60,923 nucleotides of DNA from Anaerolineae bacterium CG2_30_57_67 (GTDB taxonomy: Bacteria; Chloroflexota; Anaerolineae; Anaerolineales; Villigracilaceae), in contig MNXJ01000015.1 of assembly GCA_001872455.1 (NCBI GenBank), positions 1 to 60,923 on the forward strand. The letters run 5' to 3'. The position numbers were made by a program, and so were the translations under genes. Below are positions 1-60,923 of the stretch, piece by piece (the stretch's first letter is position 1; every line of letters begins with the position of its first letter). The notes beneath the pieces were generated by a model, which had not been told where the DNA came from, searched no databases, and saw nothing but the letters and a program-made list of their open reading frames with translations.

Positions 1-181
1 TCGGGCGTGAGTCTTTTTCTGAATACAGAACCGCAAAGGATTGCTCGTCAATACGGCTGAAGAATTCTTTGTAGAAGGCGCCTGCCCAGGAGTTCTCCAG
101 ACGTTTGCGTTGTTTCTCTGGCAGTTCGCTGGCGGCGCTGATCAATGCGGGTTGTTGGTGTTTGGTGTTTTTTCTGAACAT
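1..181 (-). CDS. IS1182-type transposase, N-terminal fragment cut by the window edge
   Basis: The minus strand from ATG 181 to the window edge encodes 60 residues that begin MFRKNTKHQQPAL, followed by LPEKQRKRLENSWAG and FYKEFFSRIDE. I recognise this as the start of IS1182-family transposases, which are DDE enzymes of about 450-550 residues. The catalytic part lies outside the window. No Shine-Dalgarno sequence precedes the ATG; instead a TATAAT hexamer sits 6 nt upstream. The start lies only 8 nt beyond the stop codon of the convergently read-into beta-helix gene, which suggests the element is inserted in that gene's 3' end. Family assignment rests on memory of the N-terminal motif. Confidence 0.72.
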   Translation of the reverse strand, partial: MFRKNTKHQQPALISAASELPEKQRKRLENSWAGAFYKEFFSRIDEQSFAVLYSEKDSRP

Positions 182-187
182 GCCCTG

Positions 188-193
188 ATTATA
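188..193 (-). promoter_or_regulatory. -10 hexamer TATAAT of the transposase gene, 6 nt before ATG
   Basis: On the minus strand TATAAT is followed by CAGGGC and the ATG at 181. A transcript starting 6-7 nt after the hexamer would begin at the start codon and be leaderless. No clear -35 box is visible. Confidence 0.45.
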
Positions 194-2102
194 TTAAATT
201 TTTGCCAATTTGAGGAGGGGTGGCTACCCTTTTTGCAGTGGAGTCATCATTGATTCCGAAAAGAAGCACACCCCGGTCAATGTTGGCACTGGCAGGCTGA
301 AGGCTGAAATCTCCTGCCATGGGATTTGTCAGACCTGGCGGCGTTTCCCAGCCGGCGCATTCCAACTGGGTGGCGGCGCACAGCTCAGCCATGGTTTGAT
401 AGTTCTTATTCTCCCATTTAAAGTGCGGGGCTTGCGCTCCACGCACGGTGTACCAGTTATCATTTGTCCAATCGTTGCTGCTGGAGCCTGTAAATGCTTC
501 TTCAAAAGCATAGCCAGCGCCCTGAAAAATATTATTACGCATCACCGTATTCTTTGCCAACGTAATCATGCTCATGGCATTTAAGCCGGGTTGATTGCTA
601 TAAAACGTGTTGTGATAAAAGAAAACCTTGCCCTGTGAATTGCGACTCCACTTGATGCTGGTGCTGCTAAAATTGGAAACCAGCAAGCGCATCACCCAGA
701 CCGGTCCTTGCGTCACCGGCGCAATCGAAATGCCCACCAGCGTGGTATCAATGCGGTTATTGCGAAAACGCTGATTGACGCACGCGCCCTCCGGCTCCAG
801 CGCGTCGTCGCTGATGTGGTGAATGGAATTGTTGTAAATATCCGCATCAAAGGCAAAGTCGGGGTTGTTCATGGCCGCCGAAGTGCCGGTGTAAATGCCG
901 TTGAAAAAATGATGGATTTCGTTGTTGCGCACAATCGCACCAATGTGACCGCGCAGCACAATGCCCGTGCCTTCCATCGAAGTCGCCTTGACGGCATTCC
1001 ACGGCCATTCATTGACCGGCGGGTCGAAAATCAGGTTCGACTCAATGCGCGTGTCATTGCCCTGCGTTTCATTTCCGTCCCAGTTGATGAAAATTCCCAA
1101 CTGCATGTGATGAATTTTGTTGCGGCGAATGACGATGTGCGAGGCGTTGGTGGCGCACACGCCGCAGCCCGAGTAACGCGCGCCATAGTAGCGCATTTCA
1201 AAACCTTCAATCCAAATCCAATCACGCTTGTTGATGTCAAAAACATGGCTCAAGAGCGGCGCCTGCCAGGTATGTTTTCCCGGGTCGTCAATGCTGCGCA
1301 CATACAAACGACCGGTTTTTGAGTCGTAAAACCAGCCTTCGCGCATCTGAACTTTGTTGTGGCCCGAGCTTTTCTTCAAATCCGCCAGGGTATCGTAATT
1401 GTAAAAACGCCCGTTGTCGCGTCCCAAATAACTGATGAACCGCCCCAGTTTGATGAACCAGACCTTGTTGCCCTGCGATTTCCAGGCCGCGCCCGCCAGC
1501 GATTCGGCCCCGTCGAGCAGCGCCCCGCTCCCGGCGGCTTTGACCTGAATCCAGGCATTCGGCGCACCCGACGCTGGAAAAGAAAGCGACTCGCGGTAAA
1601 CGCCATCCGCCACGAGAACTTGGGTTCTGGCTGTGGCGTGATTGATGCCCTCCTGAATGGTTTTGAAAGGCGCGGCAGACGAGCCATCACCCGCCGCGCG
1701 CGCCGCGCTGTTCACATAAATAATTTTGGTGAGCGTGAAAACCAGGTCGGTGGGCTGAGTGGTAAACGCGCCGCTGACTTCCTGCGCGCCGTCACTGACT
1801 TTGACTTCGTAGGCGCTGGCGGCGCTCAGCCCGAACAAACTGCCCACCAGCCGCCCATCGGGAATATGAACCAGCGGTTGGGCATTTTTCCACTGGCTTT
1901 CGCCACTTTTGCGGTACACCACCTGCGCCGAAGAGTCCAATGGCCTGCCGCCCAATACCAGCCCGGCGGTTTCGATGTTGGCAATCACCGTCAGCTGCGC
2001 GCCGTTGGCGGCCAGCGGCGGCGTTTGTCCGCCCGCCGGAAGCGCCGCCAGCGACAAAATGAGCACAAGAGCAGAAAAAACAATCAGACGCAGGCTTTTC
2101 AT
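189..2102 (-). CDS. Secreted parallel beta-helix protein (pectate-lyase-like fold), probably 3'-truncated
   Basis: The start at 2102 is preceded by AAGGAG at good spacing and followed by a signal peptide (MKSLRLIVFSALVLILSL, cleavage near A-x-G), so an upstream in-frame ATG at 2162 is not used. The 637-residue product has a short beta-sandwich-like region of about 120 residues, then a right-handed beta-helix that starts at IYVNSAARAAGDGSSAAPF, a typical opening of secreted polysaccharide-active or DUF1565-type helices. Repeated N-x-I, HH-x and NN-x-I-H turns (such as IVRNNEIHH, FRNNRID and MRNNIF) mark the coils. No catalytic set can be assigned. It is the last gene of a folD-cytochrome c-beta-helix run (11 nt gap). 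The C-terminus ends abruptly at an insertion sequence, so a few residues are probably lost or replaced. Confidence 0.75.
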   Translation of the reverse strand: MKSLRLIVFSALVLILSLAALPAGGQTPPLAANGAQLTVIANIETAGLVLGGRPLDSSAQVVYRKSGESQWKNAQPLVHIPDGRLVGSLFGLSAASAYEVKVSDGAQEVSGAFTTQPTDLVFTLTKIIYVNSAARAAGDGSSAAPFKTIQEGINHATARTQVLVADGVYRESLSFPASGAPNAWIQVKAAGSGALLDGAESLAGAAWKSQGNKVWFIKLGRFISYLGRDNGRFYNYDTLADLKKSSGHNKVQMREGWFYDSKTGRLYVRSIDDPGKHTWQAPLLSHVFDINKRDWIWIEGFEMRYYGARYSGCGVCATNASHIVIRRNKIHHMQLGIFINWDGNETQGNDTRIESNLIFDPPVNEWPWNAVKATSMEGTGIVLRGHIGAIVRNNEIHHFFNGIYTGTSAAMNNPDFAFDADIYNNSIHHISDDALEPEGACVNQRFRNNRIDTTLVGISIAPVTQGPVWVMRLLVSNFSSTSIKWSRNSQGKVFFYHNTFYSNQPGLNAMSMITLAKNTVMRNNIFQGAGYAFEEAFTGSSSNDWTNDNWYTVRGAQAPHFKWENKNYQTMAELCAATQLECAGWETPPGLTNPMAGDFSLQPASANIDRGVLLFGINDDSTAKRVATPPQIGKNLI

Positions 2103-2113
2103 GGCGTTGCTCC

Positions 2114-3025
2114 TTATCGGCTGCCAAACGGTACAGGCGGCGCGGCTTGCAAATACGCCCAAACAGCGGCAATTTCATCATCGCTGAAGTATTGGTAGGA
2201 AGTCCAGGGCATGTACTGCGGGTCAATTTGGCGGCTGTGACAGGTGACGCCCGCGCGGAGAATTTTCTTGAAGCCGTCAAACGTCCAGTACGGTAAGGGG
2301 CGTTCCTCGCTGGTGGTGAGATTGGCGGGCCAGGGATAATCATCGGGGAAAGCGGGGATGCGCCCGCCGGAAAGCGTCGGCCCGTGACAGACCTTGCACG
2401 AAAGCGACAGGTATTCGCCGTACTGCGGGGTGATGCCCGCTGCGGGCGCGGACGGGCGCGGCGCGTTTTGCGGAATCATTTCAGCGGGGATGAAAGTGAT
2501 TTCTTTGACCAGCGTCATCACCACCCGCCCGGTAAGGGAAATTGTGCTGGGCGGCAGGTAATTTATCAGCGGCGGAACGCTTTTGATGAAGGCGATGATT
2601 TTCCCCAGATCACCGTCGCTGAGGAAATAAAATTCGGTGGCGGGCATGAACAGCAGCGGCGTACCATCCGGGCGAAGGCCGCGCCGAATGGCGCGCACCC
2701 AATCTTCGTCGCGGTAGGCTGCGCCAATTCCGCCTGCGCCGCGCGTCAGGTTGCTGGCGATGACTTCGCCGAGCGCCGGGTTGGACAGATAAACTTTGCC
2801 TTCAAGGTGGTCGCCGTGACAGGCGAGACAGCCGCGATAGCCGAAGATGCGGCGGCCCGCTTCCAGCGAGGCGGCGTCGGTTGGCAGGGCAACGCTTTCA
2901 GCGGGCAGGTTGTAGATTTTCGTCTGGCGCGCGCGGGTCGAGAAGTAAATTCCAGCGAGCGCCAACGCCAACAGGCCGAAAATTCCCATCGCTGTCAGCA
3001 ACGCCCGCTGGAGGAAAACGCGCAT
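2114..3025 (-). CDS. Membrane-anchored dihaem cytochrome c
   Basis: The 303-residue protein has an N-terminal membrane anchor or signal (residues 7-28) and two class I cytochrome c domains. The haem motifs are CLACH at 66-70 and CKVCH at 210-214. Candidate axial methionines are M127 in the first domain (LLFMPAT) and the methionine of QYMPWTS in the second. The layout resembles dihaem subunits that feed electrons to alcohol or aldehyde dehydrogenases or to oxidases, but no partner dehydrogenase lies nearby. It starts 7 nt after folD and ends 11 nt before the beta-helix gene, so the three are probably co-transcribed. An extracytoplasmic electron-transfer role is known for the family; its partner is unknown. 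Confidence 0.85.
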   Translation of the reverse strand: MRVFLQRALLTAMGIFGLLALALAGIYFSTRARQTKIYNLPAESVALPTDAASLEAGRRIFGYRGCLACHGDHLEGKVYLSNPALGEVIASNLTRGAGGIGAAYRDEDWVRAIRRGLRPDGTPLLFMPATEFYFLSDGDLGKIIAFIKSVPPLINYLPPSTISLTGRVVMTLVKEITFIPAEMIPQNAPRPSAPAAGITPQYGEYLSLSCKVCHGPTLSGGRIPAFPDDYPWPANLTTSEERPLPYWTFDGFKKILRAGVTCHSRQIDPQYMPWTSYQYFSDDEIAAVWAYLQAAPPVPFGSR

Positions 3026-3032
3026 GGACGGC

Positions 3033-3911
3033 CTATCCCTGCTGAATTTGCGCCGCGCGGAGCGTGTTTTTCATCAGCATGGCAATCGTCATCGGGCCGA
3101 CGCCGCCCGGGACGGGGGTCAGAAAACCAGCCACTTCGCGGGCCTCCTCGAAACAGACATCCCCCACCAGGCGGTGACCGCTCTTTTTGGTCGAGTCGGG
3201 GATGGCGTTGATGCCCACGTCTATCACCGCGGCACCGGGTTTAATCCAATTGCCGCGCACCATTTCAGCTTTGCCGATGGCGGCAATCAAAATATCGGCC
3301 TGGCGGACGACTTGCGGCAGGTTTTTGGTGCGCGAATGGCAAACGGTGACGGTGGCGTTTTTGCCAATCAACAGCAGCGCGGCGGGCATACCGACGATAT
3401 TGGAGCGCCCCAGCACGATGGCGTTGGCGCCTTCGATTTTGACTCCGGCCTGTTCGAGCAGGTAAATGCAGCCGTAGGGCGTGCAGGGGACAAAGAGCGG
3501 TTCGCGCCCTTTTTGCGCCAGGCGGCCAATGTTGAGCGGCGAAAAGCCGTCCACGTCTTTTTCGATGCTAACCAGCGCCAGCACGCGCTCTTCATTCAAA
3601 TGCGCGGGCAGAGGCAGCTGCACCAAAATCCCGTTGACGGCGGGGTCAGCGTTCAGGGCGCGGATTTCGGCTTCGAGCGCTTCCTGCGAAATGTCGGCGG
3701 GCAGCGGGCGATGGTAGGAAACCATGCCGAGTTCCTGGCAGGCTTTTTGTTTGGCGGCGACATAGGCCGCCGAATCGGGCCGGTCGCCGACCAGGACGGT
3801 TGCCAGGCCGGGGCGGGCCTTGCCCTGTGCGGCGCGGGCGGCGACTTCGGCGGCGACGGTTTGGCGTACCTGCTGGGCGATTTCTTTTCCATCAATCAGT
3901 TGAGCAGTCAT
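3033..3911 (-). CDS. folD: Bifunctional methylenetetrahydrofolate dehydrogenase / methenyl-THF cyclohydrolase FolD
   Basis: FolD interconverts 5,10-methylene-THF, 5,10-methenyl-THF and 10-formyl-THF with NADP in the cytoplasm. The 292-residue length is standard. Visible motifs are Y50-x3-K54 (YVAAK, with the catalytic lysine), GILVQLPLP, DVDGF, the dinucleotide loop GRSNIVGMP and the signature PVPGGVGPMT near the C-terminus. The start at 3911 is supported by GGAGG 7 nt upstream. It leads a run with the dihaem cytochrome and beta-helix genes. There is no functional link I know of, so the grouping may reflect only shared transcription. A tandem repeat block separates it from mtaB upstream. Confidence 0.97.
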   Translation of the reverse strand: MTAQLIDGKEIAQQVRQTVAAEVAARAAQGKARPGLATVLVGDRPDSAAYVAAKQKACQELGMVSYHRPLPADISQEALEAEIRALNADPAVNGILVQLPLPAHLNEERVLALVSIEKDVDGFSPLNIGRLAQKGREPLFVPCTPYGCIYLLEQAGVKIEGANAIVLGRSNIVGMPAALLLIGKNATVTVCHSRTKNLPQVVRQADILIAAIGKAEMVRGNWIKPGAAVIDVGINAIPDSTKKSGHRLVGDVCFEEAREVAGFLTPVPGGVGPMTIAMLMKNTLRAAQIQQG

Positions 3912-3986
3912 ACAACCTCCGTTTGTGAGAATTTGCGCTGGTTTTTTTATGACAGGATGAAGAGGATAAAGGGGATTTTTTTGTCC

Positions 3987-4226
3987 TTATCCTGTCTGAC
4001 TATCATCCTGTTTATTCTGTCTGACTATCATCCTATTTATTCCGTTTATCCTGTCTGACCATCATCCTGTTTATTCTGTCTGACTATCATCCTATTTATC
4101 CCGTTTATCCTGTCTGACCATCATCCTGTTTATTCTGTCTGACTATCATCCTGTTTATTCCGTTTATCCTGTCTGACTATCATCCTATTTATCCCGTTTA
4201 TCCTGTCTGACCATCATCCTGTCTGA
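3987..4226. repeat. Tandem repeat array, 59-bp period, running into the mtaB stop codon
   Basis: Copies begin with TTATCCTGTCTGAC at 3987, 4046, 4105 and 4164, then at 4198. The first three spacings are exactly 59 bp; the last unit is shortened to 34 bp and the fifth is partial. Each unit is itself two diverged halves around the core GACTATCATCCT. The array fills the folD-mtaB gap and supplies the last codons and stop of mtaB. A single related GACAGGAT-type stretch lies at 3951-3965 and another near 19398. There are no spacers of constant length and no cas genes, so this is not CRISPR. Confidence 0.9.
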
Positions 4227-5487
4227 TTTCACCGCGCAAAAGCTCGTCTTCCAGCATGATTAACTGCACAGCGTCAATCTGATTCCAGCGCGGCTGCGGC
4301 GCGAAAGCGGCCACACGCAGATAATTGCCGCTCAATCCTTCCATTTGCCAGCCCAACGCGCCGCGCTCGCTGACCGATTCCCATAAGACTGGCAGAGTTT
4401 TGCCAACAAAACCGGCGCGGTAGGCGGCGGCGCTGAGGGCGGTCACTTGCCGCAGTTGCGCGCCGCGCTCTTTTTTCACATCCAGCGGCAAGTGATTTTT
4501 CATGCGCGCGGCGGGCGTGCCGGGGCGCGGCGAGTAGGTGAAAACATGCGCGGCGGCAAACTGCATTTCGGTCACAAACGCCAGCGTTTCGGCAAATTCT
4601 TCGTCGCTTTCGCCGGGGAAACCGGCGATGATGTCGGTGGAAATCGCCACGCCGGGGAGGACCCGCCGCGCCGTTTCGACCAGCCGCCGGAACGACTGCG
4701 GCGTAATCTTGCGCGCCATGCGCTTGAGCGTGGCGGCGCTGCCCGATTGCAGCGGCAGATGCAGGTGCGGCATCAGGCGCGGATTCTGCCAGAGGGCGAA
4801 AAAGCCCTCGTCCAAATCCCAGGGTTCGAGCGAGGAAAGCCGCAGGCGCGGCGTCTCCGTTTTCGTTAAAATTTCGTCAATCAAGTTACGCAAATCTGCG
4901 CCAAAATCCTGCCCCCACGAGCCGAGGTGGACGCCGGTCAGCACCACTTCCTGCGCGCCACCCGCCAGCGCAAAATCAATATCATTTAAAATATCGGCCA
5001 CCGGGCGCGAACGTCCCGCGCCGCGCGCCAGGGTGGTGATGCAAAATGTGCAGGCGTTGTCGCAGCCGTCCTGCACTTTGATGAAGGCGCGCGTGCGGTG
5101 ATGCAGACCGGGCAAAACCTGGCGTTGCAGCGGTTCGCGCTCGAAGGGCGGAATTTCCACGCCCAGCGTTTCGGCCACCAGCCACTCTTTGCGCTGGTTG
5201 GGAATTACGCGGACGACGTTGGGCAAATCGGCGGCGGCCTGCGGCTGAAGGGTGGACCAGCAACCGGTGACGATGATTTCCCCGGCCCCAGCGCGCGCCG
5301 CCCGCCGAATTTTCTGGCGCGAATCGGCGGCGGCTTCGCTGGTGACGGCGCAGGTATTAACCACCACCCAGTCGGCTTCGGCGGGCTGGGCGACAATGTT
5401 GTGCCCTTCGGCGCGGAATTGGCGCGCCATTTGTTCAATTTCCGCCTGATTCAGGCGGCAGCCAATCGTATCGAGGTAAATTTTCAT
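4198..5487 (-). CDS. mtaB: tRNA t6A37 methylthiotransferase MtaB (radical SAM, two Fe-S clusters)
   Basis: MtaB adds a methylthio group to N6-threonylcarbamoyladenosine-37 of tRNA. The N-terminal UPF0004 domain has cluster cysteines C10 (IGCRLNQ), C46 (NTCAVT) and C76 (TGCWS). The radical SAM motif is C142-x3-C146-x2-C149 (CDNACTFC). LHLPLQSGS and TDIIAGFPGE are typical, and a C-terminal TRAM-like part follows. MtaB is favoured over MiaB and RimO by the IGCRLNQ and NTCAVT wording. The start overlaps the stop of the upstream lipoprotein gene by ATGA, so translation is probably coupled. The last residues (QDDGQTG) are encoded by a tandem repeat, so the C-terminus may be a recent extension. Confidence 0.92.
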   Translation of the reverse strand: MKIYLDTIGCRLNQAEIEQMARQFRAEGHNIVAQPAEADWVVVNTCAVTSEAAADSRQKIRRAARAGAGEIIVTGCWSTLQPQAAADLPNVVRVIPNQRKEWLVAETLGVEIPPFEREPLQRQVLPGLHHRTRAFIKVQDGCDNACTFCITTLARGAGRSRPVADILNDIDFALAGGAQEVVLTGVHLGSWGQDFGADLRNLIDEILTKTETPRLRLSSLEPWDLDEGFFALWQNPRLMPHLHLPLQSGSAATLKRMARKITPQSFRRLVETARRVLPGVAISTDIIAGFPGESDEEFAETLAFVTEMQFAAAHVFTYSPRPGTPAARMKNHLPLDVKKERGAQLRQVTALSAAAYRAGFVGKTLPVLWESVSERGALGWQMEGLSGNYLRVAAFAPQPRWNQIDAVQLIMLEDELLRGEIRQDDGQTG

Positions 5488-6125
5488 GGTTTGCGCACAA
5501 TAAAATCGTCAAAAAGCACCGCCGCGCCGGGGGTTTCAAAGGTTCCGGCCAGCAGGCCAACATCGCCGCGCGAAAAATCCGCATCCTGCGCCGAAAGCGC
5601 CAGATGGTCGTTGATGTAGAGAATCAGAAAATCGGAGACGCAGTCGGCGCGCAGGCGGTTGACCTGCCCGCCGGTGAGAATTTCCGGGCGGCGGGTCATC
5701 TCTGAGCCGGTCAGCAGAATCGCCTGCCCGGCAGACATTTTTCCGATGGCGGCGTAGCCATCCGCGCTGATGATGAAAAAATAAAAGTTGGTGTCATCCA
5801 CATAGCGGCAAAGCACGCCCATGCGGTTGGAATACGGTTCGCCCGCGGCGCGCAGACGCGCATCCACGCGCACATCGTCCAGCGCCAGGCCGGGATGCGC
5901 CCAAATCTGGGCGTTGGCGGGCTTGACGTACATGCGAAAAGCGCCTTCCTGATAGGCGGCCACGCCGCCTTCAGCGTTGAGCGTGCCCCAACCGCTCTGC
6001 GGATTGGAAAAATCATCGCTGAAAAGCGTGCTGCCCGAAGCAAAAAAACGCTCGCCAAAGCCGGGCGCGGCGCGGCAGCCCGCAAGCAAGAGCAGCAGGG
6101 TAAGGAGAAGAGGAGAGTGTTTCAT
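5484..6125 (-). CDS. Lipoprotein with a LamG/DUF1080-like beta-sandwich domain
   Basis: The 213-residue product has a lipoprotein signal (MKHSPLLLTLLLLLAGC, lipidated C17). Its body begins LFSDDFSNPQSGW, a signature of concanavalin-like (LamG or 3-keto-disaccharide hydrolase DUF1080) domains common in Chloroflexota lipoproteins, and ends LFDDFIVRKP as these domains do. No enzyme activity is claimed. A TAGAAT hexamer lies 9 nt before the ATG. The 3' end overlaps mtaB by 4 nt, which is an odd pairing of an envelope protein with a tRNA-modifying enzyme. The protein probably sits on the outer face of the cytoplasmic membrane. Confidence 0.75.
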   Translation of the reverse strand: MKHSPLLLTLLLLLAGCRAAPGFGERFFASGSTLFSDDFSNPQSGWGTLNAEGGVAAYQEGAFRMYVKPANAQIWAHPGLALDDVRVDARLRAAGEPYSNRMGVLCRYVDDTNFYFFIISADGYAAIGKMSAGQAILLTGSEMTRRPEILTGGQVNRLRADCVSDFLILYINDHLALSAQDADFSRGDVGLLAGTFETPGAAVLFDDFIVRKP

Positions 6126-6134
6126 TTTTTCTTC

Positions 6135-6140
6135 ATTCTA
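6135..6140 (-). promoter_or_regulatory. -10-like TAGAAT, 9 nt before the lipoprotein ATG
   Basis: On the minus strand TAGAAT is followed by GAAGAAAAA and ATG 6125. The GAAGAA could also serve as a weak ribosome site, so leaderless use is less certain here than elsewhere in the window. Confidence 0.35.
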
Positions 6141-6161
6141 CCGTAACGCGGGCGGGCGCGG

Positions 6162-7523
6162 TTAAGGAAAATAGCGCTCCAGCACGCGCCGCGCCGCGTC
6201 GCCGGTTGCGCCCGCCGGGTCGAGCGCGGCGGCCTGCTCAAAATGTGGACGGGCTTGCGCCAAATCTCCGGCGTTGAAGAACAACAACCCCAAATGAAAC
6301 TGCGGCGCGGCTTCGGCGGGCGCCAGTTCTGCCGCGCGGACGAACATGCGCCGGGCGCTTTCAGCGTTACCCAGCGCCAGCAGAACTCGTCCCAGCGCGT
6401 CAGGATTGCGCCAGTCGTCCGGCGCGAGCGATACCGCTTTCAGCGCGGCGGGCAGACCGCTTTCGCGCAGGTAACTCTCATTTGTGGCGCAAAAAACGGC
6501 CAGCGCGCGCCAGGGTTCGGGGTCTAGCGGGGCAAGCGCAACTGCTATGCGATAATGTTCATACGCCGCAATCAAATCGCCCGACTGAACGTAGGCTTCG
6601 CCCAACGCCAACTGCCAGGTTGGCGACTGCGGCTCCAGCGTGGCGGCGTGCGTAAAAGCCTCCAACGCGCGCGCAGAGTCACCGGCGCGCTGCCAGTACA
6701 GCCCGGCCCGCGCCAGTGTTGCGGCGTTCGTGGGCGCAAGCGTGAGCGCGCGTTGCAGGGCCGGCCAGGCCAAGTCTGAACCATTTTGTTGACGTGCCTC
6801 GCCCAGCCAGGCCCAGGCTTCGGCATAATTAGGGTTGGCTTGTGCGGCGCGGGTAAATGCCCGTTCGGCCAGCGGCCAATTTCCCAGCGCGGCCAGCGCA
6901 CGCCCACAAACCACGCGCTGGTAGGCTATATCATCCACTGCCAGCGCCTCGTTCAAGGCGGCGGCAGCGACGGCGTAACGGGAGTCAGTCTTCGGGTCGA
7001 GGCTGCGCGCGGCATCCAACTCAGGGCGCGCCAACGCCGGGGTCTCGCTCATCCACCACAAGGCCAGCGAAAATCTCAATTCAACATCATTTTGGAAAAG
7101 GTCTACACCGTGAATTAGCGTTCGCTCTACGGCAGAATCCTGTCCGAGGCGTTGATACGCTTCGGACAGGCGGAGAAACAACGCCGCCGAAGCCTGGTCG
7201 CCGTTGGTGAAGGTTTCCCAGGTTTCCAACGCTTGCTGTTGCGCTCCCAATTGCCAATGCGCCTCGCCCAGCACCAGCGCTCCTTGTGTAGAAATTGCCC
7301 CACGCTCGCGGGCAGCCTCCAGAAGGCGCACGGTATCGGGGTAGGCTTGTTTGTCAAAGGCGGCAATAGCGGCCTGCTCCAGCAAATCGGCGCGCCAGGG
7401 CAAAAAACGCGCGGCCTGTTCATATTCTCCAGCGCCCAAAAAATGATAACCCTGTAAGGGGAAAAATGATAAAAGCAGTAGTAAAATTATCGTAAGAACG
7501 GCAGGGCGCGGCAGCTTCTTCAT
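6162..7523 (-). CDS. Membrane-anchored tetratricopeptide-repeat protein
   Basis: Starting at ATG 7523, the 453-residue product has one N-terminal membrane helix (PAVLTIILLLLLSFFPL) and then about ten TPR-type helical repeats to the C-terminus, seen as recurring LGEAHWQLG, LAALGNWPLAERAF, AWAWLGEARQQNG, LALGEAYVQSGD and FHLGLLFFNAGDLAQA. TPRs are protein-interaction scaffolds; no partner can be named. The longer reading frame to 7649 would add 42 residues before the helix and would overlap the divergent promoter, so it is rejected. The gene is divergent from the kinase-like gene at 7594, with a 70-bp shared regulatory region holding a -10 hexamer for each direction. Confidence 0.82.
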   Translation of the reverse strand: MKKLPRPAVLTIILLLLLSFFPLQGYHFLGAGEYEQAARFLPWRADLLEQAAIAAFDKQAYPDTVRLLEAARERGAISTQGALVLGEAHWQLGAQQQALETWETFTNGDQASAALFLRLSEAYQRLGQDSAVERTLIHGVDLFQNDVELRFSLALWWMSETPALARPELDAARSLDPKTDSRYAVAAAALNEALAVDDIAYQRVVCGRALAALGNWPLAERAFTRAAQANPNYAEAWAWLGEARQQNGSDLAWPALQRALTLAPTNAATLARAGLYWQRAGDSARALEAFTHAATLEPQSPTWQLALGEAYVQSGDLIAAYEHYRIAVALAPLDPEPWRALAVFCATNESYLRESGLPAALKAVSLAPDDWRNPDALGRVLLALGNAESARRMFVRAAELAPAEAAPQFHLGLLFFNAGDLAQARPHFEQAAALDPAGATGDAARRVLERYFP

Positions 7524-7532
7524 TTTATGGAC

Positions 7533-7538
7533 ATTATA
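7533..7538 (-). promoter_or_regulatory. -10 hexamer TATAAT of the TPR gene, 9 nt before ATG
   Basis: On the minus strand TATAAT is followed by 9 nt and ATG 7523. No Shine-Dalgarno sequence is seen. This matches the leaderless layout of other unit-leading genes here. Confidence 0.45.
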
Positions 7539-7579
7539 AGTCGTTACGCAATCGAAATTATCATAAAAACAAGCCGTGC

Positions 7580-7585
7580 TATAAT
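7580..7585 (+). promoter_or_regulatory. -10 hexamer TATAAT of the kinase-like gene, 8 nt before ATG
   Basis: TATAAT, then CCGAGGCG, then three consecutive ATG codons at 7594, 7597 and 7600. A GAGG within the 8 nt could act as a ribosome site for the third ATG if the transcript began early enough; otherwise the mRNA is leaderless. Confidence 0.45.
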
Positions 7586-7593
7586 CCGAGGCG

Positions 7594-9972
7594 ATGATGA
7601 TGCCGTTTATGCAACAGATTTTTACCCTTTTAGCCAACGCTCCAGGCAACCTGATTTATCACCTGGCGCTGGCTTTTTCGATTGCTGGTGCGCTTCAGGA
7701 AGCCATCGGCCAGTGGCGCGCCACCGGTTACCCGCAAACGCGCCGCATGATTACTGGTTTGAGCCTTGTTTTAACGGGCCAGGCCGTTTTATTTATTGCC
7801 AGCGGGCTGGTGTGGCAGGGCGTTTTCTCTGCGCAGGGATTTTTGCCCCCACTTGACCGCGCGGTGATGGTTTTCAGCCTGACTTGGGCGTTGTGGATGT
7901 GGACTTTTCCTGAACCGTCCCGCGCGGGCGATGCTGGAACTGTGCTGTTTAGTCTGCTGACGTTGGCCGGCTTTATTTTTGGCGTCATTGTGCAAAGCGC
8001 CGCATCTGAAAGCGCTTTTAATCAGACCATCCAGCACGTCGTGTGGAACGTTGTCTTGCTGGTAGTTTTGGCAATTGGCGGATTGACCTTGCTGACGCGC
8101 AAACCAATCGGTTGGGGCAATGGGCTGGCGTTGACGGTGTTGGCTATCACCGGTGTCGCGCTGGATTTTCTCGCGCCCGCCGCTGGCAGTTACTCTGGTG
8201 TGGAAAGATTATTTTTTATGGCGGGCTTTCCGTTGTTGCTGACGTTACCGGCGCGTTTTCCCAGCCCGGGCGTGGGTGCGGCCAACGAAACCGTCAGTCG
8301 TTTTCAGAAAAATGTGGCTGAATCGGCCAAGGCAGACCGTCTCAGCCAACCCTTGCGTGAGCGTCGTCGTTACAGCACCGACCCCAAAACGCTGACATCT
8401 CTGATTGCGCTGGCGTCCGAAGTGGATGCCGGGCGCATCAATCAAAACATTGCCCGATCAATGGCGCAAGCCCTGCTGGCCGATTTGTGCTTTGTCATTT
8501 ACCTGAGTGAAGATAAAAGCACGCTCTTCATTGCCAGCGGCTACGATCTGATTCGAGAAGAATTTTTGGAAGGCGGCCTGATGAATAAGGACGCCGTCCC
8601 GATGCTGGCTGGAGCGATTCTGCGTGGACGCGCCTTGCGCCTGCCCGCCAGCACCACCTCGTCCGACCTGAAAGGTTTGGGCGAGATGTTGGGGCTTTCC
8701 AACCCTGGCAATCTGCTCAACGTCCCCATCGCTGGCGAAAAGGGACACATTGGCAGTGTGCTTTTGCTCTCACCCTACTCCAACCGTCTGTGGAACGCCG
8801 ACGATCAGACCTTCCTGACGGGTGTGGCGGCCTCGTTTGTGCCAATTATTGAGCGCAGCCGCCACATGGCCGAAGTGGAACACGAGCGCGACCGCGCCTT
8901 GCAAAGTGCGCAGGAGGCGCAATCGGTTAAAGAGCGTCTGGAGTCAATTAATTCCAACTTGAACAATGAGTTGGACGCCCTCAAAAGCCAGGCTGCCCAG
9001 GCCGGGCAATCCGAATCAGCGCGCCAGGAAGCCCTGAGAGAAATTGAAAAAGTGCGCGTCGAGAACGAGAAACTCAAATCGCGTCTGGAAAGCGCCAAAG
9101 CGTCTGCCGGCCAGTCGCCCGCTGGAAGCAATGAATATTTCGAAAGCGAGTTACGTCTGACGCTGGAAGAAACTGCCCGCCTGCAAAATGCTTTGGCGGA
9201 TGCCAATATCAAAATTCTGGAAATGGAAAAACGCCCCGCCGGGCGGCTCAGCCCCGACCAGGCCGAGGTGATTGCCTCAATTGCCCAGGAACTGCGTCAG
9301 CCCATGTCTTCCATCCTTGGCTATACAGATTTGATGTTGGGCGAATCGGTGGGCATTTTGGGCGCACTTCAACGCAAGTTTGTGGAGCGCATAAAATCGT
9401 CCACCGAACGGGTGGGCAGCCTGATTGACGACCTGATTCAGATTACCACGCTTGAAACCGGCCTGATGGCGCTCAAGCCCGAAACGGTAGATTTGAACCT
9501 GATCATTGACAATGCCATGGCGTATACATCCAGCCAACTGCGCGAGAAAAACATCAGCCTGCGCATTGACCTGCCCGAGACCCTCCACTCTGTGCAGTCT
9601 GACCGCGACGCGCTTCAGCAAATTCTTATTCACCTGTTGCAAAACGCTGGAGCAGCCTCGCCGGTGGAAGGCACCGTGACGTTGCGCGTAGGAATAGATA
9701 AAGAAAACGAAAAGGATTACGTTTTGCTGCAAGTGACCGATAGCGGTGGCGGCATTCCTGCAGAAGATCTGACACGCGTTTTTTCGCGTTTATACCGTGC
9801 TGAGAATGCTCTCATTCAGGGCGTTGGTGATACCGGCGTCGGGCTTTCCATTGCCAAAACGCTGACAGAAGCGCAGGGCGGGCGTATTTGGGTGGATACC
9901 AAAATTGGCGCCGGCTCCACTTTTTCGGTGTTGCTTCCGGTGCGGCAACCTGCGCCTGAGCCGGAGGCCTGA
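7594..9972 (+). CDS. 7TM-GAF histidine-kinase-like protein lacking the phospho-acceptor histidine
   Basis: The 792-residue protein has about seven membrane helices (residues 15-225), a GAF-like domain (about 265-420), a coiled coil (425-545), a dimerisation/H-box region and an HATPase_c domain. The H-box reads IAQELRQPMSS, where family members read x-SHELRTPL: the phospho-acceptor position is Gln565 (CAG codon). The ATP-binding part looks intact, with an N-box LLQNAG, DSGGGI and GDTGVGLSIAK. The protein therefore probably binds ATP but cannot autophosphorylate in the normal way; it could be an allosteric partner of another kinase. A canonical relative with the histidine lies at 54092-56299. 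The next gene, a LysM protein, starts 5 nt downstream, which suggests a cell-wall-related signal. Start may be 7594, 7597 or 7600. Confidence 0.85.
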   Translation: MMMPFMQQIFTLLANAPGNLIYHLALAFSIAGALQEAIGQWRATGYPQTRRMITGLSLVLTGQAVLFIASGLVWQGVFSAQGFLPPLDRAVMVFSLTWALWMWTFPEPSRAGDAGTVLFSLLTLAGFIFGVIVQSAASESAFNQTIQHVVWNVVLLVVLAIGGLTLLTRKPIGWGNGLALTVLAITGVALDFLAPAAGSYSGVERLFFMAGFPLLLTLPARFPSPGVGAANETVSRFQKNVAESAKADRLSQPLRERRRYSTDPKTLTSLIALASEVDAGRINQNIARSMAQALLADLCFVIYLSEDKSTLFIASGYDLIREEFLEGGLMNKDAVPMLAGAILRGRALRLPASTTSSDLKGLGEMLGLSNPGNLLNVPIAGEKGHIGSVLLLSPYSNRLWNADDQTFLTGVAASFVPIIERSRHMAEVEHERDRALQSAQEAQSVKERLESINSNLNNELDALKSQAAQAGQSESARQEALREIEKVRVENEKLKSRLESAKASAGQSPAGSNEYFESELRLTLEETARLQNALADANIKILEMEKRPAGRLSPDQAEVIASIAQELRQPMSSILGYTDLMLGESVGILGALQRKFVERIKSSTERVGSLIDDLIQITTLETGLMALKPETVDLNLIIDNAMAYTSSQLREKNISLRIDLPETLHSVQSDRDALQQILIHLLQNAGAASPVEGTVTLRVGIDKENEKDYVLLQVTDSGGGIPAEDLTRVFSRLYRAENALIQGVGDTGVGLSIAKTLTEAQGGRIWVDTKIGAGSTFSVLLPVRQPAPEPEA

Positions 9973-9977
9973 TTTTT

Positions 9978-10802
9978 ATGCAATCGCTGCGGCAACTGGG
10001 CAACGGTTTTTTCCTCGGTATTCTTTCTATCGTGTTGGTGCTGGGGGCATTTGCCCTGGCGCTGGCTGAGGGCGGGCTGGTGATTTTACCTGCGCCCAGC
10101 CCGACTCTCAGCCCGGCCTTTCCTACGCTGTTTCCGACGCTGCCCCTGCTTGTCACTCAGCCTGGACAAGACATCCCGACCATTGAACCTACCCTGACGC
10201 CTACGCCGCCACCGCCGCCTACTGCTTGCCCCCCTCCGGCAGGCTGGCAGCCTGTGGTAGTGCAACCCTACGACACACTTGAGTCGCTGGCGGCGCTCTA
10301 CCGCCTTCCGGCGGCGCAACTGCAGCAGGCTAATTGTCTGGTCAGCGCTCAGGTGTCGGCGGGGTCGTATATTTACGTTCCGTTTCAGGCTACCAGCACA
10401 CCGATTCCATGCGGTGCGCCATTTGGCTGGGGCGTTTACATCATTCAACCGGGCGACACGCTTTATCGCATCAGCATTCTATACCGGGTGGGTATCGCTG
10501 AATTACAACAGGCCAACTGCCTGGGATATTCCACCTACATTATCACCGGCCAGCCTTTGCGCGTGCCGAATGTACCAACCAGCACTGCCACCTTCACGAT
10601 TGTTGTTCCCGCCAGCGCCACTCCAACAGAAACAATCACCACTACGCCGCTTGCCAGCCCGACAGATACTCTGCTTCCTAGTGACACGCCATCTGCGCTT
10701 CCACTTCCCAGCGACACACCGTCTGCGCTTCCACTTCCCAGCGACACACCGTCTGCGCTTCCACTTCCCAGCGACACACCGTTGCCTACGTCCACGCCGT
10801 AA
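9978..10802 (+). CDS. Membrane-anchored protein with two LysM domains and Thr/Pro-rich linkers
   Basis: The 274-residue product has a membrane helix at about residues 9-31, a Pro/Thr linker, a LysM-like domain (VVVQPYDTLESLAALYRLP and following), a second clearer LysM (YIIQPGDTLYRISILYRVG) and a Ser/Thr/Pro tail. LysM domains bind N-acetylglucosamine polymers such as peptidoglycan. Each LysM is followed by QQANCL, a cysteine shared by both and typical of related Chloroflexota proteins. The tail contains a decapeptide repeat encoded by a 30-bp DNA repeat. GGAGG lies about 10 nt before the ATG, and the kinase-like gene ends 5 nt upstream, so the two form an operon. Confidence 0.88.
   Translation: MQSLRQLGNGFFLGILSIVLVLGAFALALAEGGLVILPAPSPTLSPAFPTLFPTLPLLVTQPGQDIPTIEPTLTPTPPPPPTACPPPAGWQPVVVQPYDTLESLAALYRLPAAQLQQANCLVSAQVSAGSYIYVPFQATSTPIPCGAPFGWGVYIIQPGDTLYRISILYRVGIAELQQANCLGYSTYIITGQPLRVPNVPTSTATFTIVVPASATPTETITTTPLASPTDTLLPSDTPSALPLPSDTPSALPLPSDTPSALPLPSDTPLPTSTP
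10681..10782 (+). repeat. In-frame 30-bp tandem repeat coding SDTPSALPLP
   Basis: Units start at 10681, 10711 and 10741, with a 12-nt partial copy at 10771. The second and third are identical over 30 bp and the first differs at three positions. Near identity at DNA level suggests recent slippage expansion of the wall-spanning linker, which could vary in length between strains. Confidence 0.9.
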
Positions 10803-10855
10803 GCGTTTTGAAAACGCCATGCGCAGGGTTTACCCTGCTTTTTTACACCTTTGGC

Positions 10856-12265
10856 ATGTTTAAATGTTTTCGGCTGTTGCTGCTATTTTTTTTGCTGACG
10901 AGTTGCGCCCCGGTTGCGCCGCCTGTGGCTTATGCGCCCTATTACATTGTCACTGCCGCGCCAGATGCCAGCGCCACGCCAACGCCTTTTCAGCCGCTCT
11001 CACCAGGTATTTCGTCGCCGATACCTGTCTTTACTGCCACGCTGACGCCTGTCCCCTTCAGCGCCACACCGGCGCCGAGCCCAACACCCGAAGCAACTCA
11101 GTTTGCTACGCTACCACCGCCCCCGACTCTGGAAAATGCAGCAGTAATCTCCATTCTCCTGCTTGGCTCTGATTTGCGCTCCGGCGCTTCTTTTCGCACT
11201 GATACCATCGTTGTTGCGTTGGTGCGGCCAAACGAAGGCCAGGTTTCGCTCATCTCCATTCCGCGTGACCTGTGGGTGGAAATTCCCGGCATCGGCCCGC
11301 AGCGCATCAACACCGCCTACCAGTCTGGCGAAATTTACGGTTACCCTGGTGGCGGGCCGGGTTTGTTGAAAGATACACTCCTCAACAATCTAGGAATTCA
11401 AATTGATCATACCGCACTGGTAGATTTTGACGGTTTTAGAAAAATTATCAATACGCTGGGGGGTGTGGATGTGCCGATAGCCTGTCCCTACACCGATTGG
11501 CATCTCATTGCCCCGGATTTGAACGCGGAAGATGAAAATAATTGGGCGCTTTATACCGCCGGGCCGGGTGTGCTGCACATGGATGGCGACTTGACGCTGT
11601 GGTATGCGCGCTCGCGTAAAAAATCCAACGATTTTGACCGTGGACGTCGTCAGCAGGAAGTTTTGCGCTCACTCTACGGACAATTTTTGCGTACCCAAAG
11701 CCTGCCGCGCCTGCCACAACTCTACGCCGATTTGAACGCCAGCGTGCGCACCGATTTTGGCTTGGACGATATCCTGGCGTTTGCGCCGCTGACGCTGAAT
11801 CTGACCAACGCCGACATCCGCAGTTACTACATTGCCGGAGAGATGGTTACCCCGTGGACAACACCCGGCGGCGCTGCTGTCTTGCTGCCTAACCCCGAAG
11901 CCATTCAGGCCATGCTGGCGCAAGCCATCTCGCCTTCGCCTTTGCAAACGGAACGGCAAATGCTAAAGGTGGAGATTCAAAATGGGTCAGCCAATGACGG
12001 TTGGGACGCGCTGGCCGCTGAACGATTGAACTATGCCGGGTATGCAACTTCGCTTTTTCATGCCGACCACCGTCAGCACAACGTAACCCTGCTCTATGAC
12101 CTGACGGCTGACCAGGATGCGCTTCGCGCCGCCAGTCTGCTGGCCGTACTGGGGCTAGAACCTGCCGCGCTGGTAAAAGTGCCTGGAGATGGGACGCTTT
12201 CGTATGTGCTGCTACTGGGCAATGATTATCAACCCTGTTTTATACCGCAAAACCTGACGTCATAG
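10856..12265 (+). CDS. LytR-CpsA-Psr (LCP) family lipoprotein with C-terminal LytR_C domain
   Basis: LCP proteins transfer undecaprenyl-linked glycopolymers onto the cell wall. From ATG 10856 the product has 469 residues with a lipobox LLTSC (C17), a Pro/Thr linker to about residue 90 and the LCP core: ILLLGSDLRSGASFRTDTIVV, VSLISIPRDLWVEIPG, RINTAYQ and DGDLTLWYARSRKKSNDFDRGRRQQ written here as separate motifs. These contain the Arg/Asp set that binds the pyrophosphate lipid. A LytR_C-like domain follows (VEIQNGSANDGWDALAAERL). A TTG 48 nt upstream is a possible but unlikely start because it would bury the lipobox. It lies 53 nt after the LysM gene, same strand. Confidence 0.9.
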   Translation: MFKCFRLLLLFFLLTSCAPVAPPVAYAPYYIVTAAPDASATPTPFQPLSPGISSPIPVFTATLTPVPFSATPAPSPTPEATQFATLPPPPTLENAAVISILLLGSDLRSGASFRTDTIVVALVRPNEGQVSLISIPRDLWVEIPGIGPQRINTAYQSGEIYGYPGGGPGLLKDTLLNNLGIQIDHTALVDFDGFRKIINTLGGVDVPIACPYTDWHLIAPDLNAEDENNWALYTAGPGVLHMDGDLTLWYARSRKKSNDFDRGRRQQEVLRSLYGQFLRTQSLPRLPQLYADLNASVRTDFGLDDILAFAPLTLNLTNADIRSYYIAGEMVTPWTTPGGAAVLLPNPEAIQAMLAQAISPSPLQTERQMLKVEIQNGSANDGWDALAAERLNYAGYATSLFHADHRQHNVTLLYDLTADQDALRAASLLAVLGLEPAALVKVPGDGTLSYVLLLGNDYQPCFIPQNLTS

Positions 12266-12283
12266 CAGGTAGTGCAGGGTTTC

Positions 12284-13264
12284 TTACCGTTCTTCTATTT
12301 TTGGCTTGCCCACAATTTCATCTACCCGCGCCATTACGTCGGGTGTTAGTTTTGGCAGCACTTCCAGCGCCTGTAAATTTTCATGTACTTGCGAAACCCG
12401 GCTGGCGCCGGTGATGACGGTGCTGACGCACGGATTTTTGGCGCACCAGGCGATAGCGAATTGCGCCAATGTACAACCCAGTTCTTTGGTGAGGGGTTCC
12501 AGCGCTTTCACTTTGGCAATTTCTTGCGGGTTAGTTAATCTTTCGCGCAGCCATTCATAACCTTTCAGCGCGCCGCGTGTGCCTTCGGGAATGCCATTGT
12601 TGTACTTGCCCGTCAGCAAGCCGGAAGCCAGTGGGCTCCAGGTTGTTAACCCCAGGCCGGTATCTTTGTAAAGGCGGGCGTATTCTTCTTCAACGCGGCG
12701 GCGGTGCAGCAGGTTGTACTGTGGTTGTTCCATCACCGGCTTGTGCCAGCCATATTTATCACAAATTAGCCATGCCGCGCGGATTTCGTCGGCGTTCCAT
12801 TCTGAAGTTCCCCAGTAGAGCGCTTTGCCTTGCACAATCATATCGTTCATGGCGCGGGCGGTTTCCTCGATGGGTGTAGTCGGGTCGGCGCGGTGGCAAA
12901 AGACCAAATCCACATAATCCAGGCAAAAACGCGCCAGCGAAGCATCAATCGCCTCTCTCAGACGCTTGCGGCTGAGAGTGTTCTTTTCGTTGACGCCATC
13001 GTGCAACCCCCAAAAAAATTTGGTTGAGACCAGATAACTGCCGCGCCGCCAGCCTAACTTTTTGAGCGCTGCGCCCATCACTTCTTCCGATTTTCCGGCG
13101 GCGTAAATTTCAGCGTTATCGAAAAAATTAACCCCGGCGTCGTAGGCGGCGGCCATACTTTCGACTGCGGCATCTACGTCGATCTGTGTGCTAAAGGTGA
13201 CCCACGAACCGAACGAAAGAACGCTGACTTGAATGCCAGAACGACCCAGATAACGGTATTCCAT
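12284..13264 (-). CDS. Aldo/keto reductase, Kv-channel beta-subunit-like (AKR6 type)
   Basis: The 326-residue NADPH-dependent reductase has the AKR catalytic tetrad D49, Y54, K82 and H124 ([18 protein letters not shown] and VFCHRADP). [19 protein letters not shown] is the standard N-terminus, and [10 protein letters not shown] and [16 protein letters not shown] match Kv-beta and YghZ-type members, which reduce aldehydes and methylglyoxal. AAGGAG precedes ATG 13264; the longer frame upstream adds 47 unrelated residues and is rejected. The gene converges on the LCP gene with a gap of only 18 bp. Substrate is not predictable. Confidence 0.93.
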
Positions 13265-13440
13265 AATTTTTCTCCTTAAAAGTTGATGCTTGATTTTACC
13301 ATTTGCGCATGACTTGTTTTTATCCGGCCTTGCGCCAATTCTCATTGTCTCTTTACACAATTGGCCTATACGCTCGTTTGTGAGTTCAAACCAAATAATA
13401 AGCAATTCCCTTCATCACTTGGGGAGGCGAGAAGTTACAT

Positions 13441-13481
13441 AAAGCAAAAAACTCCCCGTCAAACGGGGAGTTTTTTGCTTT
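13441..13481. terminator. Bidirectional intrinsic terminator, 18-bp perfect stem
   Basis: Left arm 13441-13458, loop TCAAA 13459-13463, right arm 13464-13481. The CTCCCCG/CGGGGAG core is flanked by A6 on the left and T6 on the right, so it can stop transcription from either side. Its right end overlaps the last two bases of the 61-residue gene, for which it is the natural terminator. Confidence 0.9.
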
Positions 13482-13665
13482 ATGCTTTTTGTTCCTTGGG
13501 CTTTGAGCCGATTTCGACCATTTGTACTTGCACCTGATAGCGTTTCTCGCCGATGGAAATTTTTCCCATGCTGTAAAAGCCCTTTGAGCCGGTCTTGAAC
13601 TCTTTTGGGTCGGCGGTCATGATGCCAATCAGTTGCGCATCCTGCTTGAATTCGACAGTAATCAT
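13480..13665 (-). CDS. Conserved-looking small protein of unknown function (61 residues)
   Basis: I do not recognise a named family. The product starts MITVEFKQDAQLIGIMTADPKEF and has an alternating beta-strand pattern with a lysine-rich C-terminus (GSKPKEQKA); no membrane helix or cysteine. It is judged real because AAAGGAG sits at good spacing before ATG 13665, codon use is normal and a strong terminator abuts its stop codon. The middle (SKGFYSMGKISIGEKRYQVQV) looks like a small beta-barrel or ribbon, so nucleic-acid or protein binding is possible, but that is a guess. It is a single-gene unit. Confidence 0.7.
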   Translation of the reverse strand: MITVEFKQDAQLIGIMTADPKEFKTGSKGFYSMGKISIGEKRYQVQVQMVEIGSKPKEQKA

Positions 13666-13812
13666 TTTTTTCTCCTTTGTGAATGTTTCCTCTATTTTAG
13701 CCGAGTTTTATGGCAGCGTGGCCTCGAGTTTATCTCTACGGGATTAACTCTACCTGTGCCAGACCTTGTGTGTTAAAGTTGAATGTATTCCCATCTTTTC
13801 AAGGAGCAAAAT

Positions 13813-14664
13813 ATGTCACGTTTAGCCATTATTACCGATACCGATGCCGGCCTGCCGTTTGAATTGGCCCAGCGCCATAATATCGTTCAGGTGCCAATCA
13901 ATGTTCAATTTGGCGAGGAAAGCTTTCGCGACGGGTACGAGATTGACAACCAGACGGTTTTTGCGCGCATTGACCGCGAGAAGAAACTTCCAACCACGGC
14001 TGCGCCCGCGCCGGGGCAGTTCAGCCAGGCCTTTGAGCAGGCTTTCGCTCAGGGCGCGGAGGAGATTCTGTGCCTGAACATCAGCAGTGAAATGAGCGCC
14101 ACCTACGCTGCCGCGCATCAGGCGGCGGAAATGTTCCCTGACCGGCGCGTGGAAGTGATGGACACGCGCAGTGTCAGCCTGGCGCAGGGATTTATGGTAC
14201 TGGCCGCCGCAAAGGCCGCCGCCAGCGGGGCGACGCTGGACGAAGCCCGCGCCGCCGCTGAAAATATCCGTGACCGCACTTTTTTCTTTGGCGCGTTAAG
14301 CACGCTGAAATATATCGCCATGAGCGGACGGGTCAGTTCGCTGGCGGCAGGCATGGCTGGAATGTTGGATATTCGCCCAATTTTGTCGATTAAAGAGGGA
14401 AAGCTGGCCCTGCTGGAAAAAGTCCGCACGCTGAGCAAGGCTTGGGCGCGCGCCATTGACCTGGCCGCTCAATCTGCTGACGGGCGCGTTATCAAGCAGA
14501 TGGGCGTTCTACACGTCAACGCCCCTGAAGCGGCGCAAAAATTCGAGACGCTTCTGCGCGCGGCGTTGCCCTGCCCGCAAGACATCCTTGTGACCGAAAT
14601 TTTACCGGGGCTGGCGGTGCATACTGGCGCGGGGTTGGTGGCGGTGGTGCTGGTGGTGGCGTAA
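13813..14664 (+). CDS. DegV family fatty-acid-binding protein (first of three in the window)
   Basis: DegV proteins are two-domain cytoplasmic lipid binders; in Firmicutes the FakB members present fatty acids to a kinase. From ATG 13813 (AAGGAG just upstream) the 283-residue product shows ITDTDAGLP, the TTAAPAPGQF loop (family usually T-S-Q-P), ISSEMSATY and, near the end, VHTGAG in place of the usual HTGPG. It is more diverged than the tandem DegV pair at 46-48 kb. It lies 5 nt before hemW and is probably co-transcribed. No FakA-type kinase is seen in the window. Confidence 0.88.
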   Translation: MSRLAIITDTDAGLPFELAQRHNIVQVPINVQFGEESFRDGYEIDNQTVFARIDREKKLPTTAAPAPGQFSQAFEQAFAQGAEEILCLNISSEMSATYAAAHQAAEMFPDRRVEVMDTRSVSLAQGFMVLAAAKAAASGATLDEARAAAENIRDRTFFFGALSTLKYIAMSGRVSSLAAGMAGMLDIRPILSIKEGKLALLEKVRTLSKAWARAIDLAAQSADGRVIKQMGVLHVNAPEAAQKFETLLRAALPCPQDILVTEILPGLAVHTGAGLVAVVLVVA

Positions 14665-14669
14665 GCCGT

Positions 14670-15917
14670 ATGGACGTTCCTTACGCGGTTTACCTTCACA
14701 TTCCTTTTTGCCGCCATCGCTGCGCGTATTGTGATTTCAATACCTACGCCGGGCAGGAAGACTCGCTTTCATCTTATGTGCAGGCCTTGTGTAACGAGAT
14801 TCAGGCCGTGGGCGCGGGGGTTTCGCTCCCTGTGCGGGTCGGCAGTATTTTTTTTGGCGGTGGCACGCCCTCGCTGTTGACTTCCGCCCATTTCCGCGAC
14901 ATTTTTCAATCCCTTTATCGCGCATTTGAGATTTTGCCGGATGCCGAAATTAGTATGGAAGCCAATCCCGGCACGGTGACACTGGCCGCGCTGGAGCAGC
15001 TGCGCGCGCTGGGCATGAACCGGCTCAGCTTTGGGGTGCAGAGCGCCAACCCGAATGAGTTGCGCCTGCTGGAACGAATTCATGATTACTCGGATGTGGT
15101 TAATGCGGTGCTGTGGGCGCGCCGCGCGGGTTTTGATAATCTCAACCTTGATTTGATGTACGGCCTGCCGGAGCAGACGCTTGCCGACTGGCAGAAGACA
15201 GTTAACCTGGTGACGGGCCTGGACCCGCAGCATTTTTCTGCCTACGCGCTGACGCTGGAGCACGGGACTCCGTTTGGGCGCTGGGCCAGCCGTGGGCTGA
15301 TGCCAACGCCCGACCCTGACCTGGCGGCGGAGATGGCCGAATGGGTGCGCGATTTTTGGGCTGAACAGGGCTATGAACATTACGAAATTTCCAATTGGGC
15401 CAAAATAAATGATGGATTCAAAATGCAGAATGAGAAATTCGATTCATCATTCCGCATTTACTATTCCGCATTTGTTTGCCGTCATAACTTGCAATACTGG
15501 CGCAACTTGCCCTATTTTGGGCTGGGGGCGGGGGCGCACGGGTATGCGGGCGGGGTGCGCTACTCAAATGTTTTGCGCATCAAAACCTACATCGAGCGGG
15601 TGCGCGCTGGCGGTGCGGCGGTGCGCTGGCCGCTGACAGCGGCGGCAGTCAATCAAATTCCGATCCACCGCGAGACCGAGATGGATGAGACAATGATGAC
15701 TGGTTTGCGGTTGGTGCAGGAGGGTGTTGCTGATGCGGCCTTTACGGCGCGCTTTGGCGTCTCGCTGCGCGAGATGTATGGCCGTGAAATTGACGAATTG
15801 CTGGGGTTTGGGCTGGTGGAATGGAAAACATCCGGCGATTCGGGCGTTTTGCGTTTGACGCGCCGCGGCTGGTTGTTAGGCAATCAGGTTTTTATGCGCT
15901 TTTTGCGCGGGTACTAG
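14670..15917 (+). CDS. hemW: HemW-like radical SAM protein (haem chaperone / coproporphyrinogen oxidase-like) with a 24-codon insert
   Basis: The 415-residue protein has the HemW N-terminus VYLHIPFCRHRCAYCDFNTY with the Fe-S cysteines C14, C18 and C21, plus GGGTPSLL, SFGVQS and DLMYGLPEQT. The HemW C-terminal domain begins EISNWAK and should pass within a few residues to CRHN; here 24 codons (15405-15476) come between. That insert is made of hairpin-type repeat DNA and keeps the frame. HemW proteins bind haem and are not true CPO enzymes; the CXXXCXXC without a further cysteine fits HemW rather than HemN. It follows degV by 5 nt. Confidence 0.9.
   Translation: MDVPYAVYLHIPFCRHRCAYCDFNTYAGQEDSLSSYVQALCNEIQAVGAGVSLPVRVGSIFFGGGTPSLLTSAHFRDIFQSLYRAFEILPDAEISMEANPGTVTLAALEQLRALGMNRLSFGVQSANPNELRLLERIHDYSDVVNAVLWARRAGFDNLNLDLMYGLPEQTLADWQKTVNLVTGLDPQHFSAYALTLEHGTPFGRWASRGLMPTPDPDLAAEMAEWVRDFWAEQGYEHYEISNWAKINDGFKMQNEKFDSSFRIYYSAFVCRHNLQYWRNLPYFGLGAGAHGYAGGVRYSNVLRIKTYIERVRAGGAAVRWPLTAAAVNQIPIHRETEMDETMMTGLRLVQEGVADAAFTARFGVSLREMYGREIDELLGFGLVEWKTSGDSGVLRLTRRGWLLGNQVFMRFLRGY
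15405..15476 (+). repeat. 72-nt in-frame repeat-like insertion inside hemW
   Basis: The segment contains an inverted repeat, AATGCAGAATGA at 15422-15433 against TCATTCCGCATT at 15447-15458 (11 of 12 bases pair), and a direct repeat ATTCCGCATTT at 15449 and 15464. Its ATGATG/CATCATT texture resembles intergenic repeat DNA; a similar AATGATGAATGATGAATGCAG tract, given here only by position, is at 16648-16668. Length is divisible by three and has no stop. Confidence 0.75.
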
Positions 15918-15952
15918 GCCGACCAACTCTACATCTTTGCTCCACCCTAAAG

Positions 15953-16110
15953 CGACATAAATGTCGTGCTGAAAATTGGCGTCATCTAATTTTCAGACGC
16001 CTGAAGCCTGTCAAACAGCCCTATGATAAAGAAAAACGTGCTTCTCCGATTTTCTCGGCGCAACCGCGACATAAATATCGTGCCACAGGGTTGTTGCTGC
16101 GTAACATCAG
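15953..16110. repeat. Intergenic repeat region with two CGACATAAATGTCG-type palindromes
   Basis: The 278-bp gap between hemW and the zinc-ribbon gene holds two copies of a near-palindrome: CGACATAAATGTCG at 15953-15966 and CGACATAAATATCG at 16067-16080. Flanks also repeat elsewhere: GAAAATTGGCGTCA after the first, and TGCGTAACATCAG (16098-16110) after the second, both found again near 60690-60760 in inverted order. A weaker palindrome copy is at 25641. No gene is seen in the gap. Confidence 0.75.
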
Positions 16111-16195
16111 TTAAGTCAATTGAGAATTGCTGTGTCACTATGCTAATTATGCAAGGCAGGGTAAACTCTTGTCATCCATATTTTCTGGAGTATCT

Positions 16196-16657
16196 ATGAC
16201 CCTTGACCCAACTTTTTTGAGCAGTCTCATTCTGGTGCTGGTGGCTTTTGGCGGCGCATTTTTGGCGGCACTCTGGCTGGCGCTGGTGATATGGACCTGG
16301 CGCGATATTCGCAACCGCGCCCGCGACCCGCTGGCGCAGATTTTGGCGGTGGCGGTGGTGGCCGTGCTGAATTTGCCCGGCGTGCTAGTCTATCTCATTC
16401 TGCGCCCGGCGCATACGCTGGATGAAGAATATCAGCGCGCGCTGGAGGAAGAATCGTTGCTGGCTTCGATTGAAGACCAATCGCTGTGCCCCGGCTGTGA
16501 GCGCCGCGTGCGCGACGAGTGGCAGGTTTGCCCCAACTGCCACACCAAATTGAAGAAAAATTGCGCCCACTGCGCCGGGTTGATGGAACTGCCCTGGAAC
16601 ATTTGCCCGTTTTGCGGTACGCCCGTCGAAGGCGTCAAACTATCCAATGATGAATGA
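16196..16657 (+). CDS. Two-helix membrane protein with a double zinc-ribbon tail
   Basis: From ATG 16196 (CTGGAG upstream) the 153-residue product has membrane helices at about 9-34 and 47-68, a short acidic linker and four paired cysteine knuckles: CPGC 98-101, CPNC 112-115, CAHC 123-126 and CPFC 137-140, which form two zinc ribbons (DZANK type). The middle region resembles PLDc_N-type two-helix modules. Function is unknown; zinc ribbons of this kind bind proteins or nucleic acids on the cytoplasmic side. The next gene begins 33 nt downstream and is probably in the same unit. Confidence 0.82.
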   Translation: MTLDPTFLSSLILVLVAFGGAFLAALWLALVIWTWRDIRNRARDPLAQILAVAVVAVLNLPGVLVYLILRPAHTLDEEYQRALEEESLLASIEDQSLCPGCERRVRDEWQVCPNCHTKLKKNCAHCAGLMELPWNICPFCGTPVEGVKLSNDE

Positions 16658-16690
16658 TGAATGCAGCCTGATGAGCAAGGAAGAAACGCG

Positions 16691-17779
16691 ATGAAACTTG
16701 AAAAAATCACCCTCTATCCGCTGAAGATGCCGCTGGTTTCGCACTTTGAAACCTCCTTTGGCCGAATTGTTGAGCGTGAATGCGTGCTGGTCAAAATCCA
16801 ATCCGAAGGGCTGACGGGTTGGGGCGAATGCGTCGCCGACCGCGACCCCGGCTATTCTTACGAAACAACCGGCACAGTTTTGCACATTCTGCGCGATTTT
16901 CTCCTGCCAATGCTGGCCGGCCAGGAGGTGGCCGACGCCGCCGACTTTCAACGGCGCGTCGCCAGCGTGCGCGGACATCACCTGGCAAAGGCCGGGCTGG
17001 AAATGGCGATTTGGGATTTGCTCGGCAAGCGTCAGGGCAAAAGCCTGCGCCAACTTTTCGGCGGCGCGCGCGAGGCGGTCGAAGTGGGCGTTTCGGTTGG
17101 CATTCAAGCATCGCCCGAGGCGCTGGTGCGCGTCGTGGAACAGTACATCGCCGACGGCTACCGGCGCGTCAAAATCAAAATCAAACCGGGGCGCGATGTG
17201 AGCGAAGCGGCGGCGGTGCGCCGCGCTTTCCCGGCGATGCGCCTGCAGGTGGACGCCAACTCGGCCTACACCCTGGCGACCGCCTCCGCGCTGAAACCGC
17301 TCGACGAACTCAACCTGCTGCTGATTGAGCAGCCGCTCTATGAAGACGACATTTGGGACCACCGTCTGATGCAGCGCGAATTCAAAACCCCGCTCTGCCT
17401 CGACGAAAGCATCGTCAGTCCGCGACATGCGCGTTACGCGCTGGAAATGGAAGCCTGCCGCGTCATCAACATCAAACCGGCGCGCTGCGGCGGGCTGAGC
17501 CAGGGGCTGGAAATTCACGAAATGTGCCAAAAAGCCGGCATTCCCGTCTGGTGCGGCGGAATGCTGGAAACCAACATTGGCCGCGCCACCAACCTGGCGC
17601 TGGCCTCACTGCCCGGCTTCAGCCTGCCCGGCGATATTTCCGCTTCGGCGCGCTATTACCAGCAAGATGTGACGCTCGAATCGTTCACGCTCAACGCCGA
17701 CAGCACCATCAACGTGCCGACTGCGCCCGGTATTGGCGTCACAGTGGATGAAAATGCCGTCAAAAAATTTACGTTCTAA
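16691..17779 (+). CDS. Enolase-superfamily enzyme, o-succinylbenzoate synthase / N-acylamino acid racemase type
   Basis: The 362-residue protein belongs to the MenC/NAAAR branch. Catalytic residues visible are the KxK pair at K163/K165 (KIKIKPG), metal ligands D188 (QVDAN), E213 (IEQP) and D238 (CLDES), and K262 (INIKPARCGG). MenC converts SHCHC to o-succinylbenzoate in menaquinone synthesis; NAAAR members racemise N-acyl or N-succinyl amino acids. No other men genes are in the window, so the substrate is left open. The start at 16691 follows AAGGAAG; an upstream ATG at 16661 adds ten residues without support. The 3' end overlaps the CapA gene. Confidence 0.9.
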   Translation: MKLEKITLYPLKMPLVSHFETSFGRIVERECVLVKIQSEGLTGWGECVADRDPGYSYETTGTVLHILRDFLLPMLAGQEVADAADFQRRVASVRGHHLAKAGLEMAIWDLLGKRQGKSLRQLFGGAREAVEVGVSVGIQASPEALVRVVEQYIADGYRRVKIKIKPGRDVSEAAAVRRAFPAMRLQVDANSAYTLATASALKPLDELNLLLIEQPLYEDDIWDHRLMQREFKTPLCLDESIVSPRHARYALEMEACRVINIKPARCGGLSQGLEIHEMCQKAGIPVWCGGMLETNIGRATNLALASLPGFSLPGDISASARYYQQDVTLESFTLNADSTINVPTAPGIGVTVDENAVKKFTF

Positions 17780-19376
17780 CCCCAAAAAACGGCTCTTGGC
17801 CGCCTGGCTGGCGGCCATTTTCTTGGTTTCGGCCTGCGCTCCGGCGCTGATTTCTCCGCCGCCGCCCAGCCTCACGCCCGCGCCGACGGTGACGCCCGCG
17901 CCGAGCGCCTTGCCCCGCCTGTGGATTGCGCCCTCCGTGCCCGAAACTTTGCAGCAGGCGGCCGCCCTGGCCGGGCTGGAGCGTGTTTCCCGCGCCGAAC
18001 AGGCCAGCCTGCGCCTGGAACCTGCCAGCGCCGAAAATTCATCCGGCGCGCTGTGGATTTATGCAGATGTGGCCGCGTTCCCCACCGTCGAAGACGGCCT
18101 AAGCCTGGAGCAGGTGAAAAGCGCTTTTCATGGCGCTGCGCCGCGCCTGCTGTTAACCGCCTCCACGCTCGAGGCCATGAAAAACCTGTTTGGCGGCGAG
18201 CCAGGTTCCGGCGTCGAAATTGTCGCCGCTGAAGGGCTGACCGAGGCCCTTTGGCAGGATTCCGCCGCGCGGGCGATTGTGCCTTTCGAGCAGATTTCGC
18301 CGAAAATGAAAGTGCTCAGCGTGGCGAATCAGTCGCCGCTGTGGAAGTCGTTTGACGCGCAGACGTACCCGCTGAAAGTTGTTTTCGCCGCCGGAAGTTT
18401 GCCCCTGCCGAAAACCAATCGCGACCCCGCCAAACTGACGACGCTGGTGATGACCGGCGTCACCGCCCTGGTGCGGGCGACCGCCGCGAAAATGGAGACA
18501 AAAGGTCTGACCTACCCGGGCGAAGGCGTGCGCGACTGGCTGCGCGAAGCGGATATTGCCCATATTTCCAACGAAATTCCTTTTGCCGAAAACTGCCCGC
18601 CGCCCAACCCCAATCAGACGGCGCTCATTTTTTGCTCGGCCCCCAAATACATTGCGCTGTTGGACGATGTCGGCGTGGACGTGGTCGAGCTGACCGGCAA
18701 TCATTTTGAAGACTGGGGCCGCGAAGCCACGCTGCACACGCTGGAAATGTATCGCGCGCGCAATTTGCCTTATTTTGGCGGCGGCTTTGACCTGGCCGAC
18801 TCGCAAAAAGCGGCGCTGCTCGAGCGTAACGGCGTTAAATTTGCCTTCATTGGCTGCAACCCCGTCGGGCCGGAATTCGCCTGGGCGCGCGCCGATGGCT
18901 GGCCGGGCGCCGCGCCCTGCGGCGATTATGGCTGGATGGTGGACGAAATCAAACGCCTGAAAGCCGAAGGCTATCTGGTGATTGCCACGTTTCAATATTT
19001 TGAATATTACACGCCCGAGCCGCGCCCCTGGCAACTGACCGATTTCCGCCGCCTGGCGGATGCCGGGGCGACCATTGTCAGCGGTTCGCAGGGCCATTAC
19101 GCCCAGGCGATGGAGTTTTACGGCGCTTCGTTTGTGCATTATGGCCTGGGAAATTTATTTTTTGACCAGATGGGCTACACCTACCCCACCAACGGCCAGC
19201 GCACGACCAATACGCGGCGCGAGTTTTTGGACCGGCATGTTTTTTACGACGGTCAGTATATCGGCACCGAGTTATTGACCGCCATGCTGGAAGATTACGC
19301 CCGTCCGCGCCCGATGACCCCTGAAGAGCGCACGGCCTTTTTGGAAGAATATTTCGCCGCCAGCGGCTGGCGCTGA
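17748..19376 (+). CDS. CapA-family lipoprotein (PGA_cap, metallophosphatase-like fold)
   Basis: The product has a lipoprotein signal ending LVSAC (C30 from ATG 17748), a Pro/Thr linker, a region of about 200 residues without a recognised domain, and a C-terminal CapA domain: VVELTGNHFEDWG, PYFGGGFDLADS, FAFIGCNP, QGHYAQAMEF and GLGNLFFDQM. These are the NH-x-D and GxGN-type motifs of the calcineurin-like CapA fold, linked to poly-gamma-glutamate or other capsule/wall polymer handling. The middle region has VMTGVTALVRAT, which corresponds to the domain's first strand with the usual D partly altered. It starts inside the preceding gene (overlap 32 nt); ATG 17754 is an equal alternative. Confidence 0.83.
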   Translation: MKMPSKNLRSNPKKRLLAAWLAAIFLVSACAPALISPPPPSLTPAPTVTPAPSALPRLWIAPSVPETLQQAAALAGLERVSRAEQASLRLEPASAENSSGALWIYADVAAFPTVEDGLSLEQVKSAFHGAAPRLLLTASTLEAMKNLFGGEPGSGVEIVAAEGLTEALWQDSAARAIVPFEQISPKMKVLSVANQSPLWKSFDAQTYPLKVVFAAGSLPLPKTNRDPAKLTTLVMTGVTALVRATAAKMETKGLTYPGEGVRDWLREADIAHISNEIPFAENCPPPNPNQTALIFCSAPKYIALLDDVGVDVVELTGNHFEDWGREATLHTLEMYRARNLPYFGGGFDLADSQKAALLERNGVKFAFIGCNPVGPEFAWARADGWPGAAPCGDYGWMVDEIKRLKAEGYLVIATFQYFEYYTPEPRPWQLTDFRRLADAGATIVSGSQGHYAQAMEFYGASFVHYGLGNLFFDQMGYTYPTNGQRTTNTRREFLDRHVFYDGQYIGTELLTAMLEDYARPRPMTPEERTAFLEEYFAASGWR

Positions 19377-19424
19377 CAAAAAAAACGCCAGGCAGGGGGA
19401 CAGGATGAAAGGGATAAAAAATAG

Positions 19425-19808
19425 TTATTGGAATCTTGTTTCCATGCGCACCGGGTGCAGCAGGGAGCGGTCGAACTGCTGAATGTTTTCTGCGCCGAGG
19501 GCTTTGAGCGCGGCGCTGACGGTTTGCAGGCCGCGGCGCAGGGCGGCCACGTTCACGCCGCCATAAATTTCTGGGAGCGGAGACAAATGCCGCGTGGCGC
19601 GCGCCGACATCTTCAGCGCCCCGGCATGATTGCCGCGCAGAAGATGGAAATAACAGACAGCCGCCTGTAAAATTCCCTGATACAAATTGCGAATTTCGCC
19701 CGGCTCGGCGCGCCAGGCCGCTTCCAGCGCCTCGTGCGCCTCGAAATATTCCCCGGCGTTGAAGAGTTCGATTCCACGCCGGGCGCTGGGGTGCAAAGAG
19801 TTTTCCAT
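19425..19808 (-). CDS. DUF309 family protein
   Basis: From ATG 19808 the 127-residue product reads HPSARRGIELFNAGEYFEAHEALEAAW, the DUF309 signature with conserved H and E residues, then YQGILQAAVCYFHLLRGNHAGA. DUF309 proteins are small all-helical domains of unknown function, seen widely in bacteria. The reading frame extends 96 residues upstream, but that part is the antisense of the divergent gene and is rejected. A near-palindromic ATTATAAT between this gene and 19843 supplies a -10 in each direction, here 6 nt before the ATG with no ribosome site. Confidence 0.85.
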   Translation of the reverse strand: MENSLHPSARRGIELFNAGEYFEAHEALEAAWRAEPGEIRNLYQGILQAAVCYFHLLRGNHAGALKMSARATRHLSPLPEIYGGVNVAALRRGLQTVSAALKALGAENIQQFDRSLLHPVRMETRFQ

Positions 19809-19814
19809 GGGCGT

Positions 19815-19822
19815 ATTATAAT
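19815..19822. promoter_or_regulatory. Bidirectional -10 element ATTATAAT
   Basis: TATAAT on the minus strand (19820-19815) lies 6 nt before the DUF309 ATG; TATAAT on the plus strand (19817-19822) lies 20 nt before the membrane gene ATG, which has its own GGAG. One 8-bp palindrome thus serves two divergent genes, one leaderless and one with a leader. Confidence 0.5.
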
Positions 19823-19842
19823 CGGGCGGATTTGGAGAAAAA

Positions 19843-20520
19843 ATGAAAAATATTGGCAAGATTTTTTTCTTCGCCGGTTTTTTACTGGCGAGTGTTTTTA
19901 ATCTCATCGCCGTCTGGGCCGACCTGGAAGCGCTTTCGTTTGAATCGCAGTTGACAGCGGATGGCGGCCTGGCGCTGAACTGCCCGGTGTTGGTCACCGC
20001 TGCCGCGCCCGCCCAACTTTCCACCACCGTCAAAAATGGCGGCGAAAACGACGTGCGCCGCACCATCCGCGCCACGCTGACCCAGGGTTCGGTCATTTAC
20101 ACGCGCCGCGAAGAGCAGATTTTTGACCTGACGCCGGGCGAGTCGCGCCGTTTTGCCTGGCAAATTTCGGCGCAAGACGCCGCCTGGGGAAAAATCGCCA
20201 TGGCGCGCGTTTACCTTTTCCGCGCCTATCCCGCGCTCTCCGGCTCGGCCTCGTGCGGCGTGTTTGTGCTGCCGATTAATCTTCCGGGCGAATGGGTGAC
20301 GGCGGTTTGGCTGCTGCTGGCGGGTGGGTTGATTTTGTTCGGCGGGCGCGCCTGGCTCCGCGGCGGATTTTCGGCCAACGAGGGGCGCATCGTTTGGGCG
20401 TTGGGCGGGCTGGCTGCGCTGGGCGTGTTTGCCAATCTGATGGGCTGGTTTGCGCTGGCGGGCGCGTCACTGCTCTTTGGCGTTTTCGCCGCCCTGGTGA
20501 TTGGTGTCAGCTGGAAATGA
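19843..20520 (+). CDS. Membrane protein with an extracytoplasmic domain, unknown function
   Basis: The 225-residue product has an N-terminal membrane helix (residues 7-28), an outside domain of about 110 residues with beta-strand character and paired cysteines (NCPVLV and ASCGVFVLP), then three C-terminal membrane helices (about 148-167, 182-201 and 205-223). The domain resembles an immunoglobulin-like fold with phrases such as TLTQGSVIYTRREEQIFDL. I do not recognise a family. The architecture is like the gene at 48357. GGAG precedes the ATG. The 3' end overlaps the convergent P-loop gene by 54 nt. Confidence 0.72.
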   Translation: MKNIGKIFFFAGFLLASVFNLIAVWADLEALSFESQLTADGGLALNCPVLVTAAAPAQLSTTVKNGGENDVRRTIRATLTQGSVIYTRREEQIFDLTPGESRRFAWQISAQDAAWGKIAMARVYLFRAYPALSGSASCGVFVLPINLPGEWVTAVWLLLAGGLILFGGRAWLRGGFSANEGRIVWALGGLAALGVFANLMGWFALAGASLLFGVFAALVIGVSWK

Positions 20521-21036
20521 CGAACCCGGCGCAGTGAGATGAAAAACTTTCAGATGCGCGTGCTGCGGCAAGGCCAATAACTGTGGAATTTCGCGCTTGC
20601 GCCGTCCGTAGGTTTTGAAAAACCAGTGAAACAGCGAATCATCCGACCAGATTTTGAGCTGCTGCCACAGGTTTTCGCGGTTGGTTCCCCACAGCAGTTC
20701 GCGGGTCCAACAGCGGCGCCAGGTGCGGCGTACCAGCCGCCAGAAACTTGTCCAAAACGGGTAGTCGAGCCAGATGATGGCTTCGGCGCGCGGCCAGGTG
20801 ATGTCGCGTACTGCGCTGTAATTGCCAGCCAGCGCCCATTTCTCCTTGCGGGTAGCCACATCCACGCGCTGGCGGAAAACGTCCAGCGGGGCGTCGGTCC
20901 AGTTCGGCTCCCAGTGCAGGGCGTCCAGGTCAATGAAATCCAGGCCCAGCTGGCGAGCAAGTTTCTCAGCCAGGGTGGATTTTCCAGAGCCGGTCGTGCC
21001 AATCACGATAATGCGGTGATAGGGAAGGGGGTTCAT
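20467..21036 (-). CDS. P-loop NTPase, adenylate-kinase/topology-modulation (FlaR-like) type
   Basis: The product has 189 residues from ATG 21036, which is preceded by AGGAG. Walker A is GTTGSGKS (13-20) in IIVIGTTGSGKSTLAEKLA, followed by FIDLDALHWEPNW, the pattern of the small kinase family annotated as topology modulation or FlaR proteins. AIIWLDYPF and WRRCWTRELLWG are also family-like. The enzyme probably phosphorylates a small molecule, but the substrate is unknown. It overlaps the convergent membrane gene by 54 nt, which is unusual and could cause antisense interference. Confidence 0.87.
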   Translation of the reverse strand: MNPLPYHRIIVIGTTGSGKSTLAEKLARQLGLDFIDLDALHWEPNWTDAPLDVFRQRVDVATRKEKWALAGNYSAVRDITWPRAEAIIWLDYPFWTSFWRLVRRTWRRCWTRELLWGTNRENLWQQLKIWSDDSLFHWFFKTYGRRKREIPQLLALPQHAHLKVFHLTAPGSSFPADTNHQGGENAKEQ

Positions 21037-21140
21037 CGCTCTCCTGTGGGTTGAGAAAATGGACAAGAATTATAGCGGGTTTTGGGGAGTAGAAATTAGG
21101 AACTTAGAAGCTAAATCCTTGTACAAAAAGCAAGAAAATT

Positions 21141-21206
21141 AACCACAAAGAGGCACAGATTTTTTTTATGGTTTTCCTTTGTTTTCCTTCGTGACCTTCG
21201 TGGTTG
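21141..21206. repeat. Dispersed AACCAC...GTGGTT inverted repeat
   Basis: The segment begins AACCACAAAGAGGCACAG and ends CCTTCGTGACCTTCGTGGTT, so its ends form an inverted repeat around a T/A-rich middle. Read on the minus strand it would encode NHEGHEG, a false-protein motif seen in many genomes that carry this repeat. It is therefore intergenic repeat DNA, not a gene. Confidence 0.8.
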
Positions 21207-21248
21207 AATCCTTTTTGGCTCCGGCTTGTCCGGTTCAGGAGTTGGAAG

Positions 21249-21793
21249 ATGAAATCCTTGCGAACCAATAAACCTTTGCTGGTTGTTTTTACCCTGCTCA
21301 TTTTACTGGCTATTTTGAGCGCCATCACACTGGTTAGTTCTGGTGTGGGCTGGAAACCGACAAAGTTCTTCGGCCAACCCGGCTTTTCCTGGTCGAACAG
21401 GCGCAAATGCCAATGGCGGAAGTCTTCCCGGCAACGGGAACATTCCTGGCACGCGCGGTCGGTGGCAACCGGGGCGGGTTTAACCTGTTTGGCGTGGTGC
21501 GGACTTTGGGGTTGGGCGCGCAAACCATCTGGGTTCTGACTCTGGGGTTTGCGGCGCTTGAACTAGCGCTTTTGTTACTCAGCGCTTATGGCGTTTGGAA
21601 GTTGAAGCATTGGGGGTTGAACTTGGCGATGCTGGTGGTTGTTTTCGTTTTGATTGGCGCTATGCCAGGCCTGTTTGCGGGAGGCCGCCTGTTCAATCTT
21701 TGGCGTTTTGCAGCCAATCTCTTGAACGTGAGCGCGGCGGTAGTTATTCTTGCGCTGGGAATTCTGCCATCGGTGCGCGATACTGATTCGTGA
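21249..21793 (+). pseudogene. Membrane protein gene split by a one-base frameshift
   Basis: AGGAG precedes ATG 21249, which opens a signal/membrane helix (LLVVFTLLILLAILSAITLVS) followed by GWKPTKFFGQPG. The frame then fails. In the -1 frame the reading continues as LVEQAQ, then MPMAEVFPATG and three further membrane helices to the stop at 21793. Adding one T to the TTTT run at 21384-21387 restores a single frame of about 181 residues. Either this copy is broken, or the base is a sequencing error, or the run is a frameshift site. The intact product would be a four-helix membrane protein of unknown function. Confidence 0.7.
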
Positions 21794-21796
21794 CTG

Positions 21797-22522
21797 TTAC
21801 AAAATGTTGACCAGTTCCGCCAAAGTTGCCACCCGCGCGTCGGGCGCGGGGGCGATAACGGCAGGAATTTTGGCGCGGCGGGTGAGCCAGATGGCGGTGA
21901 TTCCGCTGTTTTGCGCGCCCGCAATGTCAGTATCCAGCCGGTCGCCGACCATCACGGCCTGGCCGGGGCTGATGTTCCAGTGCGCGAGCGCCCGCTCAAA
22001 GATGCGCGGATGTGGCTTGCGAAACCCGCAGGCGGCGGAGGTCAGAATCAGGTCGAAGAGCGGCGCAATCCCAAACTGTTCGGCCAGGTCAAGTACATCC
22101 TGATGGTCGCCCGCGTTGGAGACGATGCCCAGTCGCAAACCTTTTTGTCGCAGGGCTTGCAGGCTGGGAAGGGTATCGTCTTCGAGTTGCCAGTTTTGTT
22201 GGGTGATGGTGTAACGCGCGCGTAACGCCTGGTAGATTACGGCGTCGGGGGGCATGGGCTGACCGGTTTGCAAAAGCAATTCACGCACCACGCTAAAAAT
22301 GGTGGTTTCGATTTGCAGGCGGTCGCGTTCCTGATAGTAGCGCTGCAGCGTTTGAGTCAACTCCTGATGAAAGCGGTCAGCATTCAGCGGCAAACCGGCA
22401 GTGGCCAAGGTTTCAGTCAGGGCGCGGTCGGCGCGTTCTAAAATCGGCGGCCAGTCGTTTTGAGCGCGCATCAGGGTATCGCCGAGGTCGAACAGTGCAA
22501 CATGCAACATGGCCGGGTTCAT
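21797..22522 (-). CDS. HAD-superfamily hydrolase (subfamily IA phosphatase-like)
   Basis: The 241-residue product has HAD motif I FDLGDTLMR (nucleophile D11), motif II LGIVSNAGD, motif III lysine in CGFRKPHPRIF and motif IV VGDRLDTDIAGAQNSG. Motif I has Gly at the +2 position and Asp at +3, where classical phosphatases have Asp at +2; such members are known but may have altered acid/base chemistry. The substrate is unknown. ATG 22522 overlaps the stop of the CoA-transferase B gene by ATGA, so it is translated with the CoA-transferase cluster and may recycle a phosphorylated or overflow intermediate. Confidence 0.9.
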   Translation of the reverse strand: MNPAMLHVALFDLGDTLMRAQNDWPPILERADRALTETLATAGLPLNADRFHQELTQTLQRYYQERDRLQIETTIFSVVRELLLQTGQPMPPDAVIYQALRARYTITQQNWQLEDDTLPSLQALRQKGLRLGIVSNAGDHQDVLDLAEQFGIAPLFDLILTSAACGFRKPHPRIFERALAHWNISPGQAVMVGDRLDTDIAGAQNSGITAIWLTRRAKIPAVIAPAPDARVATLAELVNIL

Positions 22523-23286
22523 CCGCCCTTCAGATAAATTCCTGTTGGGTCAAGTTCTTCGCGCAAAATTTTTAACTCGTGTTCGGTAACGGGTTGCGTT
22601 GTTTGGAGATGCGCGGCCACTTTGAGCGCCCAACCGGTGTTTTCGATTGCCATTTGAGCGCTTTTGCCGGGGTGCAGGGCGGTCAGAATCAGTTCGCCGG
22701 TTTCGTCGGGTTGCATAAAGCCCAGGTCGGTGACGACGCCGATGGGACCTTTACCGCGCAACCCGGCTTTTTCGCGCCCGCCAGCGCCACCCAGATAACC
22801 GGCGGAGGTGAGAAAATCTACCTTTTCGGGGAAGCGCCGTTTCTGGTGCGGTGTCATGATGTAACAGCGGTTGGCCCAGGCGGCGATTTCCTGTGCGCCG
22901 CCGGAACCGGGCAGGCGTATTTTGGGATGCGCGTAGTCACTGCCAATCAACGTGGCATTGATGTTGCCGAAGCGGTCAATTTGTGCGCCGCCCAAAAAAC
23001 CAACATCTACATTGCCGCGTTGCAGGTAATTGGAAAAAATGTCGTACATGCTGACGACGGAGAGCGCGCCGCTGACCAGGGTCGGGTCGCCGATGGAGAG
23101 CGGCAGGTGGGCGGGTTCAGCGCCGATGACACCCGCTTCGTAAATCATGGTCAGGTTGGGGGCGTGGGTGCGTTTCGCCAGGTTGCAGGCCATGTTGGGT
23201 TGGCCGACGCCGACAAAGACGACATCACCATCTTTGAGCAGGCGGGCGGCGTTGACAATCATCAGTTCGGCGGAAGAGTAGTCCAT
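22519..23286 (-). CDS. Family I CoA-transferase, subunit B (glutaconate CoA-transferase-like)
   Basis: The 255-residue product is the beta partner of the subunit at 24205. Motifs are GVGQPNMACNLAKRTHAPN, then YEAGVIGAEP in which E50 is the expected catalytic glutamate that forms the CoA thioester, and LPGSGGAQEIA (oxyanion glycine loop). These fit glutaconate CoA-transferase and related enzymes of ring-degradation pathways (IpdAB type). The acid transferred cannot be told. It is preceded by a 72-bp gap after the alpha/beta hydrolase gene that includes a short GGTTATCCGGTTG repeat, and it overlaps the HAD gene by 4 nt. Confidence 0.9.
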   Translation of the reverse strand: MDYSSAELMIVNAARLLKDGDVVFVGVGQPNMACNLAKRTHAPNLTMIYEAGVIGAEPAHLPLSIGDPTLVSGALSVVSMYDIFSNYLQRGNVDVGFLGGAQIDRFGNINATLIGSDYAHPKIRLPGSGGAQEIAAWANRCYIMTPHQKRRFPEKVDFLTSAGYLGGAGGREKAGLRGKGPIGVVTDLGFMQPDETGELILTALHPGKSAQMAIENTGWALKVAAHLQTTQPVTEHELKILREELDPTGIYLKGG

Positions 23287-23358
23287 AAGGTGTCCTTTTT
23301 TTGCGGTTGTTTTGTGGTTCAGCGGCTCAGGTATGCGGTTATCCGGTTGTATTTTGCC

Positions 23359-24204
23359 CTACTCTTTGTTTTCTTCCAACGTCCCCAAAAAGCCTTGAAT
23401 TTGTGTGGCGACTGCTTCAGGCTGTTCCAGCGGAATCAGATGTGTGGATTTTGGGATGGTTTCGATGCGGATGGCGGGGTTGGCGCGTTGGACGCGGCGG
23501 GCAGTGGACGCGAGAAAGGTGTCGGTTTCTGCGCCGCGCAGGATGAGCGTGGGGGTTTTCAGCGCTTTCAGGTCGCGCCAAAGTTCCATATCGCGGCCAA
23601 CGCCGGTTTGATAGATTTGTACTTCCCATTCGGGGCTGTAGCACAACTGGTAGCCGGTTTCTGCCGGGCAGGCGATAGCGTCAACGTAGGCGTGCAGGGC
23701 TGTGTCGTCCATGTATTTGAAGGTGGTTTTGCGCCGGTAGCCTTTGAAGAGCCGTTCCAGGTTGTCAAAGTGGCGGCGGCGTTTCTGAGCGGCGGGGATG
23801 AGTGGGTGCAGGCGCTGGCCGAGGCCGAGCAGGCGAATCAACTTCCAGGCGAAAATTGTCGCTGGGGGGAATAGCACCGGGTCAAGCAGAATCAGGGCGC
23901 GGAAGCGTCCTGGCTGGCGCAGGGCGGCGCGCAAGGCGGCGATTCCGCCCATCGAATGCCCGATGGCAACAACAGGCGTGGTCTGGCCGGTCTCATCCAG
24001 AAAACGCAAAAAATCATCCGTCAGCGGTATCCAGTCTGAGATGGATTCGGGTTGGCTTCCCGGCCAGAGCGGGCGTTGTAGCATGGCGCGGACGGTAAAC
24101 TTCTCGGCCAGGCAGTTGAGCAGAGGCAGATAGGCGCGCGGCGGATAGCCGTTGGCATGCAAAAAGTTGAGCGTGGGGCCGGAGCCGAGGGTGAGTGAGT
24201 CCAC
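23359..24204 (-). CDS. Alpha/beta-hydrolase lying between two CoA-transferase genes
   Basis: The start is GTG 24204, directly after the TAA of the subunit A gene. The 281-residue hydrolase has a nucleophile elbow GHSMGG (S84), an acid candidate D228 (GAETDTF) and H255 (STHLIPLEQPE). The shape is that of small-molecule esterases, thioesterases or C-C hydrolases; the lid region is about 110-200. Its placement between CoA-transferase subunits suggests it acts on the same substrate, for example opening a ring or removing CoA, but that is inference. Confidence 0.88.
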   Translation of the reverse strand: MDSLTLGSGPTLNFLHANGYPPRAYLPLLNCLAEKFTVRAMLQRPLWPGSQPESISDWIPLTDDFLRFLDETGQTTPVVAIGHSMGGIAALRAALRQPGRFRALILLDPVLFPPATIFAWKLIRLLGLGQRLHPLIPAAQKRRRHFDNLERLFKGYRRKTTFKYMDDTALHAYVDAIACPAETGYQLCYSPEWEVQIYQTGVGRDMELWRDLKALKTPTLILRGAETDTFLASTARRVQRANPAIRIETIPKSTHLIPLEQPEAVATQIQGFLGTLEENKE

Positions 24205-25107
24205 TTAATATTTTCCGTAATTTACCGCTGCGCTCACCCGCGCTTCGACTTGTAATTTTGTCAGTTTTTCTGCGCCTAGTTTTTGCCAGTATTCGGCGCG
24301 GTCTTTCACGCCGTAGACCCATTCGTCCAGGTAGGCCTGTGTCAACGCCGGGTCGGCAGAGATTTTGTCCCAGGCCAGGTAGAATTCGTTGTCGCGGTCG
24401 TAGTAGCCTTGCGCGTAGCTGGGATGCGCCGCGCCGGGAACGTGGCACACGGCGCTGACGATGAATCCCGGAATCATGGTGCGGTTCGGGTCCGAGCGGA
24501 TGACGCTTTCGTCCACAATTTCCTCGGCGGTCAGAATCACGCGCTTGGCGGCGAAGGCGACTTCTTTTTGCTCGCCGATGATGCCCCACAAGTGGGCGTT
24601 GCCGTTCGCATCGGCGCGCTGCGCATGGACGATGGCGACATCCGGCGTCAGCGCGGGGACGACGATGACTTCACGTCCGCTGTACGGGTCGGTGACGCGC
24701 TGAATGAGCGGGTTGGCGGATTCCAAATCAGTGGCGGCGGTTTGATTCATGGGCATGAACGGCAGCCCGGCAGCGCCCGCTTGCAGGCGGCTGATCATGC
24801 CGAAGTGCGAGTATTCTTCCCAGTCCAACTCACCTTTTTCGATGGCGCTGCGCACGATGCGCAAACTGCCCACGCCGGGGTTGCCCATGTACGAGAAAAT
24901 CACTTTCTGCGCACAGCCCGCAGCCACCATCTGGTCGTAAATCAGGTCGGGCGTGGCGCGCGCCAGAATGAGATTCTTGCGCCGCTGGCGAATGATTTCA
25001 TGCCCGGCGGCGAAGGGAATCAGGTGGGTAAATCCGGCGGCGTAAACCATGTCGCCATCGTGAACGTGTTGAGCAATTGCGTCTTGGAGTGAGGTTAGTT
25101 TTGGCAT
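24205..25107 (-). CDS. Family I CoA-transferase, subunit A (glutaconate CoA-transferase-like)
   Basis: The 300-residue alpha subunit has MPKLTSLQDAIAQHVHDGDMVYAAGF at its start (family: DGxxVxxGGF), QRRKNLILARATPDLIYDQMVAAG, SYMGNPGVG and VPALTPDVAIVHAQRADANGN, all typical of GctA/IpdA-like subunits. AGGAA lies upstream of ATG 25107. It heads a four-gene unit: subunit A, alpha/beta hydrolase, subunit B, HAD. Upstream is a block of short tandem repeats rather than a clear promoter. Confidence 0.92.
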   Translation of the reverse strand: MPKLTSLQDAIAQHVHDGDMVYAAGFTHLIPFAAGHEIIRQRRKNLILARATPDLIYDQMVAAGCAQKVIFSYMGNPGVGSLRIVRSAIEKGELDWEEYSHFGMISRLQAGAAGLPFMPMNQTAATDLESANPLIQRVTDPYSGREVIVVPALTPDVAIVHAQRADANGNAHLWGIIGEQKEVAFAAKRVILTAEEIVDESVIRSDPNRTMIPGFIVSAVCHVPGAAHPSYAQGYYDRDNEFYLAWDKISADPALTQAYLDEWVYGVKDRAEYWQKLGAEKLTKLQVEARVSAAVNYGKY

Positions 25108-25124
25108 GGCAGATTCCTGTTATT

Positions 25125-25214
25125 TGGTTATACGGTTGTTCAGTTATTCGGTTATCCAGTTGCTCGGTTGTCCAGTTATCCAGTTGCTCGGTTATCCAGT
25201 TGTTCAGTCATCCA
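25125..25214. repeat. Degenerate short tandem repeats of GGTTATCCAGTTGCTC type
   Basis: The 142-bp gap before the CoA-transferase unit is filled by about six imperfect copies of a 15-17 bp unit (GGTTATCCAGTTGCTC and variants with ACGG, TCGG and TTCAG). A single related piece, GGTTATCCGGTTG, lies at 23338-23350 inside the same operon. It is of the same style as, but a different sequence from, the 59-bp array near 4 kb. Confidence 0.8.
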
Positions 25215-25249
25215 GATTGACCGTTGAACTGCCCAACCGGAAAACTGAT

Positions 25250-25543
25250 TCACTTCTTCCCCTTATTTTTCTTGGCTTCTTCGCGCTTTTTTGCGGATTC
25301 TTGTTGCTTTTGGCGAATTTTCCGCAGGCCTTCAAAGCGATTCCCGGCGGGCGCGGCAGATTTGGCGGCGGAGCGGCGCATCAGAAATCCGGCGGTTAAG
25401 CCGATTGCGCCGAAAATGAAATAGCCAAAATTAGTCATGCCGCTGATGTCCGAGAAAACAAACAGCGTCATCAGCCCTAGGCCAAGTAGAAAAAAAAACG
25501 TGCCAACTTTGGCAATAAAAGCGTTGCGGTCCGTTTCGTCCAT
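25250..25543 (-). CDS. Small two-helix membrane protein with a charged C-terminal tail
   Basis: The 97-residue product has membrane helices at about 12-30 and 37-55, then a tail rich in Lys, Arg, Glu and Gln (KIRQKQQESAKKREEAKKNK). No family is recognised. A TAGAAT hexamer lies 6 nt before ATG 25543 and there is no Shine-Dalgarno sequence, which fits a leaderless single-gene unit. The basic coiled tail could bind nucleic acid or ribosomes at the membrane, but this is a guess. Confidence 0.72.
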   Translation of the reverse strand: MDETDRNAFIAKVGTFFFLLGLGLMTLFVFSDISGMTNFGYFIFGAIGLTAGFLMRRSAAKSAAPAGNRFEGLRKIRQKQQESAKKREEAKKNKGKK

Positions 25544-25549
25544 AGGCCG

Positions 25550-25555
25550 ATTCTA
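25550..25555 (-). promoter_or_regulatory. -10-like TAGAAT, 6 nt before ATG 25543
   Basis: On the minus strand TAGAAT is followed by CGGCCT and ATG. No ribosome site is present. Confidence 0.4.
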
Positions 25556-25640
25556 CCACCTGAACAAATGATGTTGCGAGCGCATGGAATCCGGGACGTG
25601 AGATTTATCTTGCGCGCGGCTGCTATGCCCAAGTGATATG

Positions 25641-25654
25641 CGGCATAAATGTCG
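25641..25654. repeat. Palindromic repeat copy CGGCATAAATGTCG
   Basis: One base differs from the CGACATAAATGTCG copies at 15953 and 60716 (inverted). It sits between the small membrane gene and the terminator of the P5C dehydrogenase gene. Confidence 0.5.
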
Positions 25655-25667
25655 CGCTACAATGCGC

Positions 25668-25706
25668 AAAAAAAAACGATGCGCCAATCGGCGCATCGTT
25701 TTTTTT
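25668..25706. terminator. Bidirectional intrinsic terminator
   Basis: Stem ACGATGCGCC (25676-25685) with GGCGCATCGT (25690-25699), loop AATC, flanked by A9 on the left and T8 on the right. It lies 8 bp beyond the stop of the minus-strand aldehyde dehydrogenase gene and can terminate it. Confidence 0.92.
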
Positions 25707-25713
25707 GTATGAT

Positions 25714-27294
25714 TTACTTCTTCGGCTTGACGAAGGTGTGGATTTGTTCGTGCATGTAGAGCGGCAGATAGTAATGGCCGCCGGCATTTTTACCGCTGGA
25801 ACCCGAGCCTTTCCAGCCGCCGAAGGGTTGGAAGCCAGGCCAGGCGCCGGTAGTGGAACCCTGCGGGCGATTGGCGTAAGCCAGCCCGGATTGGATGTTC
25901 TCGAAGAACCATTCCACTTCTGTTTCCGAGCCGTAGAAGCCGGAGGTCAGGCCGTACTTGACGCTGTTGGCGATTTCCATGCCTTCGTCCAGGCTGTTGA
26001 CTTTGCCGATGGTGGCGATGGGCACGAACATTTCGTGCTGCCATAAGCGCTGGCTGAAAGGAACATCCGCCGCCAGGGTCGGCTGGCAGAAGTAGCCGTG
26101 AGCCAGGTCGCCGCTGGTGACGAGTTCGCCGCCTGTGACGATGCGCCCGGCCCCAGCCAGTTCTTTGCTGAAGGTTTGGAAATCCTCGTACGAAGCGCGG
26201 TTCATCACCGGGCCGAGGAAGGTTTTGCGGTCAGTCGGGTCGCCGATGCTCAGTTTTTCGGTCAATTCTTTCAGGCGCGCTACCAACTCATCATGCACTG
26301 GTGCTTCGACGATGATGCGGCTGCCCGCTGAGCATTTTTGTCCCTGCAGGCCAAACGCCGAGCGGACCAGCCCGGCGGCGGCGTCTTCCAAATTTGCGTT
26401 GCGACTGACGATGGTCGGGTTTTTGCCGCCGAGTTCCAAAATGACCGGGCGCACGTAGTTGCGGTGGCCGAAATCTTGGAAGAGTTTCATGCCGACATCA
26501 AATGAGCCGGTGAAGGTGACGCCATCCACCAGCGGGCTGTCGACCAGCGCCTGGCCGAGCGTGCGCCCCGGCCCGGTGACGAAGTTGATGACGCCATCTG
26601 GCAGACCGGCGTCGCGGAAGCATTCCACCAGCAGGCGCACAATCCAGGGGGTGTCGGTGGCGGGTTTGCAGACGACGGTGTTCCCGGCGGTCAATGCAGC
26701 GCCGGTTGGGCCGCCGGTCAGCGCGAAGGGGAAGTTGAAGGGGCTGACCACCAGCCAGACGCCGTAGGGGCGTAAAACGCTGGTGTTGGTGGAGTCGTGG
26801 TACGGCAGGGGGTCTTTGCCCATTTGACGCACGTAGCCTTCGTTGGCTTCCATTTCATCGCAGGCGTAGTAAATCAGGTCGGCAGTTTCTTGCACGTCGC
26901 CGAGGGCTTCCATGCGGTTTTTGCCAACTTCCAACGACATGACGGCGCCCAGTTCAAACAGGCGCGCCTCAATCAGCCCGGCGGCTTTGCGCAGCAGGCG
27001 TACCCGTTCCTGCCAGGGGGTTTTGCTCCAGATGGGGAAGGCCTTTTGGGCGGCTTCCAGCGCCATTTGGGCGTGTTTTTCGCTGCCTTTTTGCATGATG
27101 GCCAGCACGGTGCGGGTATCAATCGGCGTGCGGTCTTCAAAGGTTTCGTCGGCGCGCACGTCTTTGCCGCCGATCAGCATCATCTGCTGCTGGCCCAGGT
27201 TGGCTTTTACTTTTGCCAGCGCCGCATCGTATTTTTGGTGCAGTTCTTCGGGTGGGTTGAACATGGTGGCGTAAGTGAGTTTGAAACTAGACAT
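25714..27294 (-). CDS. rocA: 1-pyrroline-5-carboxylate dehydrogenase (aldehyde dehydrogenase family)
   Basis: The enzyme oxidises glutamate semialdehyde / P5C to glutamate with NAD in proline and arginine breakdown. From ATG 27294 (GGAGG upstream) the product has 526 residues. Catalytic residues are N186 (PFNFPF), E287 (ELGGKN) and C321 (GQKCSAGSR). FKLTYATMFNPPEELHQ at the start and YACDEMEANEGY in the middle match the P5C dehydrogenase group rather than general aldehyde dehydrogenases. No proline dehydrogenase gene is in the window. The frame extends 44 codons upstream, but these overlap the divergent promoter. A strong terminator follows. Confidence 0.9.
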   Translation of the reverse strand: MSSFKLTYATMFNPPEELHQKYDAALAKVKANLGQQQMMLIGGKDVRADETFEDRTPIDTRTVLAIMQKGSEKHAQMALEAAQKAFPIWSKTPWQERVRLLRKAAGLIEARLFELGAVMSLEVGKNRMEALGDVQETADLIYYACDEMEANEGYVRQMGKDPLPYHDSTNTSVLRPYGVWLVVSPFNFPFALTGGPTGAALTAGNTVVCKPATDTPWIVRLLVECFRDAGLPDGVINFVTGPGRTLGQALVDSPLVDGVTFTGSFDVGMKLFQDFGHRNYVRPVILELGGKNPTIVSRNANLEDAAAGLVRSAFGLQGQKCSAGSRIIVEAPVHDELVARLKELTEKLSIGDPTDRKTFLGPVMNRASYEDFQTFSKELAGAGRIVTGGELVTSGDLAHGYFCQPTLAADVPFSQRLWQHEMFVPIATIGKVNSLDEGMEIANSVKYGLTSGFYGSETEVEWFFENIQSGLAYANRPQGSTTGAWPGFQPFGGWKGSGSSGKNAGGHYYLPLYMHEQIHTFVKPKK

Positions 27295-27411
27295 GCTTTT
27301 TTCCTCCGAGGCTTGCAAAATATCGCGGTCTGCAATTATTTTCCAGCTGGACCGGAGAACGGCTGGAATAACTGTAGTATAGCGCAGGAAGGGGAGAACG
27401 TCAAAAAAAGG

Positions 27412-27417
27412 TATAAT
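27412..27417 (+). promoter_or_regulatory. -10 hexamer TATAAT, 7 nt before ATG 27425
   Basis: TATAAT, TTTCGGC, ATG. No ribosome site and no obvious -35. It would yield a leaderless mRNA for the Thr/Pro-rich protein and the cyclase behind it. Confidence 0.5.
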
Positions 27418-27424
27418 TTTCGGC

Positions 27425-28354
27425 ATGGATATTCAAGCCGGAATTCAGACGGCGATTTTTCTGGCTGTTTTGGGCGCGCTGGCGCTGATTTGGAGCGGCG
27501 CGGCGGCGATTCGCGCCGGGCGCAAGTTGATGTATTTTCGTCTGCGTCAGCAGCGTCTGACGGTGGGCTGGCGCAACATTTTTGGGGGGCTGGGGCTGGC
27601 GGCGCTGGCGTTAATTTTGGGACGCTGGGGTGAGCCGGTGGCTTACACTTACTTTCCGCCCTCGCTGACGCCGACTCTCAGCCCGACGCCCAGCCTGTCG
27701 CCCACCATCACGCTCACGCCGAGCATCACGCTCACCTCCAGCATCACGCCCACGCCCGCCATCAGCAACACGCCGACGATTACGTCCACGCCCTTCATTC
27801 CGCCGGTGATTGAGGCGCTTTTTTCCAGCCTGGTGACACCCAACCCCAACGCCGTTTTTAGCCCGCTGGCGTTTTCGCGCGCGATTGATTCCGCCTACCA
27901 GCCAATTGACCCGGCCACCGTTTTCAGTCAGCCGGTAGATAAAATTGTGGCGACGTTTAGCTATGACCAGATGTTGAACGGGGTACAATGGACAGCGCTC
28001 TGGCTGCGCGACGGCGAGCTGGTTTATCACGAAACCCTGCCCTGGAACGGCGATACTGGCGGCTACGGTTTTACCGAATGGCAGCCGGAACGCGCCAGCG
28101 AGTGGCGGGCCGGAGAATATGAAGTACAAATTTTTGCGGGGCTGGAATGGAAAGTGGTCGGGCGCTTCACCGTGGAGGGCGACCCCGCTACCGAAACGCC
28201 GACTGCCAGCCCCAGCCCGACACTCCGCCCCACGCTGACGCGGACTCCCTCCAAGACGCCTTTGCCCAGCCCAACCCCGCGCCCCAGCCCAACCCCGCGC
28301 CCCAGCCGCACACTGCGCCCCAGCGACACCCCCTGGCCGACAGCGACACCATGA
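27425..28354 (+). CDS. Membrane-anchored Thr/Pro-rich protein with a beta-sandwich domain
   Basis: The 309-residue product has one or two N-terminal membrane helices (about 8-28 and 50-66), a long Thr/Pro/Ser linker (76-125) made of PT, TLT and TPS runs, a globular domain (about 130-255: KIVATFSYDQMLNGVQWTA, LWLRDGELVYHETLPW and VGRFTVEG) and a second Pro/Arg/Thr tail with SPTPRP repeats. The domain resembles ligand-binding or Ig-like folds found on Chloroflexota surface proteins. No function is claimed. Its stop overlaps the start of the cyclase gene (ATGA), so an outside-facing domain and an intracellular cyclase are co-translated and may form one sensing unit. Confidence 0.78.
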   Translation: MDIQAGIQTAIFLAVLGALALIWSGAAAIRAGRKLMYFRLRQQRLTVGWRNIFGGLGLAALALILGRWGEPVAYTYFPPSLTPTLSPTPSLSPTITLTPSITLTSSITPTPAISNTPTITSTPFIPPVIEALFSSLVTPNPNAVFSPLAFSRAIDSAYQPIDPATVFSQPVDKIVATFSYDQMLNGVQWTALWLRDGELVYHETLPWNGDTGGYGFTEWQPERASEWRAGEYEVQIFAGLEWKVVGRFTVEGDPATETPTASPSPTLRPTLTRTPSKTPLPSPTPRPSPTPRPSRTLRPSDTPWPTATP

Positions 28355-29556
28355 AAAATAGCCTCAGCCTTTCCTTTTCTGGCACCAACCGACTGCAATT
28401 TTTTCAGGAATTGTTTGGCAATTCGCTCTACTTTCCGCTGGTGAATATTTTGCTGGAAAGCTTGGTCGAATCACCAGGCCAATACCTGAGCGCGCCCGAC
28501 CCTTATATTTTGCTGGCCGCCAGCATTTTCCAGGCGCTGATTCTCAACCGTTGGCGGAGCGGCTGGCAGCGTTTACCGGGCAATCTGATTGGCCCAGCCA
28601 TTTACACGCTGATTGAAGTGGCGCTGGATGGAATGCGCTTTTTTACTTCCTTCAACCATGTGGCGTTCTGGCTTTTCGCCTTCTCGTTTGGCGTTTTGCA
28701 GGCGGCGCGCGATTACTTGCCCGATGTGTGGGCCAACTGGATGTTGGTGCTGGAAGATGCCCTGCGCGGCTCGATTTTATTGGTGATGTATTTTGTCTTC
28801 GAGGTGAAAACCAACCCGCAGCAAACCGCCTCGCTGCAGGTTTTTTTGCAGGATTCCAGCCATGTTTTTGTGGCGCTGACCGCTGTTTTTTTGGGGCTGA
28901 TTAATGGTTTTTCCAGTGTGGCGGCGCGTCGTTCACTGAAGTTGTTGAACGAGACTTCGGCCAAATTAAGAACCTACTCCGAATGGCTGTTTGGGCGCGA
29001 TCTGCTCGGCCGGGTGTTGGAGCGCCCCGAAACGTTGAATTTAAAACGTCAGGCGCGCGCCATTTTGTTTATGGATATTCGCGGTTTCACCGCCTGGAGC
29101 GAGCCGCGTTCCCCCGAAGATGTGGTCAATATGCTCAACCGCTATTATCAAACTGCTGAAGCGATTTTGACACAGCATCATGTCATTAAATTAAAATTCA
29201 GCGCCGATGAAGTGCTGGCGGTTTTCCCCGAAGTGGATGATTCGCTCCAATCGGCTATCAAATTGCGTTTACAAATTGCCAACCTGCTCAACCGGCACGA
29301 TCTGGGGGTTGGCATTGGCATTCATAGCGGCGCCATTGTCGAAGGTATGGTGGGGAGCAAAGATATTAAGTTTTACGATGTGATTGGGGATACTGTCAAC
29401 ACGGCCAAACGCCTGGAAACATCCGCTGCGTCGGGCGAAATTCTCATCTCCGATGCTGTGCGGCTGGCCTTGGGGCAGACCTTTCGGGTGGGCGCCAAGC
29501 GACTGATTGAGGTAAAAGGCAAAGAAGAGCCGCTTCTGGTGTATCCGTTGGAATAA
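28351..29556 (+). CDS. Membrane class III adenylate cyclase
   Basis: The 401-residue product has about five hydrophobic helices in the first 190 residues, then a linker and a class III cyclase domain. Metal ligands are D242 (LFMDIRGFT) and D286 (KFSADEVLAVF); the purine-selecting pair is K282 and D343 (FYDVIGDT), which favours ATP over GTP; transition-state residues N350 and R354 are present (VNTAKRLE). All key positions are therefore kept, and cAMP formation is likely. The ATG overlaps the upstream gene's stop by 4 nt. A longer frame starting at 28147 would read through the Pro-rich tail of that gene and is rejected. Confidence 0.92.
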   Translation: MKNSLSLSFSGTNRLQFFQELFGNSLYFPLVNILLESLVESPGQYLSAPDPYILLAASIFQALILNRWRSGWQRLPGNLIGPAIYTLIEVALDGMRFFTSFNHVAFWLFAFSFGVLQAARDYLPDVWANWMLVLEDALRGSILLVMYFVFEVKTNPQQTASLQVFLQDSSHVFVALTAVFLGLINGFSSVAARRSLKLLNETSAKLRTYSEWLFGRDLLGRVLERPETLNLKRQARAILFMDIRGFTAWSEPRSPEDVVNMLNRYYQTAEAILTQHHVIKLKFSADEVLAVFPEVDDSLQSAIKLRLQIANLLNRHDLGVGIGIHSGAIVEGMVGSKDIKFYDVIGDTVNTAKRLETSAASGEILISDAVRLALGQTFRVGAKRLIEVKGKEEPLLVYPLE

Positions 29557-29560
29557 TTTG

Positions 29561-30505
29561 CTAAATTACTCTTTTGTGGCTCTCCAACGCCATCTGCGCT
29601 GCGATTTTTCCGGCCAGGGTGGCGTTATTTTTTAACAGCGCCAGGTTGGCGCGCATGGATTTGCCTTTGGTGAGTTCATTGACGCGCTTGAGCAGAAAAG
29701 GGGTCAGCGCCTGGCCGCGAATCCCTTTTTTGCGGGCTTCGTCATCGGCCTGACGCTCGGCTTCTTCCGCTTCGCTGGCTTTCATGGCCGCGTCGGCTGG
29801 CACCGGCTGACAGACCAGCACCGCGCTTTTCATGCCAATTTCCCAGTGTCTGCGGGCAAATTTGACCACATCTTGTGGGCTGTCCAACTGAACGCTGACC
29901 GCGCGTTTTTCCCCGGCGCTAAAAAATTCGGGAAATTTATCGGTTCCGTAGCCCACTACCGGTACGCCCAACGTTTCCAGATACTCCAGCGTGGCGTCCA
30001 AATCCAAAATGGATTTTGCTCCGGCGCAGACCACAATCATCGGGATTTGCGCCAGCGCTTGCAAGTCGGTGGAAATGTCGAACTGCGCCTGGCCCTCTTT
30101 TTCGCGGTGTACGCCGCCGATTCCGCCGGTGGCGAAGACTTGAATCCCGGCCTGATGCGCGGCAAATATTGTCCCGGCCACGGTTGTGCCGCCAATTTCA
30201 TCTTTGACCAGCGCGGTGGCGAAATCGCGCAGGCTGATTTTTCGGGGTGATTCCGCGCTGGCAACCCGCTGGACCTCGTCCATGCCCAGCCCGATGTGGA
30301 TTTTCCCATCCAACACGGCGACGGTGGCGGGGATGGCGCCCTCGTCGCGCACGGCTTGTTCCATATCGGCGGCGAGTTCGAGGTTTTGGGGCGCGGGAAG
30401 TCCGTGGGTGATGACGGTGGACTCGAGCGCAACGATGGCCTGGCCTTGTGTTCGGGCGCGGTTGACTTCAAATGAGAGGGAGAAAGAACGGGGGAGTTGG
30501 GTCAT
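29561..30505 (-). CDS. psuG: Pseudouridine-5'-phosphate glycosidase
   Basis: PsuG reversibly cleaves pseudouridine 5'-phosphate to uracil and ribose 5-phosphate. The 314-residue product has VALESTVITHGLP (E28), VKDEIGGTTVAGT, FATGGIGGVHR and CAGAKSILD, in which K164 is the expected Schiff-base lysine. A C-terminal ELTKGKSMRANLALLKNNATLAG segment is standard. No pseudouridine kinase (psuK) or transporter is adjacent; instead it is the last gene after two SPFH-like proteins, 3 nt downstream. It converges on the cyclase gene with a 4-bp gap. Confidence 0.95.
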   Translation of the reverse strand: MTQLPRSFSLSFEVNRARTQGQAIVALESTVITHGLPAPQNLELAADMEQAVRDEGAIPATVAVLDGKIHIGLGMDEVQRVASAESPRKISLRDFATALVKDEIGGTTVAGTIFAAHQAGIQVFATGGIGGVHREKEGQAQFDISTDLQALAQIPMIVVCAGAKSILDLDATLEYLETLGVPVVGYGTDKFPEFFSAGEKRAVSVQLDSPQDVVKFARRHWEIGMKSAVLVCQPVPADAAMKASEAEEAERQADDEARKKGIRGQALTPFLLKRVNELTKGKSMRANLALLKNNATLAGKIAAQMALESHKRVI

Positions 30506-30508
30506 TTT

Positions 30509-32503
30509 TTATGGCAAGGGAATGTTAAATTCATCTAACAGGGTGGCGCGTTGCCCAAAGGTGAGATGCGTGTTGGCGGTATCGCCCGGCAGGAGCGTCA
30601 CGTCGAAAGTGGCCTGGATGAAGATATCATCACGTCCCATGCTTTTTTCTTGCGGCGCGCCTGGCGTAACGGAAACGCCTTCGGCTTCCAGCCCCAAAGT
30701 GAAAATCAGGCTGGGGGCGTCGAGAAAATCAAAATTAATGGGCGTCATTTCGTAAGTAGATAAGGGTACGGAGGCAACGACCATCTCAAAGCGGTAGACG
30801 ATTGCGCCGGTGATCTGGTCGCTTTCTTTGGAAAACACCCGGTAGCCGATGTAGTAGTCGCTGCCGGTCTGGTGAATGTACAGATGGTTGAGCATTTCCA
30901 GCGCGGTGTTGATGACTTTGGAGGCTGTTTCGTTGTGCTCCTGTAGATATTTCTGTGCGTCCAGCAGGCGCTGGTGGTAGCCTTTCAGCAGGGCATCAAT
31001 CAACTCGGCTTCGGTTATTTTATCGGCGCGCACGTCGTCATCCAGTTCCACATAGGCTTCCAGCGGCATCTGGCGGATAAGCGCGGCCAGTTCATTCTGG
31101 TTGGCGTCTTTGTAGAGTTTGGTCAGGTTGTCTTTGGAGCGCAGTGTGCGATTTTCCTGGCTCATTTTCCAGGCCGCCAGGTGATTGGCGGGGATGATTT
31201 CTGCCGGAGTGTCCCATGTGCCGACGCCCAGCCAGTGAATCTGTCTGCCGCTATTGGGCAGGCTTTTTTCCAGATCGCCCAACAGCCGCTCGGAGAGCGA
31301 GGCGCGCGAGGTGAAGGCCGGGGCTTGCAGGGGCGTATCTACGTTACCGGTGCTGGACTCGCCCGCCAGACTCAGACCGGCATTCTGCACGCCTGTTGCG
31401 CGTTGTAGCAGGGCTTCCTCCTCCGGCTTGCCGATGGCCGCGAAAAATGCCGTCAGGCTGCGCTGGCTGATAAAGCCTCCCAGACCGTTCGCCACGTTGC
31501 CGACAATCTTCCCCGGCATGGATTCGATCCAGTCGGGCTTGGTGTTGGGCGCGCCGCCCACTTTGACCGGGCGCGGCGGCCCATAGACCATTTTTACCAG
31601 CGCTTCCTTGTCGAACGGGTACGGATTTTGAAGCGATAATTCTGGCTTTTCGCCGCGGAAAATGCTGTAGGTGTACTGCACGTCGCGCGCCTTTACGGGA
31701 ATTCCATCGCGCGAGCGGGCGCTGACGTCTTGACTGCCATTGATGGTGCGTAAATCCACACACTGACGGATGCGCTCAAAGGCGCTGATGGCGACGCGAT
31801 TCTTTTTAGGCCGGTCAATGGGCGCTTTCTCGCGCGAGAACAGCGTGCGGATTGGTTGGTTTTTCTCTCTTGAGATAGCCGTCGGCCCGATGACGTGCGC
31901 GCTGCCATCCGGGCGCTCAAACAGTACCGCGCTATCCAAATCTACGCTGAGAAAACCGGGCCCGCCGATTTGTACAATGGTTGAGCCTTGCTGGTCGGCC
32001 AGAATGGCGCCTTGTGTGATGCGAATGGTGGCGTAGTTTTCGCCAAAAGCGGCCTGCGAAAGGAATTTTCGGGCAACTTCGGCTTCCTTTTCAAAAATAT
32101 CGGCCAGATAAATGGCGGCCATCTCGCGCGCCAGCAGGTAGGGCGCAGCCAGCATCAGCAGGTGACGCAAAACTTCCGCGCGGAAGAAAGTGCGAAAAGC
32201 TAGCAGGCCGCTTTCGATGATGATGAGTTGCATGTCTGATTTTATGAGCGCGTCGCGCAGGGGCAGGAGTAAGTTTTTCCAGGCTTCGAGGTCATACAGG
32301 GTGACTGTCCAGTACAACCACAGCAGCGTGAAAAGCATCGCGCGCACCGCGTTGCGGATTTCACCCGCTTCGGGGCTGAAGGAGAACAGCCAGTTGAGCG
32401 CATCTTCGATAATGCGTTTGAGCGCTGTCTCCAGGGCGGTGAGACGTTCCGTCAGCGGGGAGACCGGTTTGGCGGCGGGTTGTTGTGGGCTGGTGGCGCT
32501 CAT
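30509..32503 (-). CDS. Large SPFH/band-7-like membrane protein, member 1 of a pair
   Basis: No named family is recognised. The 664-residue product has hydrophobic segments at about 53-70 and 111-136, then a region (160-290) with SPFH-like wording: ITQGAILADQQGSTIVQIGG, GPGFLSVDLDSAVLFERPDG, VIGPTA and SRDGIPVKARDVQYTYSIF, matching the band-7 pattern of an extracytoplasmic-type beta domain with a DGIxV strand. A linker, a helical coiled-coil stretch (about 440-540) and a C-terminal beta-rich part (550-664) follow. The equivalent blocks occur in the neighbour at 32500. Start 32503 overlaps that gene's stop by ATGA. The pair may form a hetero-oligomeric membrane ring as HflK/HflC or prohibitins do; this is inference. 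Confidence 0.7.
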   Translation of the reverse strand: MSATSPQQPAAKPVSPLTERLTALETALKRIIEDALNWLFSFSPEAGEIRNAVRAMLFTLLWLYWTVTLYDLEAWKNLLLPLRDALIKSDMQLIIIESGLLAFRTFFRAEVLRHLLMLAAPYLLAREMAAIYLADIFEKEAEVARKFLSQAAFGENYATIRITQGAILADQQGSTIVQIGGPGFLSVDLDSAVLFERPDGSAHVIGPTAISREKNQPIRTLFSREKAPIDRPKKNRVAISAFERIRQCVDLRTINGSQDVSARSRDGIPVKARDVQYTYSIFRGEKPELSLQNPYPFDKEALVKMVYGPPRPVKVGGAPNTKPDWIESMPGKIVGNVANGLGGFISQRSLTAFFAAIGKPEEEALLQRATGVQNAGLSLAGESSTGNVDTPLQAPAFTSRASLSERLLGDLEKSLPNSGRQIHWLGVGTWDTPAEIIPANHLAAWKMSQENRTLRSKDNLTKLYKDANQNELAALIRQMPLEAYVELDDDVRADKITEAELIDALLKGYHQRLLDAQKYLQEHNETASKVINTALEMLNHLYIHQTGSDYYIGYRVFSKESDQITGAIVYRFEMVVASVPLSTYEMTPINFDFLDAPSLIFTLGLEAEGVSVTPGAPQEKSMGRDDIFIQATFDVTLLPGDTANTHLTFGQRATLLDEFNIPLP

Positions 32504-33900
32504 TGGGTTTTATCCTGCAACCAGCGTTTCATGTCGGTGAGCGTATCCACACCGGTTTTACCAATCTGGCTGATGTATTTGCTGATGACCTCGCGCGTGG
32601 TGGCGTTCACCAAAAAATAAAGCGCTTCATCTTTGTTGCGCGGGGTGAATTTGGAGAAGTCTTTGCCCGCCAGATTGGCGAAATTGACCAGTGCGTCCAT
32701 GCGGCCTTTTTCCACCTGCAGCCGGCGCGCCTTTTCGATAAATTCGCGTTCCTTTTGGGCGTTCTTCATCCACAGCGTGGTCCACTGGCTGATGAATTTC
32801 TCCTCCACTTCGGGTTTGAAAATTAGCCGCTTAAAGTTGACGTTAACGACCTTGACACCCATTTCACTCAGCCGTTTGAATTCTGGGCTGGGTAGGGTTT
32901 CTGCGCTGGCTTCCCCGAAGTCATTCAGGCGTGGCACGCTGGCTTCGGTCAGCCGTTTCTTGACCATTTCGCTGATGAATTGCAGGTAGGTGATGACGGA
33001 GCCGTCGGCTTTCTCTTCCTTGATTTCAAAGAGCTGCTCCAGCCGGAAGCGCGAGAGATATTCACGCCAGACATCCACCGCCATCTGAGCGGGCAGGGTG
33101 GACCAGACTGGTTGGTCTATTTTGGCGTCTTTGGAGATGCACTCGCGGATGTAACTGCCTGTGTTGGTTTCGTCAAAGCCAAAGCGCGACGCGCCAATAC
33201 AGCCATCGCCGCGTTGTTTGTCTGCTTCGCTGGCCTCGGCGCGGATGCGGAAAATGACGGCAATGCTGGCGCCGACTTCAATGGCATCGCGCGTCAGGGC
33301 GCGGGTTTCCCAGTGATGGCGCTGAACTTCGTCGTATTTTGGGTCGTCTTTTGCGATTTTAAATGGGTCTTCGCCTTCGCCGGGGCCGAAGGTTAGAATT
33401 GACGGAAAAAGCGCCGTTGTGGCGGCAATGTATTCATCTTTCTTGGTGAAATGTACCCCTGGCCCGATGGTGCGGGTGTAGTTGGTTGGCCTGCGTAATA
33501 GCGCTGCCGAAGCCGAATCGAGCCACATCAGGCCAGGGCCTTTGCGGCTGGTCTCGCCTGCGCTGGCGCGGATGTTGCCATTTTCCACGAAAATGGCCGG
33601 GCCATGTCCGCCGGTGATATAGGTGGTGAAACGGTCGAAAATTTCTGCGCGCTGTTTTATTTTGCGTACTGGCAAAATGAACTGTGAAAAGAAAACCGCC
33701 CAAAGCCCTACGCCAACTATGCAGAAAAAGGCGTCAAACAGGCTGCTTAAAATACGGTCAGCGTCAATTTGTTCGGCAGTTTTGGTTGTGATTCCAGCAT
33801 CCACCCACATCCCTAAAACCAGATAGGCCACAACCATTGCCACAAAAATAATCAGTGTGCGTACAGCGGGACGTTCCCAAAAAGGAGTTTTTTCTTCCAT
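32500..33900 (-). CDS. SPFH/band-7-like membrane protein, member 2 of a pair
   Basis: The 466-residue product has two membrane helices (about 14-32 and 54-76) and then GGHGPAIFVENGNIRASAG, GPGLMWLDSASAALLRRP and TIGPGVHFTKKDEYI, followed by TRDAIEVGASIAVIFRI, the strand pattern of SPFH domains. A long helical region (VNVNFKRLIFKPEVEEKF, then QKEREFIEKARRLQVEKGRM) corresponds to the coiled-coil arm of band-7 proteins. It differs from stomatins in its two N-terminal helices and large insertions. AGGAAATCAACC precedes ATG 33900 at a long spacing, and a TAGAAT lies 21 nt upstream, so this gene may have its own promoter after the M23 peptidase gene 63 bp upstream. A role in membrane organisation is inferred only. 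Confidence 0.72.
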   Translation of the reverse strand: MEEKTPFWERPAVRTLIIFVAMVVAYLVLGMWVDAGITTKTAEQIDADRILSSLFDAFFCIVGVGLWAVFFSQFILPVRKIKQRAEIFDRFTTYITGGHGPAIFVENGNIRASAGETSRKGPGLMWLDSASAALLRRPTNYTRTIGPGVHFTKKDEYIAATTALFPSILTFGPGEGEDPFKIAKDDPKYDEVQRHHWETRALTRDAIEVGASIAVIFRIRAEASEADKQRGDGCIGASRFGFDETNTGSYIRECISKDAKIDQPVWSTLPAQMAVDVWREYLSRFRLEQLFEIKEEKADGSVITYLQFISEMVKKRLTEASVPRLNDFGEASAETLPSPEFKRLSEMGVKVVNVNFKRLIFKPEVEEKFISQWTTLWMKNAQKEREFIEKARRLQVEKGRMDALVNFANLAGKDFSKFTPRNKDEALYFLVNATTREVISKYISQIGKTGVDTLTDMKRWLQDKTQ

Positions 33901-33963
33901 GAAGGTTGATTTCCTGCCCTTATTCTATAACAAAATGCGCGTTTGCGGGAAGTTGGCCTTATG

Positions 33964-35166
33964 CTATGGTGGCGGTAAGTACAGCCAGGGGTTGACCTTG
34001 CTGTACTGCGTGTGCATCAGTTCAAAATGCAAATGCGACCCGCTGGAATTGCCGGTTGAGCCGATGCCGCCGATGACGGTTCCCTGCAAAACACTCTGAC
34101 CGCAGAAGACGTTAATAGAACTCAGGTGTGCGTACAAGGATTGCCAGCCGTTGCCGTGGTCTACCATCACCATGTTGCCATAGCCCCAATCATTCCAGCC
34201 AGCGTAGACAATGACGCCGTAATCCACCGCGTAGACGGGTTCGCCGGTATCTCCGGCAATGTCAATGCCGCGATGCCCCGCATCCGGCGACCAGTCGTAG
34301 CCGGAAAGGTAGTGTTTGTTGGCCGGCCAGATGAACGAGCCGATACCCACCGCGCCATCGCTGACGCTTTCACACGCGCCCGCGCCTTGCACGCGCGCGG
34401 TCGCCGGGTGGTCGCGGGTGATGCCCACGAACACGTCGCCGCGGGCGTTGGGTAGGCGGTAGCCGCCGGGGATGACCAGCATGGTGCCGGGCTTGATGTT
34501 GGGGTTACCGTACTCTCCCAGCGTTGCCTGGTCGAGGTGATTGGCCGGATAATTGATGATATCTTCCACCTTCACCTGAAACGTCTTGGCCCAAGCTGTC
34601 AGGCTTTCGCCGCTTTGCCACTGCCAGTAGATGCCATCTGCCGGCAGGATGTAGACTTTTTGGTCAACGAATAGGTTGTGTGGGTTATCGCCCATCACGG
34701 TGAAGGCATTGCTGTTCAAAATGGTGCGCGGATTCAGGTTGAACTTTTCCGCAATGCTGGTGACGGTATCGCCCTTTTCGACAATATAGGTGATGATTTC
34801 GGTGCGCGGGCGATTGGGAATGATGGTATGAATTTGCGCCTGACGAGAAATGGCGCTAAATTTGGCGGCAGGCGGTTCCAGTGCGGATAATTCCACTGGC
34901 GGGGTGGGCGCTGGCCCGCTGAGCGTATTCGCCTGCGCCGGGTCGCCGCGGAAGAAGGTCTGCGTCAGCCAGACAACGACCACGATGGCGACGAGGCTAA
35001 ACAGCCCGGTGGCGGCGCGCAGGAGGGTTTCTCCTAGCCCCAGGCGCGCAATCGCTTCCAGCCAGGAGACGCGGATGACTTTTTCAGGTTTGGATGTTTT
35101 CGTTTCAGCGGCAGGCGCTTCGCTCCCCGGCGCGGCCTGCAAATTTTTAGGGGAATCTTGATTCAT
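33964..35166 (-). CDS. M23 family metallopeptidase with LysM domains, membrane-anchored
   Basis: The 400-residue product has a membrane helix (52-71), a Pro linker, a LysM domain (about 125-174: ITYIVEKGDTVTSIAEKFNLN), a second LysM-like segment (about 181-234) and a lysostaphin-type M23 peptidase domain. Zinc ligands are H298 and D302 (GHRGIDIA) and H380 (SHLHFEL), with H347 and H378 as the catalytic histidines. All are present, so it is probably an active peptidoglycan endopeptidase acting outside the membrane. It is upstream of the SPFH-like pair on the same strand, which may link wall remodelling and membrane organisation. Confidence 0.93.
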   Translation of the reverse strand: MNQDSPKNLQAAPGSEAPAAETKTSKPEKVIRVSWLEAIARLGLGETLLRAATGLFSLVAIVVVVWLTQTFFRGDPAQANTLSGPAPTPPVELSALEPPAAKFSAISRQAQIHTIIPNRPRTEIITYIVEKGDTVTSIAEKFNLNPRTILNSNAFTVMGDNPHNLFVDQKVYILPADGIYWQWQSGESLTAWAKTFQVKVEDIINYPANHLDQATLGEYGNPNIKPGTMLVIPGGYRLPNARGDVFVGITRDHPATARVQGAGACESVSDGAVGIGSFIWPANKHYLSGYDWSPDAGHRGIDIAGDTGEPVYAVDYGVIVYAGWNDWGYGNMVMVDHGNGWQSLYAHLSSINVFCGQSVLQGTVIGGIGSTGNSSGSHLHFELMHTQYSKVNPWLYLPPP

Positions 35167-35239
35167 TCACGCTACCTTTAGTGTTGGCTGCCATGATAAC
35201 ATGATGCTCAAAGGCGCGTCAAGTTTCAGTCTGTGCGCG

Positions 35240-36490
35240 CTAATCAGCCCGGCGCAAAAATGGCGCGCTGAGATGGACGCTGCCGACAACGATCAGGCAC
35301 AATACCCCGCCGACCAGCGCGGCGGCGCTGACGCTCCAATTTTGCGCCATCCAGCCAACGATGAAACTGCCAAAGGGGGCGACGCCTTGCAAGCCCCACA
35401 GGTAGGTGCTAAAAACGCGCCCGCGCAAATCGTTGGGCACCTCCAGCTGAATCAGAATGTTCATCATCGCCAGCTGCGTCACCATGCCCCAGCCGATGAT
35501 GACCATCCAGACCAGCGCCAAGGGCGTATTGCGTGTTTGGCTGATGGCAATCAGCCCCAAAACAAAAGCCAATTGTCCCAGCATCAGCCACATACCTTTG
35601 CGCGTAGGGTTGAAAGACGCCAGCGCAAAGGCCGAGACGAGCGCTCCGACACCCTGCGCCGTGTACAGGGCGCTATTGCGCAGCGCTACGCTCTGGGTCG
35701 TGTCGCCAATCTGCGCCAGGACATCCCGCGCTACCGCTGGAATTTGTTGGCTGAAGGGAAAGCCAAACAGCCCCATCAACGTTGCCATCAAAATTAGCAA
35801 ACTGATTGAGGGAGTAGCGAGAATATAACGAAATCCGGCGCGCAGGTCGCTCAAAAAATCCCCCGATTTTGGCGGCGCAGATTCGCGGAAGGGGGTGCGC
35901 GCAATCGCCAGCCCCAAAATGACGAACAGGTAACTGATGCCGTTTGCCAGGAAGGCCCAGCCTTCGCCATTTTCCTTGATCAAAATGAGAAACGGCGCAA
36001 CCAGCGAAGGCCCCAGCACGCGCGCCGCGTTGAAGATGGTAGATTGCAAGGCGATGGCGTTGGGCAAGCGTTCTTTGCCCACCAACTCAATCAGCATGGC
36101 CTGCCGCGCGGTGATTTCGACAGCGTTGGCCGCACCCAGTACCAGGGAAAGCGCCAAAATGTGCCAGAACTGAATTTTTCCACTCAGGCTCAAGTAGGCC
36201 ATTGTCAGCGCCTGCGCCATCATGACGGCTTGCAAGGCCATGACGGCTTTGCGTTTATCTACATGCTCTACCAGCACTCCGGCGGGCAGCGCCAGCAACA
36301 GCGTTGGAAGTGTAGCCGCCACACCAACCAGCCCCAAATCCATCGGACGGCCGGTCAGACGAAAGGCCAGGTACGGTTGCGTGGTCATTTGCATCCACGA
36401 ACCAATCAGCGAGATGAATTGTCCGCCCCAGAAGATCGCAAAGTCGCGTGACTGGAGCGCTGGGAAACGATTTAAGAATGAATTTCTCAT
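35240..36490 (-). CDS. MFS transporter, EntS/MFS_3-type exporter
   Basis: The 416-residue product has about 12 membrane helices. FPALQSRDFAIFWGGQFISLIGSWMQ at the start and LPAGVLVEHVDKRKAVM (motif A region) identify the MFS_3 group, which includes the enterobactin exporter EntS and many drug exporters. TARQAMLIELVGKERLPNAIAL is also typical. The substrate is unknown. ATG 36490 overlaps the stop of the SRAP gene by 4 nt. Confidence 0.92.
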   Translation of the reverse strand: MRNSFLNRFPALQSRDFAIFWGGQFISLIGSWMQMTTQPYLAFRLTGRPMDLGLVGVAATLPTLLLALPAGVLVEHVDKRKAVMALQAVMMAQALTMAYLSLSGKIQFWHILALSLVLGAANAVEITARQAMLIELVGKERLPNAIALQSTIFNAARVLGPSLVAPFLILIKENGEGWAFLANGISYLFVILGLAIARTPFRESAPPKSGDFLSDLRAGFRYILATPSISLLILMATLMGLFGFPFSQQIPAVARDVLAQIGDTTQSVALRNSALYTAQGVGALVSAFALASFNPTRKGMWLMLGQLAFVLGLIAISQTRNTPLALVWMVIIGWGMVTQLAMMNILIQLEVPNDLRGRVFSTYLWGLQGVAPFGSFIVGWMAQNWSVSAAALVGGVLCLIVVGSVHLSAPFLRRAD

Positions 36491-37167
36491 AATCTGGATT
36501 TGACTGGTTGAATTAAACTGGACTGGTCGTTGGCCGGGTTGTTGACCAGACTGGAAACAGGAAAGGCCAACATTTCATCGGCGGGGAAGGATGTCAGCAA
36601 CGATTGCAAGGCTTCGGGGCGTTGCGGCGTGGAATTCAGCCAGGCTGGTTGCGCGGCGGGCGGCAAAATAACCGGCATTCGGTTGTGAATACTTGCCATC
36701 AGCGTGTTGGGTGCGGTGGTGATGATGGTGCAGGTGGGCGTGACGCCGCCATCCGGGCTGTGCCATTCTTCCCATAGCCCGGCAAAGGCAAATGGCTGGC
36801 CGTTTTTCAGGCGAATGAAATGGGGAATCTTGCGCTTGAAGTCTGGTTCCGTTTTCCATTCGTAGAAGCCATCTGCAAAAATGAGACAACGCCGATACTT
36901 GTACGCGCCGCGAAAGGACGGTTTCTCGCCCAGCGTTTCGGCGCGCGCATTGATCAGTTTCTGCCCGATGGCCGCCTCTTTGGCCCAGCCGGGAATCAAT
37001 CCCCAGACAAAGAACCCCGCCTGCAGTTTGCCATCGTTGGGCAGGGCCAGCACCGGCTGGCTGGGGGCAATGTTGTATCGTGGCGCGGATTGCGCTGGGA
37101 AAATTACCTGCGGAAAGGCCGCCTGCAATGCGGCGGGTTCAGCAATCAGTGTAAATCGTCCGCACAT
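36487..37167 (-). CDS. SRAP-domain protein (YedK/HMCES type), abasic-site DNA-protein crosslinker
   Basis: SRAP proteins bind abasic sites in single-stranded DNA through the N-terminal cysteine and form a thiazolidine crosslink. The 226-residue product has the catalytic C2 (MCGRFT), N32 (YNIAPSQ), E103 (DGFYEW) and H161 (HNRMPVIL), the full active set. AAAGGAATC precedes ATG 37167. It lies between a DUF3048 gene (52-bp gap) and an MFS gene (4-nt overlap). Confidence 0.95.
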   Translation of the reverse strand: MCGRFTLIAEPAALQAAFPQVIFPAQSAPRYNIAPSQPVLALPNDGKLQAGFFVWGLIPGWAKEAAIGQKLINARAETLGEKPSFRGAYKYRRCLIFADGFYEWKTEPDFKRKIPHFIRLKNGQPFAFAGLWEEWHSPDGGVTPTCTIITTAPNTLMASIHNRMPVILPPAAQPAWLNSTPQRPEALQSLLTSFPADEMLAFPVSSLVNNPANDQSSLIQPVKSRL

Positions 37168-37219
37168 AAGATTCCTTTCGCATGGCGCAGCGCAAAACTT
37201 GGGCCTAAATTCAAATACT

Positions 37220-38518
37220 TCAGGGTTGCGGAATTACGCGCGGTGGAATGAAGAACGTGAAACGCACGGCGCGTTCCCATTGTTGCAGGACGCTTTCCGG
37301 GTTCAGCACCAGATAAAAGGTGTTGCCCGGCGAGAGCGGCAACAGACGGCCACTTTCATCGGTGAGTTGAATCGGCTGGGCGGCCTGGTCACGCCGCCAG
37401 AAAGCGGCCTGCGCGCGCCCCTCGCGGAAGATGTAGGCCGCGCCGCTGTTGATCAGGGCGATATTAAAAACCTGGTCGGTGCGGTCATAATCGTTATTGA
37501 AGAGGTGCGGCACAATCAATACAACCACATTGGCCGCGCTGATTTGTTGCCCGTTTAATCGGTCAATGTGCGGGGTGTAGACTTCGCCCGAAACGGTGGG
37601 CGAATCCTGGGCGTCCGATTCGCGCCAGTAGCGCCGGGTAAGCGCGTCATACTTCCAGATGTGGTAACTGCGCTGTGAGTAACGGATGGTGATGCTGTCC
37701 ACTTTTATGCCGGGTAGAGGCTCGTCCAGGTTAAAGTAGGTTGGACGCAAAGGCACGCGCGCGGTTTTGTGGCCGGTCTTGGCCTGATATTCCGTTACCC
37801 CGCGCGTATTGACGAAGATGTTGTTGTAATCTTTGATGCTGGTATCGCGGCACAGCGGCGGGCAATTATCGTCGCGCGGTAGAACTAGAAATGGGAGCAA
37901 ATCGGGCTGGTTGAGAAACTTGGCTTCCACGCGCTCATCGGCGTTGGCGAAAACCAGATATGCCTGGTACATGCGTGCCACATGCTCGTCAAAGTAGCGC
38001 CCCGAGCGTACCGGCCCGGCTTTCTCGGCATCCTGTCCGTAGAAAACGGCGATGAAGCGCGTCAGTTCATCTTCGATGTAGTATTCATAAACAACATCGG
38101 CCAGGGTCAGACCGAACTGATAGCCGCGCACATGCCGCGGGAAGGTGGTAATTTTAACTGAAATCGGGTTGCGTTCCAGCCGGGTGACGTCGCCGACCGC
38201 CAGCCCGGTGAGCGGGTCTATGTCCGGCGGCAGGCTGGACGGCAACACTGGCAGCGTTGGAACGGCAGCGGTGGCGCTGGGGGCAAATTCTGGGGCGAGA
38301 GTTTCTATCATAACGGTTCCCTGGCTGAAGGGAGCAGCGCTCGGCGGGACGGGCGTGGCAGACGCTTGTGGCGCGGGTAAAACCATCATTGCACTGGGCG
38401 TGTTTGCGGCGGGTAAAGCCCCGCTTTCCCAAAAGTACAGCCCGAAAACGAAAATGCCCAGAGTCAGAACGTTCCCCCAGATGCCGATAAACAGAATTTT
38501 GAGTTGGGCGCGGGTCAT
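37220..38518 (-). CDS. DUF3048 (YerB-like) membrane-anchored protein
   Basis: From ATG 38518 the 432-residue product has a membrane helix (about 8-30), a Pro/Ser/Thr linker and a two-part DUF3048 domain: LTGLAVGDVTRLERNPISVKI, YQFGLTLADVVYEYYIEDELTRFIAVFY, AGPVRSGRYFD and, in the second part, VYTPHIDRLNG and YYLVLNP-type strands. YerB of Bacillus is a lipoprotein of this type; its function is not established. The very long frame upstream (to 39151) is the antisense of the complex I-like gene and is rejected. A TATAAT lies 6 nt before the ATG, divergent to the next gene. Confidence 0.9.
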   Translation of the reverse strand: MTRAQLKILFIGIWGNVLTLGIFVFGLYFWESGALPAANTPSAMMVLPAPQASATPVPPSAAPFSQGTVMIETLAPEFAPSATAAVPTLPVLPSSLPPDIDPLTGLAVGDVTRLERNPISVKITTFPRHVRGYQFGLTLADVVYEYYIEDELTRFIAVFYGQDAEKAGPVRSGRYFDEHVARMYQAYLVFANADERVEAKFLNQPDLLPFLVLPRDDNCPPLCRDTSIKDYNNIFVNTRGVTEYQAKTGHKTARVPLRPTYFNLDEPLPGIKVDSITIRYSQRSYHIWKYDALTRRYWRESDAQDSPTVSGEVYTPHIDRLNGQQISAANVVVLIVPHLFNNDYDRTDQVFNIALINSGAAYIFREGRAQAAFWRRDQAAQPIQLTDESGRLLPLSPGNTFYLVLNPESVLQQWERAVRFTFFIPPRVIPQP

Positions 38519-38524
38519 TAGGCG

Positions 38525-38530
38525 ATTATA
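38525..38530 (-). promoter_or_regulatory. -10 hexamer TATAAT of the DUF3048 gene, 6 nt before ATG
   Basis: On the minus strand TATAAT, CGCCTA, ATG 38518. No ribosome site. Part of a 40-bp divergent intergenic region that carries a -10 for each side. Confidence 0.5.
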
Positions 38531-38545
38531 AGCGTTTTGGGATGA

Positions 38546-38551
38546 TAAAAT
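38546..38551 (+). promoter_or_regulatory. -10-like TAAAAT, 7 nt before ATG 38559
   Basis: TAAAAT, AGTCCTC, ATG. It would drive the five-gene membrane/selB unit as a leaderless transcript. Confidence 0.4.
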
Positions 38552-38558
38552 AGTCCTC

Positions 38559-40100
38559 ATGCCTGCCGTCATTACGCTTGGAATTCTATTGGTCACACTT
38601 GTCGCGCTTGGGGGGCTGCGTGTCGTTCGTCCGCGCTCGACGTATACCTGGGCGATTGCCGTCACAGGCGCGTTTTTGGCATGGGCGAGTGTCTTTTTTT
38701 GGCAGTTGAGTTTACCTACGCTATTGCCGGTGGCGAGTTGGACGCCGGCGACGTTGTTCCCGGTTTCCCCGGCTTTGAAAATGGATGCAGTTGCCTGGCT
38801 GTATGCGCTCAGCCTGACGGGGTTGGCGCTGGCAGTGATTCTTACATCTCCGGTGCGGTTGACGGGTATCAGCCCGGTGGCCTGGCTGGGAACGCTGGTG
38901 CTGACAGCGCTGGGTATTTTGGCTTTTTTGGCCGACAACCCCTTGACTCTGGTGATGATTTGGACGGCGATTGACTTGGTGGAGTTCTGGAACGCCTTGC
39001 GCGTGGCCGCCAACGCCGAAATGAGCGAACGGGTAGTGGTGGCTTTTTCACTGCGAGCGTTGGGAACGGGTTTTGCGCTGTGGGCCAGCGTCACCAGCGC
39101 GGCGGTAGGGACGACGTTCCTTTTTGAGACGCTCCGTCCGCAAAGCGGCATTTTTCTACTTTTGGCGGCGGGCCTGCGGCTGGGAGTTTTGCCGCTGCAC
39201 CTGGCGTATCAGGCTGAACCGGTCGTGCGGCGCGGGTTGGGGACAGTTCTGCGGCTGACAGCGGTGGCATCCAGCCTCGTATTGCTGGCGCGCCTTCCGC
39301 AAAATGCTTTTACCGGTAGTTGGCCGCTGGCCTTGCAGACGTTTGTCTTGCTGACGGCGGTGTATGCTGGCTGGAAATGGTTAACCGGCGCGGATGCGCT
39401 TTCTGCGCGTCCGTACTGGCTGATTGGCATGAGCGCCCTGGCGCTGGCGGCGGCGCTTCGCAATAACCCGCTGGGAGCGGCGGCCTGGGGTGTTGCGCTG
39501 ATTTTGGTGGGGGGTGCAACTTTTCTCTACTCTGCGCGCGCGCCCTGGTTGACGCGCGTTTTGACGCTGGTTGCGTTGGCCGCATTGGGCTTGCCGTTTA
39601 CGTTGACGGCCACTGGCTGGCAGGGCGCGTTGCCCTGGTTTTTGTGGCCGCTGGCAATTTTGGCGCAAATGTTATTACTGGCTGGGGTTGCGCGGCATCT
39701 GCTTTCGCCTGGTGAAAGCCCGTGGAGTGATTTGCCGCAAGGCTTGCGCGCGGCCTACCTCGCCGGTCTGGCAATTTTCCCTTTGTTGGCGGTACTGATT
39801 GGACTGTGGGGTTGGGCTGGCGCGCTTCAGTTGGGTGTTTGGGGTGCGGGGCTGATGGCGTTAGTCTCTTCGCTGGCGCTATTGGGCTTTTTCAGGCGTT
39901 TTTCAGAATTTAGCCTGCCTGTGACGCGCCTTTCTGGTTTGACGCATGGGCAGGAAACCCTGATGGCCGGGTTGGGGAGTCTTTACCGGACGTTGCGTGC
40001 TGTGACTGAATTTATCTCTGGCCTGCTGGAAGGCGATGGCGGCTTGCTGTGGACGCTTTTTCTACTGGTCCTATTTATTTTGATTTTTCAGGGACGTTAA
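38559..40100 (+). CDS. Complex I/Mrp-antiporter-like membrane subunit (NuoL/M/N superfamily), diverged
   Basis: The 513-residue product has about 14 membrane helices. The block LLAAGLRLGVLPLHLAYQAEPVV matches the NuoN/MrpD K-x-G-x-x-P-x-H motif, but the lysine is Arg (R207); a second conserved lysine, in the broken-helix region, also appears as Arg (R232, TVLRLTA). An acidic pair in a middle helix (D139, E142 in MIWTAIDLVEFW) stands where the family has its W-E glutamate. It is the first of three such genes with no NADH, hydrogenase, formate or Na+/H+ Mrp partner subunits. The role could be proton or ion translocation, but the catalytic partner is unknown. Confidence 0.78.
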   Translation: MPAVITLGILLVTLVALGGLRVVRPRSTYTWAIAVTGAFLAWASVFFWQLSLPTLLPVASWTPATLFPVSPALKMDAVAWLYALSLTGLALAVILTSPVRLTGISPVAWLGTLVLTALGILAFLADNPLTLVMIWTAIDLVEFWNALRVAANAEMSERVVVAFSLRALGTGFALWASVTSAAVGTTFLFETLRPQSGIFLLLAAGLRLGVLPLHLAYQAEPVVRRGLGTVLRLTAVASSLVLLARLPQNAFTGSWPLALQTFVLLTAVYAGWKWLTGADALSARPYWLIGMSALALAAALRNNPLGAAAWGVALILVGGATFLYSARAPWLTRVLTLVALAALGLPFTLTATGWQGALPWFLWPLAILAQMLLLAGVARHLLSPGESPWSDLPQGLRAAYLAGLAIFPLLAVLIGLWGWAGALQLGVWGAGLMALVSSLALLGFFRRFSEFSLPVTRLSGLTHGQETLMAGLGSLYRTLRAVTEFISGLLEGDGGLLWTLFLLVLFILIFQGR

Positions 40101-40103
40101 TCC

Positions 40104-40673
40104 ATGCTGGAAATTTTTTCTTGGTTGGCGGTTTTGCTGGCGCTGGTTGCTTCTGGCGGGCTCTTACTGGCGCGTGATTGGCGCTGGCAGGTTGTTTGGG
40201 CGGCGGCGCAATATCTGGCCGTGTTTACGCTGACGCTCAACCACTGGCCGTTGAGCATGGCCGCGGCGACGCTCGTCAGCGGATGGATGGCCGCCGCCAT
40301 GCTGGGAATCAGCCGTCCGCCTGCGCAGAGTGAGCGCAGCGACTCTGGCCGTCTGTTTCAGGGAATCATCGCCGCCGTTGTGTTGCTGGCTGTCACCGTG
40401 GCGGCCTTCTCGCTCAGTGATTGGCTCGGCAGCGCCGGTTTTCCGCTTGCTCTTGGCGCGTTAATTCTGGTTGGATTGGGATTGTTGCAATTGGGCATGA
40501 CCAGCCATCCAGGGCGCATCACCTGGGGATTGCTGACCACGCTAGCCGGGTTCGAGACGCTCTTCTCGGCGCTCGAAAATTCCATCCTTGTGGCTGTCTT
40601 GCTATCAGCGGTGACTCTTGGCCTGGCGCTGGCTGGGGCTTACCTGTTGCAATCTGCGCCGGAGCAGGTATGA
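40104..40673 (+). CDS. Small membrane subunit resembling HyfE/NuoK
   Basis: The 189-residue product has about six hydrophobic helices. The second half, with LILVGLGLLQLGMTSHPGR, ITWGLLTTLAGFETLFSALE and a following helix, resembles the HyfE (hydrogenase-4 component E)/NuoK arrangement, where a helix carries a buried glutamate (here E in FSALENS). It begins 3 nt after the first antiporter-like gene and overlaps the next by ATGA, so the three are one translationally coupled unit. The family call is by helix pattern and context more than by clear motif. Confidence 0.65.
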   Translation: MLEIFSWLAVLLALVASGGLLLARDWRWQVVWAAAQYLAVFTLTLNHWPLSMAAATLVSGWMAAAMLGISRPPAQSERSDSGRLFQGIIAAVVLLAVTVAAFSLSDWLGSAGFPLALGALILVGLGLLQLGMTSHPGRITWGLLTTLAGFETLFSALENSILVAVLLSAVTLGLALAGAYLLQSAPEQV

Positions 40674-42070
40674 GCGCCCCAATTTTGTGGATTGTTTTGC
40701 CGCTGGCGCTATCTTTCTTTCTGCTCTTTGTGCCGGATGAACGCTGGGTTGGCTGGCTGGGCGGCCTGACTGCGTTGACGCTGGCGGCGCTGGCGCTTTT
40801 TTTTCCGACCGATAGCGCTCAATTGGTACTTGACCTATTCTCGGTGCGCATCGACTCGACGCTGACGTTGTTGGGCCGTCAGATTCAGTTAACGCCCGCC
40901 GATCAATTGATTTTAGTGCTGGCCTATGGTATTGGCGCATTCTGGTTTTTGGGTGCGTTAACCGTAGGCAGCGCGCGGCGCGTCGTCCCGCTGGGGTTGG
41001 CAATTGTGGCCTTGCTGGTGGCTTCGCTGGCGGTCAAACTATTTTTATATGCTGCCCCCTTGTTGGAGATGGCCGTTCTACTCAGCCTGCCGATGCTGGC
41101 GGCTGCTGGCGAATCTGCCGGACGCGGCGTGGCGCGCTTTTGGGTGTATCAGAGCCTGGCGCTGCCATTCATTCTCTTGGCGGGCTTTTTGCTCTCTGGC
41201 ATCGAGGCTGGCCCGCGTGACTTTGCGCTAGTTGCGCCTGCCGCCCTGCTGCTTGGCTTGGGATTTGCCTTTCTCCTTTCCGTTTTTCCGCTCTACGCCT
41301 GGATTCCAATGCTGGCCGAGGAAGCCCCGCCATACGTTATGGGATTTTTGCTGACGGTTTTGCCCACGTTTCACCTGCTGTTTGGGCTAAATTTTGTTGA
41401 TCGCTACGCCTGGATGCGCGAATCGCCGCAGTTTTTTCTGATCATTCGGCTGGTCGGGTTGATGACGCTGGTTTCTGCGGGCGTTTTTGCCATGTTTCAG
41501 CGCCATTTGGGACGAATGCTGGGTTATTTTGTCGCGGCAGAGATCGGTCTTTCGCTGGTGGCGCTCAGCCTTTCAAATCACATCACCAGCCTGCAACTGA
41601 TTTTCGGGTTAATTATGCCGCGCACGCTGGCGCTGGGAATGTGGGCGCTTTCGCTGGCGGTGTTGAACAACGCAACAGGAACGCTTTCATTGCCGGCGTT
41701 GAAAGGCTTGGCGCGGCGCTATCCGCTGGCCGCCGCCGGGACGATTTTCTCGATGCTTTCCCTGAGTGGTGTGCCACTTTTGGCAGGTTTTCCGCTTCGC
41801 CAATCACTCTGGGAAGCGCTCGCGGCAGAATCGCCCGCCGCTGCCCTCTGGCTGGGAATCTCCAGCCTGGGGCTATGGGTCGCCTCGTTGCGGGCGTTGG
41901 CCGTGTTGGTGCTGGCTGCCGAAATGCCGTGGGCTTCCGCTGAAAACTTCTCTCAACGCGCGTTGATTGGCCTGGGCATTTTGTCGCTGTTTTTGATTGG
42001 CATTTTCCCGCAATGGGTTAACCCATTGCTTGTCAATCTACCCGGCATGTTTGAACGTTTTGGAAAATAA
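40670..42070 (+). CDS. Second complex I/antiporter-like membrane subunit, missing the conserved lysine
   Basis: The 466-residue product from ATG 40670 has about 14 helices. GFAFLLSVFPLYAWIPMLAEEAP aligns with the K-x-x-x-x-P-x-H-x-W-x-P motif of NuoL/M/N, but the lysine and the histidine are absent. The helix with E133 (YAAPLLEMAVLL) corresponds to the conserved TM5 glutamate. SLSGVPLLAGFPLR matches the late-helix LxGxPxxxGF motif. Loss of key lysines argues for a structural or altered ion-moving role. A longer frame starting at 40421 reads the preceding gene out of phase and is rejected. Confidence 0.78.
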   Translation: MSAPILWIVLPLALSFFLLFVPDERWVGWLGGLTALTLAALALFFPTDSAQLVLDLFSVRIDSTLTLLGRQIQLTPADQLILVLAYGIGAFWFLGALTVGSARRVVPLGLAIVALLVASLAVKLFLYAAPLLEMAVLLSLPMLAAAGESAGRGVARFWVYQSLALPFILLAGFLLSGIEAGPRDFALVAPAALLLGLGFAFLLSVFPLYAWIPMLAEEAPPYVMGFLLTVLPTFHLLFGLNFVDRYAWMRESPQFFLIIRLVGLMTLVSAGVFAMFQRHLGRMLGYFVAAEIGLSLVALSLSNHITSLQLIFGLIMPRTLALGMWALSLAVLNNATGTLSLPALKGLARRYPLAAAGTIFSMLSLSGVPLLAGFPLRQSLWEALAAESPAAALWLGISSLGLWVASLRALAVLVLAAEMPWASAENFSQRALIGLGILSLFLIGIFPQWVNPLLVNLPGMFERFGK

Positions 42071-42086
42071 TGATCATGGAGACACT

Positions 42087-43283
42087 ATGGACGAAACTGA
42101 ATTGCAAGATATTCTCAAACGCCTCGACTGGCTCGAAAAAGAACATCGCAAAGACCGCAGTCTGGTGGCCGAATTACAGGAAAAACTAACCGCTTATGAA
42201 CCCGGCCTTGATTTGTTGCGTGACCAGATCAAAGAAACCAACGCTAATCTGACGCGCTTTGCCTCCAGCGCCGCCCGTCTGGAACAGTTTGACGCGCTGG
42301 TGACGCGATATCGCGCTGAAGTCAACAAAGCCATCGAAGAGATGGAGAAACGCCACGAAAAACATGAGCGCGAAACTGAACTCCGTCGGCGCGGCGAAGT
42401 GGAAAATATCAACATCGCCCTGAATGATTTGCGTAAGCAGATTGAAGCCATTGACGAACTGCGCAAGGGCATTCAGTCCCGCGCGGATGAAGATACCCGC
42501 CTCAGCCGCTCGCTGCTCGAACTAACCCGCAAAATGGATGAACTTCCGCGCGCGGATGAAGATATTCGCCGCGCGGTGCGCGTTCTCGACGATGCCCGCA
42601 AACAAGACATCAAACGCCTGACCGATGTCAGCGGCGAGATTTCTGCCATCCGAAAACGTTCTGACGACGCCCGCGAAAAAGCCGAGTTAAATACCGACGC
42701 CTTGCACGTCATGGAAACCCGCGTCAACGAATTACTTGGCAGTGAAACCGACCGCCGCCAGGCGCAAATGGCCTTTATTGAAGCCCAAAACCTGGCGCAG
42801 GTGGAGCGTGAGCGCAGCTGGCGCGATATTCAGACGCGTTTTGAAGCCTTCGCCCGTCAGACCAGCAACCTCGATCAACAAATCGCCTCGCTGGAAGAAA
42901 CCCAACGCGCCGTCAAACGCTCGCAAGATACTTTTGAAGACATCAACACCCGCCTTGAGCGCCGCATCAAGGAAATTACCGAAATTCAGCGCCTGGCCGA
43001 AGAACGTTTCCGTCAGGAATGGGTCACTTTCAAGGCCGACGACCAGAAACGCTGGACAAATTACTCGCTCTCGCAGGACGAAATTCAAAAAGACACCCGT
43101 ACCGAGTTGGAAAAACTTAACCAACGCATTACCGCCGTTGACGATTTGGCGCAGACCCTGCAAGACTTATTCCAACAAACCAATGACACCACCGAAACCC
43201 AGCTGCAAGAATTGATGAATTGGACGCACGAGTGGTTGACTAACTTTGAGCGCATTACCGGACGCCCGCGCCCAACTCGTTAA
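42087..43283 (+). CDS. Long coiled-coil protein of unknown function
   Basis: The 398-residue product from ATG 42087 (GGAG 5 nt upstream) is almost wholly charged heptad sequence, with no membrane helix, cysteine or enzyme motif. It starts MDETELQDILKRLDWLEKEH and carries periodic R/E/D-rich segments to its end. It resembles SMC-like or tropomyosin-like rods but without an ATPase head. It sits 16 bp after the antiporter-like trio and 32 bp before selB. The position suggests a partner for the membrane subunits, but cytoskeletal or scaffolding use is equally possible. Confidence 0.8.
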   Translation: MDETELQDILKRLDWLEKEHRKDRSLVAELQEKLTAYEPGLDLLRDQIKETNANLTRFASSAARLEQFDALVTRYRAEVNKAIEEMEKRHEKHERETELRRRGEVENINIALNDLRKQIEAIDELRKGIQSRADEDTRLSRSLLELTRKMDELPRADEDIRRAVRVLDDARKQDIKRLTDVSGEISAIRKRSDDAREKAELNTDALHVMETRVNELLGSETDRRQAQMAFIEAQNLAQVERERSWRDIQTRFEAFARQTSNLDQQIASLEETQRAVKRSQDTFEDINTRLERRIKEITEIQRLAEERFRQEWVTFKADDQKRWTNYSLSQDEIQKDTRTELEKLNQRITAVDDLAQTLQDLFQQTNDTTETQLQELMNWTHEWLTNFERITGRPRPTR

Positions 43284-43315
43284 TTTGACGTTGCTTGTGT
43301 AAAAGCGAAAACCTT

Positions 43316-45202
43316 ATGCGCGTTATCGGCACAGCCGGGCATGTAGACCACGGCAAATCTACCCTCATCGCCGCCCTGACGGGAGTCCATCCCGACCGCC
43401 TCAAAGAAGAGCGCGAGCGCGAAATGACCATTGACCTGGGCTTCGGCTGGCTGACTCTGCCCGACGGCCAGGAAATTGGCATTGTGGATGTCCCCGGTCA
43501 CCGTGACTTCATCGAAAACATGCTGGCAGGCATCGGCGGCATTGACGCCGCCCTGCTGGTGATCGCTGCCGATGAAGGCGTTATGCCCCAAACCCGCGAA
43601 CATCTTGCCATCCTCGACTTGCTCAACATTCAGCGCGGCGTGGTGGCGCTTACCAAAATGGATTTGGTGGACGATGTGGACTGGTTGACTCTGGTCGAGG
43701 AAGACATTCGCCGCGCCCTGACTGCAACTGCGCTGGCGGATGCGCCTATTGTGCGCATTTCGGCGCGAACTGGCCTCGGGTTGGATAGTTTGCTCCACAC
43801 TTTGGGCGCTCTCCTGCAAAAAGCCCCTGCTCGCGTTGACCTGGCGCGCCCGCGTTTGCCGGTAGACCGGGTTTTTACCATGCCTGGTTTTGGCACCATC
43901 GTCACGGGCACACTCAGCGACGGACATTTTTCGCTCGGCGATGATGTGGAAATTCTCCCCTTCGGCAAAAAGGCGCGCATTCGCGGCTTGCAAACGCACC
44001 GAAGAAAAGAAGAAATTGCCCTCCCCGGCTCACGCGTGGCGATTAACCTGGCGGGCGTGACGCTGGAAGAAATTCACCGCGGCGATGTCGTTGCGGCGCC
44101 CGGAAAATATATTTCCACCCGCCGCCTTGATGCGCGTTTGCGTCTGCTGAAGGATGTTTCCGCGCCGCTCAAACATGCCACCGAGGTCAAAATTTTTGCT
44201 GGAACAGCCGAAAGTATTGCCCGCCTGCGCCTGCTGGATATGGAAACCCTTCAGCCTGGCGACGAAGCCTGGATTCAGTTGGAACTGCGTCAGCCGCTGG
44301 TACTGGCGCGCGGCGACCGGTTCATCGTGCGCCGCCCGTCGCCATCTGAAACGGTGGGCGGCGGTCTGGCGCTGGATGTCGCCCCGAAGAATCGCCACAA
44401 ACGCTTTGACCCGCCCACGCTTGCGGCGCTGGAAACGTTATTGCAGGGCGACCCGGCTGAGGTGTTATTTTTGGCGGCGCTCGCTCTCGGCGGGGCAACT
44501 GCCCGCGAAACGGTCGCCAGGTCGCGGCTGGAGGCGCTTCCCGCCGCGCAAGCGTTACAGGCGTGTATCGAGTCTGGCCGCCTGGTGGCGCTTGAAGCGG
44601 GTGAAATCTCCCCTTCTTCCGAAATTTTATTAATGGCTGCTCCGCGCTGGGAAACGTTGCGCGGGGATTTTTTTTTGACGCTGGAAAAATTTCACAAAAC
44701 CGCTCCGCTCCGGCGTGGAATGCCGCGCGAGGAGTTGAAGAGCCGCCTGAATCTTGCGCCGCGCCTGTTCAATGCGGCGTTAAAACGGCTGGATCTGCGC
44801 GATGGCGGAAACTGGCTGGCGTTGCCGGGGCATGAAATTCGTTTTACGGCGGCGCAACAGGCGCGGGTGGACGGTTTGTTACGGCAATTTGCCGCCGCGC
44901 CGTTTGCGCCGCCCTCGGTAAAGGAATGCCAGGCGGCGGGCGAGGATGTCTACTTGGCGTTGGTGGAGTTGGGGGAGTTGAAGCAAGTCTCGCCGGAAGT
45001 GGTTTTTCGGCAGACGGATTATGAGACGATGACGGCGCGGGTGCGCCAGTTTTTGCAGAAAAACGGTCAAATGACCGCCGCCGAGGCGCGCGACCTGTTT
45101 GCCACCAGCCGCAAGTTTGCGCTGGCTTTGCTGGAGCATCTGGATGCGATTGGGGTGACGGTGCGGGATGGGGATGTGCGCAGGTTGAAGGCGCGGGTTT
45201 AG
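43316..45202 (+). CDS. selB: Selenocysteine-specific elongation factor SelB
   Basis: SelB delivers Sec-tRNA to UGA codons that carry a SECIS element. The 628-residue product starts MRVIGTAGHVDHGKSTLI (G1 GHVDHGKS), with DLGFGW (switch I region), DVPGHRDF (G3) and TKMDLVD (G4). Domains II and III follow, then four winged-helix modules at the C-terminus (about 375-628). SelB rather than EF-Tu is shown by the TIDLGFGWL segment, the missing EF-Tu switch features and the C-terminal extension. selA, selD, tRNA-Sec and any selenoprotein are not seen in the window. The tail overlaps the convergent gene by 4 nt. Confidence 0.95.
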   Translation: MRVIGTAGHVDHGKSTLIAALTGVHPDRLKEEREREMTIDLGFGWLTLPDGQEIGIVDVPGHRDFIENMLAGIGGIDAALLVIAADEGVMPQTREHLAILDLLNIQRGVVALTKMDLVDDVDWLTLVEEDIRRALTATALADAPIVRISARTGLGLDSLLHTLGALLQKAPARVDLARPRLPVDRVFTMPGFGTIVTGTLSDGHFSLGDDVEILPFGKKARIRGLQTHRRKEEIALPGSRVAINLAGVTLEEIHRGDVVAAPGKYISTRRLDARLRLLKDVSAPLKHATEVKIFAGTAESIARLRLLDMETLQPGDEAWIQLELRQPLVLARGDRFIVRRPSPSETVGGGLALDVAPKNRHKRFDPPTLAALETLLQGDPAEVLFLAALALGGATARETVARSRLEALPAAQALQACIESGRLVALEAGEISPSSEILLMAAPRWETLRGDFFLTLEKFHKTAPLRRGMPREELKSRLNLAPRLFNAALKRLDLRDGGNWLALPGHEIRFTAAQQARVDGLLRQFAAAPFAPPSVKECQAAGEDVYLALVELGELKQVSPEVVFRQTDYETMTARVRQFLQKNGQMTAAEARDLFATSRKFALALLEHLDAIGVTVRDGDVRRLKARV

Positions 45203-45873
45203 CAGGATGCGACCCGCCGGGCGCGCTCGCTTACTGGGCTGATCAGGTGGCAGCCGCCGTTGCGGTGCAGCAGTGGAATGCGGCGGTGTTGGGCCGCAAA
45301 GTGTGCTCGCATTTCTTGTGAGCGCAAGGCGTAACTTTCAAACTCGTCCTGAAAAAGTGCAAAAATTTGGTCGTAGGTGGCGATGAATTGGGTGCGGTAG
45401 GCGGGTGTGACTTGCGCCAGGTTGTTGATGACCCAGCATTGTTTTTCAAATTCCCAGTCGTAGACCAGGCCCAGAAAACGGTAGTCGGATGTGACGTAGG
45501 GGAAAAACGGAAACTGGCGGCAACTGAGCAGGCGATGTTGCCGCTGGCAGGCTTGCGGGCCCAGACAGGCCAAAAAGAGCATTCCATCTGGCAGGGAGTT
45601 TTCGAGATCGTCACGGTTGTCGGGGCTGGCGCATTCGTCTCCGCGCCAGATGTGCCAGAGTTGGGTGCGGGTTTGCAGGCTGGCCCACTCGCTTTGGTAG
45701 GCGGCGGGGACGGCGTGGCAAATGTCGCAACAGAAAGGCTTGCCGCTGGGGTTGTGCGGCGCACATTTTTCGCCGCAATCCAGCCCGGTGATGGGAGTAT
45801 CAAAATTGGCGTAGAGGGCGAGGATGTCTTGCGCTGTCAGGTCGGCGGGAGAACGGAGAATGCGTGTTTTCAT
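45199..45873 (-). CDS. Cysteine-rich cytoplasmic protein of unknown function
   Basis: The 224-residue product has clustered cysteines C33, C37, C48, C49 and C52 (GEKCAP and PFCCDICH) and further cysteines at 81, 103, 109, 118 and about 145. The C-x3-C ... CC-x2-C set recalls the YkgJ-type zinc/iron chelating domain and other Fe-S or zinc sites, but I do not recognise the full family. There is no signal peptide. It starts 6 nt after the thioredoxin-like gene, so a redox or metal-linked partnership is plausible. Confidence 0.78.
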   Translation of the reverse strand: MKTRILRSPADLTAQDILALYANFDTPITGLDCGEKCAPHNPSGKPFCCDICHAVPAAYQSEWASLQTRTQLWHIWRGDECASPDNRDDLENSLPDGMLFLACLGPQACQRQHRLLSCRQFPFFPYVTSDYRFLGLVYDWEFEKQCWVINNLAQVTPAYRTQFIATYDQIFALFQDEFESYALRSQEMRAHFAAQHRRIPLLHRNGGCHLISPVSERARRVASC

Positions 45874-45879
45874 GAGGCG

Positions 45880-46392
45880 TTAGCGCTGCTGACGTTTTTG
45901 CATCCATTCGCTGAACGTATCCCAAAAGGGGAGCAGGTCGTAGATGCCGCTTAATGCTACCAGTGCGCCGAGAACGATCATCAGCCAGTTGGTTTGCGGC
46001 AGGCCGTAGCCCAATAACGCTGCGCCCGCTCCGATGCGCAGAATGCGTTCGAAAGGGGCAAAGCGCGCGGCGCGCAGGAGCTTGCCAGCTGCCAGGTCAG
46101 AAAATAACTGGTCGTAAACCTGGGCGGGCTTTGCGCCGGTTTGACGGAACATTTCACGTCCCTCGCGGAAAAGAATCAGGGTGGGAATGCCGCGCACTTC
46201 GAGTTGTTGTAACAAGACGCTGTGTTCATCGGCGTTGATTTCGACAAAATCTACCTGGCTTTTGTATTTGGCGGCAAATTGTTTCAGAATGGGGCGTGTT
46301 ATTTTGCATGGACCACACCAGGGCGCCCAAAAATCAACCACCACCGGGCGGTTGTGTTGTTTGATTGCGTTAAAAAATTGTAGTTTGTCCAT
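45880..46392 (-). CDS. Thioredoxin domain fused to a C-terminal membrane module (DUF2892-like)
   Basis: The 170-residue product has a normal thioredoxin fold: FWAPWCGPC with C26 and C29, NADEHSVLLQQLEVRGIPTLILF with the cis-proline. Residues 110-160 then form a hydrophobic hairpin (ERILRIGAGAALLGYGL and WLMIVLGALVALSGIYDLLPFW), which resembles the DUF2892/YgaP membrane module. A plain thioredoxin ends near residue 105. The domain order puts the redox site in the cytoplasm, held at the membrane. It lies 2 nt after degV and 6 nt before the Cys-rich gene. Confidence 0.9.
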   Translation of the reverse strand: MDKLQFFNAIKQHNRPVVVDFWAPWCGPCKITRPILKQFAAKYKSQVDFVEINADEHSVLLQQLEVRGIPTLILFREGREMFRQTGAKPAQVYDQLFSDLAAGKLLRAARFAPFERILRIGAGAALLGYGLPQTNWLMIVLGALVALSGIYDLLPFWDTFSEWMQKRQQR

Positions 46393-46394
46393 GC

Positions 46395-47249
46395 TTAAAA
46401 ACCATGCAGGTAGGCCAGCGCCACCGTGCCGGGACCAGTGTGCGTGCCAATCACGGGGCTTAAGTTGGCGCTGAACGATTCCACTGGCGAGGTTTGGGCG
46501 CTGGCTCGGCGCAGAACGGCCAGCGCTTCGGCTTCGGTGTTCGAGTGCGCCGCTACGAGGTGTATGCCGCTTTTGCCACGTGTTTGCTCGCCTACCAGTT
46601 CGATGAGTCGGTCAAGCGCCTTGCCTTTGGTGCGAATGCGTTCCTGGGCTTCGATTTTGCCTTCGCGTATGGTGAGAATGGGTTTCATGTTGAGCGCTGT
46701 GCCGAAAAAGCGCGCCGCGCCGCCAATGCGCCCGCCGCGATGCAGGAACTCCAGCGTATCAACCACAAAGTAGACGCCGCTCTGGGCGCGGGCGGCCTCG
46801 GCAATTTTCAGACAAGACGGCAGGCTTTCACCGGCCTCGGCGGCGCGGGCAACCGTCAGCACCTGCAGGGCCATCGCCACGGTGGTGCTTTCACTATCGA
46901 ACAGGGTGATTTTTTCCTTGCCGTGCGTCAGTAAATCGCGTGCCTGTATGGCCGACTGCATTGTGCCGGAAAGTTTGGACGAGATGAACATGCCGAGAAT
47001 GTCGTAATCTTGCTCAAGCAGTTTTTCAAACGCCTGCTGAAATGTTCCCGCTGATGGTTGCGAGGTGCTGGGCATCACTTTGGCCGTTTGAAGTTTGGCG
47101 TAGAATTCGCTGGGCGTGATTGTGACGCTGTCTTCGTAGGTTTCTGCCCCCCAGATAACGATTAGCGGAACAGTGGCAATGCCGTACTGTTGGGTTTGTT
47201 GCGGCGAAAGCGAGGCAGTGCTGTCTGTAATCAGGATAACTTTTTTCAT
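46395..47249 (-). CDS. DegV family fatty-acid-binding protein, second of a tandem pair
   Basis: From ATG 47249 (AAAGGAG upstream) the 284-residue product has ILITDSTASLS, PSTSQPSAGTF, FISSKLSGTMQSA, FLHRGGRIGGAARFFGTALNMKPIL and a final IGTHTGPGTV, the complete DegV set. It is the same length as, and aligned block for block with, the protein at 47346, so they are recent or well-kept tandem duplicates. A weak terminator lies between the two, so expression may be partly separate. It is followed 2 nt later by the thioredoxin-like gene. Confidence 0.93.
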   Translation of the reverse strand: MKKVILITDSTASLSPQQTQQYGIATVPLIVIWGAETYEDSVTITPSEFYAKLQTAKVMPSTSQPSAGTFQQAFEKLLEQDYDILGMFISSKLSGTMQSAIQARDLLTHGKEKITLFDSESTTVAMALQVLTVARAAEAGESLPSCLKIAEAARAQSGVYFVVDTLEFLHRGGRIGGAARFFGTALNMKPILTIREGKIEAQERIRTKGKALDRLIELVGEQTRGKSGIHLVAAHSNTEAEALAVLRRASAQTSPVESFSANLSPVIGTHTGPGTVALAYLHGF

Positions 47250-47302
47250 GGAACGTGACTCCTTTGGAATTTGATGCAAGCGTGCCGTGCCGTGTCGCCC
47301 GC

Positions 47303-47337
47303 AAAAAAAAATAGACGGGCGCAAGCCCATCTATTTT
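47303..47337 (-). terminator. Hairpin with T-tract between the two degV genes
   Basis: Stem 47308-47320 with 47325-47337, loop GCAA; one position is a G-U pair in the minus-strand RNA. Read on the minus strand, the T-run of the A-tract at 47303-47311 follows the stem. It is placed just after the stop of the upstream degV gene and could reduce read-through into the second. Confidence 0.8.
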
Positions 47338-47345
47338 ACTCTGAA

Positions 47346-48200
47346 TTACAAACCGGCCATGTAGGCAATGCCTACCGTGCCGGGGCCGGTATGATTTCCT
47401 ACTACCGGGCTAAGTTCAGATGGGATGATTTCGGTTACATCCAGCAGGCGCGCCGCCCGTTCGACGGCATCCTTGGCTTCGGCGGGGGCGTTGGCATGCA
47501 GGCTGGCGAGCCGCACCGGTTTTTTCCCCTGGCATTGTTCGACAATCAAGGCCACCATGCGGTCAATTGCCTTTGATTTTGTGCGCACGCGCTCGGCGGA
47601 TTCGACGCGGCCATCGTTGAGTTTCAGAATGGGCTTCAGGTTGAGCGCCGTGCCAAAGAAACGCGCTGCGCCGCCAATTCTCCCGCCTCGGTGCAGATAT
47701 TCGAGCGTATCCACCACAAAATAGACGTTGGTGGTGGCTTTGGCGTGTTCTGCCAGCGCCTGGCATTCAGCCATGGATGCGCCGTCAGCGGCGGCGCGCG
47801 CCACTGCCAAAACTTGAAAGCCCATTGCCATCACGGTCGAGTTGGTATCGTGAATCTGAATCTTCTCCAGCCCACGTTCCAGGCTGGCGCGCCCTTGCAT
47901 GGCTGATTGCAACGTGCCAGAGAGTTTGCTGGAGATGAACATGCCTAAGACTTCATAACCTTCTTCCAGCAAGCCAGAAAAGGCTTTTTGCATGTTCAGC
48001 ACCGAAACCTGCGAGGTGGTTGGCATGGTTTTGGAGGCGGCCATGCGGGTATAAAATTCGCCTGGCAAAATATCCACGCCATCTTCAAGGGTCTCTTCGC
48101 CCCAAATCAGTGCTTGTGGTACAACCGTAATGCGGTAGCGTTCCAAATATTCTTTGGGGATGCAAGCGGTACTATCCGTAACAAGCGCAACTTTATTCAT
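47346..48200 (-). CDS. DegV family fatty-acid-binding protein, first of a tandem pair
   Basis: The 284-residue product has LVTDSTACIPKEYLERY, PTTSQVSVLNM, FISSKLSGTLQSA, YLHRGGRIGGAARFFGTALNLKPIL and VGNHTGPGTVGIAY. The lipid-contact TSQ and the HTGPG loops are intact. GGGAGG precedes ATG 48200. Two DegV copies in a row plus a third at 13.8 kb suggest division of lipid specificity. FakB-type binding is known in Firmicutes; here the partner kinase is not visible. Confidence 0.93.
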   Translation of the reverse strand: MNKVALVTDSTACIPKEYLERYRITVVPQALIWGEETLEDGVDILPGEFYTRMAASKTMPTTSQVSVLNMQKAFSGLLEEGYEVLGMFISSKLSGTLQSAMQGRASLERGLEKIQIHDTNSTVMAMGFQVLAVARAAADGASMAECQALAEHAKATTNVYFVVDTLEYLHRGGRIGGAARFFGTALNLKPILKLNDGRVESAERVRTKSKAIDRMVALIVEQCQGKKPVRLASLHANAPAEAKDAVERAARLLDVTEIIPSELSPVVGNHTGPGTVGIAYMAGL

Positions 48201-48344
48201 CGGTTCCTCCCGAACAACGGTGAAAATATTTTGGCGCTCTGAAATTCATGAATCAGTCGTCGCCAAATTTACCTTTAATAACCGATGACTTAAACCCACT
48301 GCGCGCAGGGAAGTTGCTAATAATTTGGAACGGCAAAGAACCGA

Positions 48345-48350
48345 TATAAT
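48345..48350 (+). promoter_or_regulatory. -10 hexamer TATAAT, 6 nt before GTG 48357
   Basis: TATAAT, ACGCGC, GTG. No ribosome site. A good example of the leaderless layout with a GTG start. Confidence 0.5.
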
Positions 48351-48356
48351 ACGCGC

Positions 48357-49055
48357 GTGAAAAAATCCGTATTCCGCCAGCTGTTGACGGTGATGAGTGT
48401 CTTGCTCGCGCTGATTCTGCTTGGGTGGGGGGCGTGGCCGCTGACACAGAAAACACTGCGCCGCGAATTGTTGCCCGCCGCGATGCAGTTACCCGCCGCT
48501 GATGAAGCCTACGCCGCGCCGCGTCCCGCCATCCCCGGAGGACGGATTTTGACCCTGCAATTTCCCGAAAATATGCGCGTAGGCGAAGCGGCTGTTGTGC
48601 GGCTCATCTTGTCAGAGGAGCAGCCTGCCGTTTTGCAATTTCCAAATATTTTTCAAAGCCATAACGTTTTGGCCGAAGCCCGGCTCGAACTGCCCGGCCT
48701 GAAGATTCTTCCAGCGAACAACGTGCGTCAACCCCTGCGCCCTGGTCAGCCTGCTATTTTCTACTGGAGCATCACCGCGGCGCAAGCTGGCCGCTATGAG
48801 GGCAAATCTTGGTTTTATCTGACGTTTTTTTCGTTGAGCGACGGTAGCACAACGCGCCTGGCAATTTCGGCGCAACCGGTCGAAATTAGGGCGCGGGATT
48901 TTCTTGGGTTGCCAGCCGCGCCTGCCCGCGCGCTGGGATTGCTAGGGTTGATTCTCGGCGCGGTGCTGGGTTTTCCGATTCTGTTCGATGTTGTAATGCA
49001 AAAAAAGACCTCCAAAGTTTCGGAGGTCTTTTTTTGCGAGGATTTTGAAAGTTAG
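48357..49055 (+). CDS. Membrane-bound extracytoplasmic protein, unknown function; 3' end coded through a terminator
   Basis: The start is GTG. The 232-residue product has an N-terminal membrane helix (about 8-26), an outside beta-rich domain (about 50-185) and a C-terminal helix (about 192-215). ILTLQFPENMRVGEAAVVRL has the look of an Ig-like domain. The layout matches the protein at 19843, but sequence likeness is weak. The last 19 residues, after FDVVMQ, are encoded by a transcription terminator hairpin, so the stop codon lies beyond it and overlaps the convergent lipoprotein gene by 4 nt. The original C-terminus may have been shorter. Confidence 0.72.
   Translation: MKKSVFRQLLTVMSVLLALILLGWGAWPLTQKTLRRELLPAAMQLPAADEAYAAPRPAIPGGRILTLQFPENMRVGEAAVVRLILSEEQPAVLQFPNIFQSHNVLAEARLELPGLKILPANNVRQPLRPGQPAIFYWSITAAQAGRYEGKSWFYLTFFSLSDGSTTRLAISAQPVEIRARDFLGLPAAPARALGLLGLILGAVLGFPILFDVVMQKKTSKVSEVFFCEDFES
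48998..49037. terminator. Bidirectional intrinsic terminator inside the 3' end of a coding region
   Basis: Left arm 48998-49013, loop 49014-49021, right arm 49022-49037: a 16-bp perfect stem with core GACCTCC/GGAGGTC flanked by A7 and T7. It serves the convergent pair 48357-49055 and 49052-49414, yet lies upstream of the former's stop codon. Confidence 0.92.
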
Positions 49056-49414
49056 TTATGAATATCCAACTGGACAGTTGATTCGCCAGCGTTGTCGCAA
49101 CCAACAACCCTGGCGTCGTATTGACCAGCAGGGATGTTGTTGAGCGTGAATTGCGCGCCAGCGGGGATGGTTTGGTCTTGCAGTTGGTCGGGACCCCAGC
49201 TATCTTGCGAAGCGGGCGAAAGATACAGTTCGCAAATTTCTACCGAGCCAGTGTTGGTGAAAACGAACGAGGCGACCATATCTCCAGCGGCAGGGGCGTC
49301 GGCGGCAGGGGCGTCAGCAGCGGGGGCGTCAGTGGTGCCACAAGCGGCAAGGCTTAGCAACATCACGATTCCCAGCAAGAACACGAACAAAAACTTACGG
49401 TTGATAGATTTCAT
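49052..49414 (-). CDS. Small lipoprotein with Ala-Asp-Ala-Pro repeats
   Basis: The 120-residue product has a lipobox LAACG (C25), three copies of a DAPAA unit and a domain with SVEICELYLSPASQDSWGPDQL and IPAGAQFTLNNIPAGQYDARVVGCD. The W-G-x-D-x-L and IPAG ... Y-D-x-R motif is a small beta-sandwich that I have seen repeated in secreted proteins of this phylum; its function is not known. AAAAGGAAAAG precedes the ATG. The upstream 274 bp to the desaturase gene are A/T-rich and hold no gene, only a likely promoter for this one. Confidence 0.8.
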   Translation of the reverse strand: MKSINRKFLFVFLLGIVMLLSLAACGTTDAPAADAPAADAPAAGDMVASFVFTNTGSVEICELYLSPASQDSWGPDQLQDQTIPAGAQFTLNNIPAGQYDARVVGCDNAGESTVQLDIHN

Positions 49415-49688
49415 TTCTTTTCCTTTTGAATGGGTTTTAGTAAGGCGTGTATATTACCATAAATACGATATATATTATCGTTTTCATATTATTTCTTGTG
49501 AAATTTTAAGAATGCTCAACTATCAACCGCTTGGTCTTGTCTTGCTATTGCCCCTGGGGGCCACGACCGACCAGGACCTGCCTGCGTTGCTGGCGCGCGT
49601 ACTGATGGCGAATTGTTAGCCAGCCGATAGCCTGGGCAGGTGGGTTTATTCGTACAATAAAGGTGAATTTTATTGCCGGAGGAACCCC

Positions 49689-50717
49689 ATGCAGATTTTC
49701 AATTATCAAGAATTTTCTCGTCAGATTGACGCACAACGCGCCAACATCCGCGCGACGCTGGTGCGTTATCAAACCCCCAGTATCTTGCGCAGCGTTTGGC
49801 AACTTGTCAATACGTTGACGCCGTTTTTTGTTTCGTGGGGACTGGCGGCTTATCTATTTCCGCGAGTCTCTTACTGGCTGGTGTTGCCAGTGATTATTTT
49901 GGCCGCCGGGTTTATGGTGCGCGCCTTTATCATTTTTCACGACTGCACACACGGCTCATTCTTTCGAAGCCAGGCCGCTAATGACGTGGTTGGACGCTTG
50001 TTGGGTGTGGTGGTTTTTACGCCGTACGATTATTGGAAGCACGAACACAACATTCATCACGCTACCGCCGGAAATTTGGATAAGCGTGGAATTGGCGATG
50101 TGCCTACCTGGACAGTGGAAGAGTACCGCGCCAAACCCTGGTATGAGCGCATCGGCTACCGGTTGATGCGTCAGCCGTTACTTTTGCTGACGGTAGTTTC
50201 TTTTTATGTTTTTGCCATTTCACATCGTTTTTGGATGCCCGGCACGGGCCGGCGCGAAAAAATGAGCGTCATTTACACCAATCTGGCGCTGGCGGCGGTG
50301 ATTACCGCGCTGGTCTGGCTGGTGGGCTGGCAGGCAGTGGCGGCGATTCAACTGCCGCTGCTGTTGGTCGCCTCGGCGGGCGGATTGTGGTTGTTTTATG
50401 TTCAGCACAATTTTGAAGGCACATACTGGGAACATCAATCAAATTGGGATTTTTACAAAGCCGGGTTGTTGGGCAGCTCATTTTATAAATTGCCCGCCAT
50501 TTTGAACTGGTTTACCGGAAATATCGGTTATCACCATATCCATCATCTCAGCCCGCGCATTCCCAATTACAACCTGCCAAAAGTTCATCAGGCTGACCCG
50601 ATTTTTCAACAGGTTCAGCCGTTGACGTTATGGCGCAGTTTCAAATCACTTTCGTACCGCCTGTGGGATGAACAGCGCAAAATATTGGTTGGGTTCAACG
50701 CGTTGAGTCGTCAGTGA
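49689..50717 (+). CDS. Membrane fatty acid desaturase (DesA/omega-6 type)
   Basis: The 342-residue di-iron enzyme has the three histidine boxes HDCTH (84-88), HEHNIHH (118-124) and HHIHH (282-286), plus QHNFE. These place it with acyl-lipid delta-12/omega-6-type desaturases, which introduce a double bond in membrane lipid acyl chains and need O2 and reduced ferredoxin or similar. GGAGGAA precedes ATG 49689. The third box is immediately followed by LSPRIPNYNL, typical of the family. Oxygen use suggests the organism meets air at least at times. Confidence 0.93.
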   Translation: MQIFNYQEFSRQIDAQRANIRATLVRYQTPSILRSVWQLVNTLTPFFVSWGLAAYLFPRVSYWLVLPVIILAAGFMVRAFIIFHDCTHGSFFRSQAANDVVGRLLGVVVFTPYDYWKHEHNIHHATAGNLDKRGIGDVPTWTVEEYRAKPWYERIGYRLMRQPLLLLTVVSFYVFAISHRFWMPGTGRREKMSVIYTNLALAAVITALVWLVGWQAVAAIQLPLLLVASAGGLWLFYVQHNFEGTYWEHQSNWDFYKAGLLGSSFYKLPAILNWFTGNIGYHHIHHLSPRIPNYNLPKVHQADPIFQQVQPLTLWRSFKSLSYRLWDEQRKILVGFNALSRQ

Positions 50718-50721
50718 TTGA

Positions 50722-50749
50722 GATTTTGTAGGGTTTGCCCTGCAAAATC
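50722..50749. terminator. Convergent hairpin between the desaturase and HAD genes
   Basis: GATTTTGTAGGG (50722-50733) pairs with CCCTGCAAAATC (50738-50749) with one mismatch and a TTTG loop. T-rich and A-rich arms allow weak termination in both directions. It touches the stop codon of the minus-strand HAD gene. Confidence 0.65.
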
Positions 50750-51255
50750 TACCCGGCTGGAAAATAGATGGTCAGGCGGTTGGGTAATTCGCTCAGGCTG
50801 TGAATTGTCTGTATCGTTGCGCTCTGACGATTCTCCCCGTGCTGGACAGCGTACCAAATGGCGCGGATGCCACATTGATTTGCGCCAAGAATATCCGCCT
50901 CGAAGTTGTCGCCGACCATGATCACCTGGTCGGCGACAATTTGCAGGTCTTTAAAAATGAAGTCAAAGAACTCTTTGGAAGGTTTCCGTTGATGAACGCG
51001 GCGCTGGCAGTAAATTTTCTCCAGCAGGGCGTCTAGCCCAACCCGCGCCAGGGCCGCCCGAATTTCGGCCTCGCCTGAATCGGCGGCGTTGGTGGCGAGC
51101 GCCAGGCGAAAGGTTGGCGACAACTGCGCCAGGGTTTCGCGCGCGCCGGGTATGGCCTCGACGCGCGGCCAGGCGCACATTGGGCCGCGATATTCGGGGA
51201 AAACCCGCATGAGGGTGTCGCCCCAGTCGAAGAGCAAGCAGGGCTGGTCAGTCAC
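50749..51255 (-). CDS. HAD-superfamily hydrolase, compact
   Basis: About 168 residues from GTG 51255; another GTG at 51273 is possible. Motif I is LFDWGDTLMR with Gly at +2, as in the HAD protein at 21797; motif II LALATNAAD, the motif III lysine RKPSKEFF and motif IV VGDNFEADILGANQCG are clear. It is shorter than usual, with a reduced cap. The start region overlaps the end of the GH13 gene, so the two are co-transcribed; it may act on a sugar phosphate, but that is inference. Confidence 0.85.
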   Translation of the reverse strand: MTDQPCLLFDWGDTLMRVFPEYRGPMCAWPRVEAIPGARETLAQLSPTFRLALATNAADSGEAEIRAALARVGLDALLEKIYCQRRVHQRKPSKEFFDFIFKDLQIVADQVIMVGDNFEADILGANQCGIRAIWYAVQHGENRQSATIQTIHSLSELPNRLTIYFPAG

Positions 51256-54004
51256 GTGTAGCAGGTTCGGCACTCGTCGGCTTGACCTTTTTGGGTTTGC
51301 GCGTGCTGGTTTTTTCCGTCACTGCGGAAGATTTCTTTTTGGCCCGGGGCTTTTTGGCCGCGGGTGGCGGAGTTTCTACGGCGGCAGGCTGGGGGGTGAA
51401 CTTTTCGTCGTAGTGCGCCTGGATGGAATCTATCCCCGCGCCGTTGAGGCTTTCGGCCAGCAGGCGCCAATTCTCGCCGGAGACGAAGCGCCAGTCGAGG
51501 AAGGCGTGGCAGGCGTAGCCGCTCAGGCTGGCGAACAGGCCTTTTTCCCAGAGTTCAGCGCAGGGGCGGATGTATTCCAAATGGCTGACGTAGTCGCGGA
51601 AGATGGCGAATCCCTCACGGGGCAGGGCCAGCCCCTCGGCAAGAGTCTTCTGGAGCATTTGCCCGCTGGCTTTGTCCATGAAACTGACGGAGGTTTTGAC
51701 CCAGCCGCTGGTTTCGGCGTATTTGTTGTGGTAAATCACCAGTCCGCGCTCGCCGTTGTGCTGGTTGCTGTGGACGAAAACATCTTCGTTGACGCTGCCG
51801 TCGGAGGTGAAGAAGTCGTACAGCACAAAATTATCCACTTCGGCAAAAATGTGGCGTTTGTGTAAAAGCGGGAAGATGCGCCAGTCGTGACCGGCGAGCA
51901 GGCCGTCGTTGGGGTGCTCGTCCCAGTAGGCGCGGCGATATTCCATGCCGTATTTTTCGCGGAAGCCTTCAAACTGTCCGTGGCCGAACATGGGCAGGCC
52001 CGGCAGCGTGGACATGAGGGTGGCGACGCCAAAATATTTATCGCCGTCGCCAAACTGCTCGATGGCGGTTTTTTCGTCGGGGTTGTTCATGAAGTTGACG
52101 AAGCGCTTGAGCACCTGTGGGTCAAATTCCAGCACGTTTTTCATTACGCTGCGGTATTTGGCGTTGTCTTCGTCGCGCATCATGTGCATAAAGGCCGAGT
52201 TGTAGACGCGGTGCATGCCCAGCGTGCGGACGAAGTAGCCTTCCATCAGCCAGAAAGCTTCGGCCAGCAGCAGCGTATCCGGCACTTCGGCGGCGACGCG
52301 GTCTACCACTTCGCGCCAAAATTCCTGTGGAACGGCGGCTTCAAACTGAGCGCGAGTCATGCCATGTTCTGAGCGGGAGGGGATGGTGCCGCCTGCGCCC
52401 GGTTCGGGAAACCACAGGCGTTGAATGTGTTTTTTGGCGAGTGTCATGGCCGCGTCAAAGCGGATGATGGGGAAGTTGCGGGCAACGTGCAAAATGGTTT
52501 GAATGACCGCTTCGCGCACTTCGGCTTTGGCATAGTCCAGTTGGGCGGTGTCGTTCCAGGGCATGGAGGTGCCATCGTTGCCGTGGTAAATGTAGCGGGT
52601 TTCGCCCGTCCAGCGGTCGAGGCGTTTGAAGGCGACGGCGGCATCGGTTTTGTCGTAGTAATGGTCTTCCAGAAAAATTCCCACGCGCCCATCGTTGGAC
52701 AAATCCTGGCTGTTAAAACTGTAATTGGGGTAGGGCGGGTACGAGAGCGAGAGAAACCAATCGGGGTGTTCGGTCACCCAGGCCGAGTCGATGCCCATGT
52801 GATTGGGAACCATGTCCGCCGAAAGACGAATGCCGCGCTGCCAGGCGCGGCTGCGCAAATTATTCAGCGCCTGCCAACCGCCCAAATCGCCCGCGATTTC
52901 GTAACTCATCAGCGAATAGGCCGAGGCGACTGCATCGGGGTTGCCCATGCTTTGCTTCATGCGCTGGCTGGCAACGCTGCGCTCCCACAGGCCAATCAGC
53001 CACAGGCCGGTGATTCCGCGCCGGGCGAGCGCATCCAGCTCCTCGTCGGGAATCTGGTCCAGGCGGCGAATTTCGCGTCCGTAAAAGCGGCTGAGCTGGT
53101 CGAGCCAGACGTAGGAATTTTTTGCCATCAAAATACAGCGTGGCATCCAGTCTTTATCGGGGCTGAAGCGCTCGTATTCCGGCTGCCCGGCAAATGTCAG
53201 TACGGGCGTGTCTCCGGCGAAACCGCCCGCAAATTGCCCGCGAATAGTTTCCTCCTTGACAAAATCCATGCCGCGCAGCAGGCGCGTGACAAACGCCTCG
53301 CCCAGCAGGCCGCCCCATTTTTGCAGCAGAAATTGTAACTGGCCTTCGAGCGAGTAAGGCGAAGCCAGCGCCGGAGCGCGCAGCGCCTCGAACAGCGATT
53401 CGCCGCCCGCAGCGTCCTCGCTGAAGCCGGGCTCGCCGTTCAAAAAACCGGTCAACTGGCGGATGACTTCGTCGTAGCCGTGCGGACGCAAGGGCTGGTC
53501 GTCGAATAATTCACGGTAGCGCTGCGCCGCCGGGTTCAGGTTGGTGATGTGGAGAATCAACATTTCTTCTAGCGTCACCAGACGGTGCGGTCGTCCGGCG
53601 GTGGCTTCCAGCAGGTAGGTGGAGGCTGAAATCTCATTCTTGTACACCGCCTGGGGCGGGAACTCATCCAGAAAGCGAATCTGCGCCCGCTCCAGCGTTT
53701 CCAGGTGCAGATGACCGCGCGCGCGCGCCATAAAACCGGGGTTTTGCAGTTCATATTGGCGGATGAGAATGTGCAGTACTTCGTCAATCAGCCCCAGTGC
53801 GTTGATTTCTCCGGCGGGTACTGGCGCGCCAGTGACGCGTGTCATGGCCTCGGCCAGGGCGCGCGCGGCAGAAAAATCAGCGACGATGACCCGTCCATCG
53901 GTGGAAAACAGCGAGGCGTGCAGGGCGTAGCGTTCGCGCGCGCGGCGCGAGATGTGAAATTCAAAGGTCAGCGGTACGGCTTGCGGACGGAGGCTCAGAC
54001 GCAT
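51248..54004 (-). CDS. GH13 alpha-amylase family protein with N-terminal extension and Lys-rich tail
   Basis: The 918-residue product has an unassigned N-terminal domain (1-290) and a GH13 barrel (about 325-760). Region I is ADMVPNHMG, region II RFDAAMTLAKKH (nucleophile D517), region III LLLAEAFW (acid/base E582) and region IV FMNNPDE (D643), where the usual NHD histidine is Pro. Residues 870-918 are low-complexity: AAKKPRAKKKSSA and TSTRKPKKVKP, a histone-H1-like basic tail. No signal peptide is seen, so it acts inside the cell, perhaps on glycogen or trehalose-like glucans. AGGAG precedes ATG 54004. Confidence 0.87.
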   Translation of the reverse strand: MRLSLRPQAVPLTFEFHISRRARERYALHASLFSTDGRVIVADFSAARALAEAMTRVTGAPVPAGEINALGLIDEVLHILIRQYELQNPGFMARARGHLHLETLERAQIRFLDEFPPQAVYKNEISASTYLLEATAGRPHRLVTLEEMLILHITNLNPAAQRYRELFDDQPLRPHGYDEVIRQLTGFLNGEPGFSEDAAGGESLFEALRAPALASPYSLEGQLQFLLQKWGGLLGEAFVTRLLRGMDFVKEETIRGQFAGGFAGDTPVLTFAGQPEYERFSPDKDWMPRCILMAKNSYVWLDQLSRFYGREIRRLDQIPDEELDALARRGITGLWLIGLWERSVASQRMKQSMGNPDAVASAYSLMSYEIAGDLGGWQALNNLRSRAWQRGIRLSADMVPNHMGIDSAWVTEHPDWFLSLSYPPYPNYSFNSQDLSNDGRVGIFLEDHYYDKTDAAVAFKRLDRWTGETRYIYHGNDGTSMPWNDTAQLDYAKAEVREAVIQTILHVARNFPIIRFDAAMTLAKKHIQRLWFPEPGAGGTIPSRSEHGMTRAQFEAAVPQEFWREVVDRVAAEVPDTLLLAEAFWLMEGYFVRTLGMHRVYNSAFMHMMRDEDNAKYRSVMKNVLEFDPQVLKRFVNFMNNPDEKTAIEQFGDGDKYFGVATLMSTLPGLPMFGHGQFEGFREKYGMEYRRAYWDEHPNDGLLAGHDWRIFPLLHKRHIFAEVDNFVLYDFFTSDGSVNEDVFVHSNQHNGERGLVIYHNKYAETSGWVKTSVSFMDKASGQMLQKTLAEGLALPREGFAIFRDYVSHLEYIRPCAELWEKGLFASLSGYACHAFLDWRFVSGENWRLLAESLNGAGIDSIQAHYDEKFTPQPAAVETPPPAAKKPRAKKKSSAVTEKTSTRKPKKVKPTSAEPATRD

Positions 54005-54076
54005 AATTTATTCTCCTGAAGGGGTATCTTGGCTAACTATACTCTAAAGGGCGCATTACGGATAGCCGAATTCGAG

Positions 54077-54082
54077 TATACT
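54077..54082 (+). promoter_or_regulatory. -10-like TATACT, 9 nt before ATG 54092
   Basis: TATACT, then 9 nt, then ATG. It supports starting the kinase at 54092 rather than at an in-frame codon 63 nt upstream, which would precede this hexamer. Confidence 0.45.
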
Positions 54083-54091
54083 AAAGTGAGT

Positions 54092-56299
54092 ATGGACGTA
54101 TTTCTCCCTTATCTTATCAAAATTTTACCCATTTTGGGCCTGTTTATTTTGCTTTTGCTGACGTTGCGCCGGGGACGCGCACAGGGGCAGATGATTGGGC
54201 TGTTGGTGGCCTATCTGGTTGCCGCGCTGGCAATTCAGGCGGTGGGCGTCATTGGCGGCCTGGGCTGGTGGCCGGTTGCGCTGGACGCGCAAACCCAGGC
54301 GCAGTTGGATACGATGGGGGCGTTGCTTTCGACGTTACTGCTTTTTCATTTTTGTCTGATGGTGAGTCTCCCAAATGCCAGCCCGCTGTGGGTTCTGCTT
54401 TCACTGGCATGGGCGTTGGCGCTTTCCCTTTTGCAAAATGTACTTTTTCTGTTTGGCTCGTGGTTGTTTTTTAGCATAGGCGCGTTTTTCTTGCTTGCTC
54501 GTGGGGCGTGGAAGGTGAAACAGCCCATGCAGCGCAACCTGCTATCCTATTTTTACCCCATTTTGACGCTGGCTTTGCTTAATGACGGCCTGATGTTTTA
54601 TGCGATTGGTGGCCGCGAAAATATTTTGCGTTTGGGCGCGGCAGCGCTGTTGACCTATGTCGTCTTGAAAACTCATCTGCCCGACACGCGTGACCTGACC
54701 CGGCAGTTTCTGACGTATTTGACGACATCGGTCCTGACGATGTTGGTTTATCTGGCGGGAACGTATGCGGCGCAGGTGGTTTTTGGCGCGATGAGTGGTT
54801 TTAATCCTCTGTTTGCGGGCGCGGTAGTCGCTGTTATTATCTCTATTGTTTTTTCGCCCATGCTCAACGCAGTGCGGAGTGGGGTAAATCGTCTCTTCCG
54901 CATCGAAACCTACGACGCGGCGCAAACCCTGCGTGAGTACTCCACCAGCATCAGCCACATTCTTGACCTGGATAAATTGGCGACGGTGGCAGTTGGCATC
55001 ATCATGGAAGCGCTGGAAGTCAGGAAGGGCTTTCTTTTTATTGTAGACCCAGAGCTGAACGATGCAGGCCATAAAATTTACCGGCTAACCGGCGTTCGCG
55101 GTGCGGGCAACCAGCAAAAGATAACCGGCGTTTTAGCGGGTGATAGCCAAATTGCCCGTTTTTTTGTGGAAGAGCATGATGTCTTGCTTCAATATGATCT
55201 CGATTTTGCGCAGAATTTTCTCGATGCGCCCATCAGCGAGCGCCGCTGGCTGGGTTCGCTGGGGTTGGATGTGTATGTGCCGATTCATTCCAAGGGTGAA
55301 TGGATTGGCTTGCTGGCGCTTGGCCCAACCGGTTCTGGCCGACGTTATACTGACGAAGATTTGGATTTGCTGCTGGCAATTGCCAGCCAGACTGGCGTGG
55401 CGCTCGAAAATGCCCGCCTGGTGGAAAATCTCAAGAAACTCAATACGCAAATCCGCGAAGCCTACGCATATCTGGATAAAGCCAACCACGATCTGGCAAC
55501 CCTGGAGTTGACCAAGTCCAACTTCATCAGCATCGCCTCGCACGAGTTGCGCACCCCGTTGACCGTGGCGCGTGGCTACACTGAAATGTTGCTGGAAAAT
55601 GACAGCCTGGACGATGCGATTCGCGGTGTGGTCAAAGGCATCCATAAATCCATTTTGCGCTTGCACGAAATTATGGATTCGATGTTTGATATTGCTCAAC
55701 TCGATGCGCGCACGATGGAATTACACCGCCAGGAAGTTTTTGTCACCGACCTATTGCGCTCGGTTGCTCAGGAACTTTCTGGCGCGGCGGCAGAGCGTCA
55801 TCAGGAATTCTCGCTGGATATCCCGCAATTGTTTTCCATCAAGGCCGACCCAAACGCTTTGCGCAAGTTGTTTTACCATCTGATGATTAACGCCATTAAA
55901 TTCACGCCTGATAACGGTAAAGTTACCGTCACCGGGCGACAAATTTCAGCCAACAACCGTGACCTGCCTGAAGGCGGTGTCGAGATTATTGTCAGCGATA
56001 CTGGCGTGGGCGTAGACAAAGCCTTTCAGGAAATCATCTTTACCAAGTTTTACCAGCCTGGTGAACTGCTTAATCGTCATTCCACCGGCAAGACGAAATT
56101 CAAAGGGTCGGGCGTGGGGTTGGGGTTGGCGCTTTCGCGCGGAATTGTGGATGCGCACGGGGGAAAAATTTGGGTGGAAAGTGAAGGCTACGACGAAGAG
56201 AAATTCCCTGGCAGCGATTTTCACATCATCTTACCGACGCGCTCTCAGGGCGAGAGTAAAACAGTGCGCATGGCGAGCGCCATGAAAGTCAAATTGTAA
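54092..56299 (+). CDS. 7TM-GAF sensor histidine kinase
   Basis: The 735-residue protein has about eight membrane helices (residues 5-260), a GAF domain (about 285-445), a short coiled coil and a HisKA/HATPase_c pair. The phospho-acceptor is H484 in SIASHELRTPL. The ATP lid region reads DTGVGVD, KFKGSGVGLGLALSRGI and GGKIWVESEG. All kinase residues look intact. There is no response regulator next to it. It is the canonical counterpart of the kinase-like protein at 7594, with the same domain order, and could be its phosphorylation partner. It diverges from the GH13 gene. Confidence 0.93.
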   Translation: MDVFLPYLIKILPILGLFILLLLTLRRGRAQGQMIGLLVAYLVAALAIQAVGVIGGLGWWPVALDAQTQAQLDTMGALLSTLLLFHFCLMVSLPNASPLWVLLSLAWALALSLLQNVLFLFGSWLFFSIGAFFLLARGAWKVKQPMQRNLLSYFYPILTLALLNDGLMFYAIGGRENILRLGAAALLTYVVLKTHLPDTRDLTRQFLTYLTTSVLTMLVYLAGTYAAQVVFGAMSGFNPLFAGAVVAVIISIVFSPMLNAVRSGVNRLFRIETYDAAQTLREYSTSISHILDLDKLATVAVGIIMEALEVRKGFLFIVDPELNDAGHKIYRLTGVRGAGNQQKITGVLAGDSQIARFFVEEHDVLLQYDLDFAQNFLDAPISERRWLGSLGLDVYVPIHSKGEWIGLLALGPTGSGRRYTDEDLDLLLAIASQTGVALENARLVENLKKLNTQIREAYAYLDKANHDLATLELTKSNFISIASHELRTPLTVARGYTEMLLENDSLDDAIRGVVKGIHKSILRLHEIMDSMFDIAQLDARTMELHRQEVFVTDLLRSVAQELSGAAAERHQEFSLDIPQLFSIKADPNALRKLFYHLMINAIKFTPDNGKVTVTGRQISANNRDLPEGGVEIIVSDTGVGVDKAFQEIIFTKFYQPGELLNRHSTGKTKFKGSGVGLGLALSRGIVDAHGGKIWVESEGYDEEKFPGSDFHIILPTRSQGESKTVRMASAMKVKL

Positions 56300-56309
56300 A
56301 GTTCCAGTA

Positions 56310-59300
56310 CTAGCCTTTCATTCCCAACCGCGCGAAAATGGCTTCAGCTTTTTCGCGCATTTCTTTATCCCCGGTCCAGCGATTCCAGGCTAGCAGCGTG
56401 CGCGCCTGCTCACTCTCTGAGCCGATTTCTGTGAAAATGCGTAAACTCTCGCGGTAGCAATCGTCCGGGGCGGGCAGGGAGCATTCCGGCAGGCTACGCT
56501 TACACAACAGGCTGGCGCAATCTCCCAGCGCGCGCCAGGCCGAGGCTGTCGCATCGGGTTGGTGAGACTCTTGCGCCAGGGTGAGCGCTTGTTGGGCGAG
56601 TTGCGCGGCTTCGAGCAGTTTTCCCTGCCCCAGGCAGGCCTCTGCCAGAAAGCAATAGGTCAGCGGAATGTAATGTGTCAGTGTGGTACCGACCAGTTCG
56701 ATGGACTTGCGTAAATCGGCTTCGGCGGCGGCATATTGGCCTAGACGCACCTTCGCCCCACCCAAATTGCTGATAAAAATGCTCTCGCGGTCGCGCGCAC
56801 CAATTTCACCCGCCAGCGTCAACGCTTCTTGATAGCGCTGCGCCGCCTGAGCGTAGTCGCCGCGAATAAAAGCGCCTACCCCCTGATTGTTGAGCATGGC
56901 CGCCGTGCCGCGCCGGTCGCCCAGGGCGCGGTACGTTTCCAGCGCTTTTTGTTCGCACTCAATGGAATGGGAGAATTGGCTGCGCAGGTCGTAGACAGCG
57001 CCAAGCAATTGATAGGTTTGCGCCTGTTCACGTAATGCGGCGGGATGGTTTGGCAATTGCTGGCAGATTTCCAGCGCACGCAGGCCAACCGTTTCAGCAC
57101 GCTCGCCCTCGCCCAAGTGATAGAGCGCCCAGCCCTGGCCGTTGAGCGCCTTTGGCAACAGGTCTGACGTTGTTGTTTGTTGCGCGGCAAAATTGGCGGC
57201 TTTCTCGGCGGAATCGAGCGAAGCGCGCGCATCGCCTTGATGGTCTTGCAGGAACGAGATGTTGTACCAGGCCAAAGATTGCGCTTCGGCGTTTTGGGCG
57301 GTTTTGGCGGCGGCGCGCATTTGTGCATAGACATTCATTGCCTGATCGAAATGGGTGCGCGCTTGCAACGACTTGCCAAGATTTTCATACCAGCGGAAAC
57401 TGGCAGGGGATGGCGCGCCCGCGGCGTTTTGCGAAAACTGGAAGGCTTTGCGGTAGTGTTCCACTGCCGCTTCGGGCGCATAGGCGTCAAAGGCCTGGTC
57501 GCCTGCCAGGCCGAACCAATCAGCGGCGTTGGTAAAATCTTCGGCGCGCTCGTAGTGTTCGGCAATAAGAATCGCCAATTCGGTGGCGCGTTGCCCGCTT
57601 TGCGCTGCCAGCCAGGCCGCCGCCTGACTGTGAAGTTTGCGCCGCTGGCGTTTCAACACCGTTTCGTAGGCGACTTCGCGTAACAGCACATGTTTGAATA
57701 TATATTCTGTCATACCGGAAAAAATACTGGATGCGCGCGGAAAAATAAACTCGTGCGCGTAGAGCGATTGCAAAGCCGCTTGTGTTTGCGCCAAACTTTG
57801 TTCGCTGAGGGCGCAGACGGCGTCATCCCAAAAAATCTTACCAATCACCGAGGCGCATTGCAACGCGATGCGCTCGTCTTCGGGCAGGCTGTCAATACGC
57901 GCTTGCAGAATACCGGTCAGCGTTTGCGGAATGGTCACCGTCCCTAACCGCGAAAGGTCAACCTGCCAGTGTTCCCCGGTCTGAATCACACTCTCATCAA
58001 TTAAAATTTTGATGAGTTCTTCCACATAAAATGGGTTGCCATCGGCATTTTCTATCACCGCCTGTAGCAGCGGGTCGGGAATCCCATCCATTTTTTGAAG
58101 TAATTCGCGTACCAACTCCTGGCTGGCCTGTGCGTTGAGGGGCGGTAATGAGATGCGTGTGTGAAACGTCAGGCGCGCGTCCCATTCGGGTTTGCGCTCA
58201 AACAGGCTGGGGCGCGCCAGACCAACAAAGAAAATTGCCTGGCGAGTGGCGTTTTCCATCAACGCGCGCACAACATCAAGCGAGTCGCCATCTGCCCAGT
58301 GCAGGTCTTCCAGCATGAAAATCAGCGTTTGTTGCCCGGCCAGCGCTGCGACGAATTGCCCAAGATAATGCCGCGCCCGGTCACGGATTTGGCCGGGGTC
58401 GTGTAGAATGCCGCGCAAGTGTGGGCTGTTCGAAAAATCCAGCCCCAGCAATTGCCCGATAAAATGGGCTTTTTCAGTTTCCCCATTACCCAGCGTCTGT
58501 AAAACGCTCGTTTCCAGTTTTTGTCGTGCAGTGGGGAGCGAGTCGTTTTCTTGAATATCGGAATACAGTGAAAAAATATCGCGTAACAGGCCGTAGGGCA
58601 GTGGCATGGTGCGCTCGGTTGCGCGTCCCTTCAGCGTAATGTGCGCTGTGGGCGCATGTTGCAACCATTGCTCAAACTCATACAACAGGCGGCTTTTTCC
58701 CAGCCCGGCCTCGCCAACGATGGTAATGGCGCGCGCCGCGCCCTCAGAAAAAACCTGCGCACAGGCTTCCTGCAAAAACTTCAACTCGGTGTTGCGTCCC
58801 ACCATGCGCGTTTCCACGCCTTCGATGCCGCGTGTTCGTGGGCGGAAGATATGCGGAACGGGGAGAATCAGCCGGTGGATTTGAAGCGCCTGGCTGAGAC
58901 CTTTCAGCGTTTGAGGCGGAAGCGACTCCACCTCGAACAGGCCGCGGGTTAGCTGGAAGGTCTCGTGGCTGAGATAGATTTGCCCGGCGGGCGTGATCTG
59001 TTCCAAGTGGCTCACCAGATTGATGGTTTTGCCCATGGCGGTATATTCGCCCTGTGAGCCGACTTCGCCTAACATGACCGACCCGCTATGCAGGGCGATG
59101 TGAAGCTTCAACGTGCCGGTATGAATGCGTTGCAGGCTGGCTTGCATTTCCAGTGCGGCGCGCATGGCCTGCTCGGCGTCATCTTCGCGGGAAGCTTTTA
59201 TGCCCCACAGCGCAATCACGTTGTCGCCCATGTGTTTGTCAACGTGGCCGCCGTGCGCCAGAATTAGACCGTCCAATTGCGCCCAGACTTGATTCATCAG

Positions 59301-59555
59301 GCTCATCACGTCTTCCGGGTCCATTTTTTCCGAGAGTTCAGTGAATCCGGAGACATCGGCAAACATGACCGTGACCATGCGCCGCTTTTCGCGTTCTTTT
59401 TCAGCGCGCTCGCGGGTCTCCAACTCGGCCAGTTGCGGCAAGAGTACTGCCAGCGCAGTTTCGGCCACATCGTCACCGATGGTGGCGCGCAGACCTTCCT
59501 GTGCCTGGATGGCCTTTTTTAAGTCGGAAATTTGCGCGGCCAGAGATTTGCTCAT
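56310..59555 (-). CDS. Class III cyclase-AAA ATPase-TPR fusion protein
   Basis: The 1081-residue protein has a helical start, a cyclase domain (about 58-190), a STAND/AAA-type ATPase (about 250-640; Walker A GEAGLGKS 281-288, Walker B-like IFMLEDLHWAD) and many TPRs (about 680-1060). In the cyclase, D67, D111, K107 and N179 are kept, but the transition-state Arg is His183 (INLVSHLEQ) and the GDT segment is GKT. Cyclase activity is therefore doubtful, and the domain may only sense nucleotides. Such fusions are regulators with large interaction surfaces. Start 59555 overlaps the EamA gene by ATGA. Confidence 0.92.
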   Translation of the reverse strand: MSKSLAAQISDLKKAIQAQEGLRATIGDDVAETALAVLLPQLAELETRERAEKEREKRRMVTVMFADVSGFTELSEKMDPEDVMSLMNQVWAQLDGLILAHGGHVDKHMGDNVIALWGIKASREDDAEQAMRAALEMQASLQRIHTGTLKLHIALHSGSVMLGEVGSQGEYTAMGKTINLVSHLEQITPAGQIYLSHETFQLTRGLFEVESLPPQTLKGLSQALQIHRLILPVPHIFRPRTRGIEGVETRMVGRNTELKFLQEACAQVFSEGAARAITIVGEAGLGKSRLLYEFEQWLQHAPTAHITLKGRATERTMPLPYGLLRDIFSLYSDIQENDSLPTARQKLETSVLQTLGNGETEKAHFIGQLLGLDFSNSPHLRGILHDPGQIRDRARHYLGQFVAALAGQQTLIFMLEDLHWADGDSLDVVRALMENATRQAIFFVGLARPSLFERKPEWDARLTFHTRISLPPLNAQASQELVRELLQKMDGIPDPLLQAVIENADGNPFYVEELIKILIDESVIQTGEHWQVDLSRLGTVTIPQTLTGILQARIDSLPEDERIALQCASVIGKIFWDDAVCALSEQSLAQTQAALQSLYAHEFIFPRASSIFSGMTEYIFKHVLLREVAYETVLKRQRRKLHSQAAAWLAAQSGQRATELAILIAEHYERAEDFTNAADWFGLAGDQAFDAYAPEAAVEHYRKAFQFSQNAAGAPSPASFRWYENLGKSLQARTHFDQAMNVYAQMRAAAKTAQNAEAQSLAWYNISFLQDHQGDARASLDSAEKAANFAAQQTTTSDLLPKALNGQGWALYHLGEGERAETVGLRALEICQQLPNHPAALREQAQTYQLLGAVYDLRSQFSHSIECEQKALETYRALGDRRGTAAMLNNQGVGAFIRGDYAQAAQRYQEALTLAGEIGARDRESIFISNLGGAKVRLGQYAAAEADLRKSIELVGTTLTHYIPLTYCFLAEACLGQGKLLEAAQLAQQALTLAQESHQPDATASAWRALGDCASLLCKRSLPECSLPAPDDCYRESLRIFTEIGSESEQARTLLAWNRWTGDKEMREKAEAIFARLGMKG

Positions 59556-60466
59556 AGAGTGCCGTTTTTTGCTTTTTCTGCGCGCGCGTGCGCCTGATTG
59601 ACGAGATAAATGCCTGTAAGCGCGATTGCGCCGCCAATGAGTTGGTACTTGCCCGGAATTTCGCCCAATAGCGGAATGGCAAGCAGGGTAGTCATCACCG
59701 GCTGCCCAATCATGGTGGGTGAGACGATGGATGCGGGTAAATGTCCCAGCGCGTAGGTCATCGAAAAGTAACCAATCACCTGCGAAATGAGTGCCGCGCC
59801 CAAAAAAGAGAGCCAGGTGGTGTTGGAAAACCCGCCAAAAGGGTTTTGCAAAAAGACGTTGATGATGAACAGCGTCAGCGCGGCGAAGAGCGCAATCAGC
59901 CAGGTGTAGGAAAGCGGGTCAATGAACTTTCGGCCTTTGCCGGTGGAGAGAAAATAAACAGCGTAGAACAGGCTGGTTCCCACCGTCATCAGGTCGCCGA
60001 TGCCCAGTCGCGGGTGCAGGATGAAATCGCTTCCCATAATCAGCGCGGCGCCGCCCAGCGCCATCATCAGCCCAAACCAGAAGTCGCGTCCCAGGCGTTC
60101 TTTAAAAAAAATCAGCCCAACCAGCGCCACCCAGAGCGGGGCTGTGTTGCCAATGAGTGTGGCATTGGCGGCGGTGGTGTAGCTGAGGGCGGTGTTCCAC
60201 AATGCCAGGTCACAGCCGGTAGCGATGCCGCCAATCAGCGGGAAAATCAGCGTTTTGGGCTGGATGGCACATTTTTTAAAGCACTTAACGGCCACAAACG
60301 GCGCAAGGATGGCTGCTGCCAGGCTCATGCGGTAAAATCCGGTGATTGGTCCCGGAGCGTCAGCTGCCCAGCGGACAAACATGGCCGACAGGCTGAGAGC
60401 GAGAATACCAATGCCCAGCGCGGCATACGGCATCCAGCGATTGGTAGGGATATGTTGTTGGGTCAT
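59552..60466 (-). CDS. EamA/DMT-family transporter
   Basis: The 304-residue product has ten membrane helices in two EamA halves; FVRWAADAPGPITGFYRM and ANATLIGNTAPLWVALVGLIFFKERLG are typical, and IVSPTMIGQPVMTTLLAIPLLGE marks the second half. DMT proteins move small metabolites such as amino acids or nucleosides out of the cell; the substrate is unknown. AAGGAACCC lies before ATG 60466, with a TAAAAT further upstream, so it has a normal leader. It is coupled to the cyclase-ATPase-TPR gene by a 4-nt overlap. Confidence 0.93.
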   Translation of the reverse strand: MTQQHIPTNRWMPYAALGIGILALSLSAMFVRWAADAPGPITGFYRMSLAAAILAPFVAVKCFKKCAIQPKTLIFPLIGGIATGCDLALWNTALSYTTAANATLIGNTAPLWVALVGLIFFKERLGRDFWFGLMMALGGAALIMGSDFILHPRLGIGDLMTVGTSLFYAVYFLSTGKGRKFIDPLSYTWLIALFAALTLFIINVFLQNPFGGFSNTTWLSFLGAALISQVIGYFSMTYALGHLPASIVSPTMIGQPVMTTLLAIPLLGEIPGKYQLIGGAIALTGIYLVNQAHARAEKAKNGTL

Positions 60467-60526
60467 TGGGTTCCTTAGGGAGCGCTCTTATTTTATCACC
60501 GGCCTTTGGCGGACAGCGCAAGATTT

Positions 60527-60675
60527 GGCTCATGGGTAGACTCTGTGCAATAAGCCAAATCCTTTCAACGCGAATTTTTTCGCGTTATTCGCTTCATTCG
60601 GAAAATTCCGTTAAGATTTTTTGCTCTTTGAACGACCAAGTCTTTTGTAATCTGCACAATCTTTACCCATGAGTC
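60527..60675. repeat. Possible small mobile repeat with about 23-bp inverted ends
   Basis: GGCTCATGGGTAGACTCTGTGCA (60527-60549, shown here only as an arm) is matched in reverse by 60653-60675, sharing CTCATGGGTA and TGTGCA. Between them are about 100 bp with a hairpin and no reading frame. The layout is like a MITE, but a second copy for comparison is not in the window. Confidence 0.5.
60567..60586. terminator. Hairpin AACGCGAA-TTTT-TTCGCGTT
   Basis: An 8-bp perfect stem with a T-rich centre inside the inverted-repeat unit. No gene ends next to it on either strand, so it is more likely a part of the repeat than a working terminator. Confidence 0.45.
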
Positions 60676-60689
60676 CAAGATTTATGCAG

Positions 60690-60923
60690 CTGATGTTACG
60701 CAATACACCGTAGCACGACATTTATGTCGTGCTGAAATTTGGCTGACGCCAATTTTTAGAGTCTATCCGAAAAACGGGGCAGGTGGAGCAAGGCCCGCGC
60801 AAATCGCAGATTTGCGCCACCGTTGGCTGCCCCTTTTGCCAATCTTTTGGACGGGTTCTTATCTGTTCAGCGCCTATCAAACGGCTCTAAAATTTCAATT
60901 TTCCGGTTTCTGTGGTGCAACCG
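60690..60923. repeat. Intergenic repeat region at the right edge, no gene seen
   Basis: CTGATGTTACGCA (60690-60702) and CGACATTTATGTCG (60716-60729), the latter extended to GCACGACAT/ATGTCGTGC arms, repeat in inverted form the sequences near 15953-16110. Next come GACGCCAATTTTTAG and a 9-bp hairpin GCGCAAATC/GATTTGCGC (60797-60817) inside a larger imperfect inverted repeat (GGGGCAG ... CTGCCCC). No coding frame was credible. The edge may belong to a further element cut by the window. Confidence 0.6.

Follow-up and report, generated by a model that had tools for sequence, protein, structure and literature searches.

A LysM-linked histidine-kinase-like protein with glutamine at the phospho-acceptor position, conserved in one class of Chloroflexota

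Histidine kinases (HKs) generally dock their receiver domains through the alpha1-alpha2 face, and the lysine of the N box is important in these proteins. Three described systems serve here for comparison: RcsD is an HK-like membrane protein without an acceptor histidine, which acts on envelope stress and carries an Hpt domain; NarX H399Q is a kinase-dead HK mutant that retains phosphatase activity; and LytS-type 7TM histidine kinases are composed of the domains 5TM-5TMR_LYT and His_kinase. A well-studied natural case of an HK without its histidine is DivL. According to the available excerpts of PMC4211667, DivL carries Tyr for His, keeps the HK boxes, has neither kinase nor phosphatase activity and binds DivK~P, while its binding of an ATP analogue is weak. 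Mutants of CrdS separate the two activities: in the excerpted text of PMC3510030, the exchange N375Q leaves no measurable phosphatase activity, and the acid at position H+1 (E372) is needed for the kinase and not for the phosphatase. How frequent such proteins are can be judged from a survey of 2025, which in the part available (PMC12632262) gives 722 of 76,471 HisKA domains, i.e., 0.9%, as missing the acceptor His.

Here, we describe a further protein of this kind, encoded in a window of 60,923 nucleotides of contig MNXJ01000015.1 from Anaerolineae bacterium CG2_30_57_67. The open reading frame at 7594-9972 on the plus strand encodes 792 amino acids plus stop, and we name its product pseudo-histidine-kinase (PHK). 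No paper on this protein family was found in the literature searched, with most subscription journals outside the scope of the search. LysM is discussed for another Chloroflexota protein, PilO, in PMC13319060, and the term histidine kinase is absent from the excerpted text of that paper. The features of the locus are as follows.

7594..9972, plus strand: PHK gene (open reading frame, Pfam)
7594..8268, plus strand: N-terminal membrane region, approximately residues 1-225, with seven predicted helices (AlphaFold helices 18-44, 47-74, 80-104, 110-136, 146-169, 174-193, 202-221; block pLDDT 64-84)
8440..8838, plus strand: GAF-like region, residues 283-415 (GAF_2, E 0.0015, below the curated cut-off)
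8866..9243, plus strand: helical linker, residues 425-550 (model helices 402-504, 513-545)
9259..9462, plus strand: HisKA (DHp) domain, residues 556-623 (Pfam)
9286..9288, plus strand: codon CAG of Gln565, the phospho-acceptor position (alignment, codon reading)
9298..9300, plus strand: codon of Gln569 at H+4, the phosphatase Thr/Asn position (alignments of 71 and 122 rows)
9310..9408, plus strand: residues 573-605, the end of alpha1, the loop and the start of alpha2, unusually conserved (mean pairwise identity 0.91 versus 0.70 in a control HK)
9601..9945, plus strand: HATPase_c (CA) domain, residues 670-784 (Pfam)
9643..9645, plus strand: N-box Asn684, invariant (122/122)
9739..9741, plus strand: G1-box Asp716, invariant (122/122)
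9978..10802, plus strand: LysM protein of 274 aa with an N-terminal hydrophobic segment and two LysM stretches (Pfam), starting 5 nt after the PHK stop
10808..12265, plus strand: LytR-CpsA-Psr (LCP) family protein (Pfam, 9.7e-33)

A preliminary description of the sequence had proposed a 7TM-GAF-kinase plan, and this holds in part. The kinase half is firm, as HisKA (2e-13) and HATPase_c (1.2e-22) both exceed their curated Pfam cut-offs. Seven helices of at least 20 residues lie within the N-terminal 221 residues of an AlphaFold model, in agreement with seven transmembrane helices, while a plain hydropathy scan at 1.6 returns just four segments; the GAF_2 match stays under its cut-off, with 19.1 versus 28.6 bits. 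The N-terminal region as such is shared: at E 1e-3, phmmer detects it in 80 ORFs of the family out of 100. Neither an Hpt nor a PAS domain was found among the Pfam matches. The model is poor (mean pLDDT 59, pTM 0.33, built on an alignment of 8), and a Foldseek search with it leads to chains of HK853, DivL and RetS with TM-scores (normalised to the query) near 0.2 and so gives no information beyond that of the sequence match.

The replacement of the acceptor is clear. In two phmmer alignments to HK853-type chains, the stretch aqelrqp is placed opposite SHELRTP or SHELRAP, so that Gln565 (codon CAG, H-box QELRQP) stands opposite the His of solved kinases, as had been noticed from the sequence alone. 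A functional HisKA kinase has its acceptor His in the H box, and PHK has Gln565 there; no further His occurs within residues 555-605. The ATP site had been described as intact, which is correct for the G1 (DSGGGI) and G2 (GDTGVGL) boxes, found together with the F box, and incorrect for the N box. The latter reads IHLLQNAGAAS: its second Asn (684) is kept, the first is replaced by His680, and Lys-Tyr by Ala687-Ala688. At H+4, Gln569 takes the place of Thr or Asn. Within its own genome, PHK stands alone in this respect. Among 38 HK-like loci, 35 have an alignable acceptor, which is His in 34 cases and Gln in PHK; three could not be aligned.

Near relatives of PHK in named records, from Chloroflexi bacterium HGW-Chloroflexi-6 and from Anaerolineales and Anaerolineae assemblies, show 53-71% identity (7 loci). 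The gene is present in 34 out of 37 genomes of the window's taxonomic family, its own included (E 1e-130 or better; absent from G025, G029 and G035), and in 19 of 24 other genomes of the order (4e-68 or better; G040, G045, G050, G053 and G058 are without it). A profile of the C-terminal part of PHK has hits at 1e-70 or better in 153 of the 396 class genomes; these matches were read in part, and some of the weaker ones near 1e-70 are second, unrelated HKs. The best match outside the class, in a search of 301 genomes of the phylum, reaches 8e-71, and all H-boxes read there (L165-L169, L202-L209) carry His. Among the genomes read, the protein family is thus restricted to the window's class. Two irregularities were observed: in G009 and G043 (L071, L072) the gene is split into two overlapping or adjacent frames, by a frameshift or an assembly error, and of the ten genomes listed for family f13, eight show no match at 1e-70 (G302, G312, G322, G375, G389, G410, G415, G442), so that loss of the gene in part of this family is possible.

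For the residue statistics, 160 distinct C-terminal regions were aligned and ranked by profile score, and the family was taken to be the 122 rows that score higher than L165, the first one not from the class, a split which the tree supports. The acceptor is Q in 100 of these sequences, N in 10, H in 6, S in 4, and R and E in one each, i.e., it is not His in 116 of 122. At the same time, the N-box Asn, the G1 Asp, the G1 Gly and the F-box Phe are invariant in 122/122 rows. The first set of 71 relatives, in which order and class are mixed, gives the same picture, with Asn684, Asp716, Gly720, Phe730 and Gly745 kept in 71/71. The acceptor loss is therefore not a matter of general decay. The N-box Lys, on the other hand, is retained in just 16/122 rows. 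Gln is encoded by CAG in 72 cases and by CAA in 28; since both codons are used, synonymous change has continued while the residue stayed Gln. The suggestion that the protein is a pseudokinase is thus borne out at the level of sequence: HisKA and HATPase_c are recognisable, and the loss of the acceptor His is conserved in orthologues. Close orthologues with His, which would have pointed to a private mutation, were not seen, as all rows of the order that were read have Q except one with S (L160). Private mutation and sequencing error are ruled out by the presence of the gene in nearly all genomes of the taxonomic family, with Q at the acceptor in the rows read from it.

A quick tree of 108 rows, calculated with the acceptor column excluded, places 76 family rows on one side of a branch and 32 canonical HKs on the other (SH-aLRT 99). 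His-bearing members are nested within the family, namely L046 and L089 (f24), L174 and L176 (f67), and L182 and L184 (f21). On this tree, parsimony counts 12 changes if the family root had Q and 13 if it had H; if His is never regained, 16 changes are needed, with at least 11 separate losses. The four His rows of f24 and f67 have an altered N-box (NACQCS or NACRCS) and the G2 form GETGVG in common with their Q/N relatives, and the two His rows of f21 retain the N-box Lys. Six His rows from three families also have a LysM gene downstream (L088, L174, L176, L182, L184, L089), and phosphorylation may matter in the six His-bearing rows. As a separate observation, L197, L198, L199 and L200 are second copies within the PHK clade which have no LysM neighbour, and two of them show odd H-boxes, QRLRTP (L197) and RDLQTP (L200).

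The gene context is conserved as well, and it supports the earlier claim that PHK is coupled to a two-LysM protein. Among distinct loci with at least 900 nt downstream, 78 of 91 from the family have a LysM gene as the next gene in the same orientation, versus none of 13 from non-family HKs. Position limits apply to both this count and that for LCP, and membership in the family is defined by a profile-score limit of 250. The value of 78 is a lower bound, as the LysM matches of L089 and L098 fall outside the limits, and 13 of the 91 loci have no LysM gene inside them. None of the 13 control loci is from the class, and five (L165-L169) are nearly identical to one another. The two genes are tightly spaced: in 83 family loci with a LysM gene, the median distance from PHK to the first possible LysM start is 0 nt, and 79 of them stay within 60 nt. 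The C-terminal tail of the LysM protein in the window (10671-10799) is a short tandem repeat of LPSDTPSALP units.

An LCP gene lies downstream in all 23 loci of the window's order with at least 3 kb of downstream sequence, 20 of which also have the LysM gene. Outside the order, it was found in 5 out of 33 family loci (L101, L179, L185, L187, L194), and among non-family HK loci with 3 kb downstream in one of seven (L208). By hand count this amounts to 28 of 56 family loci; the match of L092 (E 2e-5) is spurious, being the LysM ORF itself. The LCP ORF of the window opens at TTG 10808; translation from a second, in-frame start codon, ATG 10856, would begin with a lipoprotein-like signal containing LTSC. 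Judged from the sequence, this ATG may be the true start and the listed one too early.

Further genes were noted around the locus. Divergent and upstream of PHK, positions 4198-7649 encode a TPR protein, a 213-aa protein without Pfam match and an MtaB-like radical SAM protein, and the order of these neighbours beside PHK is kept in several genomes of the window's taxonomic family. A PGA_cap (capsule synthesis) protein is encoded at 17733-19376, about 8 kb downstream. The flanks of L091 carry glycan genes, i.e., an O-antigen ligase Wzy_C and a GDP-mannose dehydratase. Pfam scans covered 10 ORFs from four class loci, the upstream HK included, as well as 10 further ORFs of the window, a small part of the flanking ORFs; no response regulator or receiver was found among them.

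Conservation within the kinase module was compared with that of a canonical HK orthogroup from the same 20 genomes, in which HELRTP is found in 20/20. The mean pairwise identity of residues 573-605 is higher in PHK than in the control (see the feature lines), the reverse is true of the helix before the H-box (0.72 versus 0.99), and the ATP-binding boxes are conserved to a similar degree in both. On these alignments, the constraint has shifted away from the phosphorylation helix and towards the part which in known HKs docks the receiver.

Putting these facts together, we hold it to be somewhat more probable than a mere even chance that the membrane-bound PHK is an old and widely kept envelope-signalling part of the class, which has kept the HK dimer domain and the ATP/Mg site, has no autophosphorylation at the H-box, senses the envelope together with the LysM protein and signals by a docking similar to that of DivL. 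In short, PHK probably senses the envelope and signals through binding partners rather than through self-phosphorylation. The input would come via the membrane and GAF-like part and the co-translated LysM protein. The ATP/Mg site would be in use, because its residues are invariant. Self-phosphorylation at the H-box is predicted to be absent since, by established chemistry, Gln cannot carry a phosphoryl group as His does and so cannot replace it as phospho-acceptor. The output may consist of a nucleotide- and conformation-dependent contact, made by the highly conserved alpha1-loop-alpha2 face, to either a true kinase or a protein with a receiver domain; docking as in DivL is suggested because residues 573-605 are the most constrained part of the module relative to the control. 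Two observations count against this reading. The conservation of the ATP site exceeds what the analogy with DivL needs, given the weak nucleotide binding described in the excerpts on the latter. In addition, 121/122 rows keep an acid at H+1, for which docking alone gives no reason; this residue may have a structural function, or be a sign of catalysis in trans within a heterodimer.

A heterodimer is the subject of the first alternative, in which PHK pairs with a genuine HK and either phosphorylates the partner His in trans or sets the activity of the partner allosterically. We judge it unlikely as a general account, and it stays alive in f24, f67 and f64, since His-bearing HKs are encoded directly upstream there. 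A canonical HK with SHELRTPL lies immediately upstream on the same strand in L088, L089 and L091 (f24) and in L176 (f67), and these upstream HKs of f24 and f67 form a clade of their own (L088, L091_2 and L176_2 in the tree, support 100); the one of L088 has GAF and PAS domains. In L104 (f64), a His-bearing HK of a different kind takes the same place and strand. Besides these neighbours, the invariant ATP site is in favour of such a subunit. Elsewhere, an adjoining HK was found neither in the loci of the order examined for gene order nor in the f24 loci L092, L093 and L094, and catalysis in trans is made less likely by the N-box Lys, which most rows have lost. The partner originally proposed, the kinase at 54092 of the window, receives no support. 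It ranks 27th of 38 matches to PHK in its own genome, self included, falls on the canonical-HK side of the tree, and matches residues 509-784 only, at 27%, with no credible N-terminal alignment. Precedents point both ways, as the excerpts of PMC9491836 report heterodimers of native ChrS with HrrS, seen by two-hybrid testing, and no significant heterodimerisation of a truncated pseudokinase.

Slightly further down the scale, and in our view improbable, is a phosphatase-only sensor, which would have no kinase role, dephosphorylate a response regulator with ATP as cofactor, and tolerate Q, N or S at the acceptor. The HisKA phosphatase motif is E/D-x-x-T/N with Thr or Asn at H+4; it is absent from PHK of the window and present in many class-level relatives. 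In the first set of 71 rows (order and class mixed), H+4 is Q in 51 and T in 20, and among the 122 family rows it is Q in 64, T in 56, and R and N in one each. All 56 rows with Thr lie outside the window's order, and the order itself has Gln, apart from one row with R. Thr at H+4 thus speaks for this alternative outside the order, and so does the invariant ATP site, while Gln speaks against it within. Since the equivalent exchange N375Q abolished the activity in CrdS (excerpted text of PMC3510030), classical HisKA phosphatase activity is probably absent in the PHKs of the order. The class-level relatives with Thr may keep it. Also in favour, the conserved His is reported in the excerpts of PMC12632262 as inessential for HisKA phosphatase, and the CrdS exchange H371A reduced the activity and did not abolish it (PMC3510030, in part). 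However, the same excerpts of PMC12632262, a 2025 perspective, oppose phosphatase activity as the general role of pseudo-HKs, the H+1 acid is conserved in the family though dispensable for the CrdS phosphatase (PMC3510030, in part), and a receiver gene was not found among the flanking ORFs scanned.

Very improbable is an active kinase with another phospho-acceptor. The acid at H+1 (E in 112, D in 9 and R in one of the 122 family rows) and the ATP-binding boxes, whose conservation is close to that of the control HK, would fit it, but the chemistry of Gln, the lack of another His near the H-box of PHK and the missing N-box Lys in most rows do not. A neutral remnant, i.e., a kinase gene in the course of losing its function, can practically be dismissed: the second copies without LysM neighbour, two of them with more degenerate H-boxes, would agree with it, whereas the LysM-linked copies contradict it by their conservation: most relatives have an intact ORF, the ATP residues do not vary, the gene order is kept, the gene occurs almost throughout the taxonomic family, and the stretch at 573-605 is more conserved than in the control HK.

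Beyond the preferred reading of PHK as an envelope sensor that signals by docking, a wider proposal may be made for the class as a whole, which we put forward tentatively and with more doubt than confidence. An HK-shaped, ATP-binding, phosphorylation-free sensor would be a core envelope regulator of the class, working as a co-translated pair with the LysM protein. The acceptor would have been toggled between Q, N, S, E, R and, in three families, His, while the gene pair was kept, leaving pseudokinases beside possibly resurrected kinases.

Among known systems, canonical HisKA kinases (HK853, WalK and the PhoR/PnpS types) are the best matches of PHK, both among solved chains and among NCBIfam models. 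They share its domain order and its F, G1, G2 and G3 boxes; PHK differs by the lack of the acceptor His and of the N-box Lys-Tyr and by Gln at H+4. For the 25 NCBIfam families listed of 85 matched, all scores stay below the cut-offs, the best being 161 versus 400. PHK does not fall among the LytS-type kinases, as 5TM-5TMR_LYT and His_kinase are absent among the Pfam matches of PHK, which has HisKA instead. With RcsD it has in common that it is a membrane-bound, HK-like protein without acceptor His, and it differs by the Hpt domain, which was not found. The kinase-dead, phosphatase-positive mutants of CrdS (E372 and, partly, H371A, in the excerpted text of PMC3510030) resemble PHK in having lost a kinase residue and kept the fold, and E-x-x-T is also kept in many class-level relatives; PHK is, however, a natural protein, and the Gln at H+4 of the order corresponds to the inactive N375Q.

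A close likeness is that to DivL of Caulobacter and other alphaproteobacteria. Both proteins have the DHp-CA fold and the other HK boxes, both have an acceptor that is replaced and conserved as such, and PHK is predicted to share the lack of kinase and phosphatase activity; the DivL chain PDB 4q20 is matched by the PHK sequence, and by Foldseek with the poor model. The differences lie in Gln instead of Tyr, in a membrane and GAF-like instead of a PAS input, in the LysM/LCP context and in the occurrence in Chloroflexota. Evidence for DivK- or CckA-like partners of PHK was not found. As DivL is defined by Tyr or Ala at the acceptor and by PAS input, and PHK has Gln565 and no PAS among its Pfam matches, the best reading by analogy is that PHK works like DivL without the defining features of DivL. 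Pseudo-HKs are an already recognised kind of protein, and what is new here is best called a class-wide pseudo-HK in an envelope gene cluster. Next to DivL, it represents another family, which occurs widely within one class and in association with a single gene context. Its natural Q, N, S and His variants, together with the two main states of the phosphatase position, make the use of the HK fold without phosphorylation testable by comparison, and the protein also hints at a cell-envelope sensor among bacteria of whose envelope little is known.
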